Source: Microbacterium saccharophilum
GTDB lineage: Bacteria > Actinomycetota > Actinomycetes > Actinomycetales > Microbacteriaceae
Assembly (NCBI RefSeq): GCF_007992455.1
Contig: NZ_BKAH01000007.1
Location: forward strand, 1 to 64,000
Reading direction: 5' to 3'
DNA: 64,000 bases
Below are positions 1 to 64,000 of this stretch, piece by piece; positions within the stretch are counted from its first letter, which is position 1, and the number at the start of each line of letters is the position of its first letter. The notes beneath the pieces were generated by a model, which saw only the letters and a list, made by a program, of their open reading frames with translations, was not told where the DNA came from and searched no databases. Both the position numbers and the translations under genes were made by a program.

Positions 1-153
1 GCGGGTCGCCCGCCGCAGCTCGGCGGCCGTCGTCTCGAGCTCCTCGAGCGTCACGGCGCCGGACCAGTGCGCCTCCACGGCGCGCTTCAGCTCGCGACGA
101 CGCCCGATGCGCGGGTAGCCGAGGATCGTGCCGGTGGGGAAGGAAGCGGTCAT
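1..153 (-). CDS. metE: Cobalamin-independent methionine synthase, N-terminal fragment (window edge)
   Basis: The first 51 codons of a gene running off the left edge. They read MTASFPTGTILGYPRIGRRR and continue with the ELKRAVE segment, which is the signature N-terminus of MetE (5-methyltetrahydropteroyltriglutamate-homocysteine methyltransferase). MetE makes methionine from homocysteine with methyl-tetrahydrofolate as donor. The start ATG overlaps the TGA of metF (ATGA), so the two genes are translationally coupled and MetF supplies the methyl donor for MetE. Only the N-terminus is visible, so the zinc-binding catalytic domain cannot be checked. Confidence 0.85.
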   Translation of the reverse strand, partial: MTASFPTGTILGYPRIGRRRELKRAVEAHWSGAVTLEELETTAAELRRATR

Positions 154-1100
154 GCGGAGATCTCCTCGGTACGGGTGCGGACGCCGGCCTCACGGAGGAC
201 GGCCAGCACGTTGTCGTGGTTGTTGAAGGCGTACAGGTGGATGCCGCCGGCTCCGCCGGCGAGCACGTCGCGCGCGAGGGCCGCGGCGTGCCGGACGCCG
301 ATCTCGCGGCGCCCCTCCGCGGTCGGCTCGACGTCGAGGGCGACGGCGAGGTCGGACGGCAGCGGCTCACCGGTGAGCTCGACGACGCGGCGCAGCCGGC
401 TGGGCGAGGTGATCGGCATGATGCCGGGCAGGATCGGGATGGTCACGCCCGCGGCCCGCGCGAGCTCCACGAAGCCCAGGTAGTCGTGGGCGTGGAAGAA
501 CAGCTGGCTGATCGCGAACGTCGCCCCCGCGGCCTGCTTGGCCAGCAGCGCGTCGATGTGCTCGAGGCGGTGCCGCGAACGCGGGTGCCCGTTGGGGAAG
601 GCCGCCACGGCGATCTCGACGCGGGCGCGGGGCGCCACCCGCGCGGCGCCGGGCACGCCGGGAACGGGCGCCTCGGTGTACGGCGCACGCTCGGCCTGCA
701 CGCGGTCGATGAGCTGCACGAGCTCGGCCGCGCTGGCGAGGTCGCCGACGTACTCCTCGCCCTCCGCGGCGTCCGCGGGCGGGTCGCCGCGGAGCGCGAG
801 GAAGCGCGTGATCCCGGCATCCAGGAACTCCCGGATCAGGGTCGTCGCTTCCTCGTAGCTGGATCCCACGCACGTGAGGTGCGCCAGCGGCGGGACATCG
901 GTCTGACGGAGGATGTGCGTGAGCACCTCGAGCGAGCGGCCGCCCGTGGAGCCGCCGGCGCCGAAGGTCACGGAGATGAACTCCGGGCCGGCGGCGGCCA
1001 GCATCCTGATCGTCTCGTGCAGGGCCGGCATCCCGGCGTCGGTGCGCGGCGGGTAGATCTCGAAGGAGAAGGGCACCGCGGCGGCGGTCTCGCTCGACAT
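150..1100 (-). CDS. metF: Methylenetetrahydrofolate reductase
   Basis: Cytoplasmic flavoenzyme reducing 5,10-methylene-THF to 5-methyl-THF. The 316-residue product is close to the roughly 300 of bacterial MetF. The FEIYPPRTD motif places the conserved catalytic Glu at residue 14, followed by the SVTFGAGGSTGGRS segment and the LALRGDPP flavin-site motif. The ATG at 1100 is chosen because GGAGAG lies just upstream and homology begins there; the open frame extends 48 codons further without family similarity. It overlaps metE by 4 bp (ATGA). The 1101-1311 spacer to the divergent peptidase may hold a structured leader. Confidence 0.92.
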   Translation of the reverse strand: MSSETAAAVPFSFEIYPPRTDAGMPALHETIRMLAAAGPEFISVTFGAGGSTGGRSLEVLTHILRQTDVPPLAHLTCVGSSYEEATTLIREFLDAGITRFLALRGDPPADAAEGEEYVGDLASAAELVQLIDRVQAERAPYTEAPVPGVPGAARVAPRARVEIAVAAFPNGHPRSRHRLEHIDALLAKQAAGATFAISQLFFHAHDYLGFVELARAAGVTIPILPGIMPITSPSRLRRVVELTGEPLPSDLAVALDVEPTAEGRREIGVRHAAALARDVLAGGAGGIHLYAFNNHDNVLAVLREAGVRTRTEEISA

Positions 1101-1146
1101 GGGTCTCTCCGGGGTCAGGGGCGGTGTGTCTCGGGCCGGTCGGCCG

Positions 1147-1227
1147 CGGTCGCTCCCCCGCCGGCAGGGCGGGAGGGCATCGCGGGCGGGTGCCGGGCTC
1201 GGCTGTCGCTCCTGCCCGGTGTGACCG
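1147..1227 (-). promoter_or_regulatory. Possible structured 5' leader of metF
   Basis: On the metF strand this stretch begins with CGGTC (1223-1227) and ends with GACCG (1147-1151), which can pair to close an 81-nt domain. In between are GC-rich segments such as AGCCGAGCCCGGCACCC. The position, before a methionine gene, suggests a regulatory RNA, but I could not fit the SAM-I/IV, SAM-II or SAH consensus convincingly. The helix could be chance in such GC-rich DNA. Confidence 0.2.
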
Positions 1228-1311
1228 GGCGTCGATGGCATCACTTTACGACTCCCCTGCGCGGCCCGGGAGGAGTGTGACGCGACGTTTCACCGGGCCT
1301 ACGGTGGAGGC

Positions 1312-3207
1312 ATGTCCGAGCTGCCCTACGGTTCCTGGCCCTCTCCGCTCACCGCCGCTGCGGCGACCGCCGGCTCACCGCGCTATGAGGGCGCCGCGTT
1401 CGCGGGCGACGAGATCTGGTGGGGCGAATCGCTCCCCGACGAGGGCGGACGCACCGCGGTGCGCCGGCGCGGCGCCGACGGTGCGATCGAGAACGTCCTG
1501 CCGGCGCCGTGGAACGCCCGGTCGCGGGTCCACGAGTACGGCGGCGGGTCCTGGGCCGCGACCGAGGACGGACGGCTGTTCTTCGTCGAGAAGAGCGACC
1601 AGCGGGTCTGGACGCTGCGCCCCGGCGAGGAGCCGCACGCGCTGACGGCGGCCACGGACGAGGACGTCCGCTACGGCGGGCTGCGCTGGCAGGAGGGGAT
1701 GCTGCTGGCGGTCCGTGAGCACCACGGCGACGATCCGGTCCCCCACCGCGACATCGTGTCGATCGACGCGGAGGGCGCCGTGACGAGCCTCGTGGGCGGC
1801 AGCGCCTTCCTCGCCCAGCCGGCGCTGTCCCCCGGCGGCCGGCACCTGGCCTGGGTCGCGTGGGATCACCCCGACATGCCGTGGGACCGGACGCAGGTGC
1901 GCGTCGGTCGGGTCGAGGACGGTGTCGTGGCGGAGTGGACGAGCGTGTCCTCCGGCGAGACGGCGGCTCTGCAGCCGGAGTGGGACTCCGCCGACGAGCT
2001 GCTGTTCGCCGACGACGCGAGCGGACGGTGGAACGTGTCCCGGGTGCGGCTGGATGCGGGCCTGGACGCGGATGTCGTCCTCGCGGCCGACGCGGACACC
2101 GGGGGGCCGCTGTGGGTGCTCGGCCTGCGGTGGTACGCGCCGCGGCGCGACGGCGGCGTGCTGGCGGTGCAGACCCAGGGCAGTGACCGCCTCGTCGCGA
2201 TCGACCCCGACGGGACGGCATCCCCGATCGATCTCCCCGCGACGACACGGCTCGTCGTGGAGGCCTCCGACGGCGTCCGCGCGCTGGTCTCCGGCGCGGG
2301 CACCGGCGGGAGCGGCATCTGGCTGATCGGCACGGACGGCGCCGCCCAGCGGATCACGCCGGCACCGGGCGGCATCGCGCGGGAGTGGTACCCGGCAGGG
2401 CGACCCGTGACCTTCGCCGGCCCGCACGGCGAGGTCCATGCCTTCGACTTCCCGCCGACGAACCCGGAGGTCACGGCATCCGCCGGCGAGCTGCCGCCGT
2501 ACGTCGTCTTCGTCCACGGCGGCCCGACGTCGCACGTCGGCGGTGTCGCCGACGGCAAGATCGCGTTCTTCACGAGTCGCGGCGTCGGCGTCCTCGACGT
2601 CAACTACGGGGGTTCGAGCGGGTACGGCCGCGCGTACCGGGAACGGCTGCGGGGGCAGTGGGGCATCGTGGACGTCGACGACGTCGCCGCGGCGGCATCC
2701 GGTCTCGTGGCGGAGGGCCGTGCCGACCCGCAGCGCCTCGCGATCGAGGGCGGCTCGGCCGGCGGGTGGACGGTGCTCGCGGCGCTCGTGGGCACGGACG
2801 TCTTCGGAGCGGGCATCTCCCGCTACGGCGTCGGCGATGCCCGCGCCCTCGCCGCGGACACCCACGACTTCGAGGCCCGCTACCTCGACGGCCTCATCGG
2901 TCCGCTGCCGGAAGCCGAATCGCTGTACCTCCAGCGGTCGCCGCTCAGCCGTCCGGAGCGGTTCCGCGTCCCCCTCCTGCTGCTGCAGGGGGCAGAGGAT
3001 GCCGTCGTCCCGCCGGCGCAGTCGGACGCGATCCGCGCGGCGCTGGCCGCGCGCGGGGTGCCGCACGCGTACGTCCTGTACGAGGGCGAGGGGCACGGCT
3101 TCCGCCGCGGCGAGACGATGGTCCACGCGCTCGAGACGGAGCTGGCCTTCCTCGGCCAGGTGTTCGGCTTCCAGACCCCGGGGGTGGAGCCGATCGAGCT
3201 CAGCTGA
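1312..3207 (+). CDS. S9 family (prolyl oligopeptidase-type) peptidase
   Basis: A 631-residue serine peptidase with an N-terminal beta-propeller-like half (about residues 1-370) and a C-terminal alpha/beta hydrolase domain. The catalytic triad is visible: Ser482 in EGGSAGGW, Asp563 in GAEDAVVPP, His595 in EGEGHGF. The overall pattern is that of dipeptidyl aminopeptidase/acylaminoacyl peptidase (S9C). No signal peptide, so it is probably cytosolic. TACGGT at 1300-1305 lies 6 nt before the ATG and suggests leaderless transcription, although the intervening GGAGG could also act as a ribosome site. The 3' end overlaps convergent hflX by 8 bp. The exact substrate is unknown. Confidence 0.88.
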   Translation: MSELPYGSWPSPLTAAAATAGSPRYEGAAFAGDEIWWGESLPDEGGRTAVRRRGADGAIENVLPAPWNARSRVHEYGGGSWAATEDGRLFFVEKSDQRVWTLRPGEEPHALTAATDEDVRYGGLRWQEGMLLAVREHHGDDPVPHRDIVSIDAEGAVTSLVGGSAFLAQPALSPGGRHLAWVAWDHPDMPWDRTQVRVGRVEDGVVAEWTSVSSGETAALQPEWDSADELLFADDASGRWNVSRVRLDAGLDADVVLAADADTGGPLWVLGLRWYAPRRDGGVLAVQTQGSDRLVAIDPDGTASPIDLPATTRLVVEASDGVRALVSGAGTGGSGIWLIGTDGAAQRITPAPGGIAREWYPAGRPVTFAGPHGEVHAFDFPPTNPEVTASAGELPPYVVFVHGGPTSHVGGVADGKIAFFTSRGVGVLDVNYGGSSGYGRAYRERLRGQWGIVDVDDVAAAASGLVAEGRADPQRLAIEGGSAGGWTVLAALVGTDVFGAGISRYGVGDARALAADTHDFEARYLDGLIGPLPEAESLYLQRSPLSRPERFRVPLLLLQGAEDAVVPPAQSDAIRAALAARGVPHAYVLYEGEGHGFRRGETMVHALETELAFLGQVFGFQTPGVEPIELS

Positions 3208-4720
3208 CCGCGTAGGGCGCCAGCTGCGCGGCGAGGTGCTCGGAAACGTGCGCGTGCACGGCCGTGCCCTCCTCCTCGTGGCGCGTCGAGATGATGTGGC
3301 CGCTCTCGTGGACCGCGTTGATGAGGTCGCCGCGCTCGTAGGGCACGAGCGCCCGCACTTCGACCGCCGGGAGCGGCAGCGCCTCCTCGATCGCCGCGCG
3401 GAGCTCGGCGATGCCCTCGCCCGTCCGCGATGAGGCGAAGAGGGCGGAGGGCTCGAGTCCGCGCAGCACGAGGCGCGTGTCGGGGTCGACGAGGTCGGCC
3501 TTGTTGAACACGACGATCTCGCGGGTGGAGCGCGCGCCCACATCGCCCATGACGTCGCGCACCGTGAGCAGCTGGGCGGCCGGATCGGGGTGCGACCCGT
3601 CGACGACGTGCACGATGACGTCGGCGTCGGCGACCTCCTCGAGCGTCGAGCGGAACGCCTCGACGAGCTGGTGCGGGAGGTTCCGGACGAAGCCGACCGT
3701 GTCGGTGAGCGTGTACACGCGGCCGTCCACGGCTTCCGCGCGACGGACCGTGGCATCCAGCGTGGCGAACAGCGCGTTCTCGACGAGGACGCCGGCGCTG
3801 GTCAGCTTGTTCAGCAGGCTCGACTTGCCGGCGTTGGTGTACCCGGCGATCGCGACGGACGGGATCGTGTTGCGCTTGCGGTCGGCGCGCTTGGCCTCAC
3901 GGGCCGGGCCGAAGTCGCGGATCTGGCGGCGCAGCAGCGCCATCTTCGTGCGGATGCGGCGACGGTCCAGCTCGATCTTCGTCTCACCGGGACCGCGCGA
4001 TCCCATCCCCGCACCGCCGGCGCCGACCTGGCCACCGGCCTGACGGCTCATCGACTCACCCCAGCCGCGCAGACGCGGGAGGAGGTATTCGAGCTGCGCG
4101 AGCTCGACCTGCGCCTTGCCCTCGCGGCTCTTCGCGTGCTGGCTGAAGATGTCGAGGATGACGGTGGTCCGGTCGATGACCTTGACCTTCACGACATCCT
4201 CGAGGGCGCGCCGCTGGCTGGGGGCGAGCTCGGTGTCGGCGATGACGGTGTCGGCGCCCACGGCGGCGACGAGGTCGCGCAGTTCGGAGGCCTTGCCGCG
4301 GCCAATGTAGGTCGCCGGGTCGGGGTGCGGGCGGCGCTGCAGCACGCCGTCGAGGACGACCGCGCCCGCGGTCTCGGCGAGCGCGGACAGCTCGCGCAGC
4401 GAGTTCTCGGCATCCTCCTGCGAACCCTGCGGGTACACGCCCACGAGCACGACGTTCTCCAGCCGCAGCTGCCGGTACTCGACCTCGGTGACGTCTTCCA
4501 GCTCGGTGGAGAGCCCCGGGACGCGGCGCAGCGCGGCGCGCTCCTCGCGGTCCCACTGCTCGCCGTCGCTGTCGCCGTACGTGACGGTCGCGGCATCCTG
4601 CAGCGCCTGTGCGCCGCCGAACACGCGCACCCCGGAGCGCGCGTCGGCGCGCGCCAGCACACGATCCACCGGGTCCACCGGCGTCTCGTCCGTGCTCTGG
4701 GGTGTGATGGCGTCTGTCAT
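3200..4720 (-). CDS. hflX: Ribosome-associated GTPase HflX
   Basis: A 506-residue GTPase of the Obg-HflX class that in other bacteria splits or rescues ribosomes under stress. The N-terminal HflX domain precedes the G domain with G1 GYTNAGKSS near residue 292, G3 DTVGFVRNLP near 340 and G4 NKAD near 404. The ATG at 4720 has AAGGA about 5 nt upstream; an open extension of about 90 codons lacks family similarity. TAGAGT at 4759-4764 (minus strand) is a good -10 with a leader of about 30 nt. The gene lies next to the dapF-miaA block, as hflX does in mycobacteria. Confidence 0.93.
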   Translation of the reverse strand: MTDAITPQSTDETPVDPVDRVLARADARSGVRVFGGAQALQDAATVTYGDSDGEQWDREERAALRRVPGLSTELEDVTEVEYRQLRLENVVLVGVYPQGSQEDAENSLRELSALAETAGAVVLDGVLQRRPHPDPATYIGRGKASELRDLVAAVGADTVIADTELAPSQRRALEDVVKVKVIDRTTVILDIFSQHAKSREGKAQVELAQLEYLLPRLRGWGESMSRQAGGQVGAGGAGMGSRGPGETKIELDRRRIRTKMALLRRQIRDFGPAREAKRADRKRNTIPSVAIAGYTNAGKSSLLNKLTSAGVLVENALFATLDATVRRAEAVDGRVYTLTDTVGFVRNLPHQLVEAFRSTLEEVADADVIVHVVDGSHPDPAAQLLTVRDVMGDVGARSTREIVVFNKADLVDPDTRLVLRGLEPSALFASSRTGEGIAELRAAIEEALPLPAVEVRALVPYERGDLINAVHESGHIISTRHEEEGTAVHAHVSEHLAAQLAPYAVS

Positions 4721-4758
4721 ATCGTCCTTCCGAAGGGAGGCCTCCCGGCCACCCGTGC

Positions 4759-4797
4759 ACTCTAGCCTCCCGCGCCGGGCGGCTCCTCCGCTACGCT
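4759..4797. promoter_or_regulatory. Divergent -10 boxes for hflX and the methyltransferase gene
   Basis: Minus-strand TAGAGT at 4759-4764 points to hflX. Plus-strand TACGCT at 4792-4797 ends 7 nt before the GTG at 4805, as expected of a leaderless mRNA. No clear -35 sequence is visible for either. Confidence 0.5.
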
Positions 4798-4804
4798 CGT
4801 CTGC

Positions 4805-5446
4805 GTGGGGAGCGATCATTACTTCAGCGCGGCCCCGTCCAGTGCCGAGAACCTCCGACGCATCCGTGTGACCCTCGCGGGCCGTCCGATGGAGGTCCAG
4901 ACCGCGGGGGGCGTCTTCAGCCCCGATCACGTCGACGGCGGGACGGGCGTCCTTCTGGCGAACACGCCGCCGCCGCCGGCAGGCGGCCACCTGCTCGACC
5001 TCGGCAGCGGGTGGGGACCCATCGCGCTGTCACTCGCACTGGAATCCCCGCACGCGACCGTCTGGGCCGTCGATGTCAACGAGCGTGCTCTCGACCTCGT
5101 GCGCCGCAACGCGGCGTCCCTGGGGCTCCACAATGTCAACGCCGTGCTCCCCGAGGATGTTCCCGACGACGTCTCGTTCCGCACCATCCGCTCGAACCCG
5201 CCGATCCGCGTCGGGAAGAACGAGCTGCACGGCCTGCTCGAGCGGTGGATCCCGCGACTCGACGAGCGCAGCGACGCGTGGTTCGTCGTACAGCGGAACC
5301 TCGGCTCGGACTCGCTGCAGCGCTGGCTCGCCGCGACCTTCGAGAACGGGTACTCCGTCTCCCGCGCCGCGACCGGCCGCGGGTTCCGCGTGCTGCGGGT
5401 GCGCCGGCACGGCACACCCCCGACGGCGCCGATCGACCTGCCCTGA
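4805..5446 (+). CDS. Class I SAM-dependent methyltransferase, RsmC-like
   Basis: A 213-residue Rossmann-fold methyltransferase. Motif I (LLDLGSGWGPIAL, near residues 63-75) binds SAM. The NPPI motif near residue 130 is the N-P-P-(F/Y/I) signature of enzymes methylating exocyclic amino groups of bases. Together with the MGSDHYFS N-terminus and KNELHGLLE after the NPPI box, this matches the RsmC/RlmG group of 16S/23S rRNA guanine-N2 methyltransferases. The GTG start has no SD but has TACGCT 7 nt upstream. It is shorter than Escherichia coli RsmC because it holds only the catalytic half. The target base cannot be read from sequence. Confidence 0.82.
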   Translation: MGSDHYFSAAPSSAENLRRIRVTLAGRPMEVQTAGGVFSPDHVDGGTGVLLANTPPPPAGGHLLDLGSGWGPIALSLALESPHATVWAVDVNERALDLVRRNAASLGLHNVNAVLPEDVPDDVSFRTIRSNPPIRVGKNELHGLLERWIPRLDERSDAWFVVQRNLGSDSLQRWLAATFENGYSVSRAATGRGFRVLRVRRHGTPPTAPIDLP

Positions 5447-5507
5447 GCTCGGCCGGGCTCGTGGCTCCGGCTAGGGCTCGGGCTGGTGGTCAGGCTGGGG
5501 ATCAGGC

Positions 5508-6377
5508 TCAGGCGAGTGCGACCTCGCCGCTGAACACGAGCGCGGCGGGGCCGGACAGCAGCACGTGCTCGCCGTCCTCGTGCATGACGACGCGGACGCC
5601 GAGGCGCCCGCCGGGCACATCCACCGTCCACCGTTCCGGGGCGCCGGCACCGGCCCAGTGCCGGACCGCGAGGGCGGATGCCGCGACGCCCGTGCCGCAG
5701 GAGAGCGTCTCGCCGACGCCCCGCTCGAACACGCGCATCGTGATCGCACCGACGCCGTCGCGCACGAGCGGGTCTGCGGGCACGACGAACTCCACGTTCG
5801 CCCCCGACGGCGGGGCGGGGTCGAGCACGGGCTGGACCGTGAGGTCGAGCCCTTCGAGCTCGGCGGTCGTGTGCAGCGCGACGACGACGTGCGGGTTGCC
5901 GACGTCGATGCCCTGGCCGGGGCGTGCGACGGACAGGCCGCGTGCCCGGACGAGCACGTCGGCGTCGTCGGGACGCCACACGCCCAGGTCGACCTCGAAG
6001 CCCGTCTCGACGCGGGTGACGGTCTTGACGCCCGCGCGGGTGCCGATGCGCAGCGGCTCACCTCCGTCGAGTGCTGCCAGGCCGGCGTCGACCAGGTACT
6101 TCGCGAACACCCGGATGCCGTTGCCGCACATCTCGGCGGCCGAGCCGTCGGCGTTGCGGTAGTCCATGAACCACTCCGCGTCCGGCGTGGCTGCGCCCTC
6201 GGGGAGGGCCGCCGAGCGCACGACGCGCAGCGTCCCGTCGGCGCCGATCCCGAACCGCCGGTCGCACAGCGCCGCGACCTGATCGTCGGTCAGCGCGAGC
6301 GCGCCGTCGGGGTCCGCGACGACGACGAAGTCGTTGCCGGTCCCCTGGCCCTTCGTGAAGGCGATCGTCTGCGGCAT
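5508..6377 (-). CDS. dapF: Diaminopimelate epimerase
   Basis: Converts LL- to meso-diaminopimelate for lysine and peptidoglycan synthesis. The 289-residue protein has both active-site cysteines: Cys84 in EMCGNGIR and Cys227 in [10 protein letters not shown]. The N-terminal [12 protein letters not shown] segment is typical. The gene faces the methyltransferase gene and lies downstream of miaA, as in other actinobacteria. TAGACT (minus strand, 6384-6389) sits 6 nt before the ATG, suggesting leaderless expression independent of miaA. dapA and dapB are elsewhere in this window. Confidence 0.95.
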
Positions 6378-6429
6378 CCCGCCAGTCTAGATCGTGCCGC
6401 CGGTGTCGGCCCGCGGCCCGGCGGCCCGC

Positions 6430-6588
6430 GGCCGTGGCGGGCGGGCCCGGCGGGGCGGGCGGCCGTGGCGGGCAGTCAAGCGGGCGGGCATGGGCGGGCG
6501 GGCCCGGCGCAGCAGGCGGGCCGTGGCGGGCAGCCAAGCGGGCGGGCACCGGCGCGCGGCCGTGGCGGGCAGTCACGCAGGCGGGCAC
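6430..6588. repeat. GC-rich minisatellite, about four degenerate copies of a 30-bp unit
   Basis: The phrase GGCCGTGGCGGGCAGTCAAG plus CGGGCGGGCA recurs at 6461-6490, 6519-6548 and 6558-6587, with a more degraded copy from 6430. Spacing is irregular. It lies in the 578-bp dapF-miaA spacer, which contains no convincing gene. Short open frames across it have no coding character. Confidence 0.7.
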
Positions 6589-6632
6589 CGCGTGCTCCGG
6601 CGCGCGTCGTTGGGGACGCGAACTCCGTGTGC

Positions 6633-6720
6633 GCAGCGAAACGCAGGATGACATGTGACTGCTGTGACGCCTGGCCGCTCATCCGCCCCACCCGTCACAC
6701 CCGATCCTGCAGATCGCTGC
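6633..6720. repeat. REP-like imperfect palindrome, copy A1
   Basis: The left arm GCAGCGAAACGCAGGAT with GTGAC a few bases on is mirrored by the right arm, whose complement reads GCAGCGATCTGCAGGAT followed by GTGAC. The arms are about 27 bp, separated by about 34 bp. A flanking segment from 6592 is also repeated at A2, giving a direct repeat of about 130 bp (6592-6720 and 6794-6923). Related palindromes occur at 21289 and 22465. Confidence 0.72.
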
Positions 6721-6836
6721 GGCACGCGCGCACGCGCACCGCGCCGAGGCGCTCGCCGGGGCTTTCCCGGCCCGGCGGATGGCGCCGCGGCGTGTGCTCC
6801 GACGCGCGTCGTTCGGAGACGGCGCACTGCGGGTTC

Positions 6837-6923
6837 GCAGCGAAATGCAGGATGACACGTGACTGCGGTGACGCCTGACCACTCATCCGCCCCACCCATT
6901 ACACCCGATCCTGCAGATCGCCG
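6837..6923. repeat. REP-like imperfect palindrome, copy A2
   Basis: Second copy of the 88-bp palindrome, about 85 percent identical by eye to A1. The left arm begins GCAGCGAAATGCAGGATGAC and the right arm ends GATCCTGCAGATCGCCGC. It lies 33 bp beyond the 3' end of miaA and could affect its mRNA end. No U-tract follows, so it is not an ordinary intrinsic terminator. Confidence 0.72.
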
Positions 6924-6955
6924 CGGGGTCCCGGTGCCCCGCGGGCGCAGGCGGG

Positions 6956-7873
6956 TCAGCCCGCGGCGTCGACGAGCGCGGCGGGGTCGGCCTCCGGGCC
7001 GACCCACGTGATGTCGGGATAGCGCTTGAACCAGGACACCTGCCGCCGGGCGTATCGGCGGGTGAGCGCCTGCGTCTCGGGGATCGCCTCGTCCTGGGTC
7101 TTCTCCCCCGCCAGCTGGGCAAGCGCCTGCGCGTACCCGATCGCGCGGCGGGACGTCAGTCCGTCGTCGAGGCCGGCGGCGCGGAGCCGCGCGACCTCCT
7201 CGAGCAGGCCGTCCGCCCACATCCGCTCCACGCGGACGTCGAGGCGCGCGACGAGCTCCGAGCGGTCGACGTGCACCCCGATGATCGAGGTCGGCACATG
7301 CCAGAGCACCGGGGCCGCGGGGAGAGCGGCGCCGTGCGTATCCTCGCCCTGCAGCACGACCTCGAGCGCCCGCACGATGCGCCGGCCGTTGCGGGGGTCG
7401 ACCCGCTCGGCGGTGGCGGGGTCGAGCGCGCGCAGCCTGCTCAGCAATGACCCCGGGCCGCGCTCGGCGAGCTCCTGCTCCAGCTGCGCGCGCAGCGCGT
7501 CGTCCCGCGGCGGGAAGCGGAAGTCGTACAGGACGCTGGAAACGTACAGCCCGGAGCCGCCCACGAGGATCGCGTCGGCGCCCCGCGCCAGGATCTGCTC
7601 GATGACAGCGCGCGCCTGATGCTGGTATGCCGCGACGGCCGCCTCGTCCGCGACGTCGAGCACGTCGAAGAGATGGTGCGGGATGCCGCGCCGCTCGGCC
7701 TCCGGAAGCTTGGCGGTGCCGATGTCCATGCCGCGGTACAGCTGCATGGCGTCGGCGTTCACGATCTCCGCTCCCGCGCCGCGTCGGTGGAGCTCCTCCG
7801 CGAGGCGCAGCGACAGCGCGGTCTTGCCGGTGCCGGTCGCGCCGACGAGGGCCCAAAGCCGCGGGGCGGTCAC
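6956..7873 (-). CDS. miaA: tRNA dimethylallyltransferase
   Basis: Transfers the dimethylallyl group from DMAPP to A37 of tRNAs reading UNN codons. 305 residues; the P-loop GATGTGKT is at residues 11-18, followed by [17 protein letters not shown] and the GGSGLYVSS motif, all MiaA hallmarks. The GTG start overlaps the miaB stop (GTGA), so the two are coupled and the product is the substrate for MiaB. The longer open frame, beginning at 7978, is rejected because homology starts at the GTG. Confidence 0.94.
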
Positions 7874-9420
7874 TGCCCGATACGCAGCGTGGGCAGTCCC
7901 AGCGAGACGGCCCGTGGGGCGGCGGCCTGCCCCGCGGGGGCCCGTACGCCGCAGGACTCGGCCTGCGAACGATCCCACGCGTCGCCGGCGCGCGTCGGGC
8001 GGATGCGCAGCGGGGCGCCGTCCGTGCTGTCGGCGAGGAGGTGGAAGGGAGCGGCGTGCGTCACGACGACGGACACGATGTCACCGGGGCGCGGAACCGC
8101 CGAGCCGGCGGGCAGCTCGAAGTGCACGAGGCGGTTGTCCTCGGCGCGGCCGGTGAGCCGGTGCGTCGCGGCATCCTTCTTGCCCTCGCCTGTGGAGACC
8201 AGCACCTGCAGCTCGCGGCCCACCTGCTTCCGGTTCTCCTCGAGCGAGATGCGCTCCTGCAGCGCGATGAGGCGCTCGTAGCGTTCCTGCACGACGGCCT
8301 TCGGCACCTGGTCGGGCATGGTCGCCGCGGGCGTGCCCTCGCGGATGGAGTACTGGAAGGTGAACGCGCTCGCGAAGCGCGCCTGCTCGACGACGCGGAG
8401 CGTGTCTTCGAAGTCGGCGTCCGTCTCGCCGGGGAAGCCGACGATGATGTCCGTCGAGATGGCGGCGTGCGGGATGCGGTCACGCACGCGATCGAGGATG
8501 CCGAGGAACTTCTCGCTGCGATACGAGCGGCGCATCGCCTTCAGGATGCGGTCCGAGCCGGACTGGAGCGGCATGTGCAGCTGCGGCATGACGGCCGGCG
8601 TCTCGGCCATCGCATCGATGACATCGTCGGTGAAGGCGGCCGGGTGCGGACTCGTGAAGCGGATGCGCTCGAGACCCGGGATCTCGCCGGCGGCGCGCAG
8701 CAGCTTGCCGAAGGCCTGCCGGTCGCCGAACTCCACGCCGTAGCTGTTGACGTTCTGCCCGAGGAGCGTCACCTCGAGGGCGCCGTCGTCGACGAGCAGC
8801 CGGATCTCGCTGAGGATGTCGCCGGGACGACGATCCTTCTCCTTGCCGCGCAGGCTCGGCACGATGCAGAAGGTGCAGGTGTTGTTGCAGCCGACGGAGA
8901 TGGAGACCCAGCCGCTGTAGATCGAGTCGCGCTTCGTGGGCAGCGTCGAGGGGAACACCTCGAGCGACTCGAGGATCTCCAGTGCCGCGTCGCCGTTGTG
9001 CCGGGCGCGTTCCAGGAGGCTCGGCAGCGACCCCATGTTGTGCGTGCCGAACACGACGTCGACCCACGGGGCCTTGTCGAGGACGGCATCCTTGTCCATC
9101 TGGGCGAGGCAGCCGCCGACGGCGATCTGCATGCCCTCGTGCTTGTCCTTCCGGGACTTCAGGTGTCCGAGCGTGCCGTACAGCTTGCCGGCGGCGTTGT
9201 CGCGCACGGCGCACGTGTTGATGACGACCACGTCGGCCTCCGCGCCGGCATCCGCCCGCACGTAGCCGGCGCTCTCCAGCGAGCCGGACAGCCGCTCGGA
9301 GTCGTGCACGTTCATCTGACACCCGAACGTGCGCACCTCGTAGGTGCGGGGACGCCCGTCGGCGGCGTGCGCGGCGGCCGAGGGCGCGATGAGGGTCGGC
9401 GAGGAGGACGGGAAAGTCAT
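7870..9420 (-). CDS. miaB: tRNA-2-methylthio-N6-dimethylallyladenosine synthase
   Basis: Radical-SAM methylthiotransferase acting on i6A37 made by MiaA. 516 residues. The N-terminal UPF0004 domain has cluster cysteines at TFGCQMN (Cys34) and INTCAVRD. The radical-SAM CxxxCxxC motif GCNNTCTFC covers about Cys178, Cys182 and Cys185. A TRAM-like RNA-binding segment is near the C-terminus. The ATG at 9420 is preceded by TAGAAT (minus strand, 9430-9435), 9 nt upstream, so its leader is very short. It is in an operon with miaA. Confidence 0.95.
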
Positions 9421-9460
9421 GATGGGGCCATTCTACGAGCCGGGACCGCGGCGGCTCCGC

Positions 9461-10339
9461 TCAGCGGATGCGGCGGCGCATGAGCCGGGCCGACAGCGCG
9501 GTGCAGACGACGGCGACGACCACGAGCACGGCGACGACGAACCATGACGGCACCGCCCAGTCGCCGATCGTCAGGTCGAGCCCGTACACGGCGCGGAGCG
9601 GCTCGCTCGCCTCGGGGACGCCGGCGGTCATCTGCGCCAGGGTGTCGCCGGCGAACTCCCGGCGCAGCAGCATCCCGGCCTGCGCGAACGGGAGCGCCGC
9701 GACGACGGAGGCGACGCCGGCCGGGAAGACGCCGATCGGGATGTAGGCGGCGGCGACGAAGCCGAGGATCGTACCGACGATCGTGGCGAGGCCCGAGAAG
9801 GCGCCGTTCGTCCGCACGAACGAGACGATGAGGGCGGACAGCGCCGTGAAGGAGACGCAGGCGAGGACGACGATCGCGAGGCTGCGGAGGACCGCAGGGA
9901 CCGACATCCAGCTTCCGCGGACGACGCCGAGGTACAGGATGCTGATCGCGAGGACCAGGACCGACAGGAGCACGGCGACGAGCACGGCCGACAGCAGATA
10001 CCCGAGGACGAGCTGGCCGCGGCGCAGGGGCGCGACGAGGAAGTCGCGGAACCGGCCGGACTGGTCGTCGTCCACGAGCACGGAGAGGCCGCCGAGCCCC
10101 GTGGTGACGGTCGTGATGAGGACGATGCCGGCGAACATCCAGCTGTCGACGAACGCCTGAACCTCTCCGGTGGATGCTCCCGGGAGCGACTCGGCCAGAT
10201 CGGTGGTCTGCAGATTGCCGAGGAACAGGGTGTAGAGGCCGAAGAGAATGACGGCGCCCAGGAGCGAGAAGAAGACGTTGAGGCGGTCGCGGAAGAACAG
10301 GCGCAGGTTCCGGCCGACGATCGCCGTGACGACGTTCAC
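9461..10339 (-). CDS. ABC-2 type transporter permease
   Basis: A 292-residue integral membrane protein with about six hydrophobic segments and a cytoplasmic N-terminus (NVVTAIVGRNLRLFFRDRLN) typical of ABC-2/DrrB-type exporters. The hydrophilic loop GRFRDFLVAPLRRG is the coupling region. The GTG start overlaps the ATPase stop (GTGA), so the pair forms one exporter. Drug or lipid export is likely by family, but the cargo cannot be inferred. It separates miaB from recX. Confidence 0.85.
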   Translation of the reverse strand: MNVVTAIVGRNLRLFFRDRLNVFFSLLGAVILFGLYTLFLGNLQTTDLAESLPGASTGEVQAFVDSWMFAGIVLITTVTTGLGGLSVLVDDDQSGRFRDFLVAPLRRGQLVLGYLLSAVLVAVLLSVLVLAISILYLGVVRGSWMSVPAVLRSLAIVVLACVSFTALSALIVSFVRTNGAFSGLATIVGTILGFVAAAYIPIGVFPAGVASVVAALPFAQAGMLLRREFAGDTLAQMTAGVPEASEPLRAVYGLDLTIGDWAVPSWFVVAVLVVVAVVCTALSARLMRRRIR

Positions 10340-11256
10340 GCGGCTGCCTCCTGATCGGCGGGGCGGCCGGTGAGGGCGAGGAAGACATCGTCCATCCGGC
10401 CATGCCGGAACTCGAAGTCGCGGACGTGGTCGCCGTGCTCGGCCAGCAGTGCCCGCGCCGCGTCGGCGTCGGGCACGGCGATGACGACGAGGTCGCCCTC
10501 ACGGACCGGGTCGGCGCCCGCCGCCCGGCTGAGGGCCATCAGGGCGTCCGCGTCGTCGGTCGTGACGGTCAGGGTGCTGCGGCTGTAGCGGGCGCGGAGG
10601 CGTGCCGGGGTGTCGTCGGCGATGATTCGGCCGTCGTCGATGAGGCAGACGCGTGCGGCCTCCTCCGTCTCCTCCAGGTAGTGGGTCGTCAAGAAGACGG
10701 TGAAGTCGGTCCGCGCGCTCAGCGCGTGCAGCGTCGACCAGACGAGGGCGCGGCTGGCCGGGTCGAGCCCCGCCGTCGGCTCGTCGAGGAAGAGCACCGC
10801 GGGCTCCGGGAGGAGGGCGCGTGCGATGTCGACGCGCCGTTTCTGGCCCCCGGAGAGGACGCCGTACCGCCGGTCCAGGAAGTCGTCCAGACCGATCAGC
10901 TCGGACACCTCGCGGATGCGCGCCTCGAGTGCCGCTCCGCGCACGTGGGACAGCCGGCCGCGGAGACGGAGGTTCTCCCGCGCCGTCAGCAGCGGGTCCA
11001 GGAGCGAGTCCTGGAAGACGACGCCGATCGACTCGCGGACCTGGTGCCCCTCGCGCCGCACGTCCCGTCCACCGACGATCACCTCGCCGGCATCGAACGG
11101 CAGGATCGTGGTCAGGCAGCCGATCGTCGTGGACTTGCCGGCGCCGTTGGTGCCCACGAAGGCGAACACCCCGCCGTCGGGCACCGTGAACGAGATGTCG
11201 TCCACCGCCACCTTCGCGCGGTAGCGCTTCGTGAGCCCCTGCACCTCGATCGCCAC
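10336..11256 (-). CDS. ABC transporter ATP-binding protein, DrrA-like
   Basis: A 306-residue ATPase. Walker A GTNGAGKST is at residues 35-43, followed by the signature LSGGQKRRVDIARALL, Walker B VLFLDEPTAGLD and switch histidine in LTTHYLEE. The C-terminal 80 residues are the DUF4162-like extension common in DrrA/daunorubicin-type exporters. The start is GTG at 11256 with GGAGG about 5 nt upstream. TAGGCT (minus strand, 11281-11286) is a plausible -10. It partners the permease gene that overlaps its 3' end. Confidence 0.9.
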   Translation of the reverse strand: MAIEVQGLTKRYRAKVAVDDISFTVPDGGVFAFVGTNGAGKSTTIGCLTTILPFDAGEVIVGGRDVRREGHQVRESIGVVFQDSLLDPLLTARENLRLRGRLSHVRGAALEARIREVSELIGLDDFLDRRYGVLSGGQKRRVDIARALLPEPAVLFLDEPTAGLDPASRALVWSTLHALSARTDFTVFLTTHYLEETEEAARVCLIDDGRIIADDTPARLRARYSRSTLTVTTDDADALMALSRAAGADPVREGDLVVIAVPDADAARALLAEHGDHVRDFEFRHGRMDDVFLALTGRPADQEAAA

Positions 11257-11341
11257 GGCATCCTCCGCTCGCCCGGCCCGAGCCTAGCGGGACGGCAGGG
11301 GCGCGTCAGCCCCGCCGCGGCGGCCTCCGCCGCCCGCGGGG

Positions 11342-12040
11342 TCATTCGAAGCGGACGCGGCTCTTCGGGCTCGAGCGCTCGTCGAGCGCCTGGCGTGCGG
11401 CGCTCAGCGCGGTCGACCCGTAGCCGCGGCGGGCGAGCTGGCCGGCGAGCCGGCGCAGCGCGACATCGCGCTCGAGGGAGTCCATCGAGGCCGCTTTGGC
11501 GCGGGCGAACTCGAGAGCGCGTTCGGCCTCGTCGTCGGGGAGGGAGGCCAGGGCGATGTCGATGACGTCGCGCCCGATCCCCCGTTGCGACAGCGTCTGG
11601 GCGATCGCCTGCCGGCCCTGTCCCTTGCGGGAGACGGCCTTGTGGATGAGCTGCTCGGCGAGCGCCTCGTCGTCCAGGTAGCCGTGCGCGACGAAACGGT
11701 CGAGCAGGGCGGTGGCCACGTCGTCGTCCAGGTCATGCTCGGCGAGCGCCGAGCGCGCCTCCCGGATGGAGAGCGAACGGGTGCGGAGCTTCTTCAGCAG
11801 CACCTTCTCCGCGCGGGCCAGGGCCTCGGCCGCGTCCGCGTCGCCGTCGACGACGGGAGGAGCGGGCTCCTCCGCCACCCACGTGGGGTGCCACTCGGGC
11901 ATCCGGGGAGCCGAGCTCTGCTGATCGTCGCCGCCGCGACGCGGCGGTACCGCGTCGGCCTTTGCTGCCTTCCCGCCGAAGAGCGGGATGACGGGGGCGA
12001 GCGTGGCGTCGCCGCGCTCGCCCCCGTTGTCCGAACGCAT
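11342..12040 (-). CDS. recX: Regulatory protein RecX
   Basis: Inhibitor or modulator of RecA filaments. The 232-residue product has a variable N-terminal third, then the three-helix repeats of RecX, with segments SIREARSALAEHDLD, AEQLIHKAVSRKGQGRQAIA and GIGRDVIDIALASLP. The ATG at 12040 starts 2 bp after the recA stop, so expression depends on recA read-through. The in-frame extension upstream runs back through recA in another frame and is not credible as coding. Confidence 0.9.
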   Translation of the reverse strand: MRSDNGGERGDATLAPVIPLFGGKAAKADAVPPRRGGDDQQSSAPRMPEWHPTWVAEEPAPPVVDGDADAAEALARAEKVLLKKLRTRSLSIREARSALAEHDLDDDVATALLDRFVAHGYLDDEALAEQLIHKAVSRKGQGRQAIAQTLSQRGIGRDVIDIALASLPDDEAERALEFARAKAASMDSLERDVALRRLAGQLARRGYGSTALSAARQALDERSSPKSRVRFE

Positions 12041-12042
12041 GA

Positions 12043-13089
12043 TCAGGCCGGGCGGCGGGCGGCCAGCTCGTCGGATTCCTCGACGATCTTGGGCTGTCCG
12101 ATGCCGAGCTTCTGCTTGATCTTGGTCTCGATGTCGGCGGCGATGTCGGCGTTCTTGATCAGGAAGTTCCGGGCGTTCTCCTTGCCCTGGCCGAGCTGCT
12201 CGCCGTCGTACGTGTACCACGCGCCGGACTTCTTGACGATCGCGTGCTCGACGCCGAAGTCGATGAGGCTGCCTTCGCGGGAGATGCCGACGCCGTACAG
12301 GATGTCGAACTCGGCCTGCTTGAACGGCGGCGCCATCTTGTTCTTCACGACCTTGACGCGGGTGCGGTTGCCGACCGCCTCGGTGCCGTCCTTGAGGGTC
12401 TCGATGCGACGGATGTCGAGGCGCACGGACGCGTAGAACTTCAGCGCCTTGCCGCCGGCGGTGGTCTCCGGGGAACCGAAGAACACGCCGATCTTCTCGC
12501 GCAGCTGGTTGATGAAGATCATCGTCGTGTTGGTCTGGTTGAGCCCACCGGTGAGCTTGCGGAGCGCCTGCGACATGAGGCGGGCCTGCAGACCGACGTG
12601 GGAGTCGCCCATCTCGCCCTCGATCTCGGCCTTGGGCACGAGCGCCGCGACGGAGTCGATGACGATGAGGTCGATGGCGCCGGACCGGACGAGCATGTCG
12701 GCGATCTCGAGCGCCTGCTCCCCCGTGTCGGGCTGCGAGACGAGGAGGGCGTCGATGTCGACGCCGAGCTTCTGCGCGTAGTCGGGGTCGAGCGCGTGCT
12801 CCGCGTCGATGAAGGCGGCGATGCCGCCGGCCCGCTGGGCGTTGGCGATCGCGTGCAGCGTGAGCGTCGTCTTGCCGGAGGACTCCGGGCCGTAGATCTC
12901 GACGATGCGGCCCCGCGGGAGCCCGCCGATGCCGAGGGCGACGTCGAGGGCGATCGACCCGGTGGGGACGACCTCGACGGGGGCGCGGTCGTCGCTGCCG
13001 AGGCGCATCACCGAGCCCTTCCCGAACTGCCGGTCGATCTGGGCGAGGGCCGATTCGAGGGCCTTCTCGCGGTCAACTGCTGAGGGCAT
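12043..13089 (-). CDS. recA: Recombinase RecA
   Basis: Central recombinase and SOS co-protease. 348 residues, the normal length. Walker A GPESSGKT is at residues 67-74; the DNA-binding loop region ([20 protein letters not shown]) and the [14 protein letters not shown] segment are conserved. The ATG at 13089 follows AGGAG at good spacing; the longer open frame extends into the leader without homology. A LexA-type box lies at 13286-13301. recX is directly downstream; DUF3046 and clgR lie upstream, the order seen in other actinobacteria. Confidence 0.97.
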
Positions 13090-13285
13090 GGCGTGCTCCT
13101 TTATGCTCGCGTTCCGTCGCCTGTAGGCTGTCGCGCTCTCCCCGGCGGGGCGATGCTGCGACAAGGCATGTGGTGTCTCTGTGACGTCTGCCACGCTACG
13201 AAGGGCCTCCGACATTCGTCGGCCGCACCCCCGCATCGGGGAAGACGCTTCCTCGACACCACTTGTGCAGGAGACTACGCGGGAA

Positions 13286-13301
13286 TCGAACAGAACTTCG
13301 A
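13286..13301. promoter_or_regulatory. Putative LexA (SOS) box upstream of recA
   Basis: TCGAACAGAACTTCGA matches the actinobacterial/Gram-positive LexA consensus TCGAACRNRYGTTCGA at 14 of 16 positions; the two mismatches are in the right half-site. It lies about 197 bp before the recA start, just beyond the 3' end of the DUF3046 gene. A TAGCGT -10 candidate for recA lies near 13195. Confidence 0.5.
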
Positions 13302-13324
13302 TGACACGCCGCGTGTCGCGCGGC

Positions 13325-13549
13325 TCACCGTCCGCGCGGGTCCAGGCGTCCGACGCCGTGCCGCCGCGACGGCGGCACATCCATCTCGCTGCAGAGCGCC
13401 AGCCACACGTCGCGTGCCGGGACGCCGTCCTTCAGCGCTTCGCGCGAGGTGCGGTTCTCCAGGGCGACGAGGCTCAGATCGTCGACGAGCGCCGCCCCGC
13501 GGACGCCGAACTCGTCCTCGACGGCGCGATGGAACTCGCTCAGACGCAT
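13325..13549 (-). CDS. DUF3046 protein
   Basis: A 74-residue acidic protein beginning [15 protein letters not shown]. It matches DUF3046, a small family found almost always directly upstream of recA in actinobacteria. Function unknown. The [20 protein letters not shown] segment and the ARDVWLALC helix are family hallmarks. No transmembrane or signal region. The gene ends within the region holding the recA regulatory site, so its mRNA may run into recA. Confidence 0.85.
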
Positions 13550-13564
13550 TCGTGCGGCGCCGGC

Positions 13565-13879
13565 TCAGTGCAGGGAGAGCTCGGGCTGGACCTCGTCCAG
13601 CGATGCGATGTCGTCCGGGACGACATCGGAGAACGTGTGCAGCCCCTCGAGCACCGAGATGCGGTCGCCCACTTCGCGCATGATCGTGGAGATGGGGACA
13701 TCGAGAGCGTCCGCGACAGCCGCGAGGATCTCGCTCGACGCTTCCTTCTGACCGCGCTCGACCTCACTGAGGTATCCGAGCGCCACGCTCGCACGACCGG
13801 CGACCTGGCGCAACGTGCGGCCCTTCTGCAGGCGGAAGTCGCGCAGGACGTCGCCGATCTCTTGACGAACCAGGATCAT
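13565..13879 (-). CDS. clgR: XRE-family transcriptional regulator, ClgR-like
   Basis: A 104-residue protein with an HTH of the lambda-Cro type at about residues 7-62 (LRDFRLQKGRTLRQVAGRAS, then GYLSEVERGQKEAS). It matches ClgR/PopR, the actinobacterial activator of clpP, clpC and, in Corynebacterium, recX and other stress genes. Location upstream of recA agrees. The C-terminal acidic tail ends in ELSLH. The ATG at 13879 has a G-rich SD (AAGGGGG) upstream. TAGCGT and TAGGGT -10 candidates lie in the 170-bp spacer towards cinA. I found no clear ClgR operator. Confidence 0.82.
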   Translation of the reverse strand: MILVRQEIGDVLRDFRLQKGRTLRQVAGRASVALGYLSEVERGQKEASSEILAAVADALDVPISTIMREVGDRISVLEGLHTFSDVVPDDIASLDEVQPELSLH

Positions 13880-14050
13880 GACGGGCCCCCTTCTTCGACC
13901 ATCCGCGTCCCCGGGGGGACCACGCTATCTCACTTGCCAGCCACCCTAGACCCGCAGTGCTGGGCAATGGGTGGGAATCACTCATACGTAACGGACCTGA
14001 AACCGCAGGTATTCCCGCACGTCACGGCGCTCCGGCCGACGCGCCGTCGC

Positions 14051-14593
14051 TCACAGGGCATCCAGCGCGAGGCGGAGGGCGCGGGCGGCGGCCTCGGAGC
14101 GGATGTCCTCGCGGTCGCCGCCGAGCTGGAAGGACTCCACCCGGGAACCCAGCGGCGTCGAGATCGCGATGTGCACGGTGCCCACGGGCTGCCCGTCCGG
14201 GGACAGCGGGCCGGCGATCCCGGTGGTGGCGATGCCGACGTCGGCGGGGATGCCGTCGCGTCCGACGGCACGGCGCACGCCGTCGGCCATCTGCCGCGCC
14301 ACGCGCGGGTGGACGGGCCCGTGTGCCTCGAGGAGGGTGGCATCCACCCCCAGGAGCGATTCCTTCACGTCTGTGGCGTATGCGACGATGCCGCCGCGCA
14401 CGACGGCGGAGGCCCCGGCGACGGAGACGAGGGAGGACACGACGAGGCCGCCGGTGAGCGACTCCGCGATGCCGACGGACCAGCCGAGGTCCTTCAGGCG
14501 CGCGATGAGGCGTTCCGGGTCGGTGCGGCGGCTCGCCGAGACGAGCGTGGACTCGAGCTCTTCGGGCAGCGAGCTGGGCGGCTGGCGCGTCAT
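14051..14593 (-). CDS. cinA: CinA C-terminal domain protein (nicotinamide-nucleotide amidase family)
   Basis: A 180-residue protein corresponding to the PncC/CinA-C domain alone, with the conserved AESLTGGLV segment, the GGIVAYATDVKESLLGV segment and the TTGIAGPLSPDGQPVGTV motif. The family deamidates nicotinamide mononucleotide to NaMN; some members affect competence or recombination. The ATG overlaps the pgsA stop (ATGA), so it is coupled to pgsA. The MoCF-like N-terminal half of full CinA is absent, as is usual in this group. Confidence 0.88.
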   Translation of the reverse strand: MTRQPPSSLPEELESTLVSASRRTDPERLIARLKDLGWSVGIAESLTGGLVVSSLVSVAGASAVVRGGIVAYATDVKESLLGVDATLLEAHGPVHPRVARQMADGVRRAVGRDGIPADVGIATTGIAGPLSPDGQPVGTVHIAISTPLGSRVESFQLGGDREDIRSEAAARALRLALDAL

Positions 14594-15171
14594 GCGCGCA
14601 CCCCGCCGCGGGAGCCGCTGCGGGCGGCGCGGATGGCCGTGAACACGTAGTCGAGGCCGCTCCCGACGGTGAGGACGACGGCGATCGTCATGACGATCGC
14701 GTTGACGACGTGGATCCAGTCCCCCACGACCGTCCACAGGGGAAGCAGCGCGAGGGAGAGGGCGACGGCCTGGGCGACGGTCTTGAGCTTGCCCATCCAC
14801 GCGGCCGCGACGACGTGGTCGCCCGCGACGATGAGCCGGTGCACCGTGACGCCGATCTCGCGGACGAGCACGAGCACGGTGATCCACCAGGGCAGCTCGC
14901 CGAGGATCGAGAGGCAGACGAATGCGGAGCCGGTCAGCGCCTTGTCGGCGATGGGATCCAGGAGCTTGCCGAGGTCGGTGACGATGTCATGCCGCCGCGC
15001 GAGGTAGCCGTCGATCCCGTCGGTCGCGATCGCGACGATGAAGAGGATCGCCGCGCCCCAGCGGAGCCCGCCGTCCGCGCCGGCGTCGGCCAGCAGCATC
15101 CAGATGAAGACCGGCGCGCACAGGATGCGCACGATCGTGATCGCGTTCGGGAGCTGCCTCGGGATCGCCAC
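14590..15171 (-). CDS. pgsA: CDP-diacylglycerol-glycerol-3-phosphate 3-phosphatidyltransferase
   Basis: Membrane enzyme making phosphatidylglycerol phosphate. 193 residues with several hydrophobic helices. The CDP-alcohol phosphotransferase signature D-x2-DG-x2-AR-x8-G-x3-D-x3-D is complete, with Asp51, Asp54, Gly55, Ala58, Arg59, Gly68, Asp72 and Asp76. The GTG at 15171 has no SD but has TAGGCT (minus strand, 15179-15184) 7 nt upstream, an internal leaderless promoter just after ftsK. Members next to ftsK and cinA are usually this PGP synthase rather than phosphatidylinositol phosphate synthase. Confidence 0.9.
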   Translation of the reverse strand: MAIPRQLPNAITIVRILCAPVFIWMLLADAGADGGLRWGAAILFIVAIATDGIDGYLARRHDIVTDLGKLLDPIADKALTGSAFVCLSILGELPWWITVLVLVREIGVTVHRLIVAGDHVVAAAWMGKLKTVAQAVALSLALLPLWTVVGDWIHVVNAIVMTIAVVLTVGSGLDYVFTAIRAARSGSRGGVRA

Positions 15172-15190
15172 AGGAACGAGCCTAGTCGGG

Positions 15191-17860
15191 TCAGTCGCGG
15201 CCGGTGAGGCCCCAGGCGTCCTCGTCGCCGCCGTCCTCCTCGACGACCGTGTAGCCGTGGAACTGCGCGTCGACGGCGTCCGGCCCGTACGGGTCGGTGG
15301 CGGGCGCCGCAGCGGATGCGGGCGGGTCGTCTCCGCGCAGGCGCGCGAGCACGGCGGGCAGCTCGTCGGGGGTCACCAGGACATCGCGGGCCTTCGACCC
15401 CTCGGAGGGGCCGACGATCTCCCGCGACTCCAGGAGGTCCATGAGGCGCCCGGCCTTCGCGAAGCCGACGCGCAGCTTGCGCTGCAGCATCGACGTGGAG
15501 CCGAACTGCGTCGAGATGATCTGCTCGGCGGCCGCGAGGAGCAGCTCGAGGTCGTCACCGATGTCCGCGTCGATCTCCTTCTTCTCCACGACGGCGGCGA
15601 CGTCGGCCCGGTACTCGGGACGCTCCTGCCCCTTGACGTGCGAGACGACCCGCTCGATCTCGGCCTCGCTGACCCACGCGCCCTGCACGCGGATCGCCTT
15701 CGATGCGCCCATCGGCAGGAAGAGCCCGTCGCCCTGCCCGATGAGCCGGTCGGCCCCGGGCTGGTCGAGGATGACGCGGGAGTCGGTGACGCTCGTCACG
15801 GAGAACGCCAGACGCGAGGGCACGTTGGCCTTGATGAGGCCCGTGACGACGTCGACGGAGGGACGCTGGGTCGCCAGCACCAGGTGGATGCCGCTCGCGC
15901 GGGCGAGCTGCGTGATGCGGACGATCGAGTCCTCGACGTCGCGCGGGGCGACCATCATGAGGTCGGCGAGCTCGTCGACGACGACGAGGAGGTACGGGTA
16001 GGGCTTGAGCACGCGCTCGCTGCCGACCGGGAGGTTGATCTCCCCCGCGACGACGGCGCGGTTGAAGTCGTCGATGTGCCGGAAGCCGAACGACGAGAGG
16101 TCGTCGTACCGCATGTCCATCTCCTTCACGACCCACTGCAGCGCCTCGGCGGCCTTCTTGGGGTTCGTGATGATGGGGGTGATGAGGTGCGGGACGCCCG
16201 CGTAGCTCGTCAGCTCGACGCGCTTGGGGTCGATGAGCACCATCCGCACGTCGGCGGGCTTCGCGCGCATCAGGAGGCTCGTGATCATCGAGTTGACGAA
16301 GCTGGACTTTCCCGAGCCGGTCGAACCGGCCACGAGCAGGTGAGGCATCTTCGCGAGGTTCGCGATGACGTAGCCGCCCCCGACGTCCTTGCCGACGCCG
16401 ATCGTCATGGGGTGCGTCTGGGCCGCCGCGGCGGGAGAGCGCAGCACGTCGCCGAGCGTGACGATCTCGCGGTCGAGGTTGGGGATCTCCACGCCGATCG
16501 CGCTCTTGCCGGGGATCGGCGCGAGGATGCGCACCTCGTTGGACGCGACGGCGTACGCGATGTTGTTGGTGAGCGCCGTGATGCGCTCGACCTTGACGCC
16601 GGGCCCGAGGGCGATCTCGTACTGCGTGACCGTCGGGCCGCGGGAGAAGCCCGTGACGCGGGCGTCGACGGAGAACTGCTCGAAGACGCCCATGATGGCG
16701 CGGACCATCTGGTCGTTCGTCTCGGACCGCGCCTTGTGCGGCGTTCCCTCGGCGAGCGCCGAGACGGACGGCAGGCGGTACGGGGCGGCCGGCGGGCGGC
16801 CGTCGTGGTCGGCGCCGAGGCCGCTCAGGCCCGGCAGGAGCCCGTCGTCGACGATCTCCTGCGTGTCCTCGCGGATCGCGGTGTCGGCCTTGCGGGCCGC
16901 GCGCTTCGCGCCGGCGACGACGGCGGGGTCGATGATCTCCGTCGGGGCGTCCGGTGCGGGGGCCGGGACCGTGACGGCCGTCTCGAACGCGCCGGGGCCG
17001 GAGCCGTCCAGGAGCGCCGTGAGGTCGTCCGATCCGAGGTGACCGTCGTCGACCTCTTCCCGGCCGGACTTGTTGCGCCGCCACCAGGGGAGGCTGTCGC
17101 CGGCATCCTTGTCGGCATCCGGCGTGAACGCGACTGTCGACGCGTCGGCGGTGGGTCGCTCGGTGCCGAACATCCACGCGTAGAGATCGCCGAGTCGCTC
17201 GCCGATCCGATTCGGCGGGGTCTTGGTGAGGATCAGGATGCTGAGCACGCTCAGCAGGCCCAGCACGATGCCGGCGCCGATGTTCGTGAGCAGCATCGCG
17301 AGCGGCTCGCCGATCATCCAGCCGAACAGGCCGCCGGCCTCGCTCAGCGCGGGCAGTCCGGACTTCGGCTGCGGCCGGCCGCCGAGCACATGGCAGAAGC
17401 CGGCGATCGTGAGGATGAACAGACCGAAGCCGATGCCGATGCGGCCGTTGTCGTGCACCGACGGCGGGTTGCGGAACAGCCAGCCGGCGAGGAAGAGCAG
17501 CAGCACCGGCAGGATGAACGCCTCACGGCCGACGAGCGCGCCGACGGAGAACGCGCTGATCGTCGTGCCGACCTCGGTGCCGATCAGGAACCATTCGACG
17601 ACGCCGCCCGCGATCGCGAGGAGGACGAGCACGAACGGGAACCCGTCGCGGCGCTGATCCTTCTCGAGCGTCTCCTGCCCGAAGGTGCGGAAGACGCCGC
17701 CCGCGGCGTGTGCGAGGCCCATCCAGGCGCGGACGAAGACGGGCGGCTTCTCCGGCTCGTCGACGTACCGCTTCGGGGCGGGCGCCGCCTTCGACGCGCG
17801 CGAAGAGGAGCCCTTCGCGGACGCGCGCGGGCTCGCGGTCGGACTGCTGCTCCTGGCCAT
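15191..17860 (-). CDS. ftsK: DNA translocase FtsK
   Basis: 889 residues. About four N-terminal transmembrane segments (residues about 75-215) anchor the protein at the septum, followed by a linker and the motor domain. Walker [10 protein letters not shown] is near residue 512, the [11 protein letters not shown] Walker B follows, and a C-terminal winged-helix gamma domain ends the protein. It pumps chromosome termini through the septum and activates XerCD. TACCGT (minus strand, 17867-17872) lies 6 nt from the ATG. The very long open frame on the opposite strand is a composition shadow. Confidence 0.95.
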
Positions 17861-17944
17861 CCCTCCACGGTAGGCGGCGAGGGGCGCGTTCCCGCGGATT
17901 GACGCGGCTGTTCGCCGCGAACGACCCCGGTCGCCCGGCGCGCG

Positions 17945-18433
17945 TCAGCGCAGCAGCTTGACCATCGTGTCGCGCCCGAACCCGCTCTGCGTGACGGCGA
18001 AGCCCTCCGTGCGGTACAGGATCTGGGCGAAGTTGCCCCGCTCCACCGAGAGGCTGATCCGGCCGTGCCCGTCCGCCCGGGCCTGCTCGCACAGCCGCTG
18101 CAGGAGCGTGCGGCCCACCCCGTGCGCGCGCCAGATCGGCCGCACGCCGATGATGAGCTCCGGCACCCCGGTCGCGAGGTAGCCGAGCCCCGGATCGGTG
18201 CGCGGCAGCACGCGGTACCACGCGGCGCCGACCGGCTCGTCCTGCTCGTCGAGCGCGACGACGCCGGCATCCCCCGACCGCATCCAGCCGGCGATGTAGC
18301 GGCTGTGATCGGGGTGCGTGAGGATCTCATGCCGCGGACGCAGCCCGCCCTGCCGCCAGTTGGCCGCCTCGACGACCATGTCCGCCAGGAACGCGCCGTC
18401 GGCCTGCACGGCGGGGCGGGTGCGGAACGGCAT
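17945..18433 (-). CDS. GNAT family N-acetyltransferase
   Basis: A 162-residue GNAT fold. The acetyl-CoA binding motif A is RAHGVGRTLLQRLCEQARA (R/Q-x-x-G-x-G/A class) near residue 110, followed by ISLSVERGNFAQILYRTEGF, the usual end of the domain. The substrate is unknown. The ATG lies 16 bp after the RNase J stop codon, so it is probably read through from rnj. No SD is obvious. Confidence 0.82.
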   Translation of the reverse strand: MPFRTRPAVQADGAFLADMVVEAANWRQGGLRPRHEILTHPDHSRYIAGWMRSGDAGVVALDEQDEPVGAAWYRVLPRTDPGLGYLATGVPELIIGVRPIWRAHGVGRTLLQRLCEQARADGHGRISLSVERGNFAQILYRTEGFAVTQSGFGRDTMVKLLR

Positions 18434-18449
18434 CGGCGGGATCCCCGGG

Positions 18450-20126
18450 TCAGGCTTCGATGACGAGCGGCACGATCATCGGACGGCGACGCAGCGCCTG
18501 GTTGACCCAGCGGCCGATCGTGCGGCGGACCACCTGGGACAGCGCGTGCGTGTCGCGGACGCCGGACTGCGCGGCCTCGGCGAGCGCCGCGGCGATCTTC
18601 GGCTTGACCGAGTCGAACACGGCGTCGTCCTCGGCGAAGCCGCGGGCGTGGATCTCGGGACCCGTGATGATGCGGCCGGTGGCGGCATCCACCACGACGA
18701 TGACGGAGATGAAGCCCTCCTCACCGAGGATGCGGCGGTCCTTCAGATCGGCATCCGTGATCTCGCCGACCGTGGAGCCGTCGACGTAGACGAACCCGAG
18801 ATCGAGCTGGCCGACGACCTCGGCGTGCCCGTCCTTCAGGTCGACCACGGTGCCGTTCTCGCCGATGATGGTGCGCTCGGCGGGGATGCCGGTGTCCTGG
18901 GCGAGCTTCGCGTTGGCGATCAGGTGGCGGTACTCGCCGTGCACCGGGAGGACGTTGCGGGGCTTGAGGATGTTGTAGCAGTACAGCAGCTCGCCGGCGG
19001 CGGCGTGGCCCGAGACGTGAACCTTGGCGTTGCCCTTGTGCACGACGTTCGCGCCGAGCTTGGTGAGCCCGTCGATGACGCGGTAGACGGCGTTCTCGTT
19101 GCCGGGGATGAGGCTGGACGCGAGGATCACCGTGTCGCCGGGGCCCGGCTCGATCGCGTGGTCGAGGTTCGCCATCCGCGACAGCACGGCCATCGGCTCG
19201 CCCTGCGAGCCCGTGGACATGTAGACGATCCGGTCGTCCGGAAGATCCTTGGCCTTCTTGTAGTCGATCAGCACGCCGTCCGGCACCTTGAGATAGCCGA
19301 GCTCCTCGGCGATCGTCATGTTGCGCACCATGCTGCGGCCGAGGAAGGCGACGCGCCGGCCGTTCTCGGCGGCGGCGTCGATGACCTGCTGGACGCGGTG
19401 GACGTGGCTGGAGAAGCTCGCGACGATGACGCGGCGCGGGGCCTTGGCGATGACCTGGTCCAGGACCGGGCCGATGGCCCGCTCGAGCGGGGTGAATCCG
19501 GGGACGTCGGCGTTGGTGGAGTCGACGAGGAAGAGATCCACACCCTCCTCGCCGAGCCGGGCGAACGCGCGCAGGTCGGTGAGGCGACCGTCGAGCGGCA
19601 GCTGGTCCATCTTGAAGTCGCCGGTCGCGAGCACGAGACCCGCGGGAGTGCGGATGCCGACGGCGAGCGCGTCGGGGATGGAGTGGTTGACCGCGACGAA
19701 CTCGAGATCGAACGGCCCGACGTTCTCACGCTGGCCCTCGGTCACCGTCAGGGTGTACGGCTTGATGCGGTGCTCTTTGAGCTTCGCCTCGACGAGCGCG
19801 AGGGTGAGGCCCGACCCGATGACGGGGATGTCGCGCTTGAGGCGCAGGAGGTACGGGACGGCGCCGATGTGGTCTTCGTGCCCGTGCGTGAGCACGACCG
19901 CGACGATGTCGTCGAGGCGGTCCTTGATGGGCTCGAAGTCGGGCAGGATCAGGTCGACGCCGGGCTGGTGCTCCTCGGGGAAGAGCACGCCGCAGTCGAC
20001 GATGAGCAGCTTGCCGCCGTACTCGAAGACCGTCATGTTGCGGCCGATCTCGCCGAGGCCGCCCAGCGGGGTGACGCGGAGGGTGCCCGGTTCGAGGGCA
20101 GGCGGATCGTAGACGTTCGTGGGCAT
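18450..20126 (-). CDS. rnj: Ribonuclease J
   Basis: A metallo-beta-lactamase/beta-CASP ribonuclease of 558 residues with 5'-3' exonuclease and endonuclease activity in mRNA turnover and rRNA maturation. The zinc motif HGHEDH is at residues 81-86, with GEIGRNMTVFEYGG before it and the beta-CASP and C-terminal domains after. The SD GGAGGCATCCC precedes the ATG. A perfect palindrome lies just upstream at 20140-20157. dapA-rnj is a conserved actinobacterial pair. pnp, the other main exonuclease gene, is also in this window. Confidence 0.95.
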   Translation of the reverse strand: MPTNVYDPPALEPGTLRVTPLGGLGEIGRNMTVFEYGGKLLIVDCGVLFPEEHQPGVDLILPDFEPIKDRLDDIVAVVLTHGHEDHIGAVPYLLRLKRDIPVIGSGLTLALVEAKLKEHRIKPYTLTVTEGQRENVGPFDLEFVAVNHSIPDALAVGIRTPAGLVLATGDFKMDQLPLDGRLTDLRAFARLGEEGVDLFLVDSTNADVPGFTPLERAIGPVLDQVIAKAPRRVIVASFSSHVHRVQQVIDAAAENGRRVAFLGRSMVRNMTIAEELGYLKVPDGVLIDYKKAKDLPDDRIVYMSTGSQGEPMAVLSRMANLDHAIEPGPGDTVILASSLIPGNENAVYRVIDGLTKLGANVVHKGNAKVHVSGHAAAGELLYCYNILKPRNVLPVHGEYRHLIANAKLAQDTGIPAERTIIGENGTVVDLKDGHAEVVGQLDLGFVYVDGSTVGEITDADLKDRRILGEEGFISVIVVVDAATGRIITGPEIHARGFAEDDAVFDSVKPKIAAALAEAAQSGVRDTHALSQVVRRTIGRWVNQALRRRPMIVPLVIEA

Positions 20127-20139
20127 GGGATGCCTCCTC

Positions 20140-20157
20140 CGGATGCCGCGGCATCCG
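20140..20157. repeat. Perfect 18-bp palindrome in the dapA-rnj spacer
   Basis: CGGATGCCGCGGCATCCG is fully self-complementary and sits about 14 nt before the rnj start, immediately beyond its SD. It could form a hairpin modulating rnj translation or mRNA processing. It also contains the GGATGC word that is enriched throughout the window, so it may have no specific role. Confidence 0.4.
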
Positions 20158-20187
20158 CTTGTTCGGTTGTGGGTGTGAGCGCCGGGC

Positions 20188-21165
20188 TCAGCGTGTGGTG
20201 CCGTGCACCTTGGGCAGTGCGCCGCCGGCGGCCGCGTTGCGGTCGGGGCGGAAGTTGGAGAAGTCGGCGCCGTCGACGCCGGTGACGAGCGCGAGCTCGT
20301 CCTCGATGGCCGCGGCCTCCCACTCCTCCGGCCCGACGAGCGGCAGGCGCACGCGCGGGCTGGAGATGCGGCCGAGGCCGTGCAGGATGTACTTCGCGCT
20401 GACGGTGCCGGGGACGTGCGTCATCACGGCGCGGACGAGCGGCTCGAGCTGCTGGTGCGCGGCGGTGGCCGCCTTCAGATCGCCGCGGTTCACGGCATCC
20501 ACGATCACGCGGTACGGGGCGGCGGCGACGTTCGCCGTCACGCCGATGAGGCCCGCCGCGCCGATCGCGAGGTGCGGGAGCACGTTCGCGTCGTCGCCGG
20601 AGAAGTACATGAGGTCGGTCTGGTTCAGCACGCGGCTGACCTCGCTGAAGTCGCCCTTGGCGTCCTTGATGGCGAGGATGTTGGGGTGCTTGGCGAGCCG
20701 GAGGATCGTCTCGTACTTGATCGGCACGCCCGTCCGCCCCGGGATGTCGTACAGGATGACGGGCAGATCGGTCGCGTCGGCGACGAGCCGGAAGTGCGTG
20801 AGGATGCCGGCCTGCGTGGGCTTGTTGTAGTACGGCGTGACGATCATGATGCCGTCGGCGCCGGCCTTCTCGCTGGCCTTGTACAGCTCGATGGCGTGCG
20901 CGGTCTCATTGGAGCCGCCGCCCGTGATGATCTTGGCGCGGCCCGCGGCGACGTCCTTGCCGACCTCGACGAGCTTGAGCTTCTCCGGGTCGGTCAGCGT
21001 GCTCGTCTCACCCGTGGTGCCGGTGACGACGATGCCGTCGGCGCCGGCGTTGATGACGTCGTCGATGTGCTTCTCGACGGCAGGCCAGTCGACTTCGCCG
21101 TCGGCCGTCATCGGGGTGACGAGCGCGACGAGTACCTGTCCGAAGGGGTTGCCCGTGTGCGTCAT
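20188..21165 (-). CDS. dapA: 4-hydroxy-tetrahydrodipicolinate synthase
   Basis: Condenses pyruvate with aspartate semialdehyde, the first committed step to DAP and lysine. 325-residue TIM barrel. The Schiff-base lysine is Lys167 in ILAIKDAKGD; Tyr139 in LYDIPGR and the TGTTGE motif at residues 48-53 complete the proton relay. TACCCT (minus strand, 21172-21177) lies 6 nt before the ATG, consistent with a leaderless mRNA, though a G-run between them could act as an SD. It is followed by rnj at a 60-bp gap. Confidence 0.95.
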   Translation of the reverse strand: MTHTGNPFGQVLVALVTPMTADGEVDWPAVEKHIDDVINAGADGIVVTGTTGETSTLTDPEKLKLVEVGKDVAAGRAKIITGGGSNETAHAIELYKASEKAGADGIMIVTPYYNKPTQAGILTHFRLVADATDLPVILYDIPGRTGVPIKYETILRLAKHPNILAIKDAKGDFSEVSRVLNQTDLMYFSGDDANVLPHLAIGAAGLIGVTANVAAAPYRVIVDAVNRGDLKAATAAHQQLEPLVRAVMTHVPGTVSAKYILHGLGRISSPRVRLPLVGPEEWEAAAIEDELALVTGVDGADFSNFRPDRNAAAGGALPKVHGTTR

Positions 21166-21288
21166 CCCCCCAGGGTATCGGTTCGGGTCGGGGTCGATGC
21201 GGCGGCGGTGTCGCTCGGCGTCATGCGGTCCGGCGGTGCGGTGGGCGACGGTGGGCGCTGGTGGGCGCTGGTCCGGGCCCGCAACGAG

Positions 21289-21369
21289 GCGAACTGCAGG
21301 ACCGGGTGTGACTGGTGGGGCGCATGCGGCTCACGGGCCCCACCAGTCACAGGTGATCCTGCGGATTGC
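21289..21369. repeat. REP-like palindrome, copy B
   Basis: The left arm contains TGTGACTGGTGGGGC and the right arm its exact reverse complement GCCCCACCAGTCACA, with a 16-nt loop. Outside this 15-bp perfect core the arms continue with GCAGGA/TCCTGC and degenerate ends, about 33 bp per arm. Same family as copies A1 and A2. The 21166-21499 spacer has no gene, and the sequence around B is partly duplicated around copy C. Confidence 0.78.
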
Positions 21370-21437
21370 TCGGTCGACGCGGCGGCGGGGCTCGACGCCA
21401 TGAGGGCGGGGCGGGACGGGACGGTGGGCGCGGCGGG

Positions 21438-21497
21438 CTGTGCGCCGGGGCGCATGGAACTCACGCGCCCCGCCAGCCACAGGGGCTCCTGCGGATG
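21438..21497. repeat. REP-like palindrome, copy C, degenerate
   Basis: GCCGGGGCGC pairs with GCGCCCCGCC (one mismatch). The right arm continues with CAGCCACAGGGGCTCCTGCGG, equivalent to the outer arm of copy B. It ends 3 bp before the stop codon of the DUF559 gene, so its transcript would end in this hairpin. Confidence 0.6.
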
Positions 21498-21499
21498 AC

Positions 21500-22321
21500 T
21501 CAGCGGCCGAGGCGCCGGAGGATCGCGGCCTCGACGAGCGGCCAGCTGTAGACCACGAGCGCGTAGTCGAAGCGGAGTTTCTCGTAGCCTGCGGCCGCCG
21601 CGGCGGCGTCGCGCACGAGGTCCTTGTGGCGCATCGACGGGCCATCGTGGTTCTCACGACCGTCGACCTCGAGGATGATGCGTCCCGCCAGCACGAAGTC
21701 GACGCCGCCCACACCGATGACCGGCACCTGGCAGTCCAGCCGGATGCCGCGATCTGCGAGCCGTAGGCGGAGGAGCGATTCCAGCCCGGACTCCGCGTCG
21801 CCCCGGGCGATGTCGAGGACGCGGCGGAGCCGCGACGGGAGCGCCGAGCGGATGGTGATCCGGTCCGCGGCGCCGATGAGGCCGAGCCGCCATGCCGACT
21901 CGTAGGCGGCGAAGAAGGCCTCGCGGCTGAGGCATCGCGCGGCCTGCACGAGCGCGTCGGCGATTGGCACCACGCCGAACGCCGCCCGACCGGCGCCGTG
22001 ATGGTCGGTGCAGCGACAGCCGGGGTGCGCATGGGCGCGCCCTTTGTCGCCGAGCCAGACGTGCAGCCCGGGGTCGGCGAGCACCCAGACGCCCCAGAGG
22101 GCGAGCGCCGTGACGCAGGCGACCGCGCCGCCGTGCGCGGCGGCAGCCACGACGGCGGGAGAGGTCCGACCGAGCGCATACACGCCATGGCGCACCCGGA
22201 CCACCAGGCCGTCCCGCGCCGCTCGGGCGAGGGCGGCGCGCGTCACGCCCTGGCCGAGGATCTCCCGCGCCGGCGCGACGCCGCCCCGAGCCTCGAGGGC
22301 CTCCATCACGCGTCCGCTCAC
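21500..22321 (-). CDS. DUF559 / AbiEi-like protein with predicted nuclease fold
   Basis: Start set at GTG 22321, where the typical N-terminus begins. The 273-residue product opens with a winged-helix-like segment (EALEARGGVAPAREILG, then RHGVYAL) as in AbiEi-type antitoxins. It ends in a DUF559 domain from about residue 170, related to Vsr and PD-(D/E)xK nucleases: a Glu in ESGLESLLRLRL, Asp in VDFVLAG, LEVDGREN with His two residues on, and KDLVRDAAAAAAGYEKLRFD. These are the family's presumed catalytic positions. Function is unknown; many paralogs occur in this family of bacteria. Palindromic repeats lie on both sides. An ATG at 22306 is an alternative start. Confidence 0.72.
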   Translation of the reverse strand: MSGRVMEALEARGGVAPAREILGQGVTRAALARAARDGLVVRVRHGVYALGRTSPAVVAAAAHGGAVACVTALALWGVWVLADPGLHVWLGDKGRAHAHPGCRCTDHHGAGRAAFGVVPIADALVQAARCLSREAFFAAYESAWRLGLIGAADRITIRSALPSRLRRVLDIARGDAESGLESLLRLRLADRGIRLDCQVPVIGVGGVDFVLAGRIILEVDGRENHDGPSMRHKDLVRDAAAAAAGYEKLRFDYALVVYSWPLVEAAILRRLGR

Positions 22322-22464
22322 CCCGCCCACCCTGGCGACACCCCGATCGATCCGCGGTGGCGCCGGCGCATCCCGTGCGATGTCAGGGCATCGAGGGTTC
22401 CTGTGCAGGAGGCAGCGGCGACCGACGTGCCCGCCCGACCAGCCGGGCCGGCGCGGCCCGCCGC

Positions 22465-22548
22465 GACGAAAGCGCAGGAGCGGGTGGGGCTGATGGGACG
22501 GCCGAGGCGACATGCGCCACAGGCGTCACGGTCGGTCCTGCGGTTTGC
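22465..22548. repeat. REP-like palindrome, copy D
   Basis: The left arm holds GCGCAGGA and GGGTGGGGC. The complement of the right arm reads GCAAACCGCAGGACCGACC, then GTGAC, then GCATG. These are the words of copies A and B, in the same order. It lies in the 303-bp spacer upstream of the DUF559 gene and downstream of the SDR gene. No gene was found in the spacer. Confidence 0.6.
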
Positions 22549-22622
22549 ACGGGACCCCGACCGCGGTCCTGCGGTTTGCACCGCCCCGACCGCGGTCAGG
22601 GCGGTTTGCACCGCCCCGACGG
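22530..22622. repeat. Tandem repeat of about 33 bp, three copies
   Basis: The unit GGTCCTGCGGTTTGCACCGC plus CCCGACCGC occurs three times (from 22533, 22565 and 22594), the last with CAGGGC instead of CCTGC. Each copy carries the outer arm of the REP-like palindrome (TCCTGCGGTTTGC), so this looks like amplification of a half-element. It ends at the SDR stop codon. Confidence 0.65.
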
Positions 22623-22624
22623 GG

Positions 22625-23389
22625 TCAGCGGCCGGTGCGGGCCAGGCGGGCGGCGAGCCCGGGCGGGACGAGACGCAGCGCGCCGACGAGGAGCTTGTAG
22701 CGCAGCGACGGGATCGACACGGCCTTGCCTCGCGCGGCATCGCGCAGACCCTCCGCGACGACGAACTCCGCGTCGAGCCACAACGGACCGGGCACGCCCT
22801 CCCGGCCGGGCGCCAGGCCCATCCGCTCGTGGAAGTTCGTGTGCGTGAAGCCGGGGCACAGGGCCGTGACCGCGACGCCGCGCGGCGCGTACGTCGCGTT
22901 CGCCCAGCGGCTGAAGGCGACGACCCAGGCCTTCACGGCCCCGTACGTCCCCCGCGGCAGGAACGCGGCCACCGACGCGACGTTGATGATGCGCCCGGAG
23001 CGCCGCTCCAGCATCCCGGGCAGGGCGGCGTGCGTCAGATGCATCGTGGCGCGGACGTGCAGGTCGAGGTGCCGGTCCTCGTCGGCGAGCGCGTTGCGCT
23101 CGAACCTCAGGTCGAGCCCGAACCCGGCGTTGTTGACGAGGATCTCGACGGGCCGGCCGGCATCCCCGAGCCGCGCCTCGACGGCGGCGAGTCCGTCCGC
23201 GGTCGTGAGGTCGGCGGCGAGCGCCTCGCAGGCGACGCCGAATTCGGCGTTCAGCGCCCCCGCGAGCGCATCGAGCTTCGCCGCGTCGCGGGCGACGAGC
23301 ACGAGGCCCGCTCCCCGTGCGGCCAGCTGCCGCGCGAACTCGCTGCCGAGCCCGGAGCTCGCTCCGGTGATGAGTGCCGTCTTCGCCAT
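22625..23389 (-). CDS. Short-chain dehydrogenase/reductase
   Basis: A 254-residue classical SDR: cofactor motif TGASSGLG at residues 8-15, NNAG near 86, and catalytic Ser139, Tyr149 and Lys153. The Ser-Tyr gap is three residues shorter than in textbook SDRs, which is common in the PRGTYGAVKAW subgroup. Substrate unknown. TAGTCT (minus strand, 23396-23401) is 6 nt before the ATG, and its TAG is also the stop codon of folA. It may be both co-transcribed with thyA-folA and started separately. Confidence 0.85.
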   Translation of the reverse strand: MAKTALITGASSGLGSEFARQLAARGAGLVLVARDAAKLDALAGALNAEFGVACEALAADLTTADGLAAVEARLGDAGRPVEILVNNAGFGLDLRFERNALADEDRHLDLHVRATMHLTHAALPGMLERRSGRIINVASVAAFLPRGTYGAVKAWVVAFSRWANATYAPRGVAVTALCPGFTHTNFHERMGLAPGREGVPGPLWLDAEFVVAEGLRDAARGKAVSIPSLRYKLLVGALRLVPPGLAARLARTGR

Positions 23390-23398
23390 CCGTGCAGA

Positions 23399-23902
23399 CT
23401 ACGTCGCCGGAACGAGGGTGAGGAAGCGGTACCGGATGCCGTCGCGCGACGTGTGCCACCCGTCCGCCGGTTCGACACCGGCCGTCACCCACCCCGACCG
23501 GTCGGGCGCGTACGTGTCGCCGTCGACCCGCAGGTCGAGCTCCGTGACCTCGAGGACGTCGGCGCGGCCGATCGCCTCACGGAAGATCCCCCCGCCGCCG
23601 ATCACCCACACGACGTCGGCGTCGCCCGCGAGGGCCAGCGCGTCATCCAGCGACCCCGCGCGCTCGGCGCCGTCGGCATCCCACCCGCCGCTGCGTGTGA
23701 TCACGATGTTGCGCCGCCCCGGCAGCGGCCGGAACCGCTCGGGGAAGGACTCCCACGTGCGCCGGCCCATGATGACGGGAGCGCCGAGCGTGACCTCCTT
23801 GAAGTGCGCGAGATCCTCCGGCACGTGCCACGGCATCCCGCCGTCCGCACCGATCACTCCCCCGGCGGCCTCCGCCCAGACGAGGCCGATCCGCGCGGTC
23901 AC
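23399..23902 (-). CDS. folA: Dihydrofolate reductase
   Basis: Reduces dihydrofolate to tetrahydrofolate, recycling the dihydrofolate made by ThyA. 167 residues, normal length. [20 protein letters not shown] is the family N-terminus. The active-site acid is Asp30, MGRRTWES is the NADPH-binding segment, and [11 protein letters not shown] is the second cofactor motif. The GTG start overlaps the thyA stop (GTGA), so the genes are coupled. A longer frame reaching into thyA is not coding. Confidence 0.94.
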
Positions 23903-24717
23903 ACCGCCACCGCACCCCGGATCGCCGGGTGGTGCCGGTAGTCCTCGACGACGAAGTCCTCGTACCGGTAGTCCAGGATCGACTCCGGCTTCCGCGCGAA
24001 GCGCAGCGTCGGGTACGGGTACGGGTCCCGGCTCAGCTGCTCCTCGACCTGGGCGACGTGGTTGTCGTAGACGTGGCAGTCTCCGCCGGTCCACACGAAA
24101 TCGCCGGGCTCGAGCCCCGCCTGCTGCGCGATCATCATCGTCAGCAGCGCGTACGAGGCGACGTTGAACGGGACCCCGAGGAACATGTCGGCGCTGCGCT
24201 GGTAGAGCTGGCACGACAGCCGGCCGTCGGCGACGTAGAACTGGAACAGCGCGTGGCAGGGCGCGAGCGCCATGTGCGGGATGTCGGCGGGGTTCCACGC
24301 CGACACGATGAGACGGCGCGAGTCGGGGTTGGTCTTGATCTGCTCGATGACCTGCGCGATCTGATCGATCTGACCGCCGTCGGGCGTGGGCCAGGACCGC
24401 CATTGCACGCCGTAGACCGGACCGAGCTCGCCGGACGCGTCGGCCCACTCGTCCCAGATCGTCACGCCGTTCTCCTGCAGCCAGCGCACGTTGGACTCGC
24501 CGCGGAGGAACCACAGCAGCTCGTAGGCGATCGACTTGAAGTGCACGCGCTTGGTCGTGATGAGCGGGAAGCCCTGCGACAGGTCGAAGCGGATCTGACG
24601 ACCGAAGACGCTGGTCGTTCCCGTGCCGGTGCGATCGTCCTTGTGGACGCCGTCCGCCAGCACCTCCCGGAGCAGATCCTCGTACGGGGTGGGGACGGGC
24701 GCGGGTGCATCGGTCAC
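23899..24717 (-). CDS. thyA: Thymidylate synthase
   Basis: Makes dTMP from dUMP with methylene-THF. 272 residues. The catalytic Cys154 is in [10 protein letters not shown], preceded by [17 protein letters not shown] and followed by the [13 protein letters not shown] dUMP-binding motif. This is ThyA rather than ThyX. The GTG at 24717 has TAGTCT (minus strand, 24725-24730) 7 nt upstream and no SD, so it is probably leaderless. It is followed by folA with a 4-bp overlap. Confidence 0.96.
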
Positions 24718-24724
24718 GACAGCC

Positions 24725-24814
24725 AGACTACCGACCGGCCACCCCGCGCGGCCCGTGACGCGGCTTTGTTCCGGCCGTCATGTGCGCCCGGAGCACAGCG
24801 CCGGGCACTAGGGT
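24725..24814. promoter_or_regulatory. Divergent -10 boxes for thyA and the thioredoxin-like gene
   Basis: Minus-strand TAGTCT at 24725-24730 is 7 nt from the thyA GTG. Plus-strand TAGGGT at 24809-24814 is 8 nt from the GTG at 24823. Both spacings fit leaderless transcripts. Confidence 0.5.
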
Positions 24815-24822
24815 GGTCCGCT

Positions 24823-25260
24823 GTGGACCTCCTGAACGCCGTCTTGATCCTCGCCGCGCTGCTCGCGGCGACGGTCGGCGTGGGCGTCTACCTCCGCTGG
24901 CAGCAGGGCCGGCCGCGGCGTGTGGACCCGGACGAGGTCGTCGATCCGCGCCGGTTCGGCGCCGACGAGCTCGGCGAGGTCGCCACGCTCCTGCAGTTCA
25001 GCAGCGAGATGTGCAGCCGGTGCCCCGGCGTCCACCGCACCCTCGCGGCGATCGCGGAGACGAGCGCCGGTGTCGTGCACTACGACGTCGACCTCACGCA
25101 CCGCCCCGACATCGCCAAGCACTTCCACGTGCTCCAGACCCCGACGACGCTCATCCTCGACCATGACGGGGCCGTGCAGACCCGCTTCGGCGGGACGCCC
25201 AGCCGGGACGTCATCGAGCTCGAGCTGGCGCGCGTCACGGCATCCACCGCCCGCGTCTGA
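24823..25260 (+). CDS. Membrane-anchored thioredoxin-like protein
   Basis: A 145-residue protein. Residues 5-25 (NAVLILAALLAATVGVGVYL) form a signal anchor. The rest is a thioredoxin fold with the redox motif Cys64-Ser-Arg-Cys67 and the cis-proline in QTPTTLI. It may act in thiol exchange near the membrane, perhaps together with the OsmC gene that follows, which also uses thiols. The GTG start has no SD but has a TAGGGT box 8 nt upstream. Confidence 0.8.
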   Translation: MDLLNAVLILAALLAATVGVGVYLRWQQGRPRRVDPDEVVDPRRFGADELGEVATLLQFSSEMCSRCPGVHRTLAAIAETSAGVVHYDVDLTHRPDIAKHFHVLQTPTTLILDHDGAVQTRFGGTPSRDVIELELARVTASTARV

Positions 25261-25292
25261 CGGGCATCGTTTCCTCCGACCGGCGCTGAGTC

Positions 25293-25298
25293 TAGGCT
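25293..25298 (+). promoter_or_regulatory. -10 box of the osmC-like gene
   Basis: TAGGCT with a T-rich -35 region near 25270, giving a leader of about 40 nt that contains GGAGG before the ATG at 25345. This is a conventional led promoter, unlike many neighbours. Confidence 0.45.
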
Positions 25299-25344
25299 CG
25301 ACCCACGGGTGGCACACGGCCGCGCCGCGTCGAGGAGGATCAGC

Positions 25345-25770
25345 ATGAGCGTTACGAGCGAAGCGAGCACGACCTGGAAGGGCGGCCTGGCCGACGGATC
25401 CGGCGAGGTGGCTCTGGAGAGCTCGAACCAGGGGCCCTTCGCGGTGAACTGGAAGGCGCGCAGCGAAGGCTCGACCTCGGTGACGACGCCGGAGGAGCTC
25501 ATCGCGGCCGCGCACTCCTCGTGCTTCAGCATGGCGCTCTCCCACGCCCTCGCGCAGAACGGCACCCCGCCGGAGAGCATCGAGACGACCGCGTCGGTGA
25601 CCTTCATCCCCGGCACCGGGATCAGCGGCTCGCACCTCAACGTCAACGCGGTCGTCCCGGGTCTGTCCGCGGAGGACTTCGCCCGCCTCGCCGAGGAGGC
25701 GAAGGCCGGCTGTCCGGTGTCCGCCGCGCTGAGCGGCATCGAGATCACCCTCGAGGCGACGCTTGCCTGA
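25345..25770 (+). CDS. OsmC/Ohr family peroxiredoxin
   Basis: A 141-residue thiol peroxidase that reduces organic hydroperoxides. The two catalytic cysteines are Cys60 in HSSCFSMAL and Cys123 in AGCPVSAAL, at the spacing of OsmC. The N-terminus TSEASTTWKGGLADGSGEV is typical of OsmC (YhfA-like is less likely). ATG 25345 is chosen for its GGAGG; an upstream in-frame ATG lacks one. The stop overlaps the TTG start of the following gene. Confidence 0.9.
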   Translation: MSVTSEASTTWKGGLADGSGEVALESSNQGPFAVNWKARSEGSTSVTTPEELIAAAHSSCFSMALSHALAQNGTPPESIETTASVTFIPGTGISGSHLNVNAVVPGLSAEDFARLAEEAKAGCPVSAALSGIEITLEATLA

Positions 25771-26668
25771 CTCCCCCGCGCGCGTCGTCGTCTCAGGCTC
25801 CTCCGGCCTCATCGGCCGGGCGCTCACCGACGCGCTCACCCGTGACGGCATCGCGGTGACGCGGCTCGTGCGACGGCCCCCGACGAGCGCTGACGAGGTG
25901 CAGTGGGATCCGGATGGCGCCGAGCTCGACCCGCGGGTCCTCGAGGGGGCGACGGCGGTCGTCAACCTCAACGGCGCGAGCATCGGACGCTTCCCGTGGA
26001 CCGCCCGCTACAAGCACGAGCTCGTCTGGTCGCGCATCACTCCGACGCAGGCCCTCGCACGCGCCATCCGCTCCCTCGGCGCCGACGCCCCCGCGTTCGT
26101 GTCGTCCTCCGCCGTCGGCTACTACCCGTCGGTCCCGGGGATGCTGCTGCCCGAGACGGCGCCGCGCGGCGAGACGTTCCTCGCCGATCTGTGCGGCGAG
26201 TGGGAGGCCGCGGCGCTGTCGGCCGGCGACGACGCCCGCGTCGCGCTGCTGCGCACCGCGCCGATCGTGCACCCCCAGGGCGTCCTGAAGCCTCTGCTCC
26301 TCCTCACCCGCTTCGGGGTCTCCGGCCCGATCGGGCGCGGGACGCAGGTGTGGCCGTGGATCTCGCTCGAGGATGAGGTGCGCGCGATCCGGCACGTCAT
26401 CGACGCGGGGCTCACGGGCCCCGTCAATCTCAGCGGTCCCGAGCGGGCGACCGCCAACGACCTCGGGTTCGCGCTCGCGCGTCGCATGAACCGCCCGTAC
26501 GCGCTGCGCGCGCCGGTGTGGGCCATGCGTCTGGTCCTCGGGTCGGATGCCGTGGAGGCGCTGCTCACGAGCGACATGCATGTCGTGCCCGGGGCGCTGA
26601 CGGCATCCGGGTTCACGTTCACGCACCCGACCGTGGAGGATGCCGTCGCCGCGGCCGTGCCGGCCTGA
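25763..26668 (+). CDS. TIGR01777 family epimerase (SDR39U1/YfcH-like)
   Basis: A 301-residue extended-SDR protein with a Rossmann start VVVSGSSGLIGRAL, then the NLNGASIGRFPWTARYKHEL segment, SSSAVGYYP and a C-terminal DUF1731-like domain (GSDAVEALLTSDMHVVPGAL). Cofactor-binding is predicted; the substrate is unknown. It starts at TTG 25763, overlapping the osmC stop by 8 bp, because no other start precedes the essential glycine motif. Co-transcription with osmC is likely. It ends face to face with the TPR gene with no gap. Confidence 0.85.
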   Translation: MPDSPARVVVSGSSGLIGRALTDALTRDGIAVTRLVRRPPTSADEVQWDPDGAELDPRVLEGATAVVNLNGASIGRFPWTARYKHELVWSRITPTQALARAIRSLGADAPAFVSSSAVGYYPSVPGMLLPETAPRGETFLADLCGEWEAAALSAGDDARVALLRTAPIVHPQGVLKPLLLLTRFGVSGPIGRGTQVWPWISLEDEVRAIRHVIDAGLTGPVNLSGPERATANDLGFALARRMNRPYALRAPVWAMRLVLGSDAVEALLTSDMHVVPGALTASGFTFTHPTVEDAVAAAVPA

Positions 26669-27118
26669 TCAGCCCCGTCGCGCGTCGGCCTCCAGGGTGA
26701 TGGCCTTGCGCACCGCCTGCCGGGCACGGGTGCGGTCGCCGGCACCGTCGTACGCGAGGCCGAGCCGGTACCAGGCGCGCCAGTCGTCGGGGTGCGCCTC
26801 GACCTCGGCGCGGTAGGCGGGGAAGAGCGCGTCGGCCTGCTCGCGGATGGGGCGTCCGCTCGCGCGGACGTCGACCTCGTCGGCCGGCAGGCCACCCTCC
26901 CCCTCGAGCCGCTTGCCGAGCCGCTCGGCCCGGAGCCCGAAGCTCAGCTCACGCCACAGCCCCCACGCCCCGATGACCGGCAGCACGACGAGGGCGACGC
27001 CCATCGCGACGCCGATGGGTTCGCCCGTCATGAGCAGCAGGACGGCGCGCTGGCCGACGAGCAGGATGTAGAGGGCCAGGAGCACCGCCATGACGGCGAC
27101 GCCGATGCGCGCGCTCAT
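26669..27118 (-). CDS. Membrane protein with TPR-like C-terminus
   Basis: 149 residues: two hydrophobic segments (about residues 5-28 and 33-53), then a cytoplasmic helical region ending with DDWRAWYRLGLAYDGAGDR, a single tetratricopeptide-like repeat. The ATG overlaps the dapB stop (ATGA), so it is coupled to dapB. Genes of this type follow dapB in related genomes, but no function is known to me. Confidence 0.75.
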   Translation of the reverse strand: MSARIGVAVMAVLLALYILLVGQRAVLLLMTGEPIGVAMGVALVVLPVIGAWGLWRELSFGLRAERLGKRLEGEGGLPADEVDVRASGRPIREQADALFPAYRAEVEAHPDDWRAWYRLGLAYDGAGDRTRARQAVRKAITLEADARRG

Positions 27119-27930
27119 GCGCCGGTGGTGCGGGCGACCTGGCCGGGGACCCCCGCCTCGGCGACGGGGCGCTCGGCGGGGGTCGCCGGCGTCCGGATGC
27201 CGATCTCGATGATGCTGTCGAGCCCCACGGTCACACCCCGCGCGTCGCGGGCGGCGTACAGTGCGGCACGGATGCCGGGCGCGTACGCGGCGGACGGGTC
27301 GATCGTGTCGTGCACGATCGTGAGCGACTCGCCGGGCCCGGAGAGGATCGTCTCCTGTCGTGCGACGACCCCGGGCCGGCGGAGCGAGTGCACCGGAACG
27401 GAGGCGACCTGCTGGCCGCGTGCGCGCTGGTCGACGTGCGGCGACTCGACGGGCCCGACCTCGCGGCGCGCGGCGGCGATGAGCTCGGCCGTGCGCACGG
27501 CGGTGCCGCTCGGCGAGTCGATCTTCGTCTCGCGGTGGGTCTCCACGATCTCGATGGAGGGGAAGAACGGCGCCGCTGCGGCGGCGAGGGCGCTGCCGAC
27601 GACGGAGCCGATGGAGAAGTTCGGGATGAAGACGACGCCGGTTCCGGCGGCCTCGACGAGCGGCCGGACGAGTGCGATGCGCTCCGCCGACCATCCGGAG
27701 GTGCCGACGAGCACGTTGATGCCGCGGTCGATCGCGGCGCGGACGACGTCGATCGACACGGCGGGCGTCGACGCGTCCACGACCAGGTCGGCCCCGTCGA
27801 TCTCGCTCATGTCGCTGCCCGATCCGAGCACCGCGACCGTCTCGAAGTCGTCGGCGGCGTCGATCACTGCGGCGATGATGCCGCCGAGCTTTCCGGTGCC
27901 TCCCACCAGGGCAACCCGCGTCGTCGTCAT
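27115..27930 (-). CDS. dapB: 4-hydroxy-tetrahydrodipicolinate reductase
   Basis: Second step of the lysine/DAP branch, reducing HTPA with NAD(P)H. 271 residues. The cofactor motif is GGTGKLGG (residues 10-17). The active-site motif ETHRETKIDSPSGTA carries His132 and Lys136; the second histidine of the usual His-His pair is Arg133 here. TAGGCT (minus strand, 27938-27943) lies 7 nt from the ATG, so it is probably leaderless. Confidence 0.93.
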   Translation of the reverse strand: MTTTRVALVGGTGKLGGIIAAVIDAADDFETVAVLGSGSDMSEIDGADLVVDASTPAVSIDVVRAAIDRGINVLVGTSGWSAERIALVRPLVEAAGTGVVFIPNFSIGSVVGSALAAAAAPFFPSIEIVETHRETKIDSPSGTAVRTAELIAAARREVGPVESPHVDQRARGQQVASVPVHSLRRPGVVARQETILSGPGESLTIVHDTIDPSAAYAPGIRAALYAARDARGVTVGLDSIIEIGIRTPATPAERPVAEAGVPGQVARTTGA

Positions 27931-27937
27931 GGGCTCA

Positions 27938-27955
27938 AGCCTACGGGGATACGCT
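27938..27955. promoter_or_regulatory. Divergent leaderless -10 boxes for dapB and the GNAT gene
   Basis: Minus-strand TAGGCT at 27938-27943 and plus-strand TACGCT at 27950-27955, only 6 bp apart, each 7 nt from its start codon. The two start codons are just 32 bp apart, so the promoters must share a tiny control region. Confidence 0.5.
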
Positions 27956-27962
27956 CGAAGGC

Positions 27963-28430
27963 ATGGTCAGCCTGAGCCCGACACGCACCGACGATCCCCG
28001 CGCTCACGCCCTTCTCGGCGAGTACTTCCACATGCGCGGCGAGACGTTCCCCGACCGGGTGTACACCCCGGTCTTCCCGGAACCGGCGGCGTTCGAGCCG
28101 CCGGCGGGCATCTTCCTCGTCGTCGCCGACGACGAGGGCGAGGACGTCGGATGCGGCGGCATCCGGCGGATCGCGGACGGGCCGGACGGCATCCGGTACG
28201 AGGTGAAGCACCTGTACCTCCGCCCCGCGACGCGCGGACGCGGCTGGGGCCGCCTGCTCCTGGAGGAGCTCGAGTCGCGCGCTCGCGACTGGGATGCCGC
28301 GGAGCTCGTGCTCGACACGCATCACACGCTGGAGGCGGCCGGCGGCCTGTACGCCCGCAGCGGCTTCACCGCGATCGAGCCCTACAACGACAACCCGAAC
28401 GCGACTATGTGGTTACGTAAGAAGTTATAG
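27963..28430 (+). CDS. GNAT family N-acetyltransferase with exchanged C-terminus
   Basis: A 155-residue GNAT domain: motif A LRPATRGRGWGRLLLEELES near residues 85-104, then LVLDTHHTLEAAGGLYARSGF and the final PYNDNPNAT. The last codons (MWLRKKL) are AT-rich and unlike the rest of the gene. A copy of the expected ending, DNPNATRWYGKRL, lies 663 bp downstream at 29054-29092, beyond a lower-GC segment. The gene therefore appears to have had its tail replaced by an insertion. Substrate unknown. Confidence 0.82.
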   Translation: MVSLSPTRTDDPRAHALLGEYFHMRGETFPDRVYTPVFPEPAAFEPPAGIFLVVADDEGEDVGCGGIRRIADGPDGIRYEVKHLYLRPATRGRGWGRLLLEELESRARDWDAAELVLDTHHTLEAAGGLYARSGFTAIEPYNDNPNATMWLRKKL

Positions 28431-29069
28431 CCTCGTCGGCTCACGCAGGTGGACTGACCATCCAGTAGCTCTCCGCATCGCAACCGTCCGGCACGAAAGC
28501 GTCCATTGCTGGGCCACCGGAACCGGGGCCGCCGCCGAGTGTCACTTCGTCGCCGTCTCGAAACGACTCCCCCTCGAATACGAGCGCGTCATCGACCCAG
28601 GACGCGAAACCGTCAGGGAATACGACCACCGTTCCGTTCGTGAACTGCACGCAACCGTCCGCAAAGGAGATCTCACCGATCCGAGCTGAGGCGAAGTGCG
28701 CATCACCTGGACGGACGGGGTAGGTAGCAAAATCCGCGGGCGGTGGATTACTTGCCTGCACACCCGGGACATCGCCGGTAGATTCTGCGCTTGCCTCGTC
28801 GGACTGCTGCGATTCAGAGCAAGCCGCTAGCACTGAGACCGCGCAGACCAACACGACGGCGACACCAAACGCTGATCTGCTCCGAGCCACGCGCCGCCTC
28901 CAGTGGTCTGCCGCGCTCCCCTATCGCACGGGACTCCATCCGGTCATCTTCGCTCATCGCACGACGAAACGCCAGCCCGCTCGCCAGTGTCCTCAGCCCA
29001 GGTCGCGAGCGTGCGCTCCGAACGACGCAGGTCGTTGCAGACTTCGGACGACGACAACCCGAACGCGAC
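28388..29069. mobile_element. Putative small integrated element of about 663 bp between 19-bp direct repeats
   Basis: ACGACAACCCGAACGCGAC occurs exactly at 28388-28406 and again at 29051-29069. The first copy lies in the GNAT gene. Codons following the second copy give the natural GNAT ending (RWYGKRL). The DNA between has clearly more A+T (about 60 percent GC by eye) than its neighbours, and holds one lipoprotein gene and no recombinase. The layout resembles attL/attR of an element inserting in a 3' gene end and restoring the frame. Recombination between diverged alleles is an alternative. Confidence 0.55.
28441..28890 (-). CDS. Predicted small lipoprotein of unknown function
   Basis: 149 residues with a signal peptide (FGVAVVLVCAVSVLAAC). 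The lipobox VLAAC predicts lipidation of Cys24 and export to the outer face of the membrane. The mature part is acidic and Ser/Gly-rich, with two further cysteines (DGCVQF and DGCDAE) that could form a disulfide. No domain recognised. The GTG start has GGAGG 6 nt upstream. Codon use has more A/T at third positions than its neighbours, in keeping with acquisition. It lies wholly within the segment flanked by 19-bp repeats. Confidence 0.65.
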   Translation of the reverse strand: MARSRSAFGVAVVLVCAVSVLAACSESQQSDEASAESTGDVPGVQASNPPPADFATYPVRPGDAHFASARIGEISFADGCVQFTNGTVVVFPDGFASWVDDALVFEGESFRDGDEVTLGGGPGSGGPAMDAFVPDGCDAESYWMVSPPA

Positions 29070-29109
29070 GCGCTGGTACGGGAAGCGCCTGCAGATCACT
29101 CCCGCGTGA
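29051..29109 (+). pseudogene. Displaced 3' end of the GNAT gene
   Basis: Reads DDNPNATRWYGKRLQITPA and then TGA at 29107. NPNATRWYGKRL is the expected C-terminus of a GNAT protein, and its start repeats the end of the intact GNAT gene. No start codon or domain precedes it, so it is a remnant left by the insertion. It overlaps the 3' end of the convergent phosphotransferase gene. Confidence 0.55.
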
Positions 29110-29947
29110 GCTGAGCGAGGACGTGCTCGCCCGCGGCGCGCATGCCGTCATCCTCCGCGCCGAGGAAGATCGGGGCGAGCGCCGCGGCCCAGCCGCGCGC
29201 GCGTGTCCAGTCGGCGTCGTCGTAGCGGCCTGCCAGCGCGCCGCGGAACGCGGCCTGACCGGCCGGCGTGAACGCGAGCCACGCCACCGACAGATCGGAT
29301 GCCGGGTCGCCGGCGCACAGGTCGCCGAAGTCGATCAGCGCGGCGAGACGGCCGCCGTCGACGACGAGGTTCCCGGGGTGCAGGTCGCCGTGCAGCCAGA
29401 GCGGCGGCCCGTCCCAGCCGGGAGCGGCGAGCCCCGCGTCCCACACCCTCAGCAGCTCGGGCAGGGCGGTCAGGCGCTCGCGGACCGTGTGGTCGCGCTC
29501 TGCCATCGGCACGCCGCGGTACGGATTGCGCGGTGCCTCCACGGGCGCCGCCGTGTGCAGCGCGCGCAGCACGCCGCCGAGTTCGCCCGCGAAGGCGTCG
29601 CGCTCGTGCGGCGCGAGGTCGAGGGCGCGGCGTCCCGCGAACCACGGGACGACGCTCCAGCGCCAGGGGTACAGCTCGTCGGGTTCGCCGACGGCCACCG
29701 GCACCGGGATCGGCACCGGCACTCGGCGCGCGAGCGCGGGCAGCCACCGCTGCTCGTGCGCGATGAGGTGCGCGGCGGTCTCGCGGCGCGGCAGCCGCAC
29801 GGCGAGGTCGTCGCCGAGCCGGAAGACATCGTTGTCCCAGCCGTGCGCGACGCGATGCAGCGGACCGCGCAGCGAAGGATGCTGGTCCGCCAGCAGCCGG
29901 TCGACGTCGGCGACCGTGATGTCGATGTCCGCGGGCGGGTGACGCAT
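29096..29947 (-). CDS. Aminoglycoside phosphotransferase-family kinase
   Basis: A 283-residue APH-fold small-molecule kinase. The catalytic loop HGDLHPGN has Asp188, and IDFGD (205-209) binds magnesium. The N-lobe starts HGWDNDVFRLGDDLAVRLPRR. Families with this pattern include aminoglycoside, macrolide and homoserine kinases, so a resistance role is not implied. TAGGAT (minus strand, 29954-29959) is 6 nt before the ATG, suggesting a leaderless mRNA. The end overlaps the displaced GNAT tail. Confidence 0.85.
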   Translation of the reverse strand: MRHPPADIDITVADVDRLLADQHPSLRGPLHRVAHGWDNDVFRLGDDLAVRLPRRETAAHLIAHEQRWLPALARRVPVPIPVPVAVGEPDELYPWRWSVVPWFAGRRALDLAPHERDAFAGELGGVLRALHTAAPVEAPRNPYRGVPMAERDHTVRERLTALPELLRVWDAGLAAPGWDGPPLWLHGDLHPGNLVVDGGRLAALIDFGDLCAGDPASDLSVAWLAFTPAGQAAFRGALAGRYDDADWTRARGWAAALAPIFLGAEDDGMRAAGEHVLAQLTRE

Positions 29948-29994
29948 CCGACGATCCTAACGACGCGCCCGGGAGCGCTCCGGGCGGGAACGGG

Positions 29995-30600
29995 TCAGAC
30001 GAACGGGTGCTCGGGCACGCCGGTGCGCAGCTCCATCGGGAGGTGGGCGAGGTCGTTGTGGGTCACGAGCGTCCATGGCCGTCCCGTGCGCTGCACGAGG
30101 ACGGTGAGGCCGCAGTGCGCCTGGCTGAGCGTCAGCCAGCGCCAGGCGGGGGCCTCGAGCACTTCGCGGACGAACCACGAGATGACGAAGTTGTGCGTGA
30201 TGAGGAGTTCGTGCGCGTCGGGCTTGCGGACGAGGAACTCGTCGACGGCGTCGGACATCTGGGCGGACCCCGCCTCGATCTCGGCCTCCGTGATACCGCC
30301 GAAGAAGGCCTCGTAGACGCTCGGGGTCTCCGGGGTCATGCCGGTCGGCACGCAGTCGAACAGCAGCGGCGAGGCCTCGGGCGACACCGCCGGCAGGCGG
30401 TCGGCCACGGCCCGTGCCGTCTCCGCGGCGCGCTCGAGCGGCGAGTGCCAGACGGCCGTCAGCGGCACACCGGAGAGCCGGTCGGCGATCAGCTGCGCCT
30501 GACGGCGCCCGCGCGGCGAGAGGGGGCCGTCCGCCAGCCCGTGCTCGGCGCCGACGTGCTCGCCGTGCCGCACGAGATACAGATACTGCGACACGGTCAT
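29995..30600 (-). CDS. Histidine phosphatase family protein
   Basis: 201 residues with the phosphoglycerate-mutase-like motif LVRHGE, in which His12 is the phospho-acceptor; SPLERAAETARAV and ITHNFVISWFVRE complete the site. The substrate is unknown; it could be a cofactor-independent phosphatase. The ATG at 30600 is chosen because homology starts there. An upstream GTG at 30648 is in frame but would translate a run of ten C. That C-run lies in the leader, downstream of a TAGGGT -10 box (30649-30654, minus strand). Confidence 0.85.
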   Translation of the reverse strand: MTVSQYLYLVRHGEHVGAEHGLADGPLSPRGRRQAQLIADRLSGVPLTAVWHSPLERAAETARAVADRLPAVSPEASPLLFDCVPTGMTPETPSVYEAFFGGITEAEIEAGSAQMSDAVDEFLVRKPDAHELLITHNFVISWFVREVLEAPAWRWLTLSQAHCGLTVLVQRTGRPWTLVTHNDLAHLPMELRTGVPEHPFV

Positions 30601-30612
30601 GCTCACTTCGTC

Positions 30613-30622
30613 GGGGGGGGGG
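30613..30622. repeat. Homopolymer of ten G (ten C on the coding strand)
   Basis: Ten consecutive G on the plus strand, in the leader of the histidine phosphatase gene 13-22 nt before its ATG. Tracts this long are prone to slippage and can alter promoter-to-start distance. Confidence 0.75.
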
Positions 30623-30677
30623 ACCTGCGGAGGGCAGGGCTCTTCCACCCTATGTCAGCCCGCCGACGCGCCGCCCG

Positions 30678-31724
30678 TCAGGCCGCCGCGCGGGCGATGT
30701 CGGCCAGCTGGGCGCGACTGAGCCGGGCACCGATGCCCTGCATGATCTCCTCGACGTGCGAGACGGCGAAGGCGTTCACGATCGGCGCCGCCACAGCCCG
30801 CTGCGCGACGAGCCACGCGATCGCGACGGCGGCCGTGGGGATCGACAGCTCGGCTCCGACCTTGTCGAGGGCGCGGAGCGTGCGCGTGCCGCGCCGGTTC
30901 ATGTTCGACGCCAGCTGGACGCCGCGGACGGACTGCGCGACGAGCGAACGCGACCGGACCGCTCCGGCCAGGAAGCCGTGCTCGAGCGCCTGCGACGGCG
31001 TGAACGAGATGCCCTGCGCCCCCGCGACGAGGCGCCGATCGCCCTCGAAGTCCTGCCGGTGCAGCACGTTGTACGGCACATCGAGCACCGTCATCCGCGG
31101 GTACCCGGCGGAGGAGAGGATCCGCGCTTCGACGAGCTGCGCCGCCGTGTGCCCGAACGACCCGAGCGCGCGGACCTTCCCGGCCCCGACGAGCCATTCC
31201 GCCGTCGCCAAGGAGTCCTCGAGAGATGTCGTGCTGTCGGCTGTCGCGTCGAGGTAGAGCACGTCGATGCGGTCGGTGCGGAGCCGCGTCAGCGCCCCTT
31301 CCACCGCACGGACGAGGTTGACGGCGCCGAGGCCCGGATGCTCGGGACTCGACCCCACCCGGACGCCCACGACGATCTCGTCGCGGATGCCGCGCGCGTG
31401 CATCCACTGGCCGATGATGTGCGCGCTGCGGCCGGCGGAGTAGCTGTCCGACGTGTGGACGGCGTTGCCGCCGCGCTCGCGGTACGCGTCGAGGATGGCG
31501 TGGGATGCGGCCGGGTCGACGTGCCAGCCGAACTCTCCGCCGCCCATGATGAGCGGGAACACGCTCAGGCCGGTCTCCCCCAGCGTCGTGCGGACGGCCT
31601 GGCCGAGCGGCGGACCCTGCACCGGAATCGGCGACGAGGGGTGCGCGGCCGTGCCCGTCCCGGTGCCCTGGGGCTCGTCGGCGCGGGCCGTGGTGATCGG
31701 AGATCCGATCCCGAACATACCCAT
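30678..31724 (-). CDS. Aldo/keto reductase-fold protein, likely catalytically defective
   Basis: 348 residues with the TIM-barrel pattern of the AKR superfamily: SVFPLIMGGGEFG, then GRSAHIIGQWMHARG and GKVRALGSFGHTAAQLVEA. The tetrad is broken: His90 stands in place of Asp, Tyr95 is kept, Arg122 replaces Lys and Asp149 replaces His, judged by alignment with the family pattern. The N-terminus has an extra segment of about 40 residues. It may bind NADP(H) or a sugar without reducing it. Start ATG 31724 is preceded by GAGGGGG. A direct repeat of CGGTAA upstream hints at regulation. Confidence 0.75.
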   Translation of the reverse strand: MGMFGIGSPITTARADEPQGTGTGTAAHPSSPIPVQGPPLGQAVRTTLGETGLSVFPLIMGGGEFGWHVDPAASHAILDAYRERGGNAVHTSDSYSAGRSAHIIGQWMHARGIRDEIVVGVRVGSSPEHPGLGAVNLVRAVEGALTRLRTDRIDVLYLDATADSTTSLEDSLATAEWLVGAGKVRALGSFGHTAAQLVEARILSSAGYPRMTVLDVPYNVLHRQDFEGDRRLVAGAQGISFTPSQALEHGFLAGAVRSRSLVAQSVRGVQLASNMNRRGTRTLRALDKVGAELSIPTAAVAIAWLVAQRAVAAPIVNAFAVSHVEEIMQGIGARLSRAQLADIARAAA

Positions 31725-31841
31725 ACGGTGCACCCCCTCACGAGTCCTCTGGTGGCAGCTCCGTGTTGATCACCCACCCCCGTGCGGTACCTCCGAGGGT
31801 AGGCCAGGCCTCCGACACTTCCCGCCGCTGCGGCCGACGAA

Positions 31842-31858
31842 CGGTAAACATTCGGTAA
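31842..31858. promoter_or_regulatory. Direct repeat CGGTAA at 11-bp spacing upstream of the aldo-keto reductase-like gene
   Basis: CGGTAA at 31842-31847 and at 31853-31858, one helical turn apart, in the roughly 200-bp spacer 31725-31925. Such repeats often bind response regulators. TACCCT further on (minus strand) is a possible -10. Confidence 0.3.
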
Positions 31859-31921
31859 CGGTTTCGGGTGGGAGCGTGCCCATGCCGCTCCCCCGTCATC
31901 CGACGCGTCCGTGAGGACGAG

Positions 31922-31967
31922 AAAAACGGATGCCCGCCCCTCCGAAACGGGAGGGACGGGCATCCGT
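31922..31967 (-). terminator. Rho-independent terminator of pnp
   Basis: On the pnp strand ACGGATGCCCGTCCCTCCCG is followed by a short loop and its complement, forming a stem of about 18 bp with one mismatch (31926-31967), followed by a run of five T. A clear intrinsic terminator just after the pnp stop codon. Confidence 0.85.
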
Positions 31968-31983
31968 GGTCGTGCGGGGCGGA

Positions 31984-34254
31984 TCAGGCCTCGACGGGCA
32001 CCTCTGCGGCACCCTTGTCCGCGGCCTCCTCGACCACGGGCTCGAGCGACAGCTTGCCGCGGTCGTCGATCTTCGTGATCTTCACGAGGATCTTCTGACC
32101 GACCGCGAGGACGTCGTCGACGTTCTCGACGCGCTTGCCGCCGGCGAGCTTGCGGACCTCGCTGACGTGCAGCAGGCCATCCTTGCCGGGCAGCAGCGAG
32201 ATGAACGCACCGAACGCCGCGATCTTCACCACGGTGCCGAGGAACTGCTCGCCGACCTCCGGGTTGGTCGGGTTGGCGATCGCGTTGACCTGGGCGCGGG
32301 CGGCCTCGGCCGACGGGCCGTCGGTCGCGCCGATGTACACCGTGCCGTCGTCCTCGATCGAGATCTGAGCGCCGGTCTCGTCCTGGATCGCGTTGATCGT
32401 CTTGCCCTTGGGACCGATGAGCTCGCCGATCTTGTCGACCGGGATCTGCACGCTGATCACGCGCGGAGCCGTGGGCGCCATCTCGTCGGGGCCGTCGATC
32501 GCAGACGTCAGGACGTTCAGGATCGTCAGACGGGCCTCACGGGCCTGCTGCAGCGCGGCGGTCAGCACCGACGACGGGATGCCGTCGAGCTTCGTGTCGA
32601 GCTGGATCGCGGTGACGAACTCGCTCGTGCCGGCGACCTTGAAGTCCATGTCGCCGAGCGCGTCTTCCGCGCCGAGGATGTCGGTCAGCGCGGCGTAGCG
32701 CGTCTGGCCGTCGACCTCGTCGGAGACGAGGCCCATCGCGATGCCGGCGACCGGGGCGCGCAGCGGCACACCGGCGTTCAGCAGCGACAGGGTCGAGGCG
32801 CAGACCGAGCCCATCGACGTCGAGCCGTTGGAGCCGAGAGCCTCGGACACCTGGCGGATCGCGTACGGGAACTCCTCGCGGCTCGGCAGCACCGGCACGA
32901 GCGCGCGCTCGGCGAGGAAGCCGTGCCCGATCTCGCGACGCTTGGGGCTGCCCACACGACCGGTCTCACCGGTCGAGTACGGCGGGAAGTTGTAGTGGTG
33001 CATGTACCGCTTGTGCGTGACCGGCGACAGCGAGTCGATCTGCTGCTCCATCTTGAGCATGTTCAGCGTCGTGACACCCAGGATCTGGGTCTCGCCGCGC
33101 TGGAAGATCGCCGAGCCGTGGACGCGCGGGATGACCTGCACCTCGGCGTCGAGCGGGCGGATGTCGGCCAGGCCCCGGCCGTCCATGCGGACACCCTCGG
33201 CGAGGATGCGACCGCGGACGATCGTCTTGGTCACCGACTTGTACGCGGCGGAGAACTCGGTCGTCGCGACGGCGGGGAGCTCCCCGGACTCGACGGCGGC
33301 GACGAGCTCCGCGCGGACGCGGTCCTTCAGCTCGTCATCGGCGTTCTGACGGTCCTGCTTGTCGGCGATCTGGTAGATCGGGACGAGCGAGTCGTACGCG
33401 CGGCCGGCGACGAAGTCGTAGGTCTGCTGGCTGTAGGGCAGGAAGACCGGGAACTCCTTGATCTCCTTGGCTGCCGTCTTCGCGACCTCGTTCTGGGCCG
33501 CGACGAGCTGCGTGATGAAGGGCTTCGAGGCCTCGAGACCCTCGGCCACGACCTGCTCGTTGGGCTTCACGGCCCCGGCCTTGATGAGGTTCCAGGAACC
33601 CTCCGTGGCCTCGGCCTCGACCATCATGATCGCGACATCCTCGTTGCCGTCGGCGTCGGTGATGACGCGACCGGCGACGATGAGGTCGAACACGGCCTCT
33701 TCGAGCTGCGTGACGGTCGGGAACGCGATCCACTGGTCGGCGTGCTCGCCGTGCCCGGGCATGAGCGCGAGACGCACACCGGCGATCGGGCCGGAGAACG
33801 GCAGACCGGAGATCTGCGTCGACAGCGATGCCGCGTTGATGGCCAGCGCGTCGTAGAACTCGCCGGGTGCGATCGAGAGGACGGTGACGACGATCTGCAC
33901 CTCGTTGCGGAGGCCGTCGACGAACGACGGGCGCAGCGGGCGGTCGATGAGACGGCACACGAGGATCGCCTCGGTGGAGGGGCGGCCCTCACGGCGGAAG
34001 AACGAGCCGGGGATCTTGCCGGCGGCGTACGAACGCTCTTCGACGTCGACGGTCAGCGGGAAGAAGTCGAAGCCTTCGCGAGGCTGCTTGCCGGCGCTGG
34101 TGGCCGACAGGAGCATCGTCTCCTCGTCGAGGTAGGCGGCGACGGCGCCCTGCGCCTGCTGGGCGAGGCGTCCGGTCTCGAACCGGACAGTGCGGGTGCC
34201 GAAGCGTCCATTGTCGAGGACGGCTTCGGCGGCGGTGATTTCAGGACCTTCCAA
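31984..34254 (-). CDS. pnp: Polyribonucleotide nucleotidyltransferase (PNPase)
   Basis: 3'-5' phosphorolytic exonuclease, here also expected to act in ppGpp-type metabolism as in other actinobacteria (inference). 756 residues: two RNase PH domains joined by a helical linker, then KH ([20 protein letters not shown]) and S1 ([20 protein letters not shown]) RNA-binding domains. The start is TTG 34254 ([16 protein letters not shown]), preceded by AGGAGAG at ideal spacing; the longer upstream frame has no homology. rpsO lies further downstream in the window rather than directly before pnp. The structured leader is described separately. Confidence 0.95.
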
Positions 34255-34269
34255 GAGGTCTCTCCTTCT

Positions 34270-34440
34270 TTGTTTAGACTCGCACGCGCGTTTCGCGCAC
34301 GAGATCATGCGAAGGAGCAGGAACAGGCAGTATGGGCGCGCCGCACGTCGGGAAGACGTGTCGCGTGACCGCCTGCGCTGGTCACCAGTCGAAGATCACC
34401 ATCGTCAGATGGGAACCCACCACAGGGGACCAGCTTCCTG
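34270..34440 (-). ncRNA. Actino-pnp type structured 5' leader
   Basis: The pnp transcript has a long leader (about 250 nt from the TAGGCT box). It can fold into compact hairpins: CACGTC with GACGTG (34344-34360) and GTGACC with GGTCAC (34365-34385). A further CGCGC-AAA-GCGCG-like hairpin lies near 34290. An Actino-pnp RNA motif is known upstream of pnp in Actinobacteria, probably for feedback control by PNPase. Assignment rests on position and helices, not on a model search. Confidence 0.6.
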
Positions 34441-34509
34441 CCGGCCTGCTCCATGAGCTCAGTTTTGAATTGAGCGGATGCCGCGGACAGAATCCGGGCA
34501 ACCTTGCCC

Positions 34510-34542
34510 AGCCTACCAGCGCGCCGCCGCCGTGCGTATCGT
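34510..34542. promoter_or_regulatory. Divergent -10 boxes for pnp and the DUF5302 gene
   Basis: Minus-strand TAGGCT at 34510-34515 would start the long pnp leader. Plus-strand TATCGT at 34537-34542 lies 6 nt before the ATG at 34549. Confidence 0.5.
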
Positions 34543-34548
34543 GGGGGT

Positions 34549-34731
34549 ATGAGCACCGACGGGAACAACGACACCGCCGCATCCGATGACGTCAAGCGCA
34601 AGTTCAAGGAAGCGCTGGAGAAGAAGAACGCGCAGCACCGCAAGGGCGAGGCGCACCTCGACGGGGACTCCGCGGTCCACGGCACACATGGCGCGGTGAC
34701 CAAGCGCGAGTTCCGCCGCAAGAGCGGCTGA
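34549..34731 (+). CDS. DUF5302 small protein
   Basis: 60 residues, very hydrophilic and basic: SDDVKRKFKEALEKKNAQHR followed by GAVTKREFRRKSG. This is the DUF5302 pattern common in actinobacteria; no function is known. Likely leaderless, from TATCGT 6 nt upstream. It is probably a small nucleic-acid-associated or stress protein (inference from charge only). Confidence 0.75.
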   Translation: MSTDGNNDTAASDDVKRKFKEALEKKNAQHRKGEAHLDGDSAVHGTHGAVTKREFRRKSG

Positions 34732-34762
34732 ACGGCCCCGCGGCTGCAGAACAATGGGAGGC

Positions 34763-35482
34763 ATGAGCCTCCCCCGCATCGCCATGCCCGCCCGACTCTC
34801 CGACGCCGACGGCGCGGATGCCCGGGTGGGGCTGGCGAATGCGATCTTCGACGACGTCGCCGCCCTCGTGCGGGCCGAGGGCCTCGATGTCGTCGTCGTG
34901 CGCGGCACCGACCTCGCGAGCTTCGACGGGCTCGTCCTGCCGGGCGGCGGCGACATCGACCCCGCCCGCTACGGCGGCGACGCGTCGGCGCCCTGCTACG
35001 ACGTGAACCCGGCGCAGGACGACCTCGACCTCGAGATCGCGGCGGCGGCGGTCGCGGCCGGCATCCCGATCCTCGGGGTCTGCCGCGGCCTCCAGGTGCT
35101 CAATGTCGCCTTCGGCGGCACCCTCGTCGAAGACCTTCCGGGAGGCCACGTCCCAGCCTCCGACGGGTGCGGCGGGCTGGAGTGGACCTGGCACCCCGTC
35201 GCCGTTGCCCCGGACTCGCGGCTGGCCGGCGAACTGCCCGGCGAGACCGTGTCGGTGGCATCCGGTCATCACCAGGCGATCCGCGACCTCGGCGAGGGCC
35301 TCGTCGCGACCGCGGTCGCCGACGACGGGGTGATCGAGGCCGTCGAACACCCCGATCTGCCGATCGTGGCCGTGCAGTGGCATCCCGAGGCCGAGGGAAC
35401 GCCATACGAACTCGCCTCCGCGCCGTTCGCGGCGTTCGCCGACCTCGTCCGGGAGCGCAGCGCGAGCCTGTTCCGCGGCTGA
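34763..35482 (+). CDS. Gamma-glutamyl-gamma-aminobutyrate hydrolase family (C26) peptidase
   Basis: A 239-residue class I glutamine-amidotransferase-like hydrolase. The nucleophile is Cys107 in LGVCRGLQVLN and the His-Glu pair is in VQWHPE; LPGGGDIDPARYG is the PuuD-type oxyanion segment. It may cleave gamma-glutamyl compounds in polyamine breakdown, but no other put gene is near. ATG 34763 is preferred to ATG 34754 because the protein family starts here; AACAAT 7 nt upstream is a weak -10. Confidence 0.82.
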   Translation: MSLPRIAMPARLSDADGADARVGLANAIFDDVAALVRAEGLDVVVVRGTDLASFDGLVLPGGGDIDPARYGGDASAPCYDVNPAQDDLDLEIAAAAVAAGIPILGVCRGLQVLNVAFGGTLVEDLPGGHVPASDGCGGLEWTWHPVAVAPDSRLAGELPGETVSVASGHHQAIRDLGEGLVATAVADDGVIEAVEHPDLPIVAVQWHPEAEGTPYELASAPFAAFADLVRERSASLFRG

Positions 35483-35488
35483 GGGCGC

Positions 35489-36133
35489 CTACTCGCCCGC
35501 GAGACCGCCCAGCAGGTGACCGAACGAGCGACCCTCGCCGAGGTACTGCGCCGGGTCGAACGGGTCGACGGCCGTGACCGGCTCCCGCCGGGCGACGGCC
35601 TCGGCGAGCTCCTTCGCGCCGCGCTCGACGCGGGCGCTCAGCGGCGCGACGTCGTCGGCGTGGGAGCCCCAGTCGCTCGAGGCGGCGAAGACGCCGGTCG
35701 AGACGGCTTCGGCGTGCAGATAGGCGAAGAGCGGCCGGATCGCGTAGTCGATCGCGAGCGAGTGCCGCGCGGTGCCGGCGTTGGCGCCGATGAGCACGGG
35801 GGTCCCGGTCAGCGCGTCGGGGTCGAGCACGTCGATGAACGACTTGAACAGCCCCGAGTAGCTCGTGGAGAAGATCGGCGTGACCGCGATGACCGCGTCC
35901 GCGGAGACCACGGCGTTGACCGCGCGCTCCAGCGCCGGCGGCGCGAAGCCGGTGAGCAGGTTGTCGGTGATCTCGTGCGCGAGGTCGCGCAGTTCGATCG
36001 TGTCGACGGATGCCTCGATCCCGCGCTCGGCGAGGGCGGCCAGCGTGGCGGCGGCCATGCGGTCGGCGAGCATCCGCGTGGACGACGGGTTCGACAGCCC
36101 GGCGGAGACGACGGCGATGCGACGAGCGGTCAT
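35489..36133 (-). CDS. NAD(P)H-dependent FMN reductase, CE1759-like
   Basis: A 214-residue flavodoxin-fold reductase: AVVSAGLSNPSSTRMLADRM binds the FMN phosphate, TPIFSTSYSGLFKSFIDVLD is the active-site loop. Matches the CE1759 group that partners luciferase-like monooxygenases. The ATG overlaps the stop of the monooxygenase gene (ATGA), and it presumably feeds that enzyme reduced FMN. Confidence 0.85.
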   Translation of the reverse strand: MTARRIAVVSAGLSNPSSTRMLADRMAAATLAALAERGIEASVDTIELRDLAHEITDNLLTGFAPPALERAVNAVVSADAVIAVTPIFSTSYSGLFKSFIDVLDPDALTGTPVLIGANAGTARHSLAIDYAIRPLFAYLHAEAVSTGVFAASSDWGSHADDVAPLSARVERGAKELAEAVARREPVTAVDPFDPAQYLGEGRSFGHLLGGLAGE

Positions 36134-37350
36134 CGGGCACCCCCGGCGAGGCCGAAGGCCGCCCCGGCGGGCGCGGGGGTGTCGTCGTAGGGCGACGGGC
36201 CGCTGAGGTTGTCGCCGCGGTTCGCGCGCGGGCGCGCCTCGCGGGCCGGGCCGTCGCCGTACGCCTTGCGCACGAGCCCGGCGTGGGTCGGAGCGTCGGG
36301 CACCTCGGCGGGACGGTTCTTCGCGAGCTCCTTGCGGAGCACGGGGACGACCTCGCCGCCGAGGATGTCGAGCTGCTCGAGGACCGTCTTCAGCGGCAGG
36401 CCGGCGTGGTCCATGAGGAACAGCTGGCGCTGGAAGTCGCCGTAGAGGTCGCGCATCCCCGCGTACCGGTCGATGACCTGCTGGGGCGAGCCGACGGTGA
36501 GCGGCGTCATCTGGGAGAAGTCCTCGAGGCTCGGGCCGTGTCCGTAGACGGGCGCGTTGTCGAAGTACGGGCGGAACTGCGTGACGGCGTCCTGCGAGTT
36601 CTTCGCGAGGAACGCCTGCCCGCCGATGCCGACGATGGCCTGCTCGGGGGTCCCGTGCCCGTAGTGGGCGTAGCGCTGCCGGTACAGCCCGATGAGGCGC
36701 TGGTAGTGCTCGGCCGGCCAGAAGATGTTGTTCGCGAAGAAGCCGTCGCCATAGTACGCGGCCTGCTCGGCGATCTCCGGCGTGCGGATGGACCCGTGCC
36801 AGACGAACGGCGCGACGCCGTCGAGGGGTCGCGGGGTCGCCGTGAACCCCTGCAGGGGCGTGCGGAACTTGCCCTCCCAGTCCACGACGTCCTCGCGCCA
36901 CAGCTTGTGCAGCAGGGCGTAGTTCTCGATGGCGAGCGGCAGGCCCTGGCGGATGTCCTTGCCGAACCAGGGGTAAACGGGCCCGGTGTTGCCGCGACCG
37001 AGCATGAGGTCGGTGCGACCCCCGGAGACGTGCTGCAGCATGGCGAAGTCCTCGGCGATCTTCACCGGGTCGTTCGTCGTGATGAGCGTCGTCGCGGTGG
37101 AGAGGATGAGGCGCTCGGTCTGCGCGGCGATGTACGCGAGCGTCGTCGTCGGCGAGGAGGACCAGAACGGCGGGTTGTGGTGCTCGCCGAGCGCGAAGAC
37201 GTCGAGGCCGACCTCCTCGGCGTGCTTGGCGATCGTCAGCGTCGCCCGGATGCGCTCGGCCTCGCTGGGGGTGTGGCCCGTCGTCGGGTCCTGGGTGATG
37301 TCGCTCACCGTGAAGATGCCGAACTGCACCTGAGATGTGATGTCGCTCAC
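36130..37350 (-). CDS. Luciferase-like monooxygenase, CE1758-like
   Basis: A 406-residue TIM-barrel flavin-dependent oxygenase beginning SDITSQVQFGIFTVSDITQD, with VFALGEHHNPPFWSSSP near the flavin site and SGGRTDLMLGRGNTGPVYPW. The CE1758 family always pairs with an FMN reductase, as here. The C-terminus is Pro/Ala-rich and disordered. The GTG start has GAGGAGC upstream. Natural substrate unknown; sulfonate, amine or long-chain oxidation are all possible. Confidence 0.87.
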   Translation of the reverse strand: MSDITSQVQFGIFTVSDITQDPTTGHTPSEAERIRATLTIAKHAEEVGLDVFALGEHHNPPFWSSSPTTTLAYIAAQTERLILSTATTLITTNDPVKIAEDFAMLQHVSGGRTDLMLGRGNTGPVYPWFGKDIRQGLPLAIENYALLHKLWREDVVDWEGKFRTPLQGFTATPRPLDGVAPFVWHGSIRTPEIAEQAAYYGDGFFANNIFWPAEHYQRLIGLYRQRYAHYGHGTPEQAIVGIGGQAFLAKNSQDAVTQFRPYFDNAPVYGHGPSLEDFSQMTPLTVGSPQQVIDRYAGMRDLYGDFQRQLFLMDHAGLPLKTVLEQLDILGGEVVPVLRKELAKNRPAEVPDAPTHAGLVRKAYGDGPAREARPRANRGDNLSGPSPYDDTPAPAGAAFGLAGGAR

Positions 37351-37365
37351 GATCGCTCCTCGCGT

Positions 37366-37407
37366 CTTCTATTCATGTGAATGTATCCCATGTAACGCGT
37401 ACGCGAC
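37366..37407 (-). promoter_or_regulatory. Possible promoter and operator of the monooxygenase operon
   Basis: The AT-rich spacer carries ATTCATGTGAAT (5-bp arms ATTCA/TGAAT) next to ATCCCATGTAAC. Minus-strand TTACAT and ATAGAA, 17 bp apart, could be -35 and -10. An inverted repeat over a promoter suggests MarR/TetR-type repression. Confidence 0.3.
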
Positions 37408-37422
37408 CAACCTATTCCCGAC

Positions 37423-38568
37423 TCACTCCCGCGGATGCGGATACCCGCCGGCCCGCCGCTGGAACTCGAGGATGGCGGGGTTCGCGATCACGCCGTCCTG
37501 GATCTCGACCGCGCGGCGGAGCGTCTCGCTGGCGGCCCATCCCGCGGGCCCGTCCATGACGGCCGGGATGAAGCCGAGCAGCGCCTCGCTGATCTCCCAG
37601 CTGGCGGAGTTCCACAGGTAGGACGGGCTGTGGTCCACGCCGTAGTAGTGGATGCTGCCGCCGACCGTGAACATCGGCTCGGCGAAACTGGTCGGACGCG
37701 CCCATTCGAAGCCCATCCCCTCGTCGCACGAGACGTCGACGATGAGGCTCCCCGGACGGAAGGCGTCCAGATCGCTCTCCCGCAGGTACGGCAGCGGACG
37801 GTTCGGATCCTGCAGCGTGCAGTTGACGACGATGTCGCTCTCCGCGAGGAACGGTGCGAGCGGCACGCGACCGCCGTCCGTGATGACCTCGCTGAGGTAC
37901 GGCTCGTCGTCGTGGTCGAACTGGATGATGTGGGCGGCGTGGATGGGCGATGCCACGGAGGCGGTCCGCCGGTTGGTGAGCACGCGAACCTCGTGCACCC
38001 CGTGGGCGCGGAGGGCCGTGACCGCGCCCCGCGCGGTGGCGCCGAATCCGATCACGACGGCGGTGAGCCTCCGCCCGTAGTCGCCGGTCGAACCGCACAG
38101 CTGCAGGGCGTGCAGCACCGAGCAGTAGCCGGCGAGCTCGTTGTTCATGTGGAACACGTGCAGCCCGAACGTGCCGTCGGCGCCCCAGTGCTGCATCGCC
38201 TCGAAGGCGATGACGGTGAGTCCTTTGTCGATCGCGAGCTGTGTCATCCGCTCGTCCTGCACGAGGTGCGGCCAACCCCACAGCACCTGGCCGTCCCGCA
38301 TCTCCGCGAGGTCCTCGTGCTGGGGTTTCGGCAGGAGCAGGACATCGGATGCCGCGATCAGCGCGCCGCGGGAGGCCACCTGGCCGACGAGCGGCCGCAG
38401 GTCCTCGTCGGACACGCCGAAGCGCTCGCCGTAGCCCTCCTCGAGCACGATCCGTGAGCGGAGCTCGCCGGGGAGGCGTTCGACGTGCGCCGGATGGAGG
38501 GGCACGCGGCGCTCATCGGGTTTCCGGGACGCCCCGATGACGCCGAGGGTGAGGCCTGCTGCGGTCAT
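37423..38568 (-). CDS. N5-(carboxyethyl)ornithine synthase / alanine dehydrogenase-like protein
   Basis: 381 residues of the AlaDH/PNT superfamily: N-terminal GVIGASRKPDERRVPLHPAH with the substrate Arg/Lys pair, VLLLPKPQHEDL, the QHWGADGTFGLHVFHMNNEL segment and a Rossmann start VVIGFGATARGAV. The pattern best matches carboxyethylornithine synthase (reductive condensation of pyruvate with ornithine or lysine) rather than true alanine dehydrogenase. The product pathway is unknown in actinobacteria. GAGG precedes the ATG. Confidence 0.8.
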   Translation of the reverse strand: MTAAGLTLGVIGASRKPDERRVPLHPAHVERLPGELRSRIVLEEGYGERFGVSDEDLRPLVGQVASRGALIAASDVLLLPKPQHEDLAEMRDGQVLWGWPHLVQDERMTQLAIDKGLTVIAFEAMQHWGADGTFGLHVFHMNNELAGYCSVLHALQLCGSTGDYGRRLTAVVIGFGATARGAVTALRAHGVHEVRVLTNRRTASVASPIHAAHIIQFDHDDEPYLSEVITDGGRVPLAPFLAESDIVVNCTLQDPNRPLPYLRESDLDAFRPGSLIVDVSCDEGMGFEWARPTSFAEPMFTVGGSIHYYGVDHSPSYLWNSASWEISEALLGFIPAVMDGPAGWAASETLRRAVEIQDGVIANPAILEFQRRAGGYPHPRE

Positions 38569-38660
38569 GGTGCGCCTCGTTCCGTGGGCCCGGCATGAGC
38601 CTGGCCCGGGGTTCCGACGCTACACCGCGCAGCGGCTCTCTTCGACGGCCCGCTGCGGGA

Positions 38661-38666
38661 TAGTCT
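38661..38666 (+). promoter_or_regulatory. -10 box of the acyltransferase gene
   Basis: TAGTCT, 27 nt before the ATG at 38694, giving a leader of about 20 nt with a GGTGG SD-like sequence. Confidence 0.4.
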
Positions 38667-38693
38667 GGTCACTCCCGAGCGAGCGGTGGTGGG

Positions 38694-39881
38694 ATGAGCG
38701 GCAGTGCAGCGGCGCCGATCGGCGCCACACCTGCGGGCACCGGCGCGCGGGGGAAACGCCGCGAGCCGCTGTGGGACAACGCACGGCTGGCCTGCATCGT
38801 CCTCGTCGTCCTCGGGCACGCCGTGCAGCGGCTCACGTACGACTCCGACATCGCGCTCGGACTGTACCTGCTCGTCTACACCTTCCACATGCCCGCCTTC
38901 GCGGTCATCTCCGGGTACTTCTCGAAGTCGGACTCGCCGTCCCGCACGCAGATGGCCCGCGTGCTGACCGACATCGTGGCGCCGTACGTCATCTTCGAGG
39001 CGCTCTGGACGTTGACGAAGTGGCTGGTGGAGGGGCGCGCGAACCCGAACCTGACGCAGCCGTCGTGGACGCTGTGGTTCCTCCTCGCGCTCGGGATCTT
39101 CCGCCTCGTCCTGCCCTACCTGGCGCTGCTGAAATGGCCGCTGCTGTGGACCGTGGTGATCTCGCTGACCGTGGGCTACCTGCCGAACATCGACTCGACC
39201 CTGTCCCTGGATCGCACGTTGGGGCTGCTGCCGTTCTTCACGCTGGGCTGGTGGCTCGCCCATCATCGGATCGTCCACCGGTTCGACCTGCTGCGCCGCC
39301 GGCGCTGGTGGGTGCGGGCGATCGCCCTCGGGATGTTCGCGGTGGTCGGGTTCTTCGCGTGGTTCTTCGCGGATGCCTGGCGCGACATGAACCTCCGCGA
39401 CTGGCTGCAGTACGACGAGAGCTACGCCGACCTCGGCGGCACCGAGTGGTGGGCGGGCGGCGTCCGGCTCGCCCTCCTCGCGATCGCCTTCGTCCTGAGC
39501 ATCGCGTTCCTGGCCCTCATCCCCCGGGGCCAGCACCGCTGGACCCACCTCGGCCAGTACACGATGTACGTGTACCTGCTGCACTCGTTCGTGCTCTACC
39601 CGTTCCGCGAGAACGGGTTCCTCCGCACCGCCGAGCCCACCTGGCTGGCCCTCCCCTCCGTCGTCGTCCTCTCCGTCGTGGTGGCCCTCGCACTCGCGAC
39701 CCGGCCGGTGCGGCGGGTCTTCCGCCCGCTCGTCGAGCCGCGCCCGCGCTGGCTCTTCGCCGACCCCGGGCTCGCCGACCGGGAGGGGCGCCGCAACGAT
39801 CCCACGGGCTCCCGCCGCGACGCCGAGGCGCCCCCGCGGCCGGCCGCGCATCGCCACGCGGACCCGCGCCAGAACGGCTGA
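38694..39881 (+). CDS. Acyltransferase family 3 membrane protein
   Basis: 395 residues, about ten transmembrane helices, starting with REPLWDNARLACIVLVVLGHAV: the R/H and D/N pair in helix 1 (DNAR...GHA) is the AT3 catalytic signature. FHMPAFAVISGYF follows in helix 2. The group resembles COG3594 fucose 4-O-acetylase-like proteins that decorate cell-wall polysaccharides with O-acetyl groups. The C-terminal 40 residues are hydrophilic. Substrate unknown. Confidence 0.85.
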   Translation: MSGSAAAPIGATPAGTGARGKRREPLWDNARLACIVLVVLGHAVQRLTYDSDIALGLYLLVYTFHMPAFAVISGYFSKSDSPSRTQMARVLTDIVAPYVIFEALWTLTKWLVEGRANPNLTQPSWTLWFLLALGIFRLVLPYLALLKWPLLWTVVISLTVGYLPNIDSTLSLDRTLGLLPFFTLGWWLAHHRIVHRFDLLRRRRWWVRAIALGMFAVVGFFAWFFADAWRDMNLRDWLQYDESYADLGGTEWWAGGVRLALLAIAFVLSIAFLALIPRGQHRWTHLGQYTMYVYLLHSFVLYPFRENGFLRTAEPTWLALPSVVVLSVVVALALATRPVRRVFRPLVEPRPRWLFADPGLADREGRRNDPTGSRRDAEAPPRPAAHRHADPRQNG

Positions 39882-39896
39882 CGCTCGCGGCAGGGA

Positions 39897-41219
39897 TCAG
39901 GCGAACAGGCCCGCGCCGACGTAGGAACCGGATGCCGCGCCGGGCGGCACCGCGTAGACGCCGGAGCCGATGTGCACGAAGTACTCCCCCAGCAGGTCGG
40001 AGGCCAGCGATTTCTGGATCCGGATGAACTGCTCCGGGCTCCGCTGGTACGACACGAAGAACAGGCCCGCAGCGAGGGTGCCGAGCGTGTCGTTCCCGTC
40101 GACGTAGTTGTACCCGCGGCGGAGGATCCGGGCGCCGCCGTTGAACTCGGGATGCGCGAGCCGCACGTGCGACCGCGCATCGATCGCGGACGTTCCCGCA
40201 GATGACACCTTCGCGAAGTCCGGCTCGGCGAACTCGCCCCCGCCGGACAGCGGCCCGCCTTCGCCCTTCGTGCGGCCGACCGTGCGCTCCTGCTCGAGGA
40301 GGCGCACCCGGTCCCAGGTCTCGATCTTCTGCCGGATCTTCCGGGCGACGAGGTAGCTGCCCCCGGCGAGCCAGTCGGGGCCGTCGTCGCCGCCGACCCA
40401 GACGTGGTCGCGGAGGGCGTCGGCGTCGTCGGCGAGGATGTTCGCGGTGCCGTCCTTGAAACCGAAGAGGTTGCGGGGCGTGGCCTGCGCTGTCGTGGTC
40501 TTCGAGGTGCGGCCGAAGCCGAGCTGCGACCAGCGCAGGGCGGCGCGCCCGAACGCGATGCGGCTGAGGTTGCGGACGGCGTGCACGGCGACCTGCGGGT
40601 CATCGGCGCAGGCCTGCACGCACAGGTCGCCGCCGGTCCCCAGCGGGACGAGGTCCTCGCCGAGGAAGCGCGGCAGCGGGGTGAGCGCCGCCGGGCGGCG
40701 CGCCGCGATGCCGAACCGGTCGACGCCGTCCTTCTCGAACAGGGTGGGGCCGAAGCCGATCGTGATCGTCAGAGAGGACGCCGGCAGCCCGAGCGCTTCG
40801 CCGGTGTCGTCCGGCGGCGCGTGCGGCGAACCCCCGACGGCGCCGCTCGCGCTGACATCCAGCCCCTGCGTCATCCGCGCCGCGGCGTAGGACCAGTCCT
40901 GCAGCAGCGCGATGAGGTCGTCCCGGGTGGCGTCGTCCGCCATGTCGAAGGCCGCGAAGTGCAGGTGATCCTGCACCGTCGTCGTGATGCCCGCCTGGTG
41001 CTCCCCGTGGAACGGGTGCACCGTCCGTCCTCCGGAGGCGCCGCCGCCGGAGGCCGCGGCCGCGCCGATCGCTGCGCCGCCGAGGCCGCCCGCGACCAGG
41101 CCTCCGGCGCCGATCAGCCCCAGGAGTCCGCGTCGGCTGAGGCCCCGCGGTGCCTCGAGGGGCACGCCCGACGGGTCGGCCGCCGTCGGCGTCTCCTCGA
41201 GGTCACCGTCGCGCGTCAT
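39897..41219 (-). CDS. efeB: Iron uptake peroxidase/deferrochelatase EfeB
   Basis: Dye-decolorizing heme peroxidase of the EfeUOB ferrous iron system; exported by Tat. 440 residues. The Tat signal SRRGLLGLIG (residues 28-37) is followed by a Gly/Ala-rich hydrophobic stretch. GFKDG near residue 254 holds the distal Asp, and HPEFNGG near 355 the proximal His. It lies downstream of efeO in the same orientation at a 23-bp gap. Confidence 0.92.
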   Translation of the reverse strand: MTRDGDLEETPTAADPSGVPLEAPRGLSRRGLLGLIGAGGLVAGGLGGAAIGAAAASGGGASGGRTVHPFHGEHQAGITTTVQDHLHFAAFDMADDATRDDLIALLQDWSYAAARMTQGLDVSASGAVGGSPHAPPDDTGEALGLPASSLTITIGFGPTLFEKDGVDRFGIAARRPAALTPLPRFLGEDLVPLGTGGDLCVQACADDPQVAVHAVRNLSRIAFGRAALRWSQLGFGRTSKTTTAQATPRNLFGFKDGTANILADDADALRDHVWVGGDDGPDWLAGGSYLVARKIRQKIETWDRVRLLEQERTVGRTKGEGGPLSGGGEFAEPDFAKVSSAGTSAIDARSHVRLAHPEFNGGARILRRGYNYVDGNDTLGTLAAGLFFVSYQRSPEQFIRIQKSLASDLLGEYFVHIGSGVYAVPPGAASGSYVGAGLFA

Positions 41220-41242
41220 CCGTCACTCCCTGGCATCCCGGA

Positions 41243-42472
41243 CTACTCCAGGATGGTCCCCGTCAGCTGCGACAGCGGCTCGGCGAGCGCGTTGATCAGC
41301 GCCGTCAGGTCGCGCCGGTCGGCATCGGTCACCTCTGCGTAGTCGACGAACCCGGCATCCAGGCTGCCGTAGGTGGCGAGCTTGGCCTCCAGGTCGGCGT
41401 AACCGGCTTCGATGTCCTCGACGAGCGCCGCGCCGTCGTCACCCTTGGCCGCGGCGAAGTCGCCGACGAGCGAGAACGCCATCTTCGAGCCCTCGACGTT
41501 CGCGGCGAAGTCCCACAGATCGGTGCCCGACCACCAGTCCTCCTCGCCGCTGATCTTCCCGTTGGCGACCTCGTCGAGCAGCGCGATGGCGCCGTTGGAG
41601 AGGCCCGCGACACCCTGCGCCTCGAGTGCGGCGGTGAAGTCGTCGCTGTGGACGTAGTCGAAGAGCGTCTGGACGTCGGCGACGAGACCGTCGGCGAAAC
41701 CCTGGCGCTGCGCGTCGGTCGACGGCGCCCAGTCCTGCCATGCGGGCGTGACGTCGTCGGAGTTCAGCGCGTCCTGCGCGGGGACCCACAGGTCCTTCTC
41801 GATGCGGTGGAAGCCGGTCCAGTCCAGGCCCTCGGCGACGGCGTCGACCTCGCGGTAGTCGATCTTCGGGTCGAGGTCGCCGAGCGACTCGGCGATCGGC
41901 TCGATGCGCTCGTAGTAGGCGCGCACCCGCGGGAACTGCTCCTGCGCGGCGATATCGTCGCCCGACGCGTAGGCGGCGGCGAACTGCTGCACGGCGGGCA
42001 GCAGCTTCTCCACCTGGTCCTTCACGAACGCCGCATACAGGTCGACGGCCTGCTGCTTCTGTGCGGCGTCGTCTCCGCTCGCCTCGACCTTCTCGCCCGA
42101 CACCGTGAAGCCGGCGCGGCCGACGCCGTCCCCGACCATCCCGGGCTTGCACAGCGTGAAGTACTCCCCCGGCTGAGCGACGACCGTCAGGGTGCGCGAT
42201 GCGCCCGGGGCGATGTTCTCCACCTCGCCGACGATCCGCAGCCCGTCCTCGGCGAGGAGGTAGAACTCCGTGACCTCGTCGCCGGAGTTGGTCACCTCGA
42301 ACGCGAGGGTGCCGCTCGTCGCCGTCGCCGCCGACACGGTGCACGCGGAGGCCGACGAATCGACCGTGAGCGCGTCGGATGCCGCGACGTCGGACTTCGC
42401 GACGCAGCCGGCGAGCGCTGCCGCGGTCAGGCCGAGCGCCGCGACGGCGGCGAGGGAACGGAGGCGGGTCAT
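41243..42472 (-). CDS. efeO: Iron uptake system lipoprotein EfeO
   Basis: 409 residues. The lipobox LAGC gives lipidated Cys23 outside the membrane. The N-terminal cupredoxin-like domain is followed by a peptidase-M75-type helical domain whose HxxE metal motif is in FHRIEKDLW (near residue 220). It captures Fe for EfeU. The ATG overlaps the efeU stop (ATGA). The operon is efeU-efeO-efeB. Confidence 0.93.
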   Translation of the reverse strand: MTRLRSLAAVAALGLTAAALAGCVAKSDVAASDALTVDSSASACTVSAATATSGTLAFEVTNSGDEVTEFYLLAEDGLRIVGEVENIAPGASRTLTVVAQPGEYFTLCKPGMVGDGVGRAGFTVSGEKVEASGDDAAQKQQAVDLYAAFVKDQVEKLLPAVQQFAAAYASGDDIAAQEQFPRVRAYYERIEPIAESLGDLDPKIDYREVDAVAEGLDWTGFHRIEKDLWVPAQDALNSDDVTPAWQDWAPSTDAQRQGFADGLVADVQTLFDYVHSDDFTAALEAQGVAGLSNGAIALLDEVANGKISGEEDWWSGTDLWDFAANVEGSKMAFSLVGDFAAAKGDDGAALVEDIEAGYADLEAKLATYGSLDAGFVDYAEVTDADRRDLTALINALAEPLSQLTGTILE

Positions 42473-43443
42473 ACTGCTCCTTGCTGTGCGGAGGTGGGGC
42501 GCGTGACGGCTGCCGGCGCGGCGGAGACCGGGCCGGCGGGTGCCGAGGCATGCGAGGACGAACGGCCGGATGCGGGCCGTGACACGCCCCGGAGGAAGAA
42601 GTACCCGACCACCGCGATGTAGACGGACCAGGCGACGACCTGCAGCCAGGTCATCTGCGGCATGAAGCCGACGGTCGCCTGCAGGAGGGCGGCGAGCGGG
42701 CTGCCCGGCGGGATCGCGGCGGAGGCGTCGAACGCCCAGCCGAACGGGAAGGCGGCCCACCCGACGGCGACGGTTCCGGTGACGGGGTCGAGCGGGGCGG
42801 CTGCGGTGAACGGGCCGGGCAGGGCGCCGGCCTCCTGCAGGTCGTGCAGCGCATACGCGAGCACGCCCGCGGCGACGACGACGAGGAACGCTCCGGTCCA
42901 GGTGAAGAAGACCCGGAGGTTCAGTCCCAGCATCCCGCGGGCGAGGAGCCAGCCGAAGAGCACGGCGGCGGCGAGTCCCAGCAGGGCGCCGAGCAGCGCG
43001 GACGGCGCGTCGCCGAAGGACTGCACCATCGACCAGAGCAGGAGGGTCGTCTCGATGCCCTCCCGGGCGACCGAGACGAAGCCGATCACGACGATGCCCC
43101 AGAGCCCCCCGGTGGCGAGGGCGCGGTCGATGCCGCCCTCCAGCGACTTCTTGAGGGTGCGCGCCGTGCGCTGCATCCAGAAGATCATCCAGGTGACCAT
43201 CGCGACGGCCAGGAGCGACAGGCTCCCCCCGATGAGCTCCTGAGCCTCGAACGTGAGCGAATAGGACCCGAATGTGAGGATCGCGCCGATGCCGAGGGCG
43301 AGGACGATCGCCAGGCCCACGCCGGCCCACATGCGCGGCAGCACGTCGCGGCGACCGAGGCGCGTGAGGTAGGCGACGAGGATGCCGACCACCAGCGCGG
43401 CTTCGAGACCTTCGCGGAGGCCGATGAGGAAAGTGGCGAGCAC
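42469..43443 (-). CDS. efeU: Iron permease EfeU (OfeT/Ftr1 family)
   Basis: 324-residue, seven-helix permease. The two iron-relay motifs are REGLE (residues 10-14) and REGIE (about 128). The GTG start has TAACCT (minus strand, 43450-43455) 6 nt upstream; this -10 lies inside a DtxR/IdeR-like box. The C-terminal tail is hydrophilic. It carries Fe passed on by EfeO. Confidence 0.94.
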   Translation of the reverse strand: MLATFLIGLREGLEAALVVGILVAYLTRLGRRDVLPRMWAGVGLAIVLALGIGAILTFGSYSLTFEAQELIGGSLSLLAVAMVTWMIFWMQRTARTLKKSLEGGIDRALATGGLWGIVVIGFVSVAREGIETTLLLWSMVQSFGDAPSALLGALLGLAAAVLFGWLLARGMLGLNLRVFFTWTGAFLVVVAAGVLAYALHDLQEAGALPGPFTAAAPLDPVTGTVAVGWAAFPFGWAFDASAAIPPGSPLAALLQATVGFMPQMTWLQVVAWSVYIAVVGYFFLRGVSRPASGRSSSHASAPAGPVSAAPAAVTRPTSAQQGAV

Positions 43444-43447
43444 CCAC

Positions 43448-43466
43448 TTAGGTTACCCTCACCAAC
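43448..43466. promoter_or_regulatory. Putative DtxR/IdeR iron box at the efeUOB promoter
   Basis: TTAGGTTACCCTCACCAAC matches the iron box TTAGGTTAGSCTAACCTAA at about 15 of 19 positions, with an excellent left half. It overlaps the efeU -10 and ends 4 bp before the start codon, so bound repressor would block transcription when iron is sufficient. Confidence 0.6.
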
Positions 43467-43564
43467 ATCGGCTCGCGAACGGGCCCCTCGAGCCGGGCGC
43501 TCGGTCCGTGGTAACGGACGGCAACAAAGCCCCCGCTCCCGCGGGCGCTGATTACCCTCGACGC

Positions 43565-44581
43565 ATGTCCGACCTCAACCTGCCCATCCTCGACCTCTCC
43601 CTCCTCGACGAGGGACCCGAGTCCGCGGCGCGGTTCCGTGATGATCTGCGGCGCGCGACGCACGACGTGGGGTTCTTCTACCTCACCGGGACGGGCGTCT
43701 CCCCCGAGCTGGAGGCGCGGCTGCACCGGGCGGCGCGCGACTTCTTCGCGCTGCCCGAGGCCGACAAGCTCGCGATCGAGAACATCAAGAGCCCGCACTT
43801 CCGCGGGTACACGCGGGTGGGCGGCGAGCGCACGCAGGGCAAGGTCGACTGGCGCGAGCAGATCGACATCGGACCGGAGCGCGACGCGGTGACGGCCCCT
43901 GACGCCCCCGACTTCTCCCGCCTCATCGGACCGAACCTGTGGCCGGACGCCCAGCCGGAGCTCCGGGAGGTCGTGGCGGAGTGGCACGATCACCTGTCCG
44001 GCGTCGCGCGCCGGCTGCTGCGCGCGTGGGCGGTCGCCCTCGGGGCGCCGGAGTCGTACTTCGACGAGCACTTCGGGGAGCCCTCGACGCTCATCAAGAT
44101 CGTGCGCTACCCCGGCAAGGAAGACCCGACGCCGCAGCAGGGGGTCGGCGCGCACAAGGACTCCGGCGTCCTCACCCTCCTGTGGGTCGAGCCCGGCAAG
44201 GGCGGTCTGCAGGTGCGGCGCGACGGCGAATGGGTCGACGCCCCGCCCGTGCCCGGCGCGTTCGTGGTCAACATCGGCGAGCTCCTGGAGTACGCGACGC
44301 AGGGCTACCTCACGGCCACCGACCACCGCGTGATCTCGCCGACCTTCCCGGACGACCGGATCTCGGTGCCGTTCTTCTTCAACCCGGCGCTGGACGCGCG
44401 GCTGCCGATCATCGATCTGCCGGCCGAGCTCGCGGCCCACGCCCGCGGCGTCACGCAGGACCCGGCGAACCCCATCCACTCGCTGTACGGCGAGAACGCG
44501 CTCAAGTCGCGGCTGCGTGCACACCCCGACGTCGCCGGGATCTGGCACGGCGACCTCCTGGCCGCCCGCGCCGCCGGCTGA
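43565..44581 (+). CDS. 2-oxoglutarate/Fe(II)-dependent oxygenase, isopenicillin N synthase-like
   Basis: 338 residues. The Fe-binding triad is His197, Asp199 and His254, and the 2OG-binding Arg265-x-Ser267. An N-terminal non-heme dioxygenase segment (LPILDLSLLDEGPESAARFR) precedes the jelly roll. Substrate unknown; members act on amino acids, secondary metabolites or gibberellin-like compounds. TACCCT at 43553-43558 is 6 nt before the ATG. It is divergent from the iron operon, and its need for Fe(II) makes joint control plausible (inference). Confidence 0.85.
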   Translation: MSDLNLPILDLSLLDEGPESAARFRDDLRRATHDVGFFYLTGTGVSPELEARLHRAARDFFALPEADKLAIENIKSPHFRGYTRVGGERTQGKVDWREQIDIGPERDAVTAPDAPDFSRLIGPNLWPDAQPELREVVAEWHDHLSGVARRLLRAWAVALGAPESYFDEHFGEPSTLIKIVRYPGKEDPTPQQGVGAHKDSGVLTLLWVEPGKGGLQVRRDGEWVDAPPVPGAFVVNIGELLEYATQGYLTATDHRVISPTFPDDRISVPFFFNPALDARLPIIDLPAELAAHARGVTQDPANPIHSLYGENALKSRLRAHPDVAGIWHGDLLAARAAG

Positions 44582-44613
44582 GGGCGCCGTCGACCGGGCG
44601 CCGCCGGGAACGA

Positions 44614-44645
44614 CGAAGGCCGCCCCACACCTGGGACGGCCTTCG
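44614..44645. terminator. Bidirectional hairpin between the oxygenase gene and rpsO
   Basis: CGAAGGCCG at 44614-44622 pairs exactly with CGGCCTTCG at 44637-44645; the 14-nt loop can extend the stem. It lies between convergent genes. No strong T-run follows on either strand. Confidence 0.6.
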
Positions 44646-44677
44646 CAGAAGACGATTGAACGCTGGTGAGCGGTGCC

Positions 44678-44947
44678 TTATCGGCGGAGCCCCAGGCGCT
44701 CGATCAGCGAGCGGTAACGCGCGATGTCGATGTCCTGGAGGTAACCGAGCAGACGACGGCGCTGACCGACCATGAGGAACAGACCACGACGCGAGTGGTG
44801 GTCGTGCTTGTGCTCCTTCAGGTGCTCTGTAAGGTCCTTGATGCGCTGCGTCAGCATCGCGACCTGCACCTCGGGGGATCCGGTGTCACCGGGGTGCGTC
44901 GCGTACTCTTCGATGATCGCCTTCTTAGCGTCAGATTCGAGTGGCAT
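44678..44947 (-). CDS. rpsO: 30S ribosomal protein S15
   Basis: 89 residues, exactly the S15 length. [19 protein letters not shown] and [20 protein letters not shown] bind 16S rRNA helices. AAGGGG precedes the ATG. In many bacteria rpsO is directly before pnp, but here pnp lies about 10 kb away on the same strand with the iron operon and others between. Confidence 0.97.
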
Positions 44948-45091
44948 AGATGGGATCCCCTTTCTGGTCATTGCGCGGCGCTCGGCACCTGATGTGCGAG
45001 CTCTCTTTATCCGCGGCCGATCGAACGGCAACCTCCAGAGTCTACCAGGTCCCGCTCGGAGGATGAGATCGGGCCGGGTAGCCTGGACCGA

Positions 45092-46423
45092 GTGCCCCCT
45101 CCCCGCCGCGCATCCCTCCCGCGCCTGCGCCGCGACCACTTCATCGACCTGCGGCCGCTGACGACGAGTCCCGCATACGCGCGGATGTGGATCGGGTCGA
45201 CCCTCGCGGGCCTCGGCGGGCAGCTCACGATCGTCGCGATCATGCTGCACATGTACGACCTGACGGCGTCGACGTTCGCGGTGTCGATGATCGCGGTCGC
45301 CGGGCTCGTCCCGATGATCGTCGCGGGGCTCTACGGCGGGATGCTGGCGGACGCCTTCGACCGGCGTCGGGTGGCGCTCATCGCCGCGACCGTCACCTTC
45401 GTCTCGACCGCCGTCCTCATGACGCTGACCTGGAGCGGCGCCGAGACGATCGCGTGGCTGTACGTGATCGCTGTGGTCAACAGCTCCGCGAACTCGGTCG
45501 TGATGGCCGCGCGCGCCGCGATCGTGCCCCGGCTGATCCCGGCGACGCTGCTGCCGGCGGCATCCGCGCTCGGCGGGATCACGATGGGCATCATGGTCTC
45601 GATCGGCCCCGCCGCGGCGGGCGTGCTGGTCGCGTTCACGGGCTACGGCTGGACCTACACGATCGACCTGGTGCTGATGTCGGCGCTCTTCCTTGGCCTG
45701 TGGACACTGCCGGCCATCCGTCCGGAGGGCGAGACCGTGCGGCCGGGGCTGCGCTCGCTCGCCGACGGCTGGCGGTTCCTGCGGCGGGCCGGCAACATCC
45801 GCCTGCAGTTCCTCCTCGACATCGTCGCGATGACGTTCGGCCAGCCGCTCGCCCTCTTCCCCGCGATCGGCGCGCTGCTGCTCGGCGGCGGGCCCATCAC
45901 CACCGGCATCCTGACGGCCGCCATCGCCGTGGGGGCGTTCTTCTCCAGCCTGCTGTCCGGGCCGGTCTCCCGCTACCGATGGCATGGGCGCGGGATCGAA
46001 CGGGCGATCATCGCATACGGCGCCTGCATCGCGGCCTTCGGCATCGTGCTGGTGCTCGGGGCGTTCCGGGTCTTCGCGCCGGCGGTCGTGGACGAGGGCA
46101 GCGCGAACGTCGCCCTCATCGTCCTCGCCGCCGTGACGCTCGCCGCGTCCGGCGCGGCGGACAACATCAGCTCGATCTTCCGCAACACGATGGTGCAGTC
46201 CGCCGTGCCGGATGCCATCCGCGGGCGCCTGCAGGGCGTGTTCATCGTCGTCGTCGCGGGCGGGCCACGACTGGGCTCGCTGTACGCCGGCGTCCTCGCG
46301 ACGGCCACCACGCTGTGGTTCCCGCCGCTGCTCGGCGGCTTCGTCATCATCGGCCTCGTGCTGTTCCTCGTGCGGCTGAACCCGCGGTTCCGCGCGTACG
46401 ACGCCGAGCATCCGGTCTCCTGA
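45092..46423 (+). CDS. MFS transporter, EntS-like
   Basis: 443 residues and about 12 transmembrane helices; [11 protein letters not shown] is the loop 2-3 motif of MFS drug:H+ antiporters (variant of G-x-x-x-D-R-x-G-R). [26 protein letters not shown] matches the enterobactin-exporter-like group. Substrate unknown. The GTG start has TAGCCT 7 nt upstream (45079-45084) and no SD. Confidence 0.87.
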
Positions 46424-46523
46424 GCGCGGCCCGGACGTAGCGATCCGGCCGCGGGTCGGCGGATTCCGGACGTCGCATCCGCCCGCGGCGATCCGCGTCC
46501 GCCCCCGGGTCTAGAGTCGGCGC

Positions 46524-47462
46524 GTGGCCACCGCATCCCCGCCCCTCGTCCGCCCCGCACGCACCGGGCCGCGTTCGTCGACCATCGTGTGGCAGTTCGT
46601 GCTCACGGGCGTCATCTGGGGCTCGAGCTTCCTGTTCATGAAGGTGGCGCTGGGCGGGGTCTCCCCCGCGCAGGTCGCGTGGACCCGGCTCGTCCTCGGC
46701 ACCCTGACGCTCGGCCTCTTCGTCCTGGCCCGTCGCGAGCGGCTCCCCCGGCGGCTCCGCGTCTGGGGTCACATGCTCGTCCTCGCGGTGACGTTCTGCG
46801 TCATCCCGTTCCTGCTCTTCTCCTGGGCGCAGCAGCACGTCACTTCGGGGCTGGCGAGCATCTACAACGCCACGACGCCCATCATGACGGCGATCATGGC
46901 GTGGGCGGTGTTCCGCGTCGAGAAGCTCAAGCCCGTGCAGATCGCCGGCATCCTCGTCGGCATCGCGGGGGTCATGGTGATCATCGCGCCCTGGCAGGGG
47001 CTCGACCTCGCGCAGTCGCTCATCGCACAGCTGGCGATCCTGGGGGCGACGGCCTGCTACGGCTTCAGCCTCGCCTACATGCGCCGGTTCGCGTCCGACA
47101 CCGGCATGTCGGCGCTCGTCTTCTCGTTCCTGAACATCGGGCTCGCCGCCGTCATCATGGTGCTGCTCACGCCGCTCATCGCCCTGACGCCGGTGACCCT
47201 CGACGTCTGGATCGTGCTGAGCCTCGTGCTGCTCGGCTGCCTCGGCACAGGCGTCGCGTACATCTGGAACCAGAACGTGCTCCGCGCCTGGGGCCCGACC
47301 CGCGCCTCGACCGTCACCTACATCACGCCCGTCGTCGGCGTCGTGCTGGGCGTCGTCCTCCTCGGCGAGCACCTGTCCTGGAACGAGCCGGTGGGCGCCG
47401 CCGTCGTCTTCCTCGGCATCCTGCTCGCGCAGGACCGGCTGCACCTGCGCGCCCGGACATGA
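46524..47462 (+). CDS. EamA family (DMT superfamily) transporter
   Basis: 312 residues with ten transmembrane helices in two EamA repeats: GVIWGSSFLFMKVALGGVSP opens repeat one and a second repeat starts near residue 165. Likely export of amino acids or metabolites; no specific substrate is suggested. GTG start, TAGAGT 6 nt upstream (46512-46517), leaderless. It converges on yceI across a terminator. Confidence 0.87.
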   Translation: MATASPPLVRPARTGPRSSTIVWQFVLTGVIWGSSFLFMKVALGGVSPAQVAWTRLVLGTLTLGLFVLARRERLPRRLRVWGHMLVLAVTFCVIPFLLFSWAQQHVTSGLASIYNATTPIMTAIMAWAVFRVEKLKPVQIAGILVGIAGVMVIIAPWQGLDLAQSLIAQLAILGATACYGFSLAYMRRFASDTGMSALVFSFLNIGLAAVIMVLLTPLIALTPVTLDVWIVLSLVLLGCLGTGVAYIWNQNVLRAWGPTRASTVTYITPVVGVVLGVVLLGEHLSWNEPVGAAVVFLGILLAQDRLHLRART

Positions 47463-47463
47463 C

Positions 47464-47496
47464 GAAGCGCGGACGCCGCATCGGCGTCCGCGCTTC
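47464..47496. terminator. Bidirectional terminator between the EamA and YceI genes
   Basis: GAAGCGCGGACGCCG and its exact complement CGGCGTCCGCGCTTC enclose a 3-nt loop: a 15-bp perfect stem serving the two convergent genes. There is no long T-run. Confidence 0.8.
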
Positions 47497-47510
47497 GCAC
47501 TGCACGCAGA

Positions 47511-48074
47511 TCAGGCCTGCAGCGACCCCTGCAGGTCGAGGGTGATGGTGACGTCCTTGCCGACGAGCACGCCGCCGGTCTCCAGCGCCGCGTTCCAGGT
47601 CAGGCCGAAGTCCTCGCGGTTGATGACGGTCTTCGCCGTCGCGCCGGCCTTGTAGTTGCCCCACGGGTCGGTGCCGAAGCCGCCGAACTCGAGCTCGAAC
47701 GTGGCGGGCTTGGTGACGCCGCGGATGGTGAGGTCGCCGTCGACGAGGAAGTCGCCCCCCTCGTAGCGGACGCCGGTGGAGACGAAGTCGAGGGTCGGGA
47801 ACTGCTCGACGTCGAAGAACTCGGCGGAGCGCAGGTGGGCGTCGCGGCCCTCGTCCTTGGTGTCGACCGAGGTGACGTCGACGCTGGCCTCCACACGGGC
47901 CTCCAGCGGGTTCTCCGGGGCGACGATCGTCGCGCTCTTCAGGCCGAACGTGCCGCGGACCTTCGAGATCATCATGTGGCGGACGCTGAACGACACCTCG
48001 CTGTGCGAGGGGTCGAGCACCCAGGTGCCTGCCTTGTAGCCGGGGATCTCGAGGGCGGAGGTGGTCGTGGTCAT
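47511..48074 (-). CDS. YceI family protein
   Basis: 187 residues, lipocalin-like barrel: AGTWVLDPSHSEVSFSVRHM is the diagnostic start, FGLTWNAALETGGVLVGKDV the end. No signal peptide, so it is cytosolic, unlike E. coli YceI. Members bind isoprenoids and may act under acid or oxidative stress. AAGGA precedes the ATG. Confidence 0.9.
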   Translation of the reverse strand: MTTTTSALEIPGYKAGTWVLDPSHSEVSFSVRHMMISKVRGTFGLKSATIVAPENPLEARVEASVDVTSVDTKDEGRDAHLRSAEFFDVEQFPTLDFVSTGVRYEGGDFLVDGDLTIRGVTKPATFELEFGGFGTDPWGNYKAGATAKTVINREDFGLTWNAALETGGVLVGKDVTITLDLQGSLQA

Positions 48075-48093
48075 GTGCTGCTGTCCTTTGGTC

Positions 48094-48119
48094 GTTGGAC
48101 TGGTCTGACAGGGTCCAAC
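48094..48119. promoter_or_regulatory. Inverted repeat upstream of the YceI gene
   Basis: GTTGGAC at 48094-48100 and GTCCAAC at 48113-48119, perfect 7-bp arms with a 12-bp gap, 20 bp before the start codon. Could be an operator or a leader hairpin. The more upstream AT-rich stretch (TATTCCCTCGAATATAAAAA) may hold the promoter. Confidence 0.35.
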
Positions 48120-48171
48120 GCGGGCCGGCTCGATCTATTCCCTCGAATATAAAAAGCGTGCCGGGAACGCA

Positions 48172-48201
48172 GAAGGGCGGATGCCGCAGCATCCGCCCTT
48201 C
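48172..48201 (-). terminator. Hairpin after the FKBP gene
   Basis: GAAGGGCGGATGC and GCATCCGCCCTTC pair perfectly (13 bp, 4-nt loop), 11 bp beyond the FKBP stop codon. A T-run (five T) lies about 18 nt further on, so termination is likely but not classical. Confidence 0.65.
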
Positions 48202-48211
48202 TCGACGGCTC

Positions 48212-48580
48212 TCAGCCGACGGCGATCAGATCGATGATGAAGATCAGGGTCTTGCCGCCGAGGAAGTGACCACCGGCCGGTCCGTAGGCCAGGTGCGGCG
48301 GGATGACGAGTTCGCGGCGTCCGCCGACCTTCATGCCGGGGATGCCGTCCTGCCAGCCCTGGATGAGGCCGCGGAGCGGGAACTGGATGCTCTCGCCACG
48401 CCCCCAGGACGAGTCGAACTCCTCGCCGGAGTCGTACTCGACACCGGCGTAGTGGACGGTCACGGTGTCGCCGGGCTTGGCTTCCGGGCCGTCCCCGACG
48501 ATCAGGTCGCGGACGACGAGGTCTGCGGGGGCGGGGCCGACGGGGGCGTCGAACTCGGGCTTGGTGCGGTCATCAGTCAT
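48212..48580 (-). CDS. FKBP-type peptidyl-prolyl cis-trans isomerase
   Basis: 122 residues, single FKBP domain: GDTVTVHYAGVEYDSGEEFD, RGLIQGWQDGIPGMKVGGRR and IPPHLAYGPAG carry the active-site aromatic residues. It helps cytosolic protein folding; no signal peptide. The start MTDDRTK at 48580 has GGGAGG adjacent. An upstream ATG four codons earlier is possible. Confidence 0.92.
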   Translation of the reverse strand: MTDDRTKPEFDAPVGPAPADLVVRDLIVGDGPEAKPGDTVTVHYAGVEYDSGEEFDSSWGRGESIQFPLRGLIQGWQDGIPGMKVGGRRELVIPPHLAYGPAGGHFLGGKTLIFIIDLIAVG

Positions 48581-48743
48581 CCTCCCATCCAACCCGAGCG
48601 CGGCGGCCCGGTCAACGCGAGCACCCTTGACACCCCCGAACGGCGCGGACAGAATGGCCTCAGGCCAACTCAGCGCCCGGTAGACACGCAGGCATCGCCC
48701 GCTGCACCGGGCGCTGAGTCATTCCCGGTCGGCGTCCTCGTCC

Positions 48744-49913
48744 TCAGCGGCGCAGCAGGCGTTCGCGCGTCGCGGTCGTGCGCGCGAGATAGAGCCGTTC
48801 GTCCTCGACGGCTCCGGGATCGCGGCCGGAGAGCGCGCGCTGCCGCGCGGCGGCGAGCGCCGTCGCCTCGGCGATGAATCCGCGCATAGTCGCGGAGCGG
48901 TCGCCGGGGAGCGTCCGCGCCCAGGCGACCGCGCGCCGCCGACCCTGCGGAGTCGCGAGCATGTGCACCTCGGCGGGGCTGAACCATCCCGCCGCGGCAT
49001 ACTCCCCCAGACGCGTGCGGGTGAGGCGCGCCTCTTCCCGGCGCAGCAGCGTGACCCCGATGATGAAGCAGACGAAGAGCGGCACCTGCAGGGTCGCGTA
49101 CAGGGCGAAGAAGTCCGCGAACAGCGCCGAGCCGTTCCACAGCGCGTGCAGGGCCGCCGCTCCCAGCACGCCGAGCATCCAGACCCCGAACGAGCTCCCG
49201 GCCGTCCGGCCCGCCCGGGCCGCCCGTCCGAGCAGGTAGCCCGTCACCGTCGTGAACATGACGTGCGCGAACGGGGAGAGGATGCCGCGGAGGAAGAAGG
49301 TGACGGTCGTCTCGGCGACGCCCCCCTCGATGAGGCTCGTGGCGAAATAGAGGATGTTCTCCGTGAACGCGAACCCGGCGCCCACGAGCGCGCCGTAGAC
49401 GACGCCGTCCACCGGTCCGTCGAACGCCCGGCGACCGACCGCGAAGATGATCAGCACTCCGAGGCCCTTGGCGAACTCCTCCACGAGCGGCGCCTGCACG
49501 ACGGTGGAGAACGCCTCCCGCAGCGGCGAGCCGTCGTCTCCGAGCAGCAGGGTGAGCGCGATGTCGACGAGGAGGGAGATCGCGACGGCGGCGACCGCGC
49601 CCCACGCGACGGCGAAGACGACGAGGGAGCGCGGTTCGGGCTCCCAGCGGTCGACGAGCCGGATGGCCAGGAGCACGCCCGCGAGCGGCAGCAGGGCGAG
49701 CACCATGCCCACCCCCGCGGCGACGACGCCCAGGAAGGTCAGGAGATAGGCCGCCAGGGCGACCAGCAGGACGATCAGGATCCCGAAGCCCCAGATCGGT
49801 GCAGCGCGGCCGGCACGCGGCGGGACCGGGAGTGCGGCGGCCGCGGCCGGTGCCGGCGGGATGAGCGCGGGGGCGCTGTGCGGAGGCTGCGCCAGCGGTG
49901 ACGGGTATGTCAT
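48744..49913 (-). CDS. PrsW family intramembrane metalloprotease
   Basis: 389 residues with about eight transmembrane helices. PrsW (M82) motifs: VEEFAKG (Glu-Glu near residue 145), FTENILYF, AHVMFT and the HALWN near residue 265. In Bacillus PrsW cleaves an anti-sigma factor; no sigma/anti-sigma pair is in this window. The N-terminus is Pro/Ala-rich and cytosolic. TAGGCT (minus strand, 49921-49926) lies 7 nt before the ATG. Confidence 0.88.
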   Translation of the reverse strand: MTYPSPLAQPPHSAPALIPPAPAAAAALPVPPRAGRAAPIWGFGILIVLLVALAAYLLTFLGVVAAGVGMVLALLPLAGVLLAIRLVDRWEPEPRSLVVFAVAWGAVAAVAISLLVDIALTLLLGDDGSPLREAFSTVVQAPLVEEFAKGLGVLIIFAVGRRAFDGPVDGVVYGALVGAGFAFTENILYFATSLIEGGVAETTVTFFLRGILSPFAHVMFTTVTGYLLGRAARAGRTAGSSFGVWMLGVLGAAALHALWNGSALFADFFALYATLQVPLFVCFIIGVTLLRREEARLTRTRLGEYAAAGWFSPAEVHMLATPQGRRRAVAWARTLPGDRSATMRGFIAEATALAAARQRALSGRDPGAVEDERLYLARTTATRERLLRR

Positions 49914-49920
49914 GGCGATC

Positions 49921-49973
49921 AGCCTATGGGTGCAGGTTCCGCCGGGCGGAGAGCGACGGGCGACGGGTAGCCT
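49921..49973. promoter_or_regulatory. Divergent -10 boxes for the PrsW and FAH genes
   Basis: Minus-strand TAGGCT at 49921-49926, 7 nt from the PrsW start. Plus-strand TAGCCT at 49968-49973, 6 nt from the ATG at 49980. Both are leaderless arrangements. Confidence 0.5.
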
Positions 49974-49979
49974 GGAAGG

Positions 49980-50846
49980 ATGCGCTTCGCCCATGTGACT
50001 CCTCCTGGGGGCGACGAGCCGCAGCTCGCCGTCATCCGAGGCGGCGAGGCACTCCTCGTCCCCGCCCTCTTCGACGGTGCGCCCGCGCACCTGCAGGCCC
50101 TCATCGAGGGCGGCGAGGCGCTGCTGCAGCGCGTGCGGGAGGCCGCGGCGTCCGCCGGGGAATGGCAGCCCGTGGACGGGTACGCCTTCGCGTCGGCCGT
50201 GCAGCGGCCGCCGGTCGTCCTGGCCGTCGGCTTGAACTACGCCGCACACTCCAGCGAGCTGGGCCTGAAGGCCGACAAGGCCCCGACGGTGTTCGTGCTC
50301 TGGCCGAACTCCCTCACGGGACACGACGCGACGACGACGTGGCCCCGGTCGCTCAGCGAGTCCATCGACTACGAGGCCGAGCTCGGCGTCATCATCGGCC
50401 GCCCGGCGCGCGACGTCGCCGAGGAGGACGCCCTGAGCCATGTCTGGGGCTACACCGTGGTCAACGACATCACGGCCCGCGACATCCAGTTCTCCGAGGC
50501 CCAGTGGTCGCGGTGCAAGTCGTTCGACGGCTTCACGCCCAACGGGCCGGTCGTGGTGACCGCCGACGAGGTGCCCGACCCGCAGGATCTGCACATCTGG
50601 GCCGTCGTGGACGGTCAGACGGTGCAGGACGCCTCGACCGGGCGGATGATCCGGCCGGTCTCCGCGCTCATCGCCCAGCTCTCGCAGGCCGCCACCCTGC
50701 TCCCCGGCACACTGATCTCCACCGGCAGCCCGGGCGGTGCCGGCTATTCGCGCGACCCCCAGGTGTTCCTCCGCGACCGCTCCACCGTCACGGTCGGCAT
50801 CGACGGGATCGGCGAGCTCACGACGCACTGCCGCATCCTCGGCTGA
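49980..50846 (+). CDS. Fumarylacetoacetate hydrolase family protein
   Basis: 288 residues: the GLNYAAHSSELG and DYEAELGVIIGRPARDV segments hold the metal-binding acids; GYTVVNDITARDIQ is the family hallmark; TGSPGGAGYSR is close to the C-terminus. A hydrolase, decarboxylase or isomerase acting on 2-oxo acids from aromatic breakdown. No pathway neighbours. Its start has both TAGCCT and GGAAGG upstream. Confidence 0.88.
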   Translation: MRFAHVTPPGGDEPQLAVIRGGEALLVPALFDGAPAHLQALIEGGEALLQRVREAAASAGEWQPVDGYAFASAVQRPPVVLAVGLNYAAHSSELGLKADKAPTVFVLWPNSLTGHDATTTWPRSLSESIDYEAELGVIIGRPARDVAEEDALSHVWGYTVVNDITARDIQFSEAQWSRCKSFDGFTPNGPVVVTADEVPDPQDLHIWAVVDGQTVQDASTGRMIRPVSALIAQLSQAATLLPGTLISTGSPGGAGYSRDPQVFLRDRSTVTVGIDGIGELTTHCRILG

Positions 50847-50865
50847 GCCTGCCACGGAACGACGA

Positions 50866-50893
50866 ACGGCGACGGCCCGGAGGCCGCCGCCGT
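50866..50893. terminator. Hairpin between the FAH and DUF4190-like genes
   Basis: ACGGCGACGGC (50866-50876) and GCCGCCGCCGT (50883-50893) pair with one mismatch and a 6-nt loop, between convergent genes. No T-run. Confidence 0.45.
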
Positions 50894-50909
50894 CGTGCCG
50901 GGTCCGTAC

Positions 50910-51404
50910 TCAGTAGCCGGACTCGGAGAGCAGTTCCTCGCAGGACATCGTGATGCCGTTGATCTCCACGGTGCCGACGCCGCCGTTGTCCAGGCAGGCC
51001 TGCAGCTGCGTACCCAGGTCGGCCGCCGCGGAGCCGAACCAGGCCACGAGCGCGATGGCGACGATGATCCCGACGACGAGCAGCACCGCGCTGATGATGA
51101 TCGCGGCGACCGCGAAGCCGTTCTTGTGCCCCGCCTTCTTGCTCTGGACGAGTGCGATGATCCCCAGGATCAGCGCGACGGGCTGGGCGAAGAAGGACAG
51201 GATGAAGGCGACGATGCCCATCGTGCGACCCGGGATCGGTGCCCCGGGCGCGTCGTAGCCGGCCGACGGATACGCGGGAGCGGCATAGGCGGGAGCGGTG
51301 CTCTGCGGGTACGCGGGCTGCTCGTACGCGGGCGGCTGGTACGCCTGGGGCTGGGCCGCCGGCGGCTCGTAGGGGGGCGGGGTCGGGTTCTGCGGGTCGG
51401 TCAT
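50910..51404 (-). CDS. DUF4190-like small membrane protein
   Basis: 164 residues. A Pro/Tyr/Ala-rich cytosolic N-terminus with repeated PAYxxPAY-like units (residues 8-57) precedes two transmembrane helices (MGIVAFILSFFAQPVALILG and the AAIIISAVLLVVGIIVAIAL region). The external C-terminus has two Cys. Function unknown. CAGGAGG precedes the ATG. Confidence 0.78.
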   Translation of the reverse strand: MTDPQNPTPPPYEPPAAQPQAYQPPAYEQPAYPQSTAPAYAAPAYPSAGYDAPGAPIPGRTMGIVAFILSFFAQPVALILGIIALVQSKKAGHKNGFAVAAIIISAVLLVVGIIVAIALVAWFGSAAADLGTQLQACLDNGGVGTVEINGITMSCEELLSESGY

Positions 51405-51492
51405 GCGGCCTCCTGAAGTGAACGCCGGAGAAGATCCGGCAGGTGCGACGTTAGCGAAGGGCGCCGCGCGCGCAAAGGCGCCGCGCTCAGCC

Positions 51493-52944
51493 TCAGATGA
51501 CGTCTTCGGCGGCGCTGTGGATCGGGATCGCCTGCGTGATCGCCTCCAGGCCGGACAGCCGGGCCGGCGAGAGCTGCTTGTCGACGTCCTCGCGCGACAT
51601 CAGCCCGGCCTCCACGACGAGGTCGCCGACGTTGCGTCCGGTCAGCAGGGCGGCCTTGGCCAGGGCCGCCGAGGCGGCATAGCCGATGTACGGGGTGAGC
51701 GCCGTGACGACGCCGACCGACGAGCCGACCATGGCGCCCAGCCGCTCGCGGTTCGCGGTGATCCCGTCGACGCAGTTGATGCGGAGCGTCCGCATGCCCC
51801 GCCGCATCCAGGTGATCGACTGGAAGATCGAGTGCGCGATGATCGGCTCGAACGCGTTGAGCTGCAGCTGGCCGCCCTCCACCGCCATCGTGACGGTCAG
51901 GTCCGCCCCGGCGACGGCGAACGCCACCTGGTTCACGACCTCGGGGATGACCGGGTTGACCTTGCCGGGCATGATGCTCGAGCCGGCCTGGCGTGCGGGC
52001 AGGTTGATCTCGCCGAACCCGGCCTGCGGGCCGCTGGAGAGCAGGCGCAGGTCGTTGCTGATCTTGGAGAGCTTGATGGCGTTGCGCTTGAGCGACGACG
52101 AGAACGACATGAAGGCGCCGGTGTCGCTCGTGGATTCGACGAGATCCTCCGCGGTCTCCAGGTCCAGCCCGCTGATCTCGCGGAGGTGGCGGATGACGGC
52201 GGCCGCGTAGTCGGGATGCGTCGTGATGCCCGTGCCGATCGCGGTCGCGCCCATGTTCACCTCGCACAGGAGGTACGCGTTCTCCTTGAGCCGGTGATAG
52301 TCCTCCCCGAGCGTCGTCGCGAACCCGTGGAACTCCTGCCCCAGCGTCATCGGGACGGCATCCTGCAGCTGCGTGCGGCCGACCTTGAGGATGTCGTGGA
52401 ACTCGTGCGCCTTCGCGAGGAAGGACTGCCGGAGGAGGTCGAGCTCCTCCAGCAGTGTCCGCAGGTCGAGGCCCAGGCCCACCTTGATCGCGGTCGGGTA
52501 GACGTCGTTCGTGGACTGGCTGCGGTTCGTGTGGTCGATCGGCGACAGGTACGCGTAGTCGCCCTTGGGCCGCCCGGCGATCTCGAGCGCGACGTTGGTG
52601 ATGACCTCGTTCGCGTTCATGTTCGTCGAGGTGCCGGCGCCGCCCTGGACGACGCCGACGACGAACTGGTCGTGGAACTCGCCGTCGATGATCCGCTGGC
52701 AGGCCTCGTCGATGAGGCCTGCGCGCTCGTCGTCGAGGACGCCGATCTCCCGGTTGGCGCGCGCGGAGGCCTGCTTGACCATCGCGAGCCCGACGACGAG
52801 GTCGCGGTACACGGAGATGGGACGGAGGGAGATCGGGAAGTTCTCCAGGGCCCGGGCGGTATGGATGCCCCAGTAGGCATGGGCGGGGATCTCCAGCGAT
52901 CCCAGTGAATCGGTTTCCGTGCGCGTCATCGCGTCCTCGGCCAT
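51493..52944 (-). CDS. aspA: Aspartate ammonia-lyase
   Basis: 483 residues of the aspartase/fumarase superfamily. GSSIMPGKVNP (near residues 322-332) is the flexible signature loop; QSTNDVYPTA and GRTQLQDAVPMTLGQEF bind the carboxylates. Aspartase rather than fumarase C is chosen from the TDSLGSLEIPAHAYWGIHT start and the overall pattern. It deaminates aspartate to fumarate. ATG 52944 has GAGGA upstream; ATG 52929 is an alternative with its own GAGGA. Confidence 0.92.
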   Translation of the reverse strand: MAEDAMTRTETDSLGSLEIPAHAYWGIHTARALENFPISLRPISVYRDLVVGLAMVKQASARANREIGVLDDERAGLIDEACQRIIDGEFHDQFVVGVVQGGAGTSTNMNANEVITNVALEIAGRPKGDYAYLSPIDHTNRSQSTNDVYPTAIKVGLGLDLRTLLEELDLLRQSFLAKAHEFHDILKVGRTQLQDAVPMTLGQEFHGFATTLGEDYHRLKENAYLLCEVNMGATAIGTGITTHPDYAAAVIRHLREISGLDLETAEDLVESTSDTGAFMSFSSSLKRNAIKLSKISNDLRLLSSGPQAGFGEINLPARQAGSSIMPGKVNPVIPEVVNQVAFAVAGADLTVTMAVEGGQLQLNAFEPIIAHSIFQSITWMRRGMRTLRINCVDGITANRERLGAMVGSSVGVVTALTPYIGYAASAALAKAALLTGRNVGDLVVEAGLMSREDVDKQLSPARLSGLEAITQAIPIHSAAEDVI

Positions 52945-53069
52945 GGTGTGCAGTCCTCGTGGGTCGTCACAGCGGGAAGGGTGTGCCTCGAGCCTACCCG
53001 CGGGCACATCCACGATGGATGGACGCGGTGGACACCGCTGCCGTCGGGGCTGTACGCGCGGGCGAGTCT

Positions 53070-53969
53070 TCAGCGTTTGCGGGAGAAGGCTTCGAGCCGC
53101 TGCTCGGGGGTGAGCTCCGCCATCCGCGCCACCCACTCCGCGGAGAACGTCTCCGCCGTCTCGGCCGCGACGACGGGGACGACGGCGTGCGTGATGGTGT
53201 CGTCGTAGACGTGCACGAGGTGGAAGGACTGGCCGGCATCCATCCCGTTGATCTCCGTCGCCGGGCGCTGCAGGTTCATCGTGTAGCACGTGGCCGCGGC
53301 GACGCTGACGGGCACGCCGGCGAAGGTTCCGCTGGTCGAGTAGTGCAGGTGGCCCGCGAGGATGCCGCGCACGTCCGATCCCGCGATCACGTCGGCGAGG
53401 GCGTCCTGTCGACGCAGCTCGAGGATGTCGAACAGCGGGATGTGGCTGGGCAGCGGCGGATGGTGGAGGGCCAGGAGGGTGCCGAGCGGGGCGGGGTCGG
53501 AGAGGATGCCGCGGAGCCAGGCGAGCTGGCCGTCGTCGAGGTCGCCGTGGTGCCAGCCGGGGACGCTCGTGTCCAGCGCGATGAGGCGAAGTCCGCCGAG
53601 ATCCCAGATGCCGGTGACGGGCTCGCCGGTGGGTTCCTGCCCGAGCAGAGCGCCGCGCAGCGCGGGACGCTCGTCGTGGTTTCCGGCGACCCAGACGATG
53701 GGGGCGCCGAGCCGGTCGGCGAGCGGCTGCACGGCGGCGCGGAGCGCGCGGTAGGCGTCGGGCTCGCCCAGGTCGGTGAGGTCGCCCGTGAAGACCAGCG
53801 CATCCGGGCGGATGCCGGTGCGAGCGACGGCGGCGAGCGTGGCGGCGAGGTTGGCCGCGGTGTCGTAGCGCCCACCGAGCGGCGGGTTGCCGGCGAGCAG
53901 ATGCGTGTCGCTGAGGTGCACGATCACGCGCCGTGGCGGGGCATGCCGTCCGAACTGCACTGTCTCCAT
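53070..53969 (-). CDS. Metallophosphoesterase, CpdA/Icc-like
   Basis: 299 residues with all five calcineurin-type motifs: HLSDTHL (Asp21, His23), FTGDLTD, GNHDE, LLALHHP and GHLHYS. Class III cyclic-nucleotide phosphodiesterase pattern, but substrate not proven. TAGGCT (minus strand, 53976-53981) lies 6 nt before the ATG. Confidence 0.85.
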   Translation of the reverse strand: METVQFGRHAPPRRVIVHLSDTHLLAGNPPLGGRYDTAANLAATLAAVARTGIRPDALVFTGDLTDLGEPDAYRALRAAVQPLADRLGAPIVWVAGNHDERPALRGALLGQEPTGEPVTGIWDLGGLRLIALDTSVPGWHHGDLDDGQLAWLRGILSDPAPLGTLLALHHPPLPSHIPLFDILELRRQDALADVIAGSDVRGILAGHLHYSTSGTFAGVPVSVAAATCYTMNLQRPATEINGMDAGQSFHLVHVYDDTITHAVVPVVAAETAETFSAEWVARMAELTPEQRLEAFSRKR

Positions 53970-53994
53970 GTCGACAGCCTAGGACGACCCTCCG

Positions 53995-54330
53995 TCAGTG
54001 CCCGAAGATGATGAGGAGCAGTCCGCCGAGGACCGCGAGACCGCAGAGGAAGAACGACGCGTACGCGGCGACGAGCGCGACGCGCTTCTGCCCGTCGGTG
54101 AGCGGGCTCTTGCGGGCCGCCTTCGCGGCGGCCTTCGCTGCGCGACGGGCCTCCTTCTCCGTGATCACGGTGATGGCGTCGGTGAACTCGGCGGGGGCCA
54201 CGACCGGTGCCCGGCCGGCGCGCACCAGCATCCGCAGCCCCAGCGCGTAGAAGGCGACGACGACGGTGCCGGCAGCGAGCGCCGCGCCGAACACCTGCAG
54301 GAACGCGAGCCAGTCGATCGAGATGTTCAC
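53995..54330 (-). CDS. Small two-helix membrane protein
   Basis: 111 residues: helix 1 is LAFLQVFGAALAAGTVVVAF (residues 8-27), helix 2 is near residues 85-108 (LVAAYASFFLCGLAVLGGLL). Between them is a basic Ala/Lys-rich stretch. The GTG overlaps the PiT stop (GTGA), so it is coupled to the transporter and may be an accessory subunit (inference). The family is common after pit genes in Microbacteriaceae; the function is unknown to me. Confidence 0.72.
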   Translation of the reverse strand: MNISIDWLAFLQVFGAALAAGTVVVAFYALGLRMLVRAGRAPVVAPAEFTDAITVITEKEARRAAKAAAKAARKSPLTDGQKRVALVAAYASFFLCGLAVLGGLLLIIFGH

Positions 54331-55715
54331 TTCTCGTCCCCCTTCGGCGCGCCCGGAAGGTCGACCGGGGGTGCGGCCGGGCCGGTCCCGGGCTTCCCGG
54401 CAGCGCGGACCTTGTCGCGCGCCCGCTTGTCATCGGCGGCCTGGCGGGCATCCGCCTTGGCCTTGGCCTTGCGCTCCGCCTTCTCGCGGGCCTCCTGCTC
54501 GGCCTTCCGCCGCGCCTGCTCACGCAGGATCGCGCGCTGGCGGCGCGTCGGCGGAGGATTGCGCTTGACCTTGACGGCGAGTCCCGAGTCGGCGACCTCG
54601 CTCATGGCGTTGGAGGAATCGACCTGGTTTCGGCGCGACCGCCAGAACAGGGCGAGGCTGATGGCGACGGCGAGGACCGCGTCGATCGCGATGCCCCAGC
54701 CGCCGAACAGGACGACGAGGAGCGCCGCGAACGCGCCGACGGCGCCGGAGGCGGGGAGGGTCAGGAGCCAGCCGATCGCGATGCGACCGACGGTGCGCCA
54801 GCGCACCGTGGACCCGCGACGGCCGAGGCCCGACCCGATGACGGAGCCGGAGGCGACCTGCGTGGTGGACAGGGCGAAGCCGAGGGCGCTGGAGGCGAGG
54901 ATCGTCGCGGCGGTGGACGACTCCGCGGAGAAGCCCTGCGCCGGCTTGACGTCGGTGAGACCCTTGCCGAGCGTGCGGATGATGCGCCAGCCGCCCATGT
55001 AGGTGCCGAGCGCGATCGTGAAGGCGCAGGCGAAGATGACCCACAGCTGCGGGTCGGCGTGCGCACCGTCCTGCAGGCCGGCCATGATGAGCGCGAGCGT
55101 GATGACGCCCATGGTCTTCTGCGCGTCGTTCGTGCCGTGCGCGAGGGCGACGAGCGACGACGTGAAGATCTGACCCCACCGGAAGCCGTCGCGGCCGTCC
55201 GGCTTGTTGTCGTAGCGACGCGTCATGGCGTACGCGAGACGCGTCAGGAGGAAGGCGATGACACCCGCCGTGAACGGCGCGATGAGGGCGGGCAGCACGA
55301 CCTTGCTGAGCACGACGCCGAAGTCGATGGCGGTGACGCTCGCGCCGACGAGCGTGGCGCCGATGAGGCCGCCGAAGAGCGCGTGCGACGAACTGGAGGG
55401 CAGACCGAGCAGCCAGGTCAGCATGTTCCAGGTGATCGCGCCGATGAGGCCGGCGAAGATGATCGGCAGGAACGCCAACGGCTCGATCTGATCCTCTTGG
55501 ATGATGCCGTGCGAGATCGTCTTGGAGACCTCGGTGGACAGGAACGCGCCGACGAGGTTGAGGCTCGCCGCCAGGAGCACGGCGACCTTGGGCTTGAGGG
55601 CACCCGTCGCGATGGGCGTCGCCATCGCGTTCGCGGTGTCGTGGAAGCCGTTCGTGAAGTCGAAGAACAGCGCCAGCGCGATGACGAGCAGCACGATGAT
55701 TACGGCGGTTTCCAC
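54327..55715 (-). CDS. Inorganic phosphate transporter, PiT family
   Basis: 462 residues, about ten helices plus a long charged C-terminal tail rich in Lys/Arg/Ala (EQARRKAEQEAREKAERKAK), probably a helical cytosolic extension. The PiT motif FDFTNGFHDTANAMATPIAT is at residues 18-37 and its second copy near AHGTNDAQKTMGVIT. It imports metal-phosphate with protons. GTG start. A PhoP-like direct repeat lies about 60 bp upstream. Confidence 0.92.
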   Translation of the reverse strand: METAVIIVLLVIALALFFDFTNGFHDTANAMATPIATGALKPKVAVLLAASLNLVGAFLSTEVSKTISHGIIQEDQIEPLAFLPIIFAGLIGAITWNMLTWLLGLPSSSSHALFGGLIGATLVGASVTAIDFGVVLSKVVLPALIAPFTAGVIAFLLTRLAYAMTRRYDNKPDGRDGFRWGQIFTSSLVALAHGTNDAQKTMGVITLALIMAGLQDGAHADPQLWVIFACAFTIALGTYMGGWRIIRTLGKGLTDVKPAQGFSAESSTAATILASSALGFALSTTQVASGSVIGSGLGRRGSTVRWRTVGRIAIGWLLTLPASGAVGAFAALLVVLFGGWGIAIDAVLAVAISLALFWRSRRNQVDSSNAMSEVADSGLAVKVKRNPPPTRRQRAILREQARRKAEQEAREKAERKAKAKADARQAADDKRARDKVRAAGKPGTGPAAPPVDLPGAPKGDEK

Positions 55716-55777
55716 AGTTCGCTTTCCGTCGGGATTCGTGGGGAGGGTGCCGATGGGATCGGCGGTGCGAACGAACA

Positions 55778-55795
55778 GTTCACCGTGGGTTCATG
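55778..55795. promoter_or_regulatory. Putative PHO box (PhoP direct repeat) upstream of the PiT gene
   Basis: GTTCACC at 55778-55784 and GTTCATG at 55789-55795, 11 bp apart, match the actinobacterial PhoP direct-repeat unit GTTCACC. It lies between the divergent phosphate transporter and oligopeptidase B genes. Confidence 0.5.
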
Positions 55796-55889
55796 TTCCG
55801 GCAACCGGACCACGGAAATCCTCGCACATCCGCGGCCGATCGCAGAACCGTCGCACCCGCCCCCGCGGGGGGTCGGTTAGCGTGGGACG

Positions 55890-57995
55890 GTGACCATCTC
55901 GGAGCCCTCCGCCCCCGCCGTTCCCGCCCGTCCGACCACCCGCAGCCATCACGGTGACGATGTCGTCGATCCCTACGAATGGCTGCGGGCGAAGGAGGAC
56001 GAACAGGTCCTCGCCCACCTGGCCGCGGAGAACGCCTACACGCAGGAGCGCACCGCCCACCTCGAGCCCCTGCAGGAGCGGATCTACCAGGAGATCAAGG
56101 GCCGCACGCTCGAGACGGACCTGTCCGTCCCGAGCCGGCGGGGGTCGTGGTGGTACTACAGCCGCACGGTCGAGGGCAGCCAGTACGGCATCCACTGCCG
56201 CGCCCCGCTCGCCGACGCGGACGACTGGACGCCGCCCGTCCTCTCCCCCGACGTCGCGATCCCCGGCGAGCAGGTCCTCCTGGACGGCAACGTCGAGGCA
56301 GCGGGTCACGAGTTCTTCTCCCTCGGCACCTTCGACGTGTCCACCGACGGCACGCGCCTGCTCTACGGCGTCGACACGCAGGGCGACGAGCGCTACACGC
56401 TCCGCATCCGCGACCTCGCGAGCGGCGGCGACCTCGGCGACGTCATCCCGGAGACCTCGGCGGGGGCGATGTTCTCCCCGGACGGGCGCTTCGTCGTGTA
56501 CACGACCGTCGACGACGCGTGGCGGCCCGACACGGTGTGGCTGCACGAGGTCGGAACGGATGCCGCGACCGACGCGAAGCTCTTCCACGAGCCCGACGAG
56601 CGCTACTGGGTGGGCGCGGGCTTCACACGCAGCGACCGCTACCTCGTCATCGCGGCGGAGTCGTCGATCACGAGCGAGGAGTTCCTCGTGGATGCCACCG
56701 ACCTCCGATCGCCGCTGCAGCCGGTCTGGCCGCGGCGGGAGGGCGTGGACTACTCCCTGACGCACGCCGTCGTCGACGGCGAGGACGTGCTCTACATCCT
56801 GCACAACGACGGCGCCCTGGACTTCGAGCTCGTCCGCGTCGCGGCATCCGACCCGGAGGGCCCCCACGAGGTCGTGCTGGCGCACGTGCCGGGCCGGCGC
56901 CTGGAGGACGTGTCGGCGTTCCGCGACTGGGGCGTCGTGTCATACCGCCGCGAGGGGCTGTCCCGGGTGGGGCTCCTCGACTACGGCAGCGGCGCGCTGA
57001 CCGAGCTCGCGTTCGACGAGCCGCTGTACACCGTGGGCGCCTCCGGCAACCCGGAGTGGGCGCCGCCGGTGCTGCGGCTCGGCTACGGCTCGTTCGTCAC
57101 GCCGGGCACCGTCTACGACTACGTCGTGGAGACCGGCGAACTGCTGCTGCGGCGTCGCCAGCCGGTGCTCGGCGGCTACGACCCGGAGGAGTACGCGCAG
57201 GAGCGCCTGTGGGCGACGGCCGAGGACGGCACCCGCATCCCGATCTCGCTCGTCTGGAAGCGCGCCTTCGATGCGGGCGACGGCCCGCGGCCCGTGCACC
57301 TCTACGGCTACGGGTCGTACGAGCACTCGATCGACCCCGGCTTCTCGGTGGCGCGCCTGTCGATGCTCGACCGCGGCGTCGTGTTCGCGATCGCGCACGT
57401 CCGCGGCGGCGGCGAGATGGGCCGGCAGTGGTACGAGGACGGCAAGCTGCTGCACAAGCGCAACACCTTCACCGACTTCGTCGCGTGCGCGCGGCACCTC
57501 GTGGCCGAAGGCCGCACCACCCCGGACCTGCTCGTCGCCGAGGGCGGATCGGCGGGCGGCCTGCTCATGGGCGCGGTGGCCAACCTCGCGCCGGAGCTCT
57601 TCGCCGGCATCCTGGCCGACGTGCCGTTCGTGGACGCGCTGACGACGATCCTCGACCCCTCGCTGCCGCTGACCGTCGTCGAGTGGGACGAGTGGGGCGA
57701 CCCGCTGCACGACCCCAGCGTCTACGAGTACATGAAGTCGTACACGCCGTACGAGAACGTCCGCGAAGGCGTCGCGTACCCCCGGATCCTCGCCGTCACG
57801 TCGCTCAACGACACGCGCGTGCTGTACGTCGAGCCCGCCAAGTGGGTCGCGCGCCTGCGCGAGGTGGGCGCCGACGCGCTGCTGAAGTGCGAGATGGTCG
57901 CCGGCCACGGCGGGGTGAGCGGGCGCTACAACGCCTGGAAGCAGCGGGCGTTCGAGCTGGCCTGGCTGCTGGACGTCCTCGGCCTCGCCGACTGA
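55890..57995 (+). CDS. ptrB: Oligopeptidase B-type S9A peptidase
   Basis: 701 residues, normal for oligopeptidase B. N-terminal propeller (about residues 70-400) then the hydrolase domain with Ser554 in EGGSAGGLLMG, the conserved Asp in LNDTRVLY, and His in AGHGGVSGR. PVHLYGYGSYEHSIDPGFS is the S9A hallmark. Cleaves short peptides after basic residues. GTG start with TAGCGT 6 nt upstream (55878-55883), leaderless. Second S9 peptidase in the window, only distantly like the first. Confidence 0.9.
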   Translation: MTISEPSAPAVPARPTTRSHHGDDVVDPYEWLRAKEDEQVLAHLAAENAYTQERTAHLEPLQERIYQEIKGRTLETDLSVPSRRGSWWYYSRTVEGSQYGIHCRAPLADADDWTPPVLSPDVAIPGEQVLLDGNVEAAGHEFFSLGTFDVSTDGTRLLYGVDTQGDERYTLRIRDLASGGDLGDVIPETSAGAMFSPDGRFVVYTTVDDAWRPDTVWLHEVGTDAATDAKLFHEPDERYWVGAGFTRSDRYLVIAAESSITSEEFLVDATDLRSPLQPVWPRREGVDYSLTHAVVDGEDVLYILHNDGALDFELVRVAASDPEGPHEVVLAHVPGRRLEDVSAFRDWGVVSYRREGLSRVGLLDYGSGALTELAFDEPLYTVGASGNPEWAPPVLRLGYGSFVTPGTVYDYVVETGELLLRRRQPVLGGYDPEEYAQERLWATAEDGTRIPISLVWKRAFDAGDGPRPVHLYGYGSYEHSIDPGFSVARLSMLDRGVVFAIAHVRGGGEMGRQWYEDGKLLHKRNTFTDFVACARHLVAEGRTTPDLLVAEGGSAGGLLMGAVANLAPELFAGILADVPFVDALTTILDPSLPLTVVEWDEWGDPLHDPSVYEYMKSYTPYENVREGVAYPRILAVTSLNDTRVLYVEPAKWVARLREVGADALLKCEMVAGHGGVSGRYNAWKQRAFELAWLLDVLGLAD

Positions 57996-58030
57996 GCGCG
58001 GCTGGGGCCGGCGGGTCGGGGGGCTGACCC

Positions 58031-58120
58031 GGGCGCCCGGCATCCCCGCCGCCCGGCATCCCCGGCGCCCGGCATCCCTTCGGCGTCCCCGGCGCCCGGC
58101 ATCCCCTTCGGCGTCCCCGG
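58031..58120. repeat. Short tandem repeat of a 16-bp unit
   Basis: GGCGCCCGGCATCCCC and variants (with TTCGGCGTCCCC inserted) occur five to six times between the oligopeptidase B stop and the palindrome that follows. It carries the GCATCC word enriched in this genome. Confidence 0.65.
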
Positions 58121-58237
58121 CATGTCACACCTGGCGCGGGTCGCGGACCCGTCTCCCGCAGTTGGCGAGACAACTGAGACAGGGATGTCACAGGAGGCGG
58201 ACTTGCGGGCAGCTCGACCCGCATATTCTGTGACATG
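58121..58237. repeat. Palindromic repeat E, upstream of the second DUF559 gene
   Basis: The left end reads CATGTCACA-N6-GCGGGTCG; the complement of the right end reads CATGTCACAGAATATGCGGGTCG. Arms are about 23 bp with six mismatched bases. A third copy of the word (ATGTCACAGGAGGCGGACTT) sits inside at 58185. A related inverted pair lies at 59374 on the other side of the gene. Confidence 0.65.
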
Positions 58238-58331
58238 CAGCGGCTCCTCCCCAGGGGCTAGATTCGCGCACGTCACGACCGATCGCGCTGCCCATGGGCG
58301 GGTGACCGGCGTTCGGCGCTCGACTGGGCGG

Positions 58332-59297
58332 ATGACGAGGATCACGCCGCTTCCCGCGGAATTCGGGGCGCGACCGTTTCGCGTCGCCGAGGCTTTGGCG
58401 TCCGGTGTGACGCCGTCAAGACTGAGAGCGGGAGACCTTCTCACGCCGACGCGTGGTGTCCGGGTCGCCCGCTCGGTGACCTTGGCGACGCCGGCGAGGT
58501 CGGCGCACCAGCAGGACCGCCTCCGCGCCGACCTGCTCGAGCGCGCGGCGGCCGTTGCGCCCGCGCTGACTCCCGATCAGTTCTTCAGCCACGGCACGGC
58601 GCTCGCCCTGCTGGGCGCGCCCCTGCCGTACCTGCGTGCCACGGCGTGGGAACTGCACGTGTCAGCTCGCCGCCCGGCGGGCCAGCCGCGCCGGGCAGGC
58701 GTGGTGGGACATCGCCTGCAAGCCCGCGCACCCGCCCGGGGTACCGCTCACGGACTCCCGATCGAGCACCCCGCACGAGCATGGCGGCAGGCCGCGCGGA
58801 CCTGGGATCTCGACGACGTGATCGCTGCGGCAGATCACCTCGTGTGTCCCCGGCATCGAATCATCACGCCAGCTGATCTCCGCGCCGAGATAGCGGACGC
58901 CGGCGACCTACGCGGGGGTCTCCTCACGCGTGCGCGTGCGGAGGTGCGCGTCGGCGCGGAAACGGCGGAGGAGACCCATGTGCGGCTGCTTCTGATGCGA
59001 GCCGGGTTACCGGAACCCTCGCTGAACCACCGCTTGCAGGATAGCCTCGGCCGCTTCATCGCGCGTCTGGATCTCGCCTATCCGGGCTACCGCGGTGCCG
59101 TAGAGCACGACGGACGCACGCACGCGTTCGATGAGCAGCAGTTCGCGAAGGACGCCGACCGGTGGGATGCCATTCGCGACGAAGGCTGGCTGCTCGTGCG
59201 CATCCTGAGCCACCACCTGCGGCCTGATCCCCGCCGGGCGCTCGCCAAGGTGACGGATGCGCTCATCGCCCGTGGTTGGCGCCCCGGCGTCGACTGA
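58332..59297 (+). CDS. DUF559 / AbiEi-like protein with predicted nuclease fold, second copy
   Basis: 321 residues. The N-terminal half resembles AbiEi-type helix-turn-helix proteins (FRVAEALASGVTPSRLRAGD and TPTRGVRVA). The C-terminal DUF559 part (about residue 215 on) has a Glu in AEETHVRLLLMRAG, Asp in IARLDLAYPGYRGAVEHDG, and KDADRWDAIRDEGWLLVRIL, the Vsr/PD-(D/E)xK-like layout. Only distantly similar to the DUF559 gene at 21500-22321. ATG 58332 is chosen; GTG 58302 is an alternative. Longer frames run through the repeat. Function unknown. Confidence 0.75.
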   Translation: MTRITPLPAEFGARPFRVAEALASGVTPSRLRAGDLLTPTRGVRVARSVTLATPARSAHQQDRLRADLLERAAAVAPALTPDQFFSHGTALALLGAPLPYLRATAWELHVSARRPAGQPRRAGVVGHRLQARAPARGTAHGLPIEHPARAWRQAARTWDLDDVIAAADHLVCPRHRIITPADLRAEIADAGDLRGGLLTRARAEVRVGAETAEETHVRLLLMRAGLPEPSLNHRLQDSLGRFIARLDLAYPGYRGAVEHDGRTHAFDEQQFAKDADRWDAIRDEGWLLVRILSHHLRPDPRRALAKVTDALIARGWRPGVD

Positions 59298-59317
59298 CCC
59301 ACCCCTCCGCTCGGCAC

Positions 59318-59369
59318 CATCCGCATCCGCATCCGCATCGGCACCATCCGCATCCGCATCCGCATCCGA
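59318..59369. repeat. Microsatellite of the hexamer GCATCC
   Basis: Tandem CCGCAT/CGGCAC units run through about 50 bp, directly after the second DUF559 gene. The unit equals the GGATGC/GCATCC word seen throughout the window. Confidence 0.7.
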
Positions 59370-59373
59370 CGTT

Positions 59374-59493
59374 CCTGTCACAGAACTCGCGGGTGTAGCG
59401 CCCGTCCGGCGCGGTTCGTGTGACATGCGTTGCCGCCATGTCCCGCTTCGCGCACGCGCACGCGCCACCAGCCGCCGCTTGTGTGACACAGGA
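59374..59493. repeat. Palindromic repeat F, downstream of the second DUF559 gene
   Basis: TGTCACAGAACTCGCGGGT at 59376 faces GGTTCGTGTGACATG, ending near 59427; a third arm, GTGTGACACAGGAC, is at 59481-59493. The words TGTCACAGAA and GCGGGT are those of repeat E. The 59298-59578 spacer has no gene. Confidence 0.6.
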
Positions 59494-59578
59494 CGGAAGG
59501 GGCAGGCCTGCGGGATGGCGGGGACGCCGGAGGGGGCCGTCGGTCGCGCGCTCCGGCGGCCCGCCGCGCCCCCGCGCG

Positions 59579-60607
59579 TCACCCGAAGAGGGCGGCGGCC
59601 TCCTCGTAGCGATACAGGGGGACGTTGTTGAGCTCGCCCAGGGCGTCCTCGAACGACACGCGCACGATGTCGGTGCCGCGCAGCGACACCATCTGACCCC
59701 ACGCCTGCTCCATGATGGCGTCGGCGGCGTGCAGGCCCAGGCGCGTCGCGAGGACGCGGTCGAACGCCGACGGCGAGCCGCCGCGCTGGATGTGGCCGAG
59801 CACGGTCGCCCGGGTCTCGATGCCGGTGCGGCGCTCGATCTCCGGGGCGAGGATCTCCCCGATGCCGCCGAGGCGGGGGCGGTTGAAGGCGTCCAGGCCC
59901 TTGTCGCTGTAAGCCTCGTCCATGCCGGTGAGGGTGAAGCCCTCCGACACGACGACGAGCGGCGCGCGACCGCGGTCGTGGGCCTTCGTCACCTGGGCGA
60001 CGATCTCGTCGATCGACATCGGCACCTCGGGGATGCAGATGACATGGGCGCCGGCGGCGACTCCCGCATGCAGTGCGATCCAGCCGACGTGGCGGCCCAT
60101 GACCTCGGCGACCATGCAGCGCTGGTGGGAGTCACCGGTCGTGCGGAGGCGGTCCATCGCGTCGGTGGCGATGTTCACCGCGGTGTCGAAGCCGAACGAG
60201 TAGTCCGTCGCGCGCAGGTCGTTGTCGATCGTCTTCGGGACGCCCAGCACGTTGATGCCGTCGTTCGCCAGGCGGTTCGCCGCGGCGAGAGTGCCCTCGC
60301 CGCCGATCGCGATGATGCCGTCGATGCGGTGGCCGTACAGGGTCTTCGCGATGTTCTCGGCGCCGCCGCGCGGGCCCTCGTAGGGGTTGGTGCGGCTCGT
60401 GCCGAGGATCGTGCCCCCGACCTTCGACAGGCCCTTCACCTCGTGGCGGGTCAGCGGGAAGAAGTCACCGTCCACGACGCCGCGCCAGCCGTCGCGGATG
60501 CCGACGAACTCGATGTTGTAGTTGGTCGTGCCCTTGAGCACGACGCCGCGGATGACCGCGTTCAGGCCGGGGCAGTCGCCGCCGCTGGTGAGGATGCCGA
60601 TCTTCAT
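59579..60607 (-). CDS. pfkA: 6-phosphofructokinase
   Basis: 342 residues, PFK-A family. GGEGT at 102-106, PKTIDND with catalytic Asp128, and EVMGRHVGW. The GGEGT loop (Glu for Asp) is common in actinobacterial ATP-dependent enzymes; PPi-dependent forms carry GGDDT, so ATP is expected. Glycolysis. AAGGATC precedes the ATG. It begins 81 bp beyond the terminator of the SNF2 gene. Confidence 0.93.
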   Translation of the reverse strand: MKIGILTSGGDCPGLNAVIRGVVLKGTTNYNIEFVGIRDGWRGVVDGDFFPLTRHEVKGLSKVGGTILGTSRTNPYEGPRGGAENIAKTLYGHRIDGIIAIGGEGTLAAANRLANDGINVLGVPKTIDNDLRATDYSFGFDTAVNIATDAMDRLRTTGDSHQRCMVAEVMGRHVGWIALHAGVAAGAHVICIPEVPMSIDEIVAQVTKAHDRGRAPLVVVSEGFTLTGMDEAYSDKGLDAFNRPRLGGIGEILAPEIERRTGIETRATVLGHIQRGGSPSAFDRVLATRLGLHAADAIMEQAWGQMVSLRGTDIVRVSFEDALGELNNVPLYRYEEAAALFG

Positions 60608-60688
60608 GGAGAGATCCTTCGTGGTGTCAGGGATGCTGCGGCACCGTTGCCTGGCTTCGACACTATCGCCGCCGGGCGCCGGGCTGCC

Positions 60689-60728
60689 ACCGGGTCGGCC
60701 GTCGATAACCGTCGACGGCCGACCCGGT
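60689..60728 (-). terminator. Terminator-like hairpin after the SNF2 gene
   Basis: ACCGGGTCGGCCGTCGA and its reverse complement TCGACGGCCGACCCGGT form a 17-bp perfect stem with a short loop, 13 bp after the helicase stop codon. It would insulate pfkA from read-through. Confidence 0.8.
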
Positions 60729-60741
60729 GCGAGACCTGCGA

Positions 60742-62898
60742 TCAGGCGCCGCCGAGCGCCTGCCGCAGCAGGTGCATGAGCGCGGACAGCTGCACGGAGT
60801 CGCTGGATGTCGGGTCGACGGCCTCGCCGTCGAGCGCCCGGGCCGCGAGTCCCTGCTTCGAGTCGATGAGTTCGGCGATCTTCGTGTCGATCGTGTGCGC
60901 GGCGATGATCCGCCACGCGGTGACCGGCTCGTCCTGGCCGATGCGGTGCACGCGGTCGATCGCCTGGGTCTGCTCCGCGGCGGTCCACGACAGCTCGGCG
61001 AGGACGACGTTGGACGCGGCCTGCATGTTCAGGCCGACGCCGGCGGCGGTCAGCGAGCAGACCGCGACAGCGACCTCGGGGTCGTTGTTGAACGCGTCGA
61101 TGGCCTGCTGACGCGCGGGCGTCGTCTGGTCGCCGCGGATCGAGACGGTGCGCAGCCCCGCGGCGGCGAAGAGGTCCTCCGCGGCATCCATCACGTCGAT
61201 GTGCTTCGCGAAGAAGACGACCTTGCCGACGGAGCGCTGCAGCTGCACGGTGTAGTCCGCGGCGAGCAGAGCCTTCGCCTGCCCGATGCGCCGCACCATG
61301 GTGAAGACGTTCTCCGAGCCGGAGCCGGCGGCCTTGGCCTCCTCGAGCTCGCCGTGCGCCACGAGGCGCACGATGTCCTCGTCGAACTCGCCGAGGAACA
61401 CGCGGTCGCCGCGCGCCTCGATGATGCGGCGGTACTTCGCCGCCAGGCGCTGGCCCAGCTCGCGCTCGGCCTCGCGGATCGACCGGCCGAACTCGTCGTC
61501 GAGCTCCACGGGGAGGTCGGCGATGAGCTTGTCGGGCAGGTCGGCGGCGACGTCCTTCTTCTTGCGACGGACGATGCCCATCGAGATGACGGCGTCGCGG
61601 GCCTCCGGGTAGAACGCCTTGTCGGCAGGGGTCAGGCCGGTCGCGTCGAGCTTCTCCATGAGGGCGGGGCCGGGCTTCTCACCGTTGGTCCAGCCGAGGA
61701 AGCGCCAGATCGCGTCGAAGTCCTCGACGTCGTTGATGAGCGGCGTACCGGTGAGGGCCAGCATGAGCGGGTCGCGCACCTGCTCGCGGATGCGGGTCGC
61801 GAGACCCAGCACGTTCTGCGAGCGCTGCGAGGACAGGTTCTTGATGAAGTGCGCCTCGTCGACGACCATGCCCTTGAGCCCCAGGGAGGCCAGCCAGGAC
61901 AGGTGCCGGTCGAGCACCTCGTAGTTGACGATGAAGACGTCGGCGAACGCGTCCACCTGGTCGCCGTCGCCGTGGATGACGGTGGCGCGGCGCTGCGGCG
62001 TCCACCGCTCGACCTCGCGGGCCCAGTTCATCTTGACGACGTTGGGGACGACCGCCAGCAGCGGGTAAGCGCCCGCGACGGATGCCGCGAGCACGGACTC
62101 CGCCGTCTTCCCGAGGCCCGGCTCATCGGCCAGGAGGAAGGAGCGGTGACCGGCGCGCACGGCTTCGAGGAAGCGGGACTGGTGCGGCATGATCTCGAGG
62201 CCCTTGGGCGAGAGCCGGTCGAACTCGGGGACCTCCGGGAGGTCCATCGACGCGGCGCCGCCGCCGGCGCCGGTCTCGAACGCCTTGTACAGCGGTCCCA
62301 TGAGCTCCCAGCCGTCCAGGCGCCGGCGCGGCGTGGGCTGCGGGGCGCGGAGGCTGACGTCGGGCGCGAGGAACGGGTTCGACTCGCGACGCGCGTCGAT
62401 CTGCGGGGGGACGACCTGCCGCTCGGCGAGGGCCGCCGGGACGACGGACGCCTGCACCGGCGCGGCGTCGGTGATGATGAGCTCATCCTCGGGCAGGTCG
62501 GCGCCCGACTCGAGGAGCCAGTCGCGGCGCATCCGGCGGGCGACCGGGGAGGTCGCCTGGTCGACTTCGAGCAGCTGGATGAGCGACGTGTCGCGGGCCG
62601 CGGTCTTCGCGAGGATCGTCGCCACTCCGTCGAGGCGCTTGAGCAGCTCGGCGCGCGCGGCGGCCGGCACGTCCTCGTCGGCCTTGACCCGCGCCCGCTC
62701 CTCGCGGACGAGGAAGGCGATGACCTGGAACTTGACGCGGTTGGTGGGGCCGAGCTTGCCGCGCTGGGCCTTCGCCTCGACCTCGCGCACCTTGCGGGCG
62801 AGGATCGGGATGAGGGGCGCGTCGTCGTCGCGTCGAGCCGATGAGCCCGAACGACGCCGGGACGACGACTTGCGTGCGGTGGATGCCGTGGTCGGCAT
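60742..62898 (-). CDS. SNF2-family (DEAD/DEAH) helicase
   Basis: 718 residues. An N-terminal region of about 230 residues, basic at first, precedes the SNF2 core: Walker A DEPGLGKTAE (near residue 260), motif II VVDEAHFIKN, motif III LALTGTPLIND, and the helicase C lobe with VHRIGQDEPVTAW. It resembles SMARCAL1/HepA-type ATPases that remodel DNA or RNA polymerase complexes. Its promoter is likely TAGACT (minus strand, 63069-63074) with a GC-rich leader of about 160 nt containing several small hairpins. Confidence 0.9.
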   Translation of the reverse strand: MPTTASTARKSSSRRRSGSSARRDDDAPLIPILARKVREVEAKAQRGKLGPTNRVKFQVIAFLVREERARVKADEDVPAAARAELLKRLDGVATILAKTAARDTSLIQLLEVDQATSPVARRMRRDWLLESGADLPEDELIITDAAPVQASVVPAALAERQVVPPQIDARRESNPFLAPDVSLRAPQPTPRRRLDGWELMGPLYKAFETGAGGGAASMDLPEVPEFDRLSPKGLEIMPHQSRFLEAVRAGHRSFLLADEPGLGKTAESVLAASVAGAYPLLAVVPNVVKMNWAREVERWTPQRRATVIHGDGDQVDAFADVFIVNYEVLDRHLSWLASLGLKGMVVDEAHFIKNLSSQRSQNVLGLATRIREQVRDPLMLALTGTPLINDVEDFDAIWRFLGWTNGEKPGPALMEKLDATGLTPADKAFYPEARDAVISMGIVRRKKKDVAADLPDKLIADLPVELDDEFGRSIREAERELGQRLAAKYRRIIEARGDRVFLGEFDEDIVRLVAHGELEEAKAAGSGSENVFTMVRRIGQAKALLAADYTVQLQRSVGKVVFFAKHIDVMDAAEDLFAAAGLRTVSIRGDQTTPARQQAIDAFNNDPEVAVAVCSLTAAGVGLNMQAASNVVLAELSWTAAEQTQAIDRVHRIGQDEPVTAWRIIAAHTIDTKIAELIDSKQGLAARALDGEAVDPTSSDSVQLSALMHLLRQALGGA

Positions 62899-63082
62899 GC
62901 TCCTCCTGAGCGTGAGAGCCGGCGCAGGGCCGGCTGTCCGGCGATCGTGCGGCCGGTCGAACGGAGTCGCCGCGAAGCGGCGGCGGGAATACGTGGGGCC
63001 CGATCCTCCCGGCTGCGGGTACTCGCTTCTGCGAGCTGCGGCGACGGCGGGGTGCGGTCCTCGCGGAAAGTCTAGCGCGTCG
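62899..63082 (-). promoter_or_regulatory. Leader and promoter region of the SNF2 gene
   Basis: Minus-strand TAGACT at 63069-63074, just downstream of the P-type ATPase stop, then a leader with GCCGGCGCAGGGCCGGC, CGCCGCGAAGCGGCG and CTCGCTTCTGCGAG hairpins. No gene or known riboswitch pattern recognised. Confidence 0.35.
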
Positions 63083-64000
63083 TCACGGCGCCGTGCGCAA
63101 GCGCAGGCTGTTGAGCACGACGAACACGCTGGAGAACGCCATGGCCGCGCCCGCGATCATCGGGTTCAGGAGGCCGAGCGCTGCCAGCGGCAGCGCGGCG
63201 ACGTTGTACGCGAAGGCCCAGAACAGGTTGCCGCGGATGACCCGCATCGTGCGACGGCTCAGCCGGATCGCGGTGACCACGGGGGCGATGCCGTGCCCGG
63301 CGAGGGCGATGTCGCTCGCGTGCATGGCGGCGTCGGTCCCGCCGCCCATCGCGATGCCGAGATCGGCGGTGGCGAGCGCCGCGGCGTCGTTGACGCCGTC
63401 GCCGACCATGGCGACGCGGTGCCCCTCGGCGCGCAGGCGCGCGATCTCGTCGACCTTGCCCTCCGGCAGGACGCCCGCGATGACGCGGTCGATTCCGACG
63501 GCGTGGGCGGCGGCGCGCGCGGCGCCGGCGTTGTCGCCGGTGAGCAGGATGACGTCCAGGCCCAGGCGCCGGAGAGCCCCGATGGTCTCGGCGCTGTCAT
63601 CGCGCACCGTGTCGGCGACCGCGAGGACGGCGCGCACGCGGCCGTCCCAGCCGGCGACGACGGCGGTCGCCCCGTCCGCCTCGATGCGGTCGACGGCGGC
63701 GCGGGCCGCCTCCGGGAGCGCACCGGCCTGCGCGGCGGCGAACGCCGCACGACCGGCGAACACCGCATGCCCGTCGACGGTGCCGGTGACGCCCCGTCCC
63801 GCGAGGCCCGCGAAATCGGCCACCGGCGCGTGCTCCGCCGTGAGGCCGGCGAGCGCGCGGGCGAGGGGATGCTCGGATGCGTGCTCGAGCGAGCCGATCA
63901 GGTGCTGGATGTCGGCGGTCGCGGCGTCGCCGACCCGGGTGACGGCGACGACCGTCATCCGCCCCTCGGTGACGGTCCCGGTCTTGTCGAGGACGATCGT
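63083..64000 (-). CDS. Heavy-metal (copper-type) P-type ATPase, C-terminal part (window edge)
   Basis: The gene enters from the right edge. The phosphorylation motif DKTGT is near the first visible codons (IVLDKTGTVTEGRM). SEHPLA, the P1B-type HP motif, is next, then GDGVNDAAAL and two C-terminal helices. The CPx metal-binding helix lies outside the window, so the metal cannot be confirmed; copper or silver is the family default. It lies upstream of the SNF2 gene without overlap. Confidence 0.88.
   Translation of the reverse strand, partial: TIVLDKTGTVTEGRMTVVAVTRVGDAATADIQHLIGSLEHASEHPLARALAGLTAEHAPVADFAGLAGRGVTGTVDGHAVFAGRAAFAAAQAGALPEAARAAVDRIEADGATAVVAGWDGRVRAVLAVADTVRDDSAETIGALRRLGLDVILLTGDNAGAARAAAHAVGIDRVIAGVLPEGKVDEIARLRAEGHRVAMVGDGVNDAAALATADLGIAMGGGTDAAMHASDIALAGHGIAPVVTAIRLSRRTMRVIRGNLFWAFAYNVAALPLAALGLLNPMIAGAAMAFSSVFVVLNSLRLRTAP

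Follow-up and report, generated by a model that had tools for sequence, protein, structure and literature searches.

The recombinases of the SCC elements of staphylococci are of the serine recombinase type. Insertion of SCC at the gene rlmH is described with 15-bp repeats (PMC4723332), and for the serine integrases of mycobacteria core sequences of 5-8 bp are given (PMC8092301). The kind of event that we describe here, an integration at the 3' end of a protein-coding gene, is known; the site, in a GNAT acetyltransferase gene, and the group of elements that uses it are new. Neither the site, nor the recombinase group, nor the recurrent use of the GNAT tail was found in the literature searched, which comprised open-licence papers covered mostly by their titles and the beginnings of their abstracts, and the main text of PMC10083194, which surveys serine recombinases and the genes they target, does not contain the word acetyltransferase.

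The locus lies in the window, by which we mean the whole stretch of 64,000 nucleotides of Microbacterium saccharophilum DNA that was analysed. The target is a GNAT gene (27963..28430, plus strand; Pfam Acetyltransf_1, 1.7e-14), which has dapB on its other side (27115-27930, minus strand) and whose codons from 28406 on are inserted DNA. With good confidence, we regard the 3' end of this gene as the putative attB of a group of serine-recombinase elements, and the insert in the window as either a recombinase-less, CIME-like relic or a non-autonomous cassette. Copy 1 of a direct repeat (28387..28405, plus strand, 19 bp exact) represents the original GNAT end up to the crossover region and includes the core CGAACGC. 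It is followed by the conserved right arm of the element attachment site (TATGTGGTTACGTAAG, 28406..28421, plus strand), recognised by comparison with inserts in the relatives G029, G105 and G233, which also codes MWLRK. A small lipoprotein gene (28441..28890, minus strand) is the cargo, and the rest of the inserted DNA (28891..29050) is without a convincing gene and without a consensus promoter or terminator that we could find. Copy 2 of the repeat (29051..29069, plus strand) forms the right-hand junction and leads into the orphan original GNAT tail (29070..29109, plus strand), which codes RWYGKRLQITPA and a stop and is in frame once the flanks are joined. Outside the insert, an APH-family phosphotransferase gene (29096..29947, minus strand; PF01636, 1.1e-42) overlaps the end of the original tail, and a histidine phosphatase gene (29995..30648, minus strand; PF00300, 7.2e-26) provides a conserved right-hand anchor. 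As it stands, the GNAT ORF of the window has the C-terminal end NPNATMWLRKKL; the frame after copy 2 is DDDNPNATRWYGKRLQITPA with its stop at 29109, and 3' of copy 2 it reads NPNATRWYGKRLQITPA followed by the stop.

An earlier note on this DNA had reported an exact 19-bp repeat, and ACGACAACCCGAACGCGAC does occur twice, with the second copy at 29051-29069 as given there; the first copy is at 28387-28405, one base off the claimed 28388-28406. If one mismatch is allowed the repeat grows to 22 bp (28384-28405 and 29048-29069). By itself the 19-bp repeat is weak evidence, because exact 19-mer repeats are not rare in the window (24 of them at 71.5% GC, overlapping ones counted). What takes it beyond chance is that copy 1 is the 3' end of the GNAT gene and copy 2 is followed by an in-frame second GNAT tail, an arrangement that the note had recognised and that the ORF and the frame to 29109 bear out. 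The segment between the copies, about 0.66 kb long, was rightly described as lower in GC (63.2% vs 71.5% for the whole window), with about 0.16% of the 644-base stretches of the window, taken in 50-base steps, having a GC content as low or lower; GC3 is 65% in the lipoprotein gene vs 93% in the GNAT gene. No recombinase-like ORF is present among the ORFs listed within the segment, again as the note had it, and the lipoprotein gene is the only convincing one.

Fusing the window flanks at one repeat copy yields an open GNAT frame with the tail RWYGKRLQITPA. The nearest relative, G309, has an empty site to which the fused sequence can be aligned without a gap for 461 bp, with 90% identity. In the actual window, homology to G309 ends exactly at 28405 and restarts at 29993, and therefore G309 has neither the cassette nor the APH gene. 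With G079 (L070) the fused flanks can be aligned as well, here past the junction and on into the APH gene (840 bp, 75%, seven gap openings), and empty sites are seen in other Microbacterium species as well. Both the proposal of integration at the GNAT 3' end with the frame kept and the prediction of an empty site in relatives thus found their counterpart in G309, which joins the GNAT gene directly to the second-type tail; the opposite case, in which no relative has such a fused gene, is contradicted by the same genome.

The cargo protein contains the motif VLAAC, picked out by eye, which we take to be a lipobox, and is predicted to be surface-exposed. Matches to it, at 32-47% identity, occur in 20 of 365 other genomes, representing a sporadic Microbacterium family; in 12 of these 20, for which the place of the GNAT gene was also listed, the lipoprotein gene lies away from GNAT. 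The family alignment (A1, 19 sequences) has three invariant cysteines, the first at the lipobox, and the motifs VPVFP and LGGG. There is no Pfam or PHROG match to the protein, and its NCBIfam matches are all far below cut-off. An AlphaFold2 model (pLDDT 79.5) is a small beta-rich domain, with which a search of the PDB gave nothing at E<=0.001, the best hits being RNA polymerase subunit chains at a TM-score of about 0.35.

Of 366 Microbacterium genomes, 363 have a match to the GNAT gene at E<=0.001; the weak matches probably represent other GNATs. We read 132 loci, the window and 131 relatives, with up to 20 kb around each GNAT gene; eight of the first 12 relatives were picked for a match to the tail pattern and four as near relatives, and the next 119 were taken by order of GNAT similarity among the matches listed. 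The sequence TGTGGTTACGTAAG, which codes WLRK, ends the GNAT gene in five of the 132 loci (window, G029, G105, G183 and G233), a share that is not a prevalence because tail-pattern genomes were deliberately included and the sample is not random; a genus-wide pattern search located the exact 14 bases at the site in 5 of 366 genomes. In 131 of the 132 loci GNAT is followed by a histidine phosphatase gene, which in 63 of them is no more than 60 bp away. The gap between the two genes exceeds 300 bp in all five TGTGGTTACGTAAG loci vs 47 of the 126 others with the anchor (Fisher p 0.009), and an orphan tail of the RWYGK or RWYAK type follows downstream in four of the five vs one of the 127 others, G326 (Fisher p 2e-6). 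The reversed control pattern had no match in 2.38 Mb, and a search at the amino-acid level of the 52 gaps above 300 bp recovered the orphan tails of these four loci and G326 and no further ones. In the remaining TGTGGTTACGTAAG locus, G183, no orphan tail accompanies the 1.9-kb insert. In G326 (L051, GNAT-forward ~640-820) the orphan RWYGK tail lies about 110 bp behind a GNAT gene with a host-type RWYRK tail, and the locus has the appearance of a host-type tail swap with nearly no cargo remaining.

The other 46 gaps above 300 bp (52 in total, 18 clusters) were also considered as hotspot inserts and rejected, as none has an orphan tail; in 45 of them the GC content is less than 0.05 below that of the locus's own GNAT gene. 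They are not counted as part of the hotspot since several form shared clusters, one of 5 kb in 11 loci and another of 16 loci with an APH gene in eight. Behind the GNAT gene of the exception in GC content, L185 (G315), histidine phosphatase is matched twice, in part at about 1.3 kb and in full at about 4.0 kb, which points to a duplication with inserted DNA.

A longer tail pattern with up to two mismatches occurs in 9 of the 366 genus genomes, and its control in none. Four of those nine (G027, G038, G067 and G330) may be ordinary coding variation; the WLRK-like tails of these four and of G276, G189 and G324, weighed as possible traces of earlier integrations, use mostly other codons, that of G038 sits in a low-GC stretch, and G027 retains TGGTTACG. 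It takes five changes on the GNAT tree to explain the five exact tails, which suggests separate gains on a tree that is poorly resolved, with 55 of 130 inner branches open. The GNAT C-terminus is either of a WY or a WL type among the 132 loci, with 19 WL rows and 15 changes on the poorly resolved tree, and some WL-type tails may be scars of old integrations.

These loci differ in what lies between the same ends. The insert of G105 is about 0.39 kb long with one ORF of 96 aa, which counts as a gene by its open frame only, while that of G233 spans 1.26 kb and has, by eye, an acetyltransferase-like and a transposase-like stretch. The G029 insert, of 6.2 kb, ends at the gene of a 463-aa large serine recombinase (PF00239, Resolvase, 2e-29; PF07508, Recombinase, 3e-6), which starts 24 bp from the orphan tail. 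The earlier note had foreseen different cargo between the same ends, and these three inserts supply it. In G499, of another genus, 8.7 kb of DNA are inserted between GNAT and histidine phosphatase at the same site, and the GNAT tail is foreign; the recombinase of G499 (PF00239, 6e-29; PF07508, 6.2e-9) is 57% identical to the G029 enzyme and starts at attR and the orphan GNAT tail, next to the phosphatase gene. The G029 element also encodes, at about 3583-4143 and 676-2947 of L042 (GNAT-forward), a small serine resolvase and a weak-HNH protein besides several uncharacterised ones. Two further proteins of this element (194 and 137 aa) resemble, in order and by eye, a pair in the G499 element. 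The G029 element is possibly a phage satellite or a small integrative element.

Relatives of the G029 recombinase are few. At E<=1e-40 they occur in 9 of 366 Microbacterium genomes, G029 included, the others being at most 53% identical over parts, and of 249 genomes sampled from the family two have a match at E<=1e-60, namely G499 and G390, the enzyme of the latter being 36-38% identical. Both close members of the recombinase group that we found, G029 and G499, occupy the GNAT 3' site. Neither GNAT nor histidine phosphatase was found in the stretches surrounding the nine distant relatives (eight in Microbacterium, and G390), and attachment patterns searched in six of the nine (G145, G005 and G120 left out) matched only at the loosest mismatch level or one below it. 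A second genome of the genus of G499 had no recombinase match at E<=1e-60. The same was true at E<=1e-80 of a 248-genome sample of the order, a null that shows little because that sample contained no genome known to match.

Taken together, the recurrent tails and inserts, and the recombinases of G029 and G499 lying there, lead us to conclude that the GNAT 3' end is, as judged from genome sequences, a natural attachment site (attB) that has been used repeatedly, and it was probably the recombinase type of G029 and G499 that opened it. The suggestion that the GNAT 3' end is an integration hotspot agrees with the inserts in several species and with the two recombinase elements. The earlier note's comparison was to integrative elements at tRNA genes; the mechanism differs from these, the recombinases found at the GNAT site being large serine recombinases.

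The core common to both junctions is AACGC (5 bp) in G029 and CGAACGC (7 bp) in G499. If the arms of the reconstructed attP are read outward from the central AA, they agree in G029 at 15 of 22 positions (0 of 20,000 shuffles) and in G499 at 11 (p 0.01); with the core removed and gaps allowed, arm symmetry is modest in G029 (18 of 1000 shuffles) and absent in G499 (227 of 1000). We infer that the crossover dinucleotide is at the central AA. The right arm of the window is identical to that of G105 at 21 of 22 positions and to those of G233 and G029 at 19 of 22. On the other side of the insert, the sequence left of the right-junction core is unlike the left attP arms of G029 and G499, and the repeat reaches 12 bp to the left of CGAACGC with one mismatch, further than in either of these. 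The right junction of the window is consequently no ordinary attR, given this long leftward repeat and the dissimilar left arm. This leaves two readings: an attP whose left arm was unusual, or a larger element that has had its right part, including the recombinase, replaced. The left arms of G105 and G233 are also not clearly of the recombinase type.

We propose that integrative elements with a large serine recombinase target the GNAT 3' end as their attB and would cut within the core CGAACGC, some ten codons short of the GNAT stop. The original tail of the gene (RWYGKxL) would be displaced to the far side of the insert, and its place would be taken by the right arm of the attachment site that the element carries (..TGTGGTTACGTAAG..), which codes a similar tail, WLRKxL. 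Because the arm codes such a similar tail, the acetyltransferase should stay functional. The element in the window would have kept its left end and one cargo gene and later lost the end with the recombinase. Integration, the swap of tails, the empty site, recurrence at the site in several species and the predicted serine recombinase genes of two inserts all emerge from comparison of genomes; that the window element was itself inserted by a recombinase of the G029/G499 group, that the part with the recombinase disappeared later and that the enzyme still works with its new tail is what we infer from them.

How the recombinase end disappeared may be specified further. As a special case of this explanation, a G029-like element could have inserted and its right part then been replaced by DNA of an empty-site relative bearing the APH gene. 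Such an import would bring 22 bp of GNAT end, the RWYGK tail and the APH gene, leaving a long repeat and no recombinase, and the repeat is indeed longer than those at G029 and G499. The left side of repeat copy 2 matches the original gene at 14 of 22 positions (p 0.001) rather than a P-left arm, and the sister G309 has neither cassette nor APH gene, homology to it restarting only at 29993. However, the window is one of 8 among the 52 large gaps in which the APH gene adjoins GNAT, the seven others having it at the same place, and the overlapping GNAT-APH order recurs in G079; with APH beside GNAT in other Microbacterium lineages, its loss in G309 is equally likely. Moreover, similarity to G309 is no lower on the histidine phosphatase side (93% identity) than on the GNAT side (91%). 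We regard this two-step origin as a tentative possibility, with the odds somewhat against it.

Movement in trans, which the earlier note had favoured, would make the insert a non-autonomous 0.66-kb circle with its own attP, inserted by a serine recombinase encoded elsewhere and spreading like a ccr-less SCC. The window (lipoprotein) and G105 (96-aa ORF) each have about one ORF between the conserved left end and the orphan tail, the inserts vary by species, and the scattered distribution of the lipoprotein family fits a mobile cargo. The small inserts, however, have left attP arms that are unlike each other and unlike those of G029 and G499. A search of the window's genome at E<=1e-40 found nothing related to the G029 recombinase, the two large serine recombinase genes with PF07508 elsewhere in that genome (G000:C4:1095-1370, L218, and C17:11336-11635, L222) not being relatives at that threshold, and the genomes of G105 and G183 have no PF07508 match at all. 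Nor was a copy found in the phages, plasmids and viral contigs searched: cassette DNA is absent from the plasmids, DNA of window positions 27940-29140 from the phages and a relative of the lipoprotein from both, the plasmids have no relative of the recombinase at E<=1e-30, and no exact attL-type pattern occurs in the viral contigs, one of which has two stretches encoding relatives of 45% identity. These results, with a right junction that does not have a recombinase-type left attP arm, go against movement in trans, and we hold it to be unlikely. The same doubt attaches to its wider form, in which a rare serine recombinase acting in trans would insert a family of minimal one-gene cassettes into the GNAT 3' end as their common docking site, with an attP arm under the double constraint of binding the recombinase and coding WLRKxL. 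If it were true, host species would repeatedly swap cargo at the GNAT 3' end while the enzyme retains a tail. The data agree at least as well with a relic whose recombinase end has been lost as with movement in trans.

A tyrosine recombinase element is very improbable. The 19-22 bp repeat would then be the core, and its length does suit this reading better, as cores of 3 to 25 bp are given for non-tRNA Int-Y sites (PMC8092301); the shared TGTGGTTACGTAAG arm would be a convergence on a coding tail. That arm, however, is 19/22 identical to that of the serine-recombinase element G029 and in the same register, and its DNA (codon TTA, TACGTAA) differs from the GC-rich tails of most of the relatives compared, the GNAT end TGGTTACG being found in only 7 of 132 loci. 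Finally, a vertical arrangement arising from partial duplication of GNAT with no integration has nothing specific in its favour beyond the WLRK-like tails with other codons in other species, and the gapless empty site of G309, the low GC and GC3, the absence from the nearest relative and the in-frame second tail make it scarcely credible.

The preferred reading, serine-recombinase integration at the GNAT 3' end followed in the window by loss of the recombinase end, provides Microbacterium and a related genus with a mapped integration hotspot together with a candidate recombinase, attB and attP, and the GNAT site could serve as a site-specific integration tool. It also offers a natural case of elements that would give their target gene a substitute C-terminus, and an example of a tiny recombinase-less leftover that persists with its cargo.

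Compared with known systems, the G029 and G499 enzymes share the Resolvase and Recombinase domains of the large serine integrases of actinobacterial phages. Eleven phage records (six Microbacterium, five Mycobacterium) match the G029-type recombinase at E<=1e-30, and these are only 31-38% identical; in the stretches around the integrases of three of the Microbacterium phages, Percival, Caron and SuMoo, no convincing GNAT-type site was found, the pattern matching at the loosest mismatch level or not at all. The prophages at attB-8 of Mycobacterium abscessus (MAB_2979) are similar in entering their target seven codons from the stop and in exchanging its C-terminal residues for ones they encode, but they are full prophages and use a tyrosine integrase (PMC8092301). 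The serine-integrase prophages described in the same paper disrupt their targets, whereas at GNAT a tail is supplied (PMC8092301).

SCC and pseudo-SCC of staphylococci resemble the present locus in using the 3' end of a protein gene (rlmH/orfX) that is left functional, in having a ccr-less version and in forming a hotspot of changing cargo (PMC4723332); they differ in the gene, the host phylum and the recombinase, and the repeats here measure 5 to 22 bp. The G029 recombinase scores 60 bits on the CcrB model, for which the cut-off is 900, and is far below the CcrA, CcrB and CcrC cut-offs. With a GNAT gene as the target and a recombinase below the Ccr cut-offs, we rejected membership in SCC or pseudo-SCC.

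There is also a likeness to CIMEs, which are integrated segments with an attachment sequence at the end, without recombinase or transfer genes, and with a related recombinase element at the same site (PMC5704250). The window cassette differs from them in its size of 0.66 kb with one gene and in a right end with no recognisable attR; no parent conjugative element is known for it, and accretion with a full element was not seen. Since the window does not have the element's left arm (attR) at its right end, it stands outside the CIMEs in the strict sense. It does retain one attachment end (28406-28421), with its arm 19/22 identical to that of G029, and is most likely best read as a recombinase-less, CIME-like relic.
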